The notes under the pieces were generated by a model, which had not been told where the DNA came from, did not search any database, and saw only the letters and a list, made by a program, of their open reading frames with translations. Of a stretch of DNA of 23,077 nucleotides, positions 1 to 23,077 are shown piece after piece. Position 1 is the stretch's first letter. The number at the start of each line of letters is the position of its first letter. The position numbers and the translations under genes are program-made. Source of the stretch: a virus; the IMG/VR virus record IMGVR_UViG_3300017732_000074, positions 1 to 23,077 of that record, one strand, 5' to 3'.

Positions 1-1
1 A

Positions 2-40
2 GACACAGATGAATATTTTTGGAAGGCAAAAGATGAATGA
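2..40 (+). CDS. C-terminal end of an upstream gene (partial)
   Basis: The frame starting at base 2 reads DTDEYFWKAKDE and then TGA. The stop overlaps the ATG of the next gene as ATGA (37-40), the stop/start coupling used throughout this window. This makes it likely that the twelve codons are the end of a real co-transcribed plus-strand gene beginning left of the window. Too little is left to assign a family. Confidence 0.5.
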   Translation, partial: DTDEYFWKAKDE

Positions 41-219
41 TAGAGTTTCTTCTGGTCTTCATGCTCAACGAAAGAGTGATAGATCAGACACAAAGATTTA
101 AAAATATTAACAGTTGTTTGTATTTTGCAAGACGTTTGAACAGCCAACCAAATGTTCCACTACCAGATGGTGAAATCGGTAAAATCACTGCATATTGTAA
201 GCCTGTCCGAAAAAACTAG
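37..219 (+). CDS. Small conserved phage protein, unknown function
   Basis: A 60-residue protein with a hydrophobic start (MIEFLLVFML), then NERVIDQTQRF, a CLYFARRLNSQP segment and the ending ITAYCKPVRKN. I recall similar small proteins with a 'CLYFA..LNSQP...ITAYCKPV' pattern in uncultured marine phages, but none with a known role. The start is supported by GGAAGG about ten bases upstream and the ATGA overlap with the preceding gene. ATG at 33 is in another frame and gives only a 22-codon frame. The short hydrophobic N-terminus could be a buried strand or a weak membrane segment; it is too short to decide. This is the last plus-strand gene before the convergent replication block. Confidence 0.7.
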   Translation: MIEFLLVFMLNERVIDQTQRFKNINSCLYFARRLNSQPNVPLPDGEIGKITAYCKPVRKN

Positions 220-243
220 GCTCTCAGATCGACACACAGAGCC
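219..243. terminator. Weak hairpin between convergent genes
   Basis: GGCTCT (219-224) pairs with AGAGCC (238-243) around a 13-base loop, just after the stop of the 60-residue gene and before the end of the polymerase gene. There is no clean T run directly after it; T-rich sequence follows only from about 280. It may help end plus-strand transcription, but the signal is weak. Confidence 0.25.
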
Positions 244-312
244 GAAACGATATGTCCGTGTGTGATTATATCCTAAAAATACCTTTGTTTTTGTATGTTT
301 TTGTATTGTCCA

Positions 313-2223
313 CTATCCAACTTCTCCCCAATTTGACCCCATTTCAGCATCCACATCAAAGGGAATTTTAAGTTCTGGTACACAATTAGACATAATCTCT
401 TTGACTTGTTCTATTTGTTTGTCATTTTCAATATTAAAACACAATTCATCATGCACTGTTAGCATTGGTGTAAGACCAGCATCGTAACAATCAACCATAG
501 CTTTCTTAGTTTGATCTGCACTTGACCCTTGGATAAGTCTGTTTAGTGCCTTGTATGTAAAAGCTCTTCTGATTCTACCTTTACCACCATACTCATCGAT
601 AGCTTCTTTCATAGGCAATGCTCTGTTGTATTGATAAGATATAGGCTCGTACATATTAAATCTACATTTACGGCCCAACCAAGTTCTAATTACTCCACTC
701 TGTGATGCTTTCTTTGTTGTCTTCTCTGATATTGATTTTAGAAACGGAACTTTATCATTATATTTATTTAAAAGAGCAGTTGCTTCATCTACAGTTAGAT
801 CAAGAATGTTTGCTAATTTACCTTTACCCATTCCATACATCAATCCAAGATTCACAGTCTTCGCTTGTTTTCTAGGTATGCCTGCTATGTCTGCCACAAT
901 CTGATGAAAGTCAGCTTCTCCTTTTTTATACAAAGCTACAACGTCATCTATCTGTGGGTGTCTGTCAAAGCCTGTCAATGTAGCACAGTAATGCACTAAC
1001 CATCTTGGTTCTTGTGAAGCATAGTCAAAAGATCCCCACTTTGATCCTTCTTCTGGAATAAATAATCCTCTAATAAGTTTTTTTATATATGGATCTCTTG
1101 CAGGTATTTGTTGCAAGTTAGGATTACTTGAGCTAAATCTACCAGTAACGGTTCCCCCGCCGTCAGAACGTAGAGGATGAAAGTCACAATGTATTCTGCC
1201 CTTATGCGAGTGTTCAAGAATTGTATCGATAAAAGTCGTATTGGCTTTATTAACTTCCCTTATCTTTATAATCTTCTTCGCAATGGGATGAGAATGATTG
1301 GCAAGAAACTGTTTTGTAAAGGCGGGGGCCCCGGACTTTTCTGTGCGAGAATACGCAAGTCCCATAGCATCAAAGACTTTTGCTACAGATGTGGCGACCC
1401 AAGGTTCTATCGTAACTCCAGTTTCTTTGACTATCTCATCTACAAGTGATTTTTCTAAAGTAGTTAATTCTTTCTTAACCTGCTCAGCTTTATTTAAATC
1501 TACTCGTACACCTGCTGTTTTCATATCCAAAAGCAAAGGTGTAAGTCTAGTTTCTAATTCAAAAATACCACTACATTCTTCTTTGGTTATATCTTTTCTC
1601 AACACATCCCAAAGTTTCAGAGTTATGGCAGCATCATGTTCTGCATAAGCACCAACATAACGAGGTGGTAGTTTCCACATGCCAGACTTTGGATCTACAC
1701 CAAACTCTTCGGCGGCACTCTTGAGCATCTTCTCATCTTTGTATGTACCAAGATGATCTCCAGCCAACGAATTTAAATTATAATATCTTCTGTTCTCATT
1801 TAACAAAGGTGCTGCAACCATGGTATCTCTGATCTTGCCTTTGACTTCTACACCCTCTGCTCTAAGCCAACCAAGATCATACAGTGCATTGTGGAACACG
1901 AATGTTTTAGTTGTATCTTTACATAATTCTGTCAGCCACTGCATAACAACCCTTCTTGGCATGTTACCCACAGTGTGTGCTATTGGAAAATACCAAGAAC
2001 TATCTCCCGCAGCGACTGCTATACCTATGATATGTCCATCTTTTCTGCACCAACCAGGCCCTAACTTTATCAAGTTTTCATCTTTAGTTTCTAAGTCGAT
2101 AGCTATCGTATCGTATTGAGACAGATCTGGTATAGTTTGAGGTGGTGTCCAATCAGAGTCCACATTACCCCATGCCACATCTTTTATATCTTGTTCCAAT
2201 AAATGGTATTGGTCACTTGTCAT
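313..2223 (-). CDS. polA: DNA polymerase I, family A, with 3'-5' exonuclease
   Basis: The replicative phage polymerase, 636 residues. The N-terminal DEDDy proofreading domain shows Exo I DLET (43-46), Exo II HNALYD (111-116) and Exo III with Y193 and D197. The polymerase domain shows TGRFSSSNPNLQQIP (360-374), motif A with D400 in FDYASQEPR, motif B (O-helix) with R451, K455, L459 and Y463, and motif C VHDE with H591-D592-E593. All catalytic acids are present. There is no 5' nuclease domain, as usual for phage enzymes. L459 aligns with E. coli Pol I F762, a position where many marine phages carry leucine. The ATG has GGTGGAG about ten bases upstream and overlaps the DUF6378-like gene by 11 bases, so it is the last gene of the replication operon. 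Confidence 0.97.
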   Translation of the reverse strand: MTSDQYHLLEQDIKDVAWGNVDSDWTPPQTIPDLSQYDTIAIDLETKDENLIKLGPGWCRKDGHIIGIAVAAGDSSWYFPIAHTVGNMPRRVVMQWLTELCKDTTKTFVFHNALYDLGWLRAEGVEVKGKIRDTMVAAPLLNENRRYYNLNSLAGDHLGTYKDEKMLKSAAEEFGVDPKSGMWKLPPRYVGAYAEHDAAITLKLWDVLRKDITKEECSGIFELETRLTPLLLDMKTAGVRVDLNKAEQVKKELTTLEKSLVDEIVKETGVTIEPWVATSVAKVFDAMGLAYSRTEKSGAPAFTKQFLANHSHPIAKKIIKIREVNKANTTFIDTILEHSHKGRIHCDFHPLRSDGGGTVTGRFSSSNPNLQQIPARDPYIKKLIRGLFIPEEGSKWGSFDYASQEPRWLVHYCATLTGFDRHPQIDDVVALYKKGEADFHQIVADIAGIPRKQAKTVNLGLMYGMGKGKLANILDLTVDEATALLNKYNDKVPFLKSISEKTTKKASQSGVIRTWLGRKCRFNMYEPISYQYNRALPMKEAIDEYGGKGRIRRAFTYKALNRLIQGSSADQTKKAMVDCYDAGLTPMLTVHDELCFNIENDKQIEQVKEIMSNCVPELKIPFDVDAEMGSNWGEVG

Positions 2224-2629
2224 TTATAATTTCTCCACCTAATGCAGCGTAGCCAATAATATCAACCCAACTGTCATCGTGTTCTATCGTTTCTGCTAGT
2301 CTAGCTAGTTTTACACCAACCATACAAGCCACAACTTCTTGTGCCGTAACTTCTCTTGCCAATATGACAGACCATATCTTGGCTATTCTTTCATGATTAA
2401 ATTTAGCAGGCCCATACTCTTTGGCTCTCGGACCATTGATTAGTTTCTCTGCCTCATCTAAGAAATATTTTCTGTCTTTTTTATTTTTTTCAAAACCTTT
2501 TACTGGTTTACCAAAAGGGGTTTTGTCTGTAGTTTCAAGCACTTCACACATATCATGAACATAACTATCCCAAAATGGTCTAGGGTCTTTTTCGTCAGTT
2601 GCTTGTTGTAAATACCATTCTTTCTTCAT
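2213..2629 (-). CDS. DUF6378-like phage protein
   Basis: A 138-residue protein. The C-terminal half, with GPRAKEYGP, the NHERIAKIWSVIL stretch, EVTAQEVVACMVGVKLARL and HDDSWVDIIGYAALGGEI, matches my memory of the DUF6378 phage family, which is helical and of unknown biochemical role. Its helical pattern with acidic residues resembles nucleotide-pyrophosphohydrolase (MazG-like) folds, but that is only a guess. The longest frame begins at 2710, but the ATG at 2629 is preceded by GGAG and overlaps the helicase stop as ATGA, so I chose it. It sits between helicase and polymerase, suggesting a nucleotide-pool or replication accessory role. Confidence 0.8.
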   Translation of the reverse strand: MKKEWYLQQATDEKDPRPFWDSYVHDMCEVLETTDKTPFGKPVKGFEKNKKDRKYFLDEAEKLINGPRAKEYGPAKFNHERIAKIWSVILAREVTAQEVVACMVGVKLARLAETIEHDDSWVDIIGYAALGGEIINDK

Positions 2630-4203
2630 CTTAAATCTCCAAATTGATGTTGTCCTGATCCTACTACTATGTGTAGTTCTTTCTTTGCTCTTGTTACACC
2701 TACATACCAAACTCTCTTTTCGGCATCTTGATCCTCACTTTCAATACATGCCTTCGTTGAGTCTAGCAACAATGCTACATTATCAGCTTCTCCACCTTTT
2801 GCTCTGTGAATAGTAGATACACGAATTCTAGGATCTGCCGAAAGGATCTTCTCTCCTCTCTTTCTTACAGATATTATGTATGCAGCGACTTGTTCTGATA
2901 TCTTTAAGACATTTTGCCATGTTACAAAGTTATTTGCCTCAAAACCACATATTCTTTTAAGGTCTATCAAGTTCCATTCCTCATCGTCTGATAGAGAATA
3001 CATGATTTTTCTACCCGATTTTTGTATATATTTAGGATCTATAAGTTTTGAAAAAGGTTTCAATAAATCGGCAGGCACTGTTGCTCCTCTCTGTAACTTT
3101 AGCCAAACTTCTATTGCCACTAGTACATTAACGGATACAGACCATCCTTCTCCTTCTCTCCAAAACACATAGCCTTCTTCTCTTAACTTATTGCAAACTT
3201 TATTAGCTATGTAGTTAGTCCTAGTTAAAATTAACCACTCGCCTTCTGTCATATCAACATCAAGAATGTCATTATGCCATGTAACAAATCCTTTTTCTTT
3301 TGTTGGATTCCACGATTTGTTTTCTCGTTTCGTGATTTGATCGGTCAATCCTTTAGCAAAAGCAAAGGGATGTTCTGGAACACGATATGATTTACTCAGT
3401 ATATATTTAGTTTCACTAGCATTAAGAAAGTTATCTACGTCAACACCCATCCACGAATATATTGCTTGGTCATCATCCCCTGCATAATAAACTTTTTGAG
3501 AATTAGGAACTAATACGTCTTTAACCATCTTCCATTGCAGTGGAGCTAAGTCTTGAGCCTCGTCTATGATAAGCAGATCAAACTCGGGAGATGTCCCTTT
3601 CCATATAAACTTTTCTATCATGTCAATGAAGTCATACTTACCTTGTCTTTTTTTATAATCTTTGAAAGCCTTGTCTAACACACTTAACTGTTGCCAATTT
3701 AAACTGTGATCCCAGCCTTTGTGAAACTCTTCTTGTAGATCTACTTGTTTTACTCTCGCATATTGGATCAATGACATGTACTTATCGCCACCAGCACCAA
3801 CATTGAAGAGTGGACCTTCTTCTATGTTTACTGTCTGTGTGGTTCTGAAATCTAGACCTACAAGTTTACCTAACTCATTATAATCACGACCCGACATTAC
3901 TTCTGATGTACTTAAGCCAAGCCAACTAAAAGCAAGAGAGTGCAAAGTTCTGAAGTAAATTAAATCTTTTGAATCTAAACCTTCTATGTTTTTTAGTGCT
4001 CTGGTTTTTGCTTCTGTTGCAGCTTTTCTACTAAAAGACATAAAACCTATTTTTTTGGGATCAACGTAATGAGCCAGACTACCTTCAACCAATTTGATTA
4101 AAGTTGTGGTTTTACCCGTTCCAGGAGGTCCAAAGATAGTAACCTCTTTACCATCTTTTAAATATTCCTTTGGATTTTTAAATTTTTCAAAATCAATCGA
4201 CAT
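2626..4203 (-). CDS. UvrD/Rep-type superfamily 1 DNA helicase
   Basis: A 525-residue ATP-driven DNA-unwinding motor, probably acting with the neighbouring primase and polymerase. Motifs in order: Walker A GPPGTGKTT (25-33), motif Ia SFSRKAATEA (56-65), motif II LLIIDEAQDL (210-219), motif III AGDDDQAIYSW (241-251), motif IV SYRVP (272-276), motif V STIHRAKGGEADNV near the C-terminus and motif VI VGVTRAKKELHIV. The set is complete. It is shorter than cellular UvrD (about 720 residues), so the 1B/2B insert domains are reduced. The longest frame begins at 4224, but AAGGAG lies nine bases before the ATG at 4203. Its start overlaps the small upstream gene by 11 bases. Confidence 0.93.
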   Translation of the reverse strand: MSIDFEKFKNPKEYLKDGKEVTIFGPPGTGKTTTLIKLVEGSLAHYVDPKKIGFMSFSRKAATEAKTRALKNIEGLDSKDLIYFRTLHSLAFSWLGLSTSEVMSGRDYNELGKLVGLDFRTTQTVNIEEGPLFNVGAGGDKYMSLIQYARVKQVDLQEEFHKGWDHSLNWQQLSVLDKAFKDYKKRQGKYDFIDMIEKFIWKGTSPEFDLLIIDEAQDLAPLQWKMVKDVLVPNSQKVYYAGDDDQAIYSWMGVDVDNFLNASETKYILSKSYRVPEHPFAFAKGLTDQITKRENKSWNPTKEKGFVTWHNDILDVDMTEGEWLILTRTNYIANKVCNKLREEGYVFWREGEGWSVSVNVLVAIEVWLKLQRGATVPADLLKPFSKLIDPKYIQKSGRKIMYSLSDDEEWNLIDLKRICGFEANNFVTWQNVLKISEQVAAYIISVRKRGEKILSADPRIRVSTIHRAKGGEADNVALLLDSTKACIESEDQDAEKRVWYVGVTRAKKELHIVVGSGQHQFGDLR

Positions 4204-4417
4204 CGCCACATACTCCTTTTGCATCTATCTTTATCGCTTCTGGGTACAACCTCCACAGTTCTTCTATCAAGTAGTCCTCTATGAGTTTCTTATCTTCAGT
4301 GCATTGTTTAAAACTTTTAAATTCAACCTTTGGATTATAAAAACTACACAATGCCTCTCCACCTTTATACCTAGGTGCTTCAACAAAAATTACACAAAAA
4401 GCTATTAAGACTTCCAT
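4193..4417 (-). CDS. Small protein between primase and helicase, unknown
   Basis: A 74-residue protein beginning MEVLIAFCVIFVEAPRYKGG, with a hydrophobic first fifteen residues, then lysine-rich helices and the ending AIKIDAKGVCGDVD. I do not recognise a family. The ATG overlaps the primase stop as TAATG and is preceded by GAGGAGG. A longer frame to 4510 would run back through primase codons and is unlikely. The hydrophobic start could be a strand of a small alpha/beta fold or a short membrane anchor. Three cysteines (positions 8, 25 and 40) are visible in the N-terminal half, without a zinc-binding spacing. Its place suggests a replication accessory protein. Confidence 0.6.
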   Translation of the reverse strand: MEVLIAFCVIFVEAPRYKGGEALCSFYNPKVEFKSFKQCTEDKKLIEDYLIEELWRLYPEAIKIDAKGVCGDVD

Positions 4418-5955
4418 TAGAACGGAACCTCCTCTTCCTCGATTGTAATTGGTTTGATTTCTACCTCTGCTCCAAACTCTGGTATCCACCAGACTCTGAC
4501 AGTTTTCCATTTACCTTGTGATGTCTGAAACTTTTTAACAACAGAACTGTCTCCGTTGTTTACTTCTTTCAATCTCTCTTGGACTTGTGCTCTTGTATAA
4601 TTATCAAACTTTCTGTTTCTCAAGAACTCCATCAGTGAGTCTAATCTAAAGTATGTTCTAGATTCCTCTATATCTGTGTATGGTTTACCAATCACAACCT
4701 CTTCAAAACTTTGTGCTTGTACTCGACCTGTGCAAAACAGTTCAAGGTATGATAAGAACTGTCCCTTGTATGTTAGTTCTTGTGGCACTGCTATCTCATT
4801 ACAATTCTCAAGCAACATGTTGACTTGCACTTCCCAATCGCCATCTTTCATCTTTGGTGGCATGAAGTTCAACTGCTCCATACATGCTCTCTGAAATAAT
4901 CTTGGTGCTTGTAGTTCCTCTGTAGTTAGCTCTAGTCTTCTGCCATCTATGTCCAAGAACCACAGACGAGGCTCTGATAATATAACTGATAAGCCACTGA
5001 TTGCAGGCATAGATGTTGTGCCAATACCATGCTTCAAACCACGACATACACTTTGATTACAATGTGATGACATGGGTTCTTCTTTACATAGATACTGATA
5101 TTCTTTCTTCTCCAACGTAGATTGTATTGTAACAATTTCAGATGCAGGCAATGGTGGAGTAAAATGTTTTACATTCAACTGTTCTAATTGTGTCTTCCAA
5201 TCGTTAGGTTCAGACTTCTGTAAAAAGACACCGAGTTGAAAAGCCGCTTTGTTTCTGCCACCCTCAAAGATTCCCATGCTAAGTAAAGATTTAAGGCATG
5301 GAACATAACCTGGAAACAAGTTTGGTTTACCACCAACAGAGATCTCCATAAATTTTTTGGGATCACATTTTATCTTGTGCACTCTATCTATGAACTGTTG
5401 GAGAGTAGCCTCTACATAATCAGACTTCTCTTTCCAATATGCAAACCTCAAAGTTTTTTCTGCATCAAAATATGGTAGGTTTATAAAATTACCAACATCC
5501 CCTCTTTCTACCAATACTTGCTCTTGCTTTGGGAATATCTCACAACGACCATGACCAAGTGCCGCGGCTATTTCGGCAGCTTTGTCTCTAAAGTCAGCAG
5601 CTTCCATCCACTTGTCAAAGAAAAAGAATATGTGTGCACCCCCACTTTTACTACGGCACACGATACACGGGACTTTTAATTTATCTAACTTATCCACCAA
5701 CTGCTTGTGATCTAGTGGGTATTCATCAATATCAAGAGCACCGAACTTACATTGGTTCTGTTCATTAATTGGTATTGCACCGACACCTTTTCTTCCGTCT
5801 ATGTGCCCTTGCATTAATTCTAATGTTAGTGGTTGTCTTACGATAAATGATTTGGCTTTCTGTTTGCCATTCATTCTTTGATTTGAAACTTCCGTCTGTC
5901 CGTGTGCTCCACTAAAACCTTCGAAAGCATGTAATAATTCTTCTGTTAAATTCAC
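4417..5955 (-). CDS. Archaeo-eukaryotic-type primase (AEP, TOTE-like)
   Basis: A 512-residue protein likely to make primers for phage replication. The N-terminal catalytic domain shows the AEP signatures: GALDIDEY with metal-binding D75 and D77, SKSGGAHIF with H108, and CEIFPKQ (138-144). This pattern is what I associate with TOTE-type phage and plasmid primases. A helical region follows (FEGGRNKAAFQLGVFLQK, about 230-247), with cysteines at 220, 290, 299 and 304 that resemble the Fe-S or zinc cluster of PriL-like domains. The C-terminal 120 residues look like a winged helix and end in an acidic tail, IEEEEVPF, like an SSB tail. The start is GTG with GGGAG six bases upstream, directly after the terminator of the gene before. 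A separate primase-helicase is not seen; the UvrD-like helicase may supply unwinding. Confidence 0.82.
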   Translation of the reverse strand: MNLTEELLHAFEGFSGAHGQTEVSNQRMNGKQKAKSFIVRQPLTLELMQGHIDGRKGVGAIPINEQNQCKFGALDIDEYPLDHKQLVDKLDKLKVPCIVCRSKSGGAHIFFFFDKWMEAADFRDKAAEIAAALGHGRCEIFPKQEQVLVERGDVGNFINLPYFDAEKTLRFAYWKEKSDYVEATLQQFIDRVHKIKCDPKKFMEISVGGKPNLFPGYVPCLKSLLSMGIFEGGRNKAAFQLGVFLQKSEPNDWKTQLEQLNVKHFTPPLPASEIVTIQSTLEKKEYQYLCKEEPMSSHCNQSVCRGLKHGIGTTSMPAISGLSVILSEPRLWFLDIDGRRLELTTEELQAPRLFQRACMEQLNFMPPKMKDGDWEVQVNMLLENCNEIAVPQELTYKGQFLSYLELFCTGRVQAQSFEEVVIGKPYTDIEESRTYFRLDSLMEFLRNRKFDNYTRAQVQERLKEVNNGDSSVVKKFQTSQGKWKTVRVWWIPEFGAEVEIKPITIEEEEVPF

Positions 5956-5966
5956 TCTACACTCCC

Positions 5967-6006
5967 AAAATAAAAAACCGTGTAGATGAGTGTGGTATCT
6001 ACACGG
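5967..6006 (-). terminator. Rho-independent terminator after the SSB-like gene
   Basis: CCGTGTAGAT (5978-5987) and ATCTACACGG (5997-6006) form a perfect 10-bp stem with a 9-base loop. On the minus strand it is followed by TTTTTTATTTT (5977-5967). It lies ten bases after the SSB-like stop and just before the primase ribosome-binding site. It should reduce read-through, so that SSB-like protein is made in excess over primase and polymerase. Confidence 0.88.
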
Positions 6007-6015
6007 CTAGTTTAA

Positions 6016-6792
6016 TTAGAACGGTACTTCGTCTTTCTCTGCTATCTCATCAGCAGAAGCGGCAGCCATTTTGACTTCCCCTTTAGCCACACCTTGATAC
6101 ATATTACGAGCTTCAAGCATCATCTTCTCTATCTCGGGTGTAACATCATTGATACGATCTAACTTGTAGTTAAACCACTTGCCTTGATCGTTGGCTTCTA
6201 ACACAGTGGTTAATTGCCAAGCCGTTCCATAAATAGGCATAAGAGCACCACTTGGTAATCTCGCACTATTCTTTAAAGTATTCCATCTACGAGACACTTT
6301 TAATTGTGTTTTTTTCATGTCTAGAACACTCGGTGCTATCGTTCCATCGGCAGACTTTGCAATCACTAAATGTTGATGAGTTCTGACCAACTCGTTGCCG
6401 TTAGGTAACATCTCAATTGTACCTTCACGACTTGTCATAGTTATGTCTTTATCATCTGCAGCTAGTTCTCTTACAAAACCACCACCACTTGATCTGAGTT
6501 GAAATTCTAAAAACTTCTTCTCAAAGAAAGCAGGAACAACAATCACACCCTCATCTTGTTTGTACACTTCTTGTGAAACAGTATTGAAGATGTCGCCTTG
6601 TTCTGCACCTTTAATATACAAAGGATCGTCCTTTTGTAATTGTGGAGATAATGCTTGGATAATCCTTATAAAAGGTATCTGCATATCTTCCGTAGTGATA
6701 TTTTCAAGACCAACACCAGCGTCAGCTTCTAACATTTTATCTAACTCTGATGCTACCACATTAGTAGCCTTTCTTTGTGCAACTTGGTTCAT
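6016..6792 (-). CDS. Probable single-stranded DNA-binding protein (SSB-like)
   Basis: A 258-residue protein. Its middle is strand-rich (RIIQALSPQLQKDDPLY, KGAEQGDIFNT, GVIVVPAFFEKKFLEF, VRTHQHLVIA, VLDMKKTQLKVSRRWNT) and its C-terminus is a low-complexity acidic tail, ASADEIAEKDEVPF. Such a tail with a final P-F is the hallmark of bacterial SSB, where it recruits partner proteins. I recall near relatives beside primases in marine phages, usually left as hypothetical or called SSB. No classic OB-fold motif can be verified by eye, so the function is inferred from the tail, size, abundance signals and place. The ATG overlaps the coiled-coil gene as TAATG, and a strong terminator follows. Confidence 0.65.
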   Translation of the reverse strand: MNQVAQRKATNVVASELDKMLEADAGVGLENITTEDMQIPFIRIIQALSPQLQKDDPLYIKGAEQGDIFNTVSQEVYKQDEGVIVVPAFFEKKFLEFQLRSSGGGFVRELAADDKDITMTSREGTIEMLPNGNELVRTHQHLVIAKSADGTIAPSVLDMKKTQLKVSRRWNTLKNSARLPSGALMPIYGTAWQLTTVLEANDQGKWFNYKLDRINDVTPEIEKMMLEARNMYQGVAKGEVKMAAASADEIAEKDEVPF

Positions 6793-7361
6793 TACTGACC
6801 TCCCTTTATCTTAGCACGGTTGCCCTGGTATATTCCAAATAGATCAAAGTCTATTTCTTTACCACTTTCAATTCTATTCTTTACCCAGGTTTTTAAAGTC
6901 ATTGGATGTACATGCTGTTTCTTGACAGGCGCAAAGCCTTTGTTCTCAAGGTCTGCAACTACAGAACCAGCTTGATTATCTTGACCCATACTGAAACTTA
7001 CAACAACTTCGTTCTTGATAAGATCGCCTTCTCCAACCTCTCTTAGATATTGGAAAGCCTCTTGTTTCCTAGTTTCGGGTATCCTAGCGGAAACAAACTT
7101 ATCGATTGAAACTTTGTTGCCGTCAACTGTAAGACTTTCAACACCCATAGTTTCCATCAATGAGGGTATATCTTCCTCATCAACAGATCTCTTTTTCTGT
7201 TGTAGGTCTTTTAGTTGTGCTTCGGTATCTTTGATTTGTTGATTTAACTCAACAGATCTACGGATTAAAGACGATAGACTTTTAGTATCGCCTTCTCTGA
7301 CTTGCTTAAATGCTTGAGGGTCAGCTGCCTCTTGCTCGAATAGTGAATACACATCACTCAT
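6792..7361 (-). CDS. Coiled-coil protein, replication-associated, unknown
   Basis: A 189-residue protein. Residues about 33-60 (VELNQQIKDTEAQLKDLQQK) form a clear coiled coil. Then come IPSLMETMGVESLTVDGNKV, a SARIPETRKQEAFQYLREV segment and a C-terminal HPMTLKTWVKNRIESGKEID stretch. The layout (coiled coil, small beta unit, helical domain ending 'TLK.WV...IE.G') is one I have seen in phage proteins next to SSB-like genes. Its biochemical role is unknown to me; a Gam-like or SSB-loading role would fit but is unproven. The start has AAGGAGAG upstream. It is translated just before the SSB-like gene with a one-base overlap, suggesting they are made together. Confidence 0.7.
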   Translation of the reverse strand: MSDVYSLFEQEAADPQAFKQVREGDTKSLSSLIRRSVELNQQIKDTEAQLKDLQQKKRSVDEEDIPSLMETMGVESLTVDGNKVSIDKFVSARIPETRKQEAFQYLREVGEGDLIKNEVVVSFSMGQDNQAGSVVADLENKGFAPVKKQHVHPMTLKTWVKNRIESGKEIDFDLFGIYQGNRAKIKGGQ

Positions 7362-7409
7362 CGTTCTCTCCTTCTACGTTAAAGTTTATGCCCTTCGGCG
7401 GTTATAGTT

Positions 7410-7438
7410 GAAGGTATAGTTTAATTAATTATACCTTC
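7410..7438 (-). repeat. Hairpin at the end of the 58-residue RHH gene
   Basis: GAAGGTATA (7410-7418) pairs with TATACCTTC (7430-7438), with an A+T-rich loop. The right arm lies in the last codons of the small RHH gene and spans its stop. There is no T run on the minus strand after it, so it is more likely an RNA stability or processing hairpin than a full terminator. Confidence 0.45.
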
Positions 7439-7605
7439 TCGTCAACGAGTTTTTTCTTAATGCCTGCGGCACTAGACTCGTATTCTTTTTCAGTCAAATA
7501 AGTTATTGTACCACCTACAGATCTGTAGTTTTCCTTGGCTAACTCATTGAGTTTCTTCCAAGTTTCGATCCCAACTGCTATTGACTTATATTTATCTGTA
7601 TCCAT
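7429..7605 (-). CDS. Small ribbon-helix-helix protein
   Basis: A 58-residue protein, MDTDKYKSIAVGIETWKKLN followed by ELAKENYRSVGGTITYLTEK and a lysine-rich end. The pattern beta strand (KYKSIAVGI), helix (TWKKLNELAKE), turn (NYRSVGGT), helix (ITYLTEKEYE) is that of Arc/CopG-type DNA-binding dimers. It lines up with the C-terminal half of the 90-residue protein at 10922-11194 (YKSLNVRVSIYDQIKRIAKE), so the two look like paralogs. The ATG is preceded by TTTGGAG with six-base spacing. It is first in its transcript behind a candidate promoter with an inverted repeat, so it may control its own operon. It lies upstream of the coiled-coil and SSB-like genes. Confidence 0.75.
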   Translation of the reverse strand: MDTDKYKSIAVGIETWKKLNELAKENYRSVGGTITYLTEKEYESSAAGIKKKLVDEKV

Positions 7606-7622
7606 TGTTCACTCCAAAGTAA

Positions 7623-7680
7623 GTGTGGGTAGGGAAACACCAACAACGAAAGGAAAAAAGGAGAACCACCCTACCCATAC
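7623..7680 (-). promoter_or_regulatory. Leader hairpin upstream of the small RHH gene
   Basis: The core TGGGTAGGG (7626-7634) pairs perfectly with CCCTACCCA (7669-7677), and three further pairs (one G-T) extend it to a 12-bp stem. The loop is 34 bases and purine-rich on the plus strand. In the minus-strand transcript it lies in the leader, ending about 17 bases before the ATG at 7605. It may stabilise the mRNA, bind a protein, or limit access to the GGAG site; the sequence alone does not say which. Confidence 0.55.
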
Positions 7681-7689
7681 TTGAGATAT

Positions 7690-7750
7690 TGTTGCTAATA
7701 ACAACATCCGTGACAATTATAGTTCTACCAAATCTATATAAATACGTCAA
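7690..7750 (-). promoter_or_regulatory. Candidate promoter and operator for the RHH/SSB operon
   Basis: On the minus strand TTGACG (7750-7745) is followed after 17 bases by TAGAAC (7727-7722), overlapping a better-looking TATAAT (7721-7716) at a long 23-base spacing. Downstream, at about the expected start of transcription, TGTTG (7690-7694) and CAACA (7702-7706) form an inverted repeat that could be an operator. The -35 is good and the -10 assignment is uncertain. It would start the transcript encoding the small RHH, coiled-coil and SSB-like proteins. Confidence 0.45.
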
Positions 7751-7759
7751 CATAAAATC

Positions 7760-8248
7760 CTATTTTTTCTCATAAATTTTATATTCTTTTTTTAATTTAG
7801 CCATCTTCAAAATTTGATACATCATGTCTTGACTATAATTTAAAACAGATCTCCACTCGTTTTTATCAGATGGATTTAAAAAATCATTTTTAGTTAATGT
7901 CAAAGATTTAACACTGGTAAAAGACTCCACTGGAAAAAACAGCACGGCTTTCTGTAAGTTTTCTATATCCAAAGCCACCAGTGCTATGATGTCGCAGTCC
8001 TCTCTTGTATAGTACCTTTTGTCTGATCCTTTGGATATGTTGAAAGAATACCTAGTTAACTCGTCTCTTTGTAAGACTGTCTTAACTTCCACTCGTTGTG
8101 CTACTTTTAATCCTGCACCACCAACCACGGCTATATCAACACCATCTTGTTTCACTGTTGATGCCGCATAACCAAGCATCGATAACTTAAATACTGTTAA
8201 GTTCTCACCTGCATTGCCTACAATCTTCTCGCCTCTTAACTTACTCAT
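7760..8248 (-). CDS. PD-(D/E)XK-type nuclease
   Basis: A 162-residue protein with the restriction-endonuclease-like core: an acidic residue in a first helix (NAGENLTVFKLSMLGY, E15), a DGVDIAVV strand (D35 and D38) and RVEVKTV (E54-x-K56). That gives an E...D...E-x-K metal site. Short proteins of this type include phage resolvase-like and intron-associated endonucleases (PDDEXK_5-like); which group this one belongs to cannot be told by eye. The longest frame starts at 8320, but GGAGAAGAAAGT directly precedes the ATG at 8248. It overlaps the zinc-finger gene by 8 bases and follows the SNF2-type helicase, suggesting a recombination, debranching or DNA-degradation job. Confidence 0.8.
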   Translation of the reverse strand: MSKLRGEKIVGNAGENLTVFKLSMLGYAASTVKQDGVDIAVVGGAGLKVAQRVEVKTVLQRDELTRYSFNISKGSDKRYYTREDCDIIALVALDIENLQKAVLFFPVESFTSVKSLTLTKNDFLNPSDKNEWRSVLNYSQDMMYQILKMAKLKKEYKIYEKK

Positions 8249-8501
8249 ACTTTCTTCTCCTATATATTGCATTGTCTTCGTACTTTGCTCTTGGATCATC
8301 CTCAAACATAATCCCTTCATCTTCTTCTGTTCTAACTTTCTTTTTCATCTGCATGTCTTTGTAGATGTCTCTCAAATAAGAGTTGCCAGTGGATCTACAA
8401 TCATTACAGTATCTCTTCATGTATCGTTTAATCTTTACCTTCGGTAGTTTTTCGCCACACTCTCTACAATAATCATTACCTAGATTTATACTTTTAACCA
8501 T
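8241..8501 (-). CDS. Small zinc-ribbon protein
   Basis: An 86-residue protein with two knuckles, CRECG and CNDC (C-x2-C, about 19 residues, C-x2-C), in a lysine/arginine-rich N-terminal half, followed by an acidic and basic tail (RTEEDEGIMFEDDPRAKYED). This is a treble-clef or zinc-ribbon arrangement, likely to bind DNA, RNA or a protein partner. There is no HNH histidine cluster. GGGGAGAAGG precedes the ATG. It overlaps the helicase stop by 16 bases and the nuclease start by 8 bases, so it is tied to both. It could be the specificity or clamp subunit of the helicase-nuclease pair; that is inference from gene order only. Confidence 0.75.
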   Translation of the reverse strand: MVKSINLGNDYCRECGEKLPKVKIKRYMKRYCNDCRSTGNSYLRDIYKDMQMKKKVRTEEDEGIMFEDDPRAKYEDNAIYRRRKYE

Positions 8502-9949
8502 TCTAATACCTTCTCCCCTAATGTTATGTTTGCTAATTTATTTTTATTAACTAAAGTTTTAACTATATGCACATCAACTGTATTCGGACAAACTAAATCT
8601 ACATACAACACGGGATTATGTTGTCCAACTCTGTGTGCCCTATCTTCTGATTGAACACGGGACTCCAAATTAAAATCGTTGGAATAGTAAATTACATTTG
8701 TCGCGGCATGAAGAGTTATTCCCATACCACCCGTTTGTGCATTACTGACAAAGAACCTCGTGGGATCTGCCGAGTTCTGAAACCTCGCAATCGCCTCGTC
8801 TCTTTGTGCCATAGTCGTATCGCCAAAATAAGATACTGTAGACTCTTGTCCATACGCACCTTTTAAACTACTGCAAATTTTCATGATGTCATGACGGAAC
8901 CTAGACCATATAATAATTTTACCTTCCATCTCTTCTATTACTTCAAGTAATGTCGATAACCTATTGTTTGGTATATGTTTTACTTCTCCATCATCAGTAA
9001 CAAGATAACCACAAAGCAACTGCTGGAGTCGCAAAAGCCGTGTCATAACTTCGGGTGCAGTAACCATGTTACCATCTTCAAGCAGCGCCACCGAACTTTT
9101 CTTCAGACTTTGATAATGTCTCTCTTGTTCCATTGTCATGTCAACTTGCCGTGTAACATATGTTTTGGGTGGTAGATCAAGTGCTTCTTCTTTAGTTACC
9201 CGATACGAATGTGGATCAATTTTTTTCTTCAACTCTTCTAGGTTCTTGTACCCCACGACTTGATTGAAAGAATGTGATCCCATCTTCATTGATTTGATAA
9301 CTGCATATCGTCCTTGAAAAGACCAATAAGAATCAAACCCCAAAATTTTTTTACTCATAAATAAACACTGTGAGTATAAATCTAATGGAGATTTTGTTAT
9401 CGGAGCACCCGTAAGTATTCTTTTATACTTCGCTCCTTCGGCAAATTTTATCAAAGCCTTGGTTCTCTTGGCTTTGATATTCTTAATTGTTGTTGATTCA
9501 TCAACGGCTATTAGATAATTACTTCTCCAGGTAAATGTATCAAGAAACTTGAATATCTTTTTGGTAGCAAAAGCCTCTACATTGATTAGTAGTATTCGTA
9601 ACTTCTCTCTCGCATCATGGCCCACGGAGTTTTTTAATTCTGTGGTTTCTTTTTTATTAAGATTAGATTTCCAAGTATATACTTTATGAGATACATCATC
9701 TGTTAAATGTGTTGGTATCTCATTGTTCCTCCAATTAGTGTAGACACCTTTCGGTGCTACAATAATTGCAGTATCTATTTTGTTGTGCCAATACAACCAA
9801 GCCATGTTATCAATGAGGACTTTTGATTTGCCACACCCCATCTCCATGAAGTATGCAAAGTTTTCTTTGTTATAGCTTAGTTGTAAGGCTTTCAACTGAT
9901 GATCGTAAGGATCAGTTTTTAAAAGAAAGTTAGTTTTATCTATTTCCAT
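8486..9949 (-). CDS. SNF2-type superfamily 2 helicase/ATPase
   Basis: A 487-residue translocase. The N-terminal RecA lobe shows YDHQLKAL (Q-motif-like), Walker A MEMGCGKSK (about 36-44), APKGVYTNW (Ia), the Walker B box VDEST and motif III LTGAPITKSPLDL. The C-terminal lobe shows IIWSRFRHDI, GGMGITLHAATNVIYYS (V) and QSEDRAHRVGQ (VI), the last being typical of SNF2 proteins. There are no chromatin-reader or HARP extensions, so this is the short phage form. Such proteins occur in many marine phages; their job (fork regression, removal of host proteins, annealing) is not settled. AAGG lies upstream of the ATG and the gene overlaps the ParB-like gene by 14 bases. Confidence 0.93.
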   Translation of the reverse strand: MEIDKTNFLLKTDPYDHQLKALQLSYNKENFAYFMEMGCGKSKVLIDNMAWLYWHNKIDTAIIVAPKGVYTNWRNNEIPTHLTDDVSHKVYTWKSNLNKKETTELKNSVGHDAREKLRILLINVEAFATKKIFKFLDTFTWRSNYLIAVDESTTIKNIKAKRTKALIKFAEGAKYKRILTGAPITKSPLDLYSQCLFMSKKILGFDSYWSFQGRYAVIKSMKMGSHSFNQVVGYKNLEELKKKIDPHSYRVTKEEALDLPPKTYVTRQVDMTMEQERHYQSLKKSSVALLEDGNMVTAPEVMTRLLRLQQLLCGYLVTDDGEVKHIPNNRLSTLLEVIEEMEGKIIIWSRFRHDIMKICSSLKGAYGQESTVSYFGDTTMAQRDEAIARFQNSADPTRFFVSNAQTGGMGITLHAATNVIYYSNDFNLESRVQSEDRAHRVGQHNPVLYVDLVCPNTVDVHIVKTLVNKNKLANITLGEKVLEWLKV

Positions 9950-10697
9950 ATACTTGCAACCTTATCTTTTTACCTGCCGAAGTATTATGATTATACAACC
10001 TTTCGATATTCAAAATGAAATCATTACGGCTGCCTTGATTTTTTAGTTTTGATGAATGACTCTCCAACCTTGATAAGAATACTTTCCAAACAAAGGTAGA
10101 GTCCTTCAATGCAGATATTATAGCACCAACAAAAGATCTTTTTTTATAGTATGGAAAATATTCTCCGATCTGTTGGATCTTATCTGCCGTATCTTTTGCC
10201 CACTCTAAGTCAGTAACTTTAAAGTTTCCGTCCTTAAAATCTGCTAGATCTTCTGAAGAGTGCCACCCTTTACCATTCAACATGGATATGGAATCCGAAA
10301 TTGAAAACTCATACTTCTCATGAAACCACTTTAATACTTCATAGTCTTTATTACCAAGGGTTACATGACTATCAAGAAACTCTTGCATAGTCCATGCTCT
10401 CGCAGTAGAGTTCATCTTCCTTATATCCTGGATCACTAAACCTTCTTTTATCATGTAAGTTATTGGCATACCCAAAGACTTATAGGCTTCAAGTCTGTGT
10501 TGACCTTCGCATACTTCCATCTTCTCATTGACTATTATCGGTATCTGAAAATCTTTTTTAGCTATCTGATCCGATAACTTTTTTACATGAGCCTCAACAA
10601 GATCACGATTACCTTTTATATATTTAAATTTACTATAATCCGTAGTCGAGTGGATTTTATTCTTATCTTTCTTATCGTTATCATTATCTTTAGTCAT
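9936..10697 (-). CDS. ParB/sulfiredoxin-fold protein
   Basis: A 253-residue protein. The N-terminal part has VEAHVKKLSDQIAKKDFQIP, then IIVNEKMEVCEGQHRLEAYK with the conserved G-Q-H-R at 65-68, the signature of the ParB N-terminal nucleotide-binding fold. In CTP-dependent ParB proteins this motif holds the nucleotide; in phage versions nuclease or ATPase roles are also reported. The C-terminal 150 residues are helical and unfamiliar, with no clear helix-turn-helix, so it is not an ordinary plasmid ParB. The start at 10697 follows GGGGGGAGGATA; the frame is open to 10721. It is co-encoded with the SNF2-type helicase by a 14-base overlap. Confidence 0.82.
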   Translation of the reverse strand: MTKDNDNDKKDKNKIHSTTDYSKFKYIKGNRDLVEAHVKKLSDQIAKKDFQIPIIVNEKMEVCEGQHRLEAYKSLGMPITYMIKEGLVIQDIRKMNSTARAWTMQEFLDSHVTLGNKDYEVLKWFHEKYEFSISDSISMLNGKGWHSSEDLADFKDGNFKVTDLEWAKDTADKIQQIGEYFPYYKKRSFVGAIISALKDSTFVWKVFLSRLESHSSKLKNQGSRNDFILNIERLYNHNTSAGKKIRLQVYGNR

Positions 10698-10929
10698 TAT
10701 CCTCCCCCCTATTAAATTCATGCCTCAGTTGCCAATAAGCATATTGTAATTTTCTTGCGTTTTCTGAAGTGATGTCAAACATTTCGCTATATTCAGAAAC
10801 AAATTCTGAAAGAGCCACATAAGTTTGATCTAAGGCTTTTACTTGATCTGAAGTAAGAGACTTTATTGCTTGGCTTCTCAAAGCATTTTTCTTTTCTGCC
10901 TCTATCTCCCATTGTAGTTTTTTAGACAC
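10690..10929 (-). CDS. Small helical protein, unknown
   Basis: A 79-residue, charge-rich, all-helical protein (SKKLQWEIEAEKKNALRSQA..., YVALSEFVSEYSEMFD, ARKLQYAYWQLRHEFN). I do not recognise a family. The start is GTG with a strong AGGAGG site seven bases upstream. It overlaps the RHH regulator stop by 8 bases and the ParB-like start by 8 bases, so it belongs to the same transcript. It has no cysteines and no membrane segment. Confidence 0.65.
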   Translation of the reverse strand: MSKKLQWEIEAEKKNALRSQAIKSLTSDQVKALDQTYVALSEFVSEYSEMFDITSENARKLQYAYWQLRHEFNRGEDND

Positions 10930-11194
10930 TTTCTTTCCTCCTATTTTTTAAATTTTCTTTAACCATCAAAGCAACTGTACTAGCAATAGTTCTGTTGTCT
11001 TCCTTGGCTATTCTCTTTATCTGATCGTATATCGAAACACGGACATTTAAAGATTTGTAGCTTACGTCTTCATTGTCTAGATCATAAACTGATTCGGCAT
11101 CTTCGCTTACTTGATCTCTGGGTATGATGCCATCAATATAATCTCCGACTTCATTGTCGATATTGTCTTCCCAGAGCCTTTTTGTGCCTCCCAT
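10922..11194 (-). CDS. Ribbon-helix-helix regulator with acidic N-terminal arm
   Basis: A 90-residue protein. Residues 46-82 (YKSLNVRVSIYDQIKRIAKE, DNRTIASTVALMVKENL) follow the Arc/CopG pattern of one strand and two helices; the strand residues would contact DNA in the major groove as a dimer. The first 45 residues are acidic and probably disordered (DNEVGDYIDGIIPRD..., EDAESVYDLDNEDV), which is unusual for a repressor of this size. It is similar to the 58-residue RHH protein at 7429-7605. AGGAG precedes the ATG. A perfect 20-bp palindrome lies 24 bases upstream, in the promoter region, so self-repression is likely. It leads the SNF2/ParB operon. Confidence 0.8.
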   Translation of the reverse strand: MGGTKRLWEDNIDNEVGDYIDGIIPRDQVSEDAESVYDLDNEDVSYKSLNVRVSIYDQIKRIAKEDNRTIASTVALMVKENLKNRRKESV

Positions 11195-11217
11195 AATATC
11201 TCCTATTTTTAATTATT

Positions 11218-11258
11218 ATTACTTATATATAAGTAATGTATGGGATAAAATAAGTCAA
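11218..11258 (-). promoter_or_regulatory. Palindromic operator and -35 box upstream of the RHH gene
   Basis: ATTACTTATATATAAGTAAT (11218-11237) is a perfect 20-bp palindrome. On the minus strand TTGACT (11258-11253) is a good -35, and the palindrome, which contains TATATA, covers the -10 area; the exact -10 is not clear because the best hexamer is at a long spacing. A dimeric regulator bound here would block RNA polymerase. The palindrome's position just before the RHH gene points to that protein as the ligand. Confidence 0.65.
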
Positions 11259-11410
11259 GTGGCATAATAACTTTTTTCATCTTTTATTTTCTTAGAACCA
11301 CAACTCGGACATTTATGTACTTCTTGCACTTTGTTGTTTTTAAAAGTCAATGTTACTTTTTTCATAGCAACACGGCACCTGGTGCATTTTTTTTTATCTT
11401 CAAATTTCAT
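11255..11410 (-). CDS. Small zinc-ribbon protein (51 residues)
   Basis: Reads MKFEDKKKCTRCRVAMKKVT, then LTFKNNKVQEVHKCPSCGSK and KIKDEKSYYAT. CTRC and CPSCG, 21 residues apart, make a textbook four-cysteine zinc ribbon with beta strands between them. It is likely a nucleic-acid or RNA-polymerase-binding protein; the exact job is unknown. A stop codon lies directly before the ATG, so no longer start is possible, and the internal ATG would lose the first knuckle. No Shine-Dalgarno sequence is visible, which lowers confidence in strong expression. It is the first minus-strand gene at the divergent control region. Confidence 0.62.
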   Translation of the reverse strand: MKFEDKKKCTRCRVAMKKVTLTFKNNKVQEVHKCPSCGSKKIKDEKSYYAT

Positions 11411-11439
11411 TTACATATAGTTTCTGTCATATTTTTTTG

Positions 11440-11551
11440 TTTATAAAAATTTTTTAAAAATAGGTGTAACTAGTGTAACCTTGTAACCAATGGGTTCAAA
11501 CCCTTGGTATGCTTACAGGTGTTGGTTACACTTTGGTTACAGATGTTACAC
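11440..11551. promoter_or_regulatory. Divergent control region with six GTAAC boxes
   Basis: Three boxes point one way: GTGTAAC (11464-11470), GTGTAACC (11473-11480), TGTAACCAA (11482-11490). Three point the other way: TTGGTTACAC (11522-11531), GGTTACA (11535-11541), TGTTACAC (11544-11551). Together they form a long imperfect inverted repeat around a central hairpin (CCAATGGGTT, CAAACCCTTGG). On the minus strand TATAAA (11445-11440) is a candidate -10 for the zinc-ribbon gene, with boxes at its -35. The layout suits cooperative binding of a regulator controlling both the replication operon and the small-terminase gene. Confidence 0.6.
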
Positions 11552-11623
11552 TTTAAAGCCGACCGCGTCATTTTTTTTCCTTTTTTTATTGATAAAATAT
11601 GGGAGAAACTCTACTATGGGATC

Positions 11624-12115
11624 ATGCCATTGACTAATAGACAGAAAACTTTTGCTAAACTTATTGTAGAAGGAACAAATTCTAATTCTGAATGTGCTAG
11701 ACAAGCAGGTTACTCTGAAGGTCAGGCCCGAAAGACTGCGAGTTTGCTCCTTAATGGTAGAGACTTTCCTCTTGTAGTTGAACACATCAAAGAACTCCGT
11801 GAAAATTACGAAAGGAAATATGGAGTGTCTCTGATGGGTCAGATGAAAAGGTTTGCAGATCTCTCGAGAGGTGCAGAAGAATCTGGTCAGTTTTCGGCAG
11901 CCGTGAATGCAGAAAAAATAAGGTCTGCACTCGGTGGTCTTGCTATTGATCGTAGGGAAACTAATGTAACACATAACCTAGACAAACTCTCTCGTGAAGA
12001 AATCATTGGTCGTCTTGCAGAAATAAGAAAGAATTATCCCTCTGCGTTTGAAGGCGAATATAAAGTGGTCGAAGAGAGTGGAAGGGCGAGGTCTCTCTCC
12101 GACCTGGGCAAATAG
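11624..12115 (+). CDS. terS: Terminase small subunit
   Basis: A 163-residue protein. The N-terminus PLTNRQKTFAKLIVEGTNSN, SECARQAGYSEGQARKTASL and LLNGRDFPLVVEHIKEL matches the helix-turn-helix DNA-binding domain of Terminase_2-type small subunits (the 'LT..Q..F...Y...G....A...AGYS' pattern). A central coiled segment probably makes the ring, and the C-terminus (SREEIIGRLAEIRKNYP) would contact the large subunit. It recognises phage DNA for packaging. The open frame begins at 11504, but the homologous part begins at the ATG at 11624. That start has only a weak site (GGGAG is 18 bases away), so the start is less sure. The large subunit is 5.5 kb away. Confidence 0.82.
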   Translation: MPLTNRQKTFAKLIVEGTNSNSECARQAGYSEGQARKTASLLLNGRDFPLVVEHIKELRENYERKYGVSLMGQMKRFADLSRGAEESGQFSAAVNAEKIRSALGGLAIDRRETNVTHNLDKLSREEIIGRLAEIRKNYPSAFEGEYKVVEESGRARSLSDLGK

Positions 12116-12165
12116 CAATTCCCGATATTGCTCCGTGCATTTCAAAGATAGATTAAAGATCACAA

Positions 12166-13269
12166 TTAAGTCAACCCCATTTCTTTTTTAATTGCTAATC
12201 CAATCAACATTGCATTTTGTGGAACGATTGCATTTCCTAATGCTTTGAGTCTGTTTGCACGATCTTTCTGATCTACAATTATTCTTGGGACTCCTCGAGG
12301 CTCGTCCAACCAATAGGATACCCCATTAGCCACTCCGTCCAATCGCAGTTGAGTCTTGCATCTCCCTCGATCTGATAAATCTTGTGAGCTAGATCGATCT
12401 GTCTGCCGTCCTTCAGTCTCTTCTCGTAATATTGATTGTTTCCGTTGTAACTGTGTTTCTTCAGTCCCGAGTTCGGTGTTGGAAACTTCCACTCTTCCAT
12501 TCGAGGTGGTCTCAAGGTTACTCCGTTCATCATGGCTTGTGCTTCTGCTTCCGTGAGTTCTCCTTTCTCCACTTTCTTTCGAAAGATCATTGTCTGTCCC
12601 TCCGAGGCGTGTCCAAAACCCTTGGTCGTAGGGGTCGGATACATCTCCATTGTCTTGGGATCGACTTGTTCCCTTAAGTTGCTCGGTCTCTTCCGTCCCT
12701 TTCGGTGTCCCTCTTGCATCTTCTTGGTCGCCTCTGCACTTCTCGGAGGTAGGGAATCCATAGTTGTCGGGGTCGCCCAAGTTTCTACAGATGATCCAAA
12801 GTCTGTCCCTTTTGTGTCTTGCTCCGATTGCACTAGACGGAAGTACAAATGTCCTCGTGTGGTAGTTGATGCTTTCCATTGCAAACAATACCTCGTCAAG
12901 TCCCAATGAGAGGTGTCCATAAACATTTTCGAAAACACAATAAGTGGGTCTGATTTGTTCAATAAGTTTATGCAAGTACGGAAAGATGTGGCGAGGGTCT
13001 TGCGAACCTCCCCTTTTACCACTTGTCGAGAAGGGTTGACATGGGTAGCCAGAGGTGAGGACATCTGGTCTTTCTGAAATAAATCTTGTTGGGTCATCTG
13101 CGATCTCCTTTACATCATCAAAGATTGGAATTCCTGGAAAGTTTTTAGCAAGAACTTTCTGACAAAACTTGTCTGTGTCGCAAAAAGCGATAGGCTCGGA
13201 TAACTTTGCCATGGAAAAACCCACTGCAAAGCCACCAATACCACTACATAAATCAAGGTGTTTTAGCAT
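12166..13269 (-). CDS. dcm: DNA (cytosine-5) methyltransferase
   Basis: A 367-residue enzyme that methylates cytosine at C5 in DNA using SAM, probably to shield phage DNA from host restriction. Motifs in order: I DLCSGIGGFAVG (6-17), IV TSGYPCQPFSTSG with catalytic C77, VI ENV (114-116), VIII IGARHKRDRLW (148-158) and X NRLKALGNAIVPQ (339-351). All key residues are present. Residues about 163-330, where the target-recognition domain lies, are low-complexity and hydrophilic, with spaced GDP/SDP/SN units. A second long frame covers the same bases, which may explain this. AGAGGA precedes the ATG; the start overlaps the 69-residue gene by 17 bases. The sequence specificity cannot be read from here. 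Confidence 0.93.
   Translation of the reverse strand: MLKHLDLCSGIGGFAVGFSMAKLSEPIAFCDTDKFCQKVLAKNFPGIPIFDDVKEIADDPTRFISERPDVLTSGYPCQPFSTSGKRGGSQDPRHIFPYLHKLIEQIRPTYCVFENVYGHLSLGLDEVLFAMESINYHTRTFVLPSSAIGARHKRDRLWIICRNLGDPDNYGFPTSEKCRGDQEDARGTPKGTEETEQLKGTSRSQDNGDVSDPYDQGFWTRLGGTDNDLSKESGERRTHGSRSTSHDERSNLETTSNGRVEVSNTELGTEETQLQRKQSILREETEGRQTDRSSSQDLSDRGRCKTQLRLDGVANGVSYWLDEPRGVPRIIVDQKDRANRLKALGNAIVPQNAMLIGLAIKKEMGLT
12279..13097 (-). CDS. Nested gene in the +1 frame of the methyltransferase
   Basis: A 272-codon open frame lying wholly inside codons 58-330 of the methyltransferase. AAGGAG (13110-13105) lies seven bases before its ATG. The protein is not shadow-like: it has a FMDTSHWDLTRYCLQWKAST stretch, TTRGHLYFRLVQSEQDTKGT, three spaced [W/Y/F]-x-T-P units (WATPTTMD, MYPTPTTKG, WKFPTPNSG), arginine/lysine-rich segments and the ending DWTEWLMGYPIGWTSLEESQ. 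I recall phage and prophage proteins with 'LTWK...LLFQLAPS..RTEGT', 'WPTPT..D' and 'EWLMGFPIGWTDL' beside or inside cytosine methyltransferase genes. It may be a partner, regulator or target-recognition subunit of the enzyme; no activity is known to me. Translation is probable but not proven. Confidence 0.7.
   Translation of the reverse strand: MTQQDLFQKDQMSSPLATHVNPSRQVVKGEVRKTLATSFRTCINLLNKSDPLIVFSKMFMDTSHWDLTRYCLQWKASTTTRGHLYFRLVQSEQDTKGTDFGSSVETWATPTTMDSLPPRSAEATKKMQEGHRKGRKRPSNLREQVDPKTMEMYPTPTTKGFGHASEGQTMIFRKKVEKGELTEAEAQAMMNGVTLRPPRMEEWKFPTPNSGLKKHSYNGNNQYYEKRLKDGRQIDLAHKIYQIEGDARLNCDWTEWLMGYPIGWTSLEESQE
13105..13110 (-). promoter_or_regulatory. Ribosome-binding site for the nested gene
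   Basis: AAGGAG inside methyltransferase codons for V-K-E, seven bases before the nested ATG at 13097. Its strength and spacing equal those of the best sites in the window and decide the start of the nested frame. Confidence 0.7.
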
Positions 13270-13462
13270 CTCTAATCCTCTGCCATTTTATGTTTAATTC
13301 TAAATCTTCAAGCATATACCAATAATCCAAAACATCTTCGTAAACCTCTTCGTCTTGGCTACATTCATGCCTTAGATTTATTCTAGCTTGTTTGTTAGAT
13401 GCTTCTCCGAGAAAAGCATCTAACATTTCATCTGTGATTTCATTTGTTCTTTCGTGCATCAT
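13253..13462 (-). CDS. Small acidic protein upstream of the methyltransferase
   Basis: A 69-residue acidic, helical protein (MMHERTNEITDEMLDAFLGE, ASNKQARINLRHECSQDEEV, YEDVLDYWYMLEDLELN). I do not recognise a family. The ATG overlaps the preceding stop as ATGA, GAGG lies upstream, and the end overlaps the methyltransferase start by 17 bases, so the three are translationally linked. It has one cysteine and no membrane segment. High negative charge and small size are common among phage inhibitors of host enzymes, but nothing specific points there. Confidence 0.65.
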   Translation of the reverse strand: MMHERTNEITDEMLDAFLGEASNKQARINLRHECSQDEEVYEDVLDYWYMLEDLELNIKWQRIRDAKTP

Positions 13463-13848
13463 AACTCTGCCTCAAAATCACACTCGCCTTGTTCATCTAT
13501 GCACTTATAAATTTTTCTTCCAAGATGTAATCTTGCATACCATTCTAAAAGTTCTTTTGCTTTTTCTTCGGTGGTAAGACCTTTTACATTTTTGTTTAAA
13601 AACTCAAGAAGCATTTTGTCATTATAGCTATCATGCTCTTCAAAGAATTTATCTAAAGCCACCATGTAACCTTGTAAAACTCTACTACATTCAAGTAGAC
13701 CCTTGTGAACCTTCTTCTTATCATCTTCACTAAAATAATAATGATAAAATCTAGGCTTTCCTTCTACTCCAAAAAAGTCGGCATCATCACTACTTTGCAC
13801 ACCAAACCAAAACTTTCCTTCAATATCGCCATTGTAATATCTACCCAT
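13459..13848 (-). CDS. Conserved hypothetical protein (MGRYY-GDIEGKFWFGVQ family)
   Basis: A 129-residue protein starting MGRYYNGDIEGKFWFGVQSS, DDADFFGVEGKPRFYHYYFS. This N-terminal pattern recurs, in my memory, in small proteins from phages and bacteria, without a known job. The middle is helical (KGLLECSRVLQGYMVALDKF) and the end is acidic (IDEQGECDFEAEL). GGAGG lies six bases before the ATG. It is followed by the 69-residue gene with an ATGA overlap, and there is a one-base gap to the gene before it. Confidence 0.72.
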   Translation of the reverse strand: MGRYYNGDIEGKFWFGVQSSDDADFFGVEGKPRFYHYYFSEDDKKKVHKGLLECSRVLQGYMVALDKFFEEHDSYNDKMLLEFLNKNVKGLTTEEKAKELLEWYARLHLGRKIYKCIDEQGECDFEAEL

Positions 13849-13849
13849 T

Positions 13850-14032
13850 TTATTCCTCCAATCCTAATTTCTTCATTGTCTCTTTTACTTCTTTATCTTC
13901 GAAATGTTGTTTCAATGTTATTGCTACTTTTTCTTGAAACCAATCACTCTCCGTAATTACATCAAGTTCATTGTAAATAAAATTTTCTAAAGCCTTTGCT
14001 AACTCCAAAGAGCTTGGTCTGATATCTTCCAT
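13850..14032 (-). CDS. Small helical protein, unknown
   Basis: A 60-residue protein, MEDIRPSSLELAKALENFIY then NELDVITESDWFQEKVAITL and a lysine/glutamate-rich end. It is all helical and acidic, and I know no family for it. An in-frame GTG three codons upstream exists, but GAGGAG is better spaced for the ATG at 14032, which also forms a TAATG overlap with the stop of the gene before. That coupling supports both genes. Confidence 0.6.
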   Translation of the reverse strand: MEDIRPSSLELAKALENFIYNELDVITESDWFQEKVAITLKQHFEDKEVKETMKKLGLEE

Positions 14033-14208
14033 TACAACCACTCCTCTATAATTTCATAATCTACATTATCGTTTTGTACATACTCCAAAGCATCTTCAAT
14101 AAACTTACTTTTATTAAAATATAATCTTCTATGACCACTCTCGTCATATTGTATATACTGATTAATATCTATGTTGTTCTCCATAAATTTATCAAGACCA
14201 TCTTTCAT
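14032..14208 (-). CDS. Small protein, unknown (58 residues)
   Basis: Reads MKDGLDKFMENNIDINQYIQ, YDESGHRRLYFNKSKFIEDA, LEYVQNDNVDYEIIEEWL. I do not recognise it. The ATG is preceded by AAGGAG with an eight-base gap and overlaps the upstream stop as TAATG; its own stop overlaps the next start the same way. Two such couplings and a good site make it a convincing gene despite its size. It is acidic, with a tryptophan near the end, and helical at both ends. Confidence 0.65.
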   Translation of the reverse strand: MKDGLDKFMENNIDINQYIQYDESGHRRLYFNKSKFIEDALEYVQNDNVDYEIIEEWL

Positions 14209-14732
14209 TATGTGTACTCCTTAAATAGTTTTAATGCTTGATCGAATGGTAAAAAGTTGAGACACTTGCCAACCATGTGAGGATACTTCCTCTCAAGGTG
14301 TCTGACAAATTCATCATCATGTCTTTTTTCTGTGGAAGAATTTTTTTTGAAACCAACTAAAAATTCCTCATCTTTTTCTTTTTCAATACAAAGATATTTC
14401 TTTTTTAGTTCCTTCTTTAACAATTTAGCATCAAGCCAATTATATAACTCTTGGTGGCAATAATGCTCTAAGTCTAAGTCTGTATGATAGGTCTTTCCAC
14501 CATACTCCCAAGTCTCTTGACCAAACTTTTCAACGCACCATTTATCAATGTCTTGAAGTCTAAAACCACTTTCGGGATAGGTGTGTTGTCTATCACTCCC
14601 CCCGTGTCCGTCATTAGATACTTCAACTGCTTTCTTGCCATTGACATATACTGTGGCATTATAACAAGGTGTTTCTTCTGAACCTCTTGCATAGTGTGAG
14701 ATATTTTTTACCTCTAGTTTTGAAATCTGCAT
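14208..14732 (-). CDS. Conserved phage hypothetical protein, 174 residues
   Basis: Begins MQISKLEVKNISHYARGSEE, TPCYNATVYVNGKKAVEVSN, DGHGGSDRQHTYPE. The unit 'SEET.C..A.VYV.GK......NDGHGG.....' is one I have seen in phage and bacterial hypothetical proteins. The middle is lysine-rich and helical (KLLKKELKKKYLCIEKEKDE), and the end is CLNFLPFDQALKLFKEYT. The histidine/aspartate-rich DGHGGSD could bind a metal, but no known active site is complete. The frame opens at 14759; AAAGGA favours the ATG at 14732. The function is unknown. Confidence 0.7.
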   Translation of the reverse strand: MQISKLEVKNISHYARGSEETPCYNATVYVNGKKAVEVSNDGHGGSDRQHTYPESGFRLQDIDKWCVEKFGQETWEYGGKTYHTDLDLEHYCHQELYNWLDAKLLKKELKKKYLCIEKEKDEEFLVGFKKNSSTEKRHDDEFVRHLERKYPHMVGKCLNFLPFDQALKLFKEYT

Positions 14733-14805
14733 ATCTTTTCCTTTCGTTTGTTGTTGCAATTTTCAAGATAAGGCACGAGTAATCCATGCCCTACTTTGAC
14801 AACTG

Positions 14806-15246
14806 CTAGGCACTACCTTCAGTTCTTAATTTTTCTAAAAGCAATCTAGCTTCTTCAAGATTGTTCTGATAAATATGCCAAGGTGTAAGAGTAAATCCTT
14901 GACCATCATTTTCTATAGCAACTTTACCTTGGAAATTAATTTTGCTTTTTAAATCTTCCAATGTGGTTTTGCACTCTATACTTTCGCCCTCTGCATCTGT
15001 GCCTAAAACTAAAGCCTTTCCCATAATTGTTTGATTAAATTTTGGGTTATCGGCTCTAATATTAAAAGCGAAGTTACTGTCTTTTAATAATCCCTCTTCG
15101 TCTATCCAAAGAGTGTCCCCATTGTCAAACGGATAAACTGCTTCAAAGGTTCTGCAACCTAATATTCTATAGATGCTTTTGTAGTCTCCGTCATAGCTTA
15201 TAAATCTAATTGTTTCATCTGTTGGATCAATAAATAATGCTTTCAT
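14806..15246 (-). CDS. DUF3846-like protein
   Basis: A 146-residue protein. MKALFIDPTDETIRFISYDG, then LGCRTFEAVYPFDNGDTLWI, DEEGLLKDSNFAFNIR and MGKALVLGTDAEGESI follow the order I associate with DUF3846: an opening strand, an '(D/N)...lyvDdeGllk' turn and a 'GkalvlG.d.eG' strand. The family is common in phages and plasmids and has no firm function. The C-terminal 50 residues are an extra helical part. GAGGGAAAAG precedes the ATG, inside the end of the 45-residue gene, which it overlaps by 20 bases. Confidence 0.72.
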   Translation of the reverse strand: MKALFIDPTDETIRFISYDGDYKSIYRILGCRTFEAVYPFDNGDTLWIDEEGLLKDSNFAFNIRADNPKFNQTIMGKALVLGTDAEGESIECKTTLEDLKSKINFQGKVAIENDGQGFTLTPWHIYQNNLEEARLLLEKLRTEGSA

Positions 15247-15364
15247 CTTTTCCCTCTTCTTGATTTAAAGTTAGTAGTTGAGAAGAGACAAATTCCTTTG
15301 TCTCCTCTATCTCTTCATTTATTTTGTAGATTATTTCTAAACCCCAAAAATCTATTCTTTCCAT
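15227..15364 (-). CDS. Very small protein, unknown (45 residues)
   Basis: Reads MERIDFWGLEIIYKINEEIE, ETKEFVSSQLLTLNQEEGKD, ESIIY. It is an acidic amphipathic helix of the kind seen in tiny phage inhibitors, but no homolog comes to mind. The start forms a TAATG overlap with the preceding gene, and AAGGAAAG lies about 11 bases upstream. It overlaps the DUF3846-like gene by 20 bases. Confidence 0.5.
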   Translation of the reverse strand: MERIDFWGLEIIYKINEEIEETKEFVSSQLLTLNQEEGKDESIIY

Positions 15365-15558
15365 TATTGGTTCTTTCCTTTTAAAAATATTTTACACAAT
15401 CTTTTAATTCTTTTGTAAGAAGTTGTTTCTGCTAATCTAATATTATGTTCTTCTTTAAAATACTCGATAAAAGATCTTTTATCATTGCTTAAATATTTAT
15501 ACCAAAGCGACAATATTTTCTGTTGCTCTTCATCATATGCAATCTTATATTTATCCAT
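15364..15558 (-). CDS. Small basic protein, unknown (64 residues)
   Basis: Reads MDKYKIAYDEEQQKILSLWY, KYLSNDKRSFIEYFKEEHNI, then RLAETTSYKRIKRLCKIFLK. It is helical with a basic C-terminus, so nucleic-acid binding is possible; SFIEYFKEEHNIRLAETTSYKR may be a helix-turn-helix, but this is weak. A TTG start at 15567 would lie in the previous gene; AAAAGG nine bases before the ATG at 15558 favours the shorter form. It is one base after the stop of the 131-residue gene. Confidence 0.6.
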   Translation of the reverse strand: MDKYKIAYDEEQQKILSLWYKYLSNDKRSFIEYFKEEHNIRLAETTSYKRIKRLCKIFLKGKNQ

Positions 15559-15559
15559 A

Positions 15560-15955
15560 TCAAGCAACCTTTTCTCTTGTTAGTTTTGTTTCGTCTAAAA
15601 CTGAATTAGCAAAGTCATTAATATTATATTGTTGTTGTTCTCTATATCTTTTGAATTCACGATTAACAATTTCAAAAGTATTTGGGTCAATCCAATAAAC
15701 CCCATTGTCTCCGTTGTCTGTGTCCATCTGACAATACACACCAACACCAACAGACAGACCCCCAGAAAAATAATTAGTTATTAACTGAACTAGTCTAGCA
15801 ATTCCATAATCGCCACCCCTAAAGTCTGCCATTTTATGAGCCTTTAAAAAACCTTCGATACTGTCTCGACCTCCGTTCCAATGTAAATAAATTGAAGGGG
15901 AATACTCTTTTGGCACACCTTCACATTTAAAACTTATTACTGCTCTATTTCCCAT
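15560..15955 (-). CDS. Conserved hypothetical protein (MGNRAVI/LHWNGG family)
   Basis: A 131-residue protein. MGNRAVISFKCEGVPKEYSP, SIYLHWNGGRDSIEGFLKAH, DYGIARLVQLITNYF and GVGVYCQMDTDNGDNGVYWI are typical of a small family I know from phages and mobile elements. 'LHWNGG' and 'DNGDNG(V/I)Y' are its hallmarks. No activity is known to me. AAAGGG lies upstream of the ATG. It is the first gene of the ten-gene minus-strand operon that ends with the methyltransferase, transcribed from the region shared with the nuclease gene at 16041. Confidence 0.75.
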   Translation of the reverse strand: MGNRAVISFKCEGVPKEYSPSIYLHWNGGRDSIEGFLKAHKMADFRGGDYGIARLVQLITNYFSGGLSVGVGVYCQMDTDNGDNGVYWIDPNTFEIVNREFKRYREQQQYNINDFANSVLDETKLTREKVA

Positions 15956-16040
15956 AATATTTGCCCTTTCGTTTTTTATTATGTTAAAGTTTTAATATCT
16001 TAAGATTATCCCATAAAGTCCCACAATAGGCAAGTTAAAA
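15956..16040. promoter_or_regulatory. Divergent promoter region
   Basis: A+T-rich spacer between divergent genes. On the minus strand CATAAT (15983-15978) is a candidate -10; no clear -35 is seen. A 10-bp palindrome, ATCTTAAGAT (15997-16006), sits where a regulator could bind upstream of it. No plus-strand promoter is convincing. Confidence 0.35.
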
Positions 16041-16463
16041 ATGACAGAAAAAAACTTTTTTTTAAGTATCAAAAACCAACTCCCAAAAGGTTCATTTATT
16101 CAAAAAATAGAAAATAAGTTTAATAGTGGTTTCCCCGATCTAATAATTATTAATGAAAAACTACCTTTATTTATTGAACTAAAAGCACCATCAAAAGGAA
16201 ACACTTTTAAGGTTGAACCTTCACAAATTTCAACACATTTGAGGATTTCTGCCAATAATTACGTTTCTTTTTTCTTGGTTCAAGCACCCTCTAAGTCGGT
16301 TATATATTTGTTTGAGGGTGGAACATTGTGCAAGGCACTTGCTTTGCAAGTGCCTTGCTCCCCCCTTCTGTCCCACGAGACCGAGGGGTTTTTGATTTAT
16401 GGATCATTGGAGGATTGCCTTGGTTCTGCAAATCGAAAAGTGGCATCTTTTTTGCAGAAGTAA
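16041..16463 (+). CDS. Small PD-(D/E)XK (VRR-NUC-like) nuclease with altered C-terminus
   Basis: A 140-residue protein. SGFPDLIIINEKLPLFIELK holds P32-D33 and E46-L-K48, the PD...E-x-K metal site, and a glutamine (SQISTHLRI) follows, as in VRR-NUC enzymes, which act on branched DNA. The N-terminal 95 residues look complete. After IYLFEGG the reading frame passes through a perfect 13-bp hairpin (residues about 97-106, CKALALQVPC), and its stop codon TAA lies in the next hairpin. The last 45 residues therefore look partly replaced by inserted palindromes. The enzyme core may still work. Only a weak ribosome-binding site (AGG) is seen. Confidence 0.75.
   Translation: MTEKNFFLSIKNQLPKGSFIQKIENKFNSGFPDLIIINEKLPLFIELKAPSKGNTFKVEPSQISTHLRISANNYVSFFLVQAPSKSVIYLFEGGTLCKALALQVPCSPLLSHETEGFLIYGSLEDCLGSANRKVASFLQK
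16330..16358 (+). repeat. Hairpin H1 inside the nuclease gene
   Basis: GCAAGGCACTTGC (16330-16342), loop TTT, GCAAGTGCCTTGC (16346-16358): a perfect 13-bp stem. It is in frame and coding, and runs of pyrimidines follow (CTCCCCCCTTCTG). It lacks the AACGAAGTG bulge of H2, H3 and H5 but shares the inner GC-TTT-GC tip. Confidence 0.85.
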
Positions 16464-16491
16464 CGAAGTGATCGCTTTGCGAACTTCTGCA
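16453..16491 (+). repeat. Hairpin H2, structured element copy 1
   Basis: Outer stem TGCAGAAGT (16453-16461) with ACTTCTGCA (16483-16491). On the 5' side lies the constant bulge AACGAAGTGA (16462-16471), then the inner hairpin TCGC-TTT-GCGA (16472-16482), which returns directly to the outer stem. The nuclease stop codon TAA (16461-16463) lies at the junction. Confidence 0.85.
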
Positions 16492-16560
16492 CCTTTGCAA
16501 CCCCAACTGAGGAAATGTAGACGGAGGCAGAAAACTGCGACTTGAAGAAAAATCGAAATG

Positions 16561-16601
16561 TCGCAGAGGAAACGAAGTGGTCGCTTTGCGATCCTCTGCG
16601 A
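16561..16601 (+). repeat. Hairpin H3, structured element copy 2
   Basis: Outer stem TCGCAGAGGA (16561-16570) with TCCTCTGCGA (16592-16601), bulge AACGAAGTGG (16571-16580), inner hairpin TCGC-TTT-GCGA (16581-16591). It is the same plan as H2 with different outer-stem bases. Its left arm can also pair with CTGCGAC at 16535-16541, giving an alternative fold. Confidence 0.85.
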
Positions 16602-16632
16602 TTTTGATGCCGAAGGTCTGCACACGGAAAAG

Positions 16633-16660
16633 AAAAAGCCACCCGTTGGGTGGCTTTTTT
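16633..16660. terminator. Bidirectional rho-independent terminator
   Basis: GCCACCC (16638-16644) and GGGTGGC (16648-16654) with loop GTT, flanked by AAAAA on the left and TTTTTT on the right. It ends plus-strand transcripts from the nuclease gene and, through the left-hand T run on the other strand, minus-strand transcripts from the 97-residue gene that stops at 16676. Confidence 0.92.
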
Positions 16661-16675
16661 GGGGATCGGGATTCA

Positions 16676-16969
16676 TTAAACAGAAACCTTTACTTCATCT
16701 AAATTGTAAAACCCTATCATCTCCGAAGGTCTGAAATATGGCTTGTACTCGTCTACGAAACTGACCTCTGTTTTTTTCTCTTTCAAAAGTTTAATTAGTT
16801 TTGGAAGATCACAATCCTCCTCAAGATAAACACAACAATTATCTGAATTATAAAAACTATAAGGCGAGAAACTATTAAGACCTATTCCAAATCCTTTTAA
16901 ATCGTAAAGTGAAATCTTGCCATAACCATGACTTGAATTATCTATAAATGGTATTTTAATCTTTAACAT
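16676..16969 (-). CDS. Hypothetical protein, 97 residues
   Basis: Reads MLKIKIPFIDNSSHGYGKIS, LYDLKGFGIGLNSFSPYSFY, NSDNCCVYLEEDCDLPKLIK and so on. The start is strand-rich, with CCVYLEEDCDLPKLIKLLKE in the middle and a C-terminus containing YKPYFRPSEMIGFYNLDEV. I know no family. GGAAGG precedes the ATG. It overlaps the preceding small gene by 14 bases and runs to the bidirectional terminator, so the two form a short two-gene operon behind a good promoter. Confidence 0.65.
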   Translation of the reverse strand: MLKIKIPFIDNSSHGYGKISLYDLKGFGIGLNSFSPYSFYNSDNCCVYLEEDCDLPKLIKLLKEKKTEVSFVDEYKPYFRPSEMIGFYNLDEVKVSV

Positions 16970-17138
16970 TTAAGTTTCCTTCCATTTTCTCTATTGCTTT
17001 TTCTAGCTCATTTTCTAATTTAGTTAGTTCAAACATTGCTTTCTTATATCCAAGTAACTCTCCTCTTCGATAAGCTAACTCTAAATGATCTGTTAATTTC
17101 TCAAATGGTGAGTTTGGTTCTATTATTTTCTGTCCCAT
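16956..17138 (-). CDS. Small coiled-coil protein, 60 residues
   Basis: Reads MGQKIIEPNSPFEKLTDHLE, LAYRRGELLGYKKAMFELTK, LENELEKAIEKMEGNLNVKD. The C-terminal half is a strong leucine/glutamate coiled coil. I do not recognise a family. The open frame reaches 17273, but AAGGA before the ATG at 17138 and the promoter whose -10 is at 17174-17169 rule out the longer starts. The predicted leader is about 25 bases. It is the first gene of a two-gene operon. Confidence 0.65.
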   Translation of the reverse strand: MGQKIIEPNSPFEKLTDHLELAYRRGELLGYKKAMFELTKLENELEKAIEKMEGNLNVKD

Positions 17139-17168
17139 TTTATTTCCTTTCATTAAATGTACCTTTCT

Positions 17169-17197
17169 ATTGTATCCCAGATTTTCCCACATGTCAA
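17169..17197 (-). promoter_or_regulatory. Near-consensus sigma70 promoter for the two-gene operon
   Basis: On the minus strand TTGACA (17197-17192), a 17-base spacer and TACAAT (17174-17169): a perfect -35, optimal spacing and a five-of-six -10. It is the clearest promoter in the window. It should be read by the host enzyme early in infection or in a lysogen. Confidence 0.85.
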
Positions 17198-17242
17198 ATA
17201 ATACATGACACATGATTGTTTCTTCAACTCGAAAAATGCCAT

Positions 17243-17310
17243 CTAAAACAATTCGCAGAACGCAACAGATCAACAGACAAAAACAGTTTGCGTTCTGCGA
17301 ATTGTTTTAG
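17243..17310 (+). repeat. Hairpin H4, perfect 23-bp inverted repeat
   Basis: Arms 17243-17265 (beginning CTAAAACAATTCGCAG) and 17288-17310 (ending CTGCGAATTGTTTTAG) are exact reverse complements over 23 bases, with a 22-base loop rich in CA. The arm part TTCGCAGA resembles the arms of H2 and H3, but the AACGAAGTG bulge and inner hairpin are absent. Confidence 0.9.
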
Positions 17311-17359
17311 GCAACGAACTCCAAACCATGCACCAGGCCTCGTTGATCGGGCAACTGCA

Positions 17360-17450
17360 CCCCAAAAAAAGGGATTTGAAAAAACATCATGCTATGCAAT
17401 GAAACGAAGTGTTCCCGAAGGGATCATTGCGAAGCATGATGTTTTTGGGG
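17360..17450 (+). repeat. Hairpin H5, structured element copy 3 (large form)
   Basis: Outer stem AAAAACATCATGCT (17380-17393) with AGCATGATGTTTTT (17433-17446); after one mismatch and one wobble pair, GCAATGA (17396-17402) pairs with TCATTGC (17424-17430). The bulge AACGAAGTGT (17403-17412) and inner hairpin TCCC-GAA-GGGA (17413-17423) match the plan of H2 and H3, with G-C switched to C-G in the inner stem. CCCCAAAAA (17360-17368) can also pair with TTTTTGGGG (17442-17450). Confidence 0.9.
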
Positions 17451-17582
17451 TTACTAGAGCCAAAAGCCACACAACTAGCAAAAGCAAAGAGGGGGGAGGG
17501 GGTAAAATGACGGGTACATACACACATACACACATATATATGCAGGGTTGATAAATTCATTCGGATATATTATCGTTTGGGC

Positions 17583-19061
17583 ATGAACCTAGATGCTTTA
17601 CCCAAAGAGGTGTTACATGAGGTATTTCTGCTTGAGCAACAGAAAAACAAACTAGACACCCGTGATATAGCTCAAAAAAATTTCTTAGCGTATGCCCAAC
17701 ATGTATATGAAAATTTTATCGTTGGACGACATCACAAAATCATTGCAGAAAAATTGGAGCTAATCGCTGAAGGCAAACTAAAAAGACTTATCGTAAACAT
17801 GCCACCTAGACACTCGAAGTCAGAGATGGCATCTTATCTCATGCCCTCGTGGTTCTTGGGCCGTAACCCAAAGTTAAAGATTATTCAAGCTACGATGAAT
17901 ACAGAACTTGCCGTGAGGTTTGGTCGTAAGGTTAGGGACTTGATTGCCGATCCAATATACACGGAGGTTTTTCCAGAGACTGATCTGAAGCAAGACAGTC
18001 AAGCCGCGGGTCGGTGGGAGACAAGCGCTGGTGGTGAATACTTTGCAGCAGGCGTTGGAGCAGCGATGACGGGTCGTGGTGCAGACTTGTTGATTATTGA
18101 CGATCCACACTCGGAACAAGATGCACTGTCCACGACTGCTTACGATAATACATACGAGTGGTACACATCGGGTCCGAGGCAGAGATTACAGCCTGGGGGA
18201 ACCATCATCATTGTGCAGACGAGATGGTCAAAGAAGGATTTGACAGGCAGATTATTACAAGCACAGGCAAAGGACAGTATGTCAGATCAATGGGATATCG
18301 TGGAGTTTCCAGCGATATTACCGAATGATAAATTGTTGTGGCCCGAGTTCTGGAACAAGGACGAGTTGTTAAAAGTCAAGGCATCATTGTCGCCTATGAA
18401 ATGGAACGCACAGTGGCAGCAGAATCCTACATCTGAAGAAACTGCGATGATAAAAAGAGAGTGGTGGACTCCGTGGGAAGAACAAGATGTGCCGAAGTTA
18501 GATTATATAATTCAAAGTTATGATACGGCATACTCTAAAAAAGAGACAGCAGACTACAGTGCGATTACGACATGGGGTGTTTTTGAGCCAAAGAAGAACG
18601 GCATACAACATTTGATAATGTTAGATGCGAAGAAAGGTCGTTGGAGTTTTCCAGAGTTGAAGGACATAGCGATAGAAGAGAATGAATACTGGGAACCCGA
18701 CATGATGTTGATCGAGGCAAAAGCAAGTGGACAACCCTTGGCAGATGAATTAAGGTTACTTAACCTTCCAGTTTTGACATTTAGTCCTGGCAGACGTAAG
18801 GGGGGTAACTTGGATAAAACCACAAGGATGCACATTGTATCCCCTATTTTCGAATCTGGAAAAGTGTGGTATCCTAGTGGAGAGAAGTTTGCAGAGGATG
18901 TAATAGAAGAGGTTGCATCTTTTCCAAATGGAGACCATGATGACTATTGTGATAGTATGACGATGGCAATCATGCGATTTAGACAAGGTGGTTTTATATC
19001 ACTGGATGGAGAGGACGAAGGCGAGGATTGGTATCCAAGAAACAAGAAGGAATACTACTAA
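17583..19061 (+). CDS. terL: Terminase large subunit
   Basis: The DNA-packaging motor and nuclease, 492 residues. The ATPase domain shows a variant Walker A, PPRHSKSE (74-81), Walker B LLIIDDP (169-175) and a coupling motif, VQTRWSKKDL (211-220). The RuvC-like nuclease shows the first acid in QSYDTAYSKKETADYSAI, a central IEAKASG and the last pair in FPNGDHDDYCDSMTMAI. The domain order and length match the Terminase_6 group. A TTG two codons upstream is possible, but I chose the ATG at 17583; no clear Shine-Dalgarno site exists for either. The stop overlaps the next ATG as TAATG. The non-coding hairpin region lies directly upstream. Confidence 0.96.
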   Translation: MNLDALPKEVLHEVFLLEQQKNKLDTRDIAQKNFLAYAQHVYENFIVGRHHKIIAEKLELIAEGKLKRLIVNMPPRHSKSEMASYLMPSWFLGRNPKLKIIQATMNTELAVRFGRKVRDLIADPIYTEVFPETDLKQDSQAAGRWETSAGGEYFAAGVGAAMTGRGADLLIIDDPHSEQDALSTTAYDNTYEWYTSGPRQRLQPGGTIIIVQTRWSKKDLTGRLLQAQAKDSMSDQWDIVEFPAILPNDKLLWPEFWNKDELLKVKASLSPMKWNAQWQQNPTSEETAMIKREWWTPWEEQDVPKLDYIIQSYDTAYSKKETADYSAITTWGVFEPKKNGIQHLIMLDAKKGRWSFPELKDIAIEENEYWEPDMMLIEAKASGQPLADELRLLNLPVLTFSPGRRKGGNLDKTTRMHIVSPIFESGKVWYPSGEKFAEDVIEEVASFPNGDHDDYCDSMTMAIMRFRQGGFISLDGEDEGEDWYPRNKKEYY

Positions 19062-19318
19062 TGTCAGACGAATCAGATAGAAGAAGAGCTTATGCAGAAC
19101 TAGCTGGACGAGGACAACCAGTTCCAGGTAAAAACTTTGGTGTGATACCACCTAAAGGCAAAGCTGTACCACCGACCAAGGGTCCTGCTAAGATGAAAGG
19201 TCCTTTCAAACCAAAACAATTAGATTTATTTAAGAAAAAGATGGGTGGTTATACAGTAACCAATCGTTTTTCTGATAGAATGTTACCAGAGAAAAAGAGA
19301 ACAACTAGGATTACATAA
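19061..19318 (+). CDS. Small basic proline/lysine-rich protein
   Basis: An 85-residue protein, MSDESDRRRAYAELAGRGQP, then VPGKNFGVIPPKGKAVPPTK and KGPAKMKGPFKPKQLDLFKK. It is very basic, low in complexity and probably disordered in the middle, with 'LDLFKKKMGGYTVTNRFSDR' at the end. I recall small proteins of this kind between large terminase and portal genes in marine phages; the function is unknown. A scaffold, packaging accessory or DNA-binding role would fit. It is joined to both neighbours by TAATG overlaps (19059-19063 and 19316-19320). Confidence 0.72.
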   Translation: MSDESDRRRAYAELAGRGQPVPGKNFGVIPPKGKAVPPTKGPAKMKGPFKPKQLDLFKKKMGGYTVTNRFSDRMLPEKKRTTRIT

Positions 19319-22300
19319 TGGCAGAAATTTTTCCAGGCAGTGGATTAAAAGGTAAACCACCAAAACCAAAAAGTTTAAGTGAGACCTTTGAGGAATTAAA
19401 AGCCATAGGTAAAGGTGTTGGTATTGGTGAGACTTTTGATTTAGTTGGAGCACCAGCAGATATAGCAGACGCTTTTTTTTCTGCACGAAAAGCCTTGTTT
19501 CCATATTCTGATTTAGGAGAAGCAAAGGCAGCAGAAGATTTAGCAAAGGGCATTGGTTCGGAAGCCTTGATAAAAAAAGCTGGGGTTGATGTTCCAGAGT
19601 TCGGTAATAATTTAGAAAGTTTTGGTCGTACTATTGCGCCTGGGTTACTGATTGGAAAGACAGCAGCGGGTGTAAAGCTATTATCACGGATGTATGAAGG
19701 TGGCCCACCACCCACGGCTCTTGCACCAGCAGGTGTAAATGACCCTATATTGATGGATATTCCTAAAACTACTGGTGAAAAACTGGCTATGACTTCTGCT
19801 AACAGAGGCATTGGAGACAATAAGCCACCTAAAAAAGGTCCCAAAAATTTTCAAGAAGCTGGTGAAAAGCATGTACAAAAAGAAGAATTACCACCTTTTA
19901 CGGCTTTTAGAGGTGCAGAGGTAGAAAATAAATCAAAGAATTTTGTGAGAGAAAAAGAAGATGCGTTGCCAGGTTTTGATGCAACACAACAGTTTTTTTC
20001 ACCGACCTCTTATTTCTTTGAGAACTCTGCTGGATTAATTGGTTTTGGAAGAAAGCCAATGAAGGGTGGAGATATTTTAAACAGACTATTGACGAACAAC
20101 AACGTACCACGATCCGTGAAACGAGAGTTAAGAAGTTTAGGTTTAGATAATTTTTTATTAAGAAACTCAGAAAAATCTTTTACAAGAGATGAGTTTCTTG
20201 GGTTACTGACTTCTGTTAAGCCACAGATTAGAGTTGAGACATTTTCCAGAGCGAATGATTTAGGTAAAGCATTTCCTGATGTTTATTTTAAATATCGCAC
20301 TACACAAAGAAGTTCTCGTTCATATAACAACGAGCAAGATTATGGTTGGATGGTTTTTTCTGACAAAAACTCTAATGCTTTTGGGACAGCAGATGATACA
20401 GAATTGGTAGTAAAAAACGACAAAGCATCAACGGGTGTCTCGGGTCATGATTATGCAGGCAAACAAGATGAGTCTCCAGGTTACTTCGGGCATATAAGAT
20501 ACAGTATTCAAGAGATAGATGGAGAGTTAGCACTTGTTCCAGAGGAGATACAGTCTGATGCGGTAAGAAACTCAGAGACAATAAGCAAAGTTATGACTGG
20601 TTCTTTACCAGTGCAGCAAACTCCAGCAAGACAAGTATCTGATGCAGATCGTAAAAACTTAGACAGAGCAAGACCTTATATTGCAGAAGAGTTTAGAAAT
20701 TTACCTTTTGATGAACAAGATGGTTTTTTAGATAGTATTAAAGATACAGATAGACATGCAACACTAACCAAGTATGGTGGTTCAGAAGAGGCATTAATTA
20801 TTAAACAAGCACAAGATTTGTTGTCTGATGGAGAAAGAGCAGAGATAAGAAATTTTTCATTAGATAAAAAAGATGCTTTTAAAAACAGACGGGTAACTGG
20901 TGAAAAACTACAAAAAGCAGAAGCAGATGTTACTGACCATGAAAACAACAGAGCAGAAATAGGTCTAGCAACAGATTTTTTAGATTCTGTTGAAGATAGT
21001 GTAGAGCAACAGAAAAAGTTTATAAATCGTTTAAATGAATACACAGATGAGCTTGGTTTTAATGCTATGGAAAGTGCAATAGCACCTTCTGATGCATTGA
21101 AAAAAGGTTTAAATGTTTTTGGTTTGTTAGGAAAAAGTAAAAGACAACTGTTACTTGATAGTACCGAGACACCGTTTGATACTCGTTTATACACTTTTTT
21201 AGGTGCGGGTATTCGCTCTAATTTGTCAAAATTTATAAGCGGTCAAGATTTTAAAACATCAAGGCGAATATTGGACATAACACCGAATAACGTAGAGTTA
21301 GGTCCTAGTCATCTAAAAGTTTTTGACGCAGGGTATGATAAAACAAGATTAGTAATCGGTAATATATTTGAAGAAACTTTTGGTAAGTTTAATCAACAAC
21401 CATATTTTACAGAAAATGTTAGATTATTAGATCCAGATTACAAAGCTGGTTTTTATGCTTACGACATACCTCAGTTACAAAAGATTGCTATAGATGTAGA
21501 TCCAGATACTTATGTTGATAAAATGAAACAGTTTTTAACAAAAGAGCTTACAAACAAAACAGAAGTAGAGCTTACAACTGCCAGATTTTTAAAAAATTTA
21601 TATCAAGACTCTAAGTTCATGAAGGAGTTTGAGAGATCAAAAGATCGTTTATCTTTTCTAGAAAAAAAAGAAGGAGGTTCTGGAGGAGTTTTATCAACAG
21701 AGGACGTATCAGAAATGCAAGACATACTTGATGATATTGTTGAAACATCCTTTACAGACAAAGCATTAAATGATTTAGCTTACAAAATAGTTGATGATTC
21801 TTATAATAGAACAGGTTTTTTTCCTAAATATTCTAGATCCTCTGGTACAGCACCTACAGATTTAAATGATATCGCAACAAGGACAGAAGAGCAAAGAGAT
21901 GTAATGTATGAAGCTCTTACTCCTTTTGTAAAAAGAATATTTGCAAACAATCCTAGTAAGTTAAGTAGTTGGGATAACGCAAAAGGGGGTAAATTTTATT
22001 CTCATATATTCGCTGATCGAGGAGATGTCGAAAGACTTTTAGAGCAAGAGTTAAAAAACAACAGAAAACTACAAAGAGATTTGGCTGCACTTGAACTAAA
22101 AGATGCTGTTTTGGGTCAAACAAGGACAGGTTTTCAAGCCATATCTGGTCAGTATAGCAGTGGCAGAAACGGATATTACTTAGGTATGAGAGGACAAAAT
22201 ATGAAAAAAGGAGGTCTTCACGCGGCACTTGGTAAGTTTGATTATAGAGATTTTGAAAAAGTTAAAGAATTTTTACAAAAAAATAAAAACAAGGCAGAAG

Positions 22301-22815
22301 ACAAAGCACAAGAAGCTGATAGGGTAATTTCAGAAAAATTTAATGATGCTAAGATAAAAGAATCTTACAAAGTTCTTGTGGATAAAGCAGATGATAAAGA
22401 GTTGGTAAAGAAAACATTAGAGAAAATCATAGACTATGATTTAGGAGTTCCTGGTGCAGAGTTGAAAAAACAGCCACCGTTCAAGAGTATGGAAGACTTT
22501 TCTAAGTTTGCGATTAGATCTGCTGTAAGAGAAGCACACAAGTTAGGTTTAAAGAAAATTATTGTTCCTACTGCACAGAATTATGTTGGAGAGTCAAAAG
22601 TGACTGCTATCGGAACATACAACAAAGCACCAAAAGAAGCGTTACAAGAGTATGTCAAACATGGTGGAAAACTCACTACTAGAAAATTACCAGAAATAGG
22701 ATATAATGTTGAAGACTCTAACGTATTGGATATAAGTGAAATAGACGATAAGTTTTTTACAGGCACCTCGGCATCTTTATTTAATAAAGGTGGCATAGTT
22801 AGAAAGGTAAGTTGA
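19318..22815 (+). CDS. Very large phage protein with polyvalent-type domains
   Basis: 1165 residues. The N-terminal 100 residues hold small hydrophobic helices (FDLVGAPADIADAFFSARKA). A region near 230-290 reads KPMKGGDILNRLLTNNNVPR, LRSLGLDNFL, SFTRDEFLGLL, resembling the 'W.GL..FL......T..E...FL' units of large phage proteins. About residue 392-415 is YFGHIRYSIQEIDGELALVP then EEIQSDAV, matching the 'HVR.......L..EEIQSD' signature I know from those proteins. The C-terminus has KKIIVPTAQNY and ends in FNKGGIVRKVS. There is no transmembrane stretch and no recognisable enzyme motif. It lies between terminase and portal; it could be a virion-internal or injected protein. The large C-terminal half is highly charged and helical. 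Confidence 0.82.
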   Translation: MAEIFPGSGLKGKPPKPKSLSETFEELKAIGKGVGIGETFDLVGAPADIADAFFSARKALFPYSDLGEAKAAEDLAKGIGSEALIKKAGVDVPEFGNNLESFGRTIAPGLLIGKTAAGVKLLSRMYEGGPPPTALAPAGVNDPILMDIPKTTGEKLAMTSANRGIGDNKPPKKGPKNFQEAGEKHVQKEELPPFTAFRGAEVENKSKNFVREKEDALPGFDATQQFFSPTSYFFENSAGLIGFGRKPMKGGDILNRLLTNNNVPRSVKRELRSLGLDNFLLRNSEKSFTRDEFLGLLTSVKPQIRVETFSRANDLGKAFPDVYFKYRTTQRSSRSYNNEQDYGWMVFSDKNSNAFGTADDTELVVKNDKASTGVSGHDYAGKQDESPGYFGHIRYSIQEIDGELALVPEEIQSDAVRNSETISKVMTGSLPVQQTPARQVSDADRKNLDRARPYIAEEFRNLPFDEQDGFLDSIKDTDRHATLTKYGGSEEALIIKQAQDLLSDGERAEIRNFSLDKKDAFKNRRVTGEKLQKAEADVTDHENNRAEIGLATDFLDSVEDSVEQQKKFINRLNEYTDELGFNAMESAIAPSDALKKGLNVFGLLGKSKRQLLLDSTETPFDTRLYTFLGAGIRSNLSKFISGQDFKTSRRILDITPNNVELGPSHLKVFDAGYDKTRLVIGNIFEETFGKFNQQPYFTENVRLLDPDYKAGFYAYDIPQLQKIAIDVDPDTYVDKMKQFLTKELTNKTEVELTTARFLKNLYQDSKFMKEFERSKDRLSFLEKKEGGSGGVLSTEDVSEMQDILDDIVETSFTDKALNDLAYKIVDDSYNRTGFFPKYSRSSGTAPTDLNDIATRTEEQRDVMYEALTPFVKRIFANNPSKLSSWDNAKGGKFYSHIFADRGDVERLLEQELKNNRKLQRDLAALELKDAVLGQTRTGFQAISGQYSSGRNGYYLGMRGQNMKKGGLHAALGKFDYRDFEKVKEFLQKNKNKAEDKAQEADRVISEKFNDAKIKESYKVLVDKADDKELVKKTLEKIIDYDLGVPGAELKKQPPFKSMEDFSKFAIRSAVREAHKLGLKKIIVPTAQNYVGESKVTAIGTYNKAPKEALQEYVKHGGKLTTRKLPEIGYNVEDSNVLDISEIDDKFFTGTSASLFNKGGIVRKVS

Positions 22816-23077
22816 TGGCAGAAGATCCAAGAGAAATAGCAGGCATGGTCGAAAAAGCCATGGGAGCAGGTGGTGCACCTACGGCTGAAGGAGAAGAGCT
22901 TGATATTGCTTTACCAGATTCTATGGAAGATCAATTACCAGATGGTATTGAGATAGACACTGGTGAACAAATGGAAGTTGTAGCAGAGCCATACAACCAT
23001 GAAGCTAATCTTGCAGAAGTTTTAGAAGATGGTGTGTTAGCATCTATTGCATCTGATCTACAGTCAAAAGTAAAAGA
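22815..23077 (+). CDS. Probable portal protein, N-terminal part
   Basis: The first 87 residues are in the window; the gene runs off the right edge. The ATG overlaps the previous stop as TGATG. The start is acidic and disordered (MAEDPREIAGMVEKAMGAGG, APTAEGEELDIALPDSMEDQ), then EPYNHEANLAEVLEDGVLAS and IASDLQSKVK. The 'NLAE.L....L..IAS.L...I' unit is what I recall at the start of portal proteins in marine podovirus-like phages, just before the portal core. The place after terminase agrees. The portal core itself is outside the window, so the call remains tentative. Confidence 0.62.
   Translation, partial: MAEDPREIAGMVEKAMGAGGAPTAEGEELDIALPDSMEDQLPDGIEIDTGEQMEVVAEPYNHEANLAEVLEDGVLASIASDLQSKVK

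Follow-up and report, generated by a model that had tools for sequence, protein, structure and literature searches.

Three short hairpins lie upstream of the terminase large subunit gene (TerL) in a 23-kb IMG/VR phage contig (23,077 nt, the whole of which is called the window here), and they raise the question of what kind of element this is and what it may do for the phage that carries it. The TerL of the window has 59% identity to that of Pelagibacter phage HTVC027P and 53% to that of HTVC023P, and the carriers of the element appear, by sequence comparison, to be uncultivated marine phages distantly related to the pelagiphages HTVC027P/023P (SAR11 phages). A similarity search of cultured phages returned nothing relevant resembling the window region, and two published descriptions of HTVC023P/027P-type phages mention no intergenic elements, terminators, or promoters, nor hairpins where these were looked for. 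Elsewhere in the window, a ParB-like protein is encoded in a cluster of minus-strand genes (9936-10721; PHROG match, E=7e-35), and related phages carry a tRNA-Cys gene (3085-3158 in L007; also in L009, L010, L011, and L012).

A hairpin family between the terminase genes

A preliminary description of the window recognized three elements sharing one plan, and these are real: they form one family in which structure is constant while sequence varies. Within the window the motif AACGAAGTG has exact matches at 16462-16470, 16571-16579, and 17403-17411 only, and the window hairpins fold well below shuffled sequence under both DNA and RNA parameters (z about -4, -4.5, and -8.5). The extents first given for copies 1 and 2 were accurate, but copy 3, placed at 17396-17430, proves to be a larger palindrome (17380-17446) with outer arms of 23 nt each (17380-17402/17424-17446) that are 91% complementary. 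Read from the alignments, each element is a three-way junction made up of an outer stem (P1), an A, a mini-hairpin (P2, A-C-GNA-G-T), GG, an inner hairpin (P3, TCGC-loop-GCGA), and a return to P1 without a linker. The features of the region are as follows.

16041-16463, plus strand: gene for a 140-aa PD-(D/E)XK nuclease, VRR-Nuc/Hjc-like, with its last codons and stop within P1 and the tip of copy 1
16453-16491, plus strand: copy 1, whole three-way-junction palindrome (covariance-model match, 60.5 bits), with P1 at 16453-16461/16483-16491, A at 16462, P2 mini-hairpin ACGAAGT at 16463-16469, GA at 16470-16471, and P3 (TCGC-TTT-GCGA) at 16472-16482, then CCTTTGC
16561-16601, plus strand: copy 2 (covariance-model match, 68.8 bits), with P1 at 16561-16570/16592-16601, A at 16571, P2 at 16572-16578, GG at 16579-16580, and P3 at 16581-16591; TTTT directly after
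16633-16659, no strand assigned: ordinary bidirectional terminator, not a family member, downstream of copies 1 and 2, with a 12-bp stem, GTT loop, and A/T tracts
17243-17310, plus strand: long-loop palindrome with a 23-bp perfect stem ending in CGCAA/TTGCG and a 22-nt loop, resembling the type C members described below
17380-17446, plus strand: copy 3 (covariance-model match, 44.5 bits), with P1 at 17380-17402/17424-17446 (23-nt arms, two mismatches, A-tract at the 5' end, T-tract at the 3' end), A at 17403, P2 at 17404-17410, GT at 17411-17412, and P3 (TCCC-GAA-GGGA) at 17413-17423
17577-19061, plus strand: terminase large subunit, the anchor for the region and for element orientation

Relatives came from 2.9 million viral contigs searched with the pattern and from a terminase search. 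A covariance model of the family finds 101 copies (53 distinct) across 91 sources, their scores standing far above background, and all 101 belong to one phage group. In the long records examined, every copy lies upstream of TerL, between TerS and TerL, among small genes for which ORFs were called mechanically. Several copies per genome lie between the terminase genes and, in records that include TerL, 39 of 39 are on the TerL strand, although counts of copies, orientations, and stop codons are not counts of independent events because the copies are related by descent and duplication. The family is not at chance level: the full three-way-junction plan, searched without a seed, matched 55 places in the window plus relatives, about 51 of them family members, versus one in 3.85 Mb of reversed/complemented control sequence.

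Apart from a single tip in a Prevotellaceae MAG, copies were found only in this one phage group. Rfam gave no match in the window and otherwise only low-scoring, chance-type ones (E up to 5), and with no score above a gathering cut-off the family is not one described there. The element is absent from cultured phages and plasmids and from the isolated or complete relatives HTVC027P, HTVC023P, DSL-LC04, and 023Pt_psg01; 385 alphaproteobacterial genomes gave no match in a search run without a positive control. In bacterial genomes the tip pattern has 28 matches, which is near chance, and the flanking stem accompanies none of them but that in the Prevotellaceae MAG. There (contig L226, around 1060-1148) the identical 20-nt tip AACGAAGTGGTCGCTTGCGA occurs once in this unrelated bacterium, capping a palindrome whose arms are ~36 nt long. 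No wider family emerged when Bacteroidales/Bacteroidota were searched with the model and the pattern, and this MAG stands alone among the Bacteroidota sampled.

The second mini-hairpin and what its covariation means

The segment AACGAAGTG(N) had been described as a constant bulge, but double changes in relatives reveal that it is base paired. Relatives alternate AACGAAGTGG with AACGGAGTGG and AATGAAATGG, a C and a G four positions apart, on either side of a GNA loop, being replaced jointly by T and A. This paired change, present in 15 of the 53 distinct copies, therefore identifies a second mini-hairpin (A-C-GNA-G-T) and not a bulge. Extended P2 helices occur in some copies (ACGAA-ACGAAGT-GAAGT; ATGAA-ACGAAGT-GGAAT), and an enlarged P2, ACTCC..GGAGT, is seen in L170, L015, and L035. 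With either RNA or DNA parameters, the lowest-energy structure predicted for L170 is the three-way junction. In ordinary copies RNA folding parameters alone favor another tip fold (CGAAGU/GCUUUG), and the case for P2 thus rests on comparison, not energy. We rejected this competing RNA fold, which shows no covariation. The inner-stem change within the window, TCGC/GCGA to TCCC/GGGA, proves little by itself, and the proof comes from the relatives. Invariant parts of the tip are the A, the GNA loop pattern, and the G at the junction. Mini-hairpins of the form C-GNA-G are very stable in DNA. Like the d(GCGAAGC)-type extra-stable GNA-loop DNA mini-hairpins, P2 has a GNA triloop on a stem of 2 bp; unlike them, its closing pair may be T-A and it exists only within the junction.

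The covariation was tested for significance in both copy sets, with shuffles in which the relatedness among copies remains. In the first alignment, of 41 copies, 99.1% of cells pair, 13 of the 16 pairs change on both sides, the covariation score is reached by 0 of 500 shuffles, and slid versions fail. The larger set behaves alike, with 98.8% of 842 cells paired, both-sided change at 13 of 16 pairs, and again 0 of 500 shuffles reaching the score.

Strong as it is, this covariation does not carry the conclusion first drawn from it, that it marks selection for structure rather than sequence. One-sided changes are very rare, the 842 cells comprising 830 Watson-Crick pairs, 2 G-U pairs, and 10 mismatches; in a small tRNA yardstick, 5 of 84 are G-U. 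Template switching can create and maintain hairpins, and hairpin-templated repair can give paired changes (PMC8794818). Since such repair can also yield double changes without intermediates, the claim that covariation proves selection on structure is too strong. The near-absence of G-U is unusual for selection on RNA alone and suggests either template-switch repair or a constraint acting on DNA or on both strands. The palindromes were probably multiplied in the region by duplication and by recombination between copies, and kept perfect partly by hairpin-templated repair.

Probable gene-end hairpins and the neighboring nuclease

This real and new structural family most likely consists of phage gene-end hairpins of a new form. 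A T-run of at least 3 follows P1 within 10 nt in 60 of 63 units (background 22%), whereas an A-run precedes it in 22 of 63, near background, and the signal is therefore directional. A 3' hairpin of terminator type is favored by the directionality of the T-tract together with the fixed orientation and the position at gene ends. Our leading reading, held tentatively, is that each element forms such a hairpin where a rightward (plus-strand) transcript ends and bears a specialized cap. On transcription of the plus strand P1 would close beside the short T-tract, the tip would fold into a three-way junction in which P2 (two base pairs under a GNA triloop) lies beside P3, and the cap would probably stabilize the transcript end or be read by a protein. 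We infer the transcription itself, RNA rather than DNA as the working form, the ending of the transcript, and the role of the cap from these features. The likeness to intrinsic (rho-independent) terminators lies in the T-run that directly follows a stable hairpin, on one strand, and in the gene-end position, here over a stop codon. Unlike those terminators, the family has a long constant three-way-junction cap and short T-tracts, often with ordinary terminators just downstream. The tracts are often 3-4 nt, 4 T being reached in 31 of 47 distinct copies, and copies 1 and 2 have an ordinary terminator 30-200 nt downstream. A consensus terminator scan does not call the three window copies, partly because its loop limit is 8. 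Some copies sit among small minus-strand genes, a setting in which rightward transcription is not evident. Also counting against the terminator reading is the scarcity of G-U (2 of 842 cells), which is unexpected if only single-stranded RNA were selected.

The gene that ends in copy 1 encodes a putative nuclease with profile matches to the 4qbo nuclease (E=2e-4) and Hjc 4tkd (E=0.041) and to a PHROG junction-resolvase family (E=7e-4), and with E24, D33, E46-x-K48, and Q62 invariant. Its stop codon falls inside a palindrome at 31 of 47 distinct loci, related as these are, versus 1 of 190 control ORFs. In the distant relatives L082, L087, L057, and L090 an unrelated palindrome (TTAACATGTTAA repeats) occupies the same stop codon, which suggests that palindromes arise there repeatedly. 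The nuclease coding sequence itself contains a perfect 13-bp palindrome with a TTT loop (window 16330-16358), and a similar one occurs in L005/L024. HTVC027P and DSL-LC04 have the nuclease gene and lack the element.

The neighboring nuclease gene gives some plausibility, though in our judgment well short of an even chance, to a DNA-level junction site, at which the palindrome would extrude, as either a hairpin or a cruciform tipped by a three-way junction, and be bound or cut by the adjacent nuclease or by another packaging, replication, or recombination protein. Pairs that are Watson-Crick only (830 versus 2 G-U) are expected of a DNA palindrome, and the stability of C-GNA-G mini-hairpins in DNA and the stop codon within a palindrome at 31 of 47 loci, some with the unrelated TTAACATGTTAA palindrome, point the same way. 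Moreover, the adjoining gene is VRR-Nuc/Hjc-like, and VRR-Nuc proteins that stand alone, among them two phage proteins, form dimers and cleave four-way junctions (PMC4103454). Such a site, however, requires neither a directional T-tract nor a fixed tip orientation, and two phages keep the nuclease without the element. A far bolder version, which we regard as very improbable, is that the palindromes would be structure-specific sites of the VRR-Nuc-like nuclease, which would recognize the three-way-junction tip at the end of its own gene and in sister copies, as a structure-guided homing or packaging-linked system spreading and reshuffling the region.

Other palindromes, known repeats, and significance

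At the site after the nuclease gene, a P1 of this kind bears a short tip, GAGTTTGCGA, in place of the junction in some relatives, and long-loop (type C) members, TCGCAA-N18-32-TTGCGA, lie nearer TerL. Long-loop palindromes in the window (17243-17310) and in L032, L036, L038, and L024 have 16-23 bp stems closed by CGCAA/TTGCG and variable loops of roughly 18-39 nt, with several per phage upstream of TerL. A TGCRANY box stands 20-26 nt before P1 in 50 of 70 units (background 8%), and the repeated unit is therefore larger than the hairpin; in copy 1 the box is part of the nuclease coding sequence. L170 contains a chimeric element with a broken P1 (1661-1701), whose 5' arm matches one, and whose 3' arm the other, of two neighboring L244 elements (12804 and 12899), and this is consistent with recombination between or within tips, or with an assembly error.

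Such features recall the PeSL promoter/stem-loop cassettes of T4-like phages (Arbiol 2010 and Comeau 2014, cited in PMC4503421), which, as far as the citing article describes them, are likewise repeated intergenic stem-loop cassettes of a variable phage region and have been proposed to aid modular shuffling. The present family differs from PeSLs so described in its conserved three-way-junction tip, its unrelated phage group, and its want of an identified early promoter: upstream lie an A-tract and the TGCRANY box with no recognizable promoter, and the promoter scan of the region is only weakly above shuffles. That the elements act mainly as cassettes for recombination and module shuffling, their tip kept mostly by conversion between copies, is unlikely. 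The several copies per genome in the small-gene region, the larger unit implied by the shared box (50 of 70), and the L170 chimera, which recombination within the tip would be expected to give, argue for it, but the chimera could be an assembly artifact, no promoter was found in the unit, and the P2 variants of different copies are set apart by paired changes and have not been homogenized.

It is more doubtful still that the palindromes are functionless by-products of replication, made and kept by template switching; this process can create and maintain hairpins (PMC8794818) and would fit the near lack of one-sided changes, but palindrome repair leaves the invariant A, GNA loop, and junction G, the fixed orientation, and the directional T-tract unexplained.

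A small mobile palindromic element of the REP/MITE or mitochondrial double-hairpin type, already weakened and the least supported of the functions first listed because copies keep to one genome region, one orientation (39/39), and one phage group, is highly improbable: a pair of small hairpins following one another at the apex of palindromes that vary, homologous sites that differ in having or lacking the three-way-junction tip, and the identical 20-nt tip on a long palindrome in the Prevotellaceae MAG fit it, but Y1 transposase is absent from the records searched, 385 Alphaproteobacteria gave no match, and sites lacking the junction tip still carry the palindrome with another tip. The proposed comparison with related phages thus yielded no clean empty site. 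The lack of a neighboring transposase reported earlier agrees with the absence of Y1_Tnp (PF01797, RAYT) from 15 related phage records, a search in which control genomes were positive. Like REP/REPIN sequences, the elements include repeated extragenic palindromes of 20-40 nt; unlike them, they lack a tetranucleotide tag and a RAYT/Y1 transposase, and REP-like scatter in both orientations is replaced by TerL orientation in 39 of 39 copies and a single region in long records. Mitochondrial double-hairpin elements share the two small hairpins in series, but those of the present family are enclosed by a third stem and show no evidence of mobility.

The elements thus represent a previously uncatalogued family of nucleic-acid structures in uncultivated marine phages related to SAR11 phages, and the covariance model makes this junction-capped family searchable. 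They also provide a test case for whether palindromes that co-vary almost without G-U reflect RNA selection, DNA function, or template-switch repair. If the neighboring junction nuclease does bind the cap, this would represent a novel mode of target selection by a phage nuclease.
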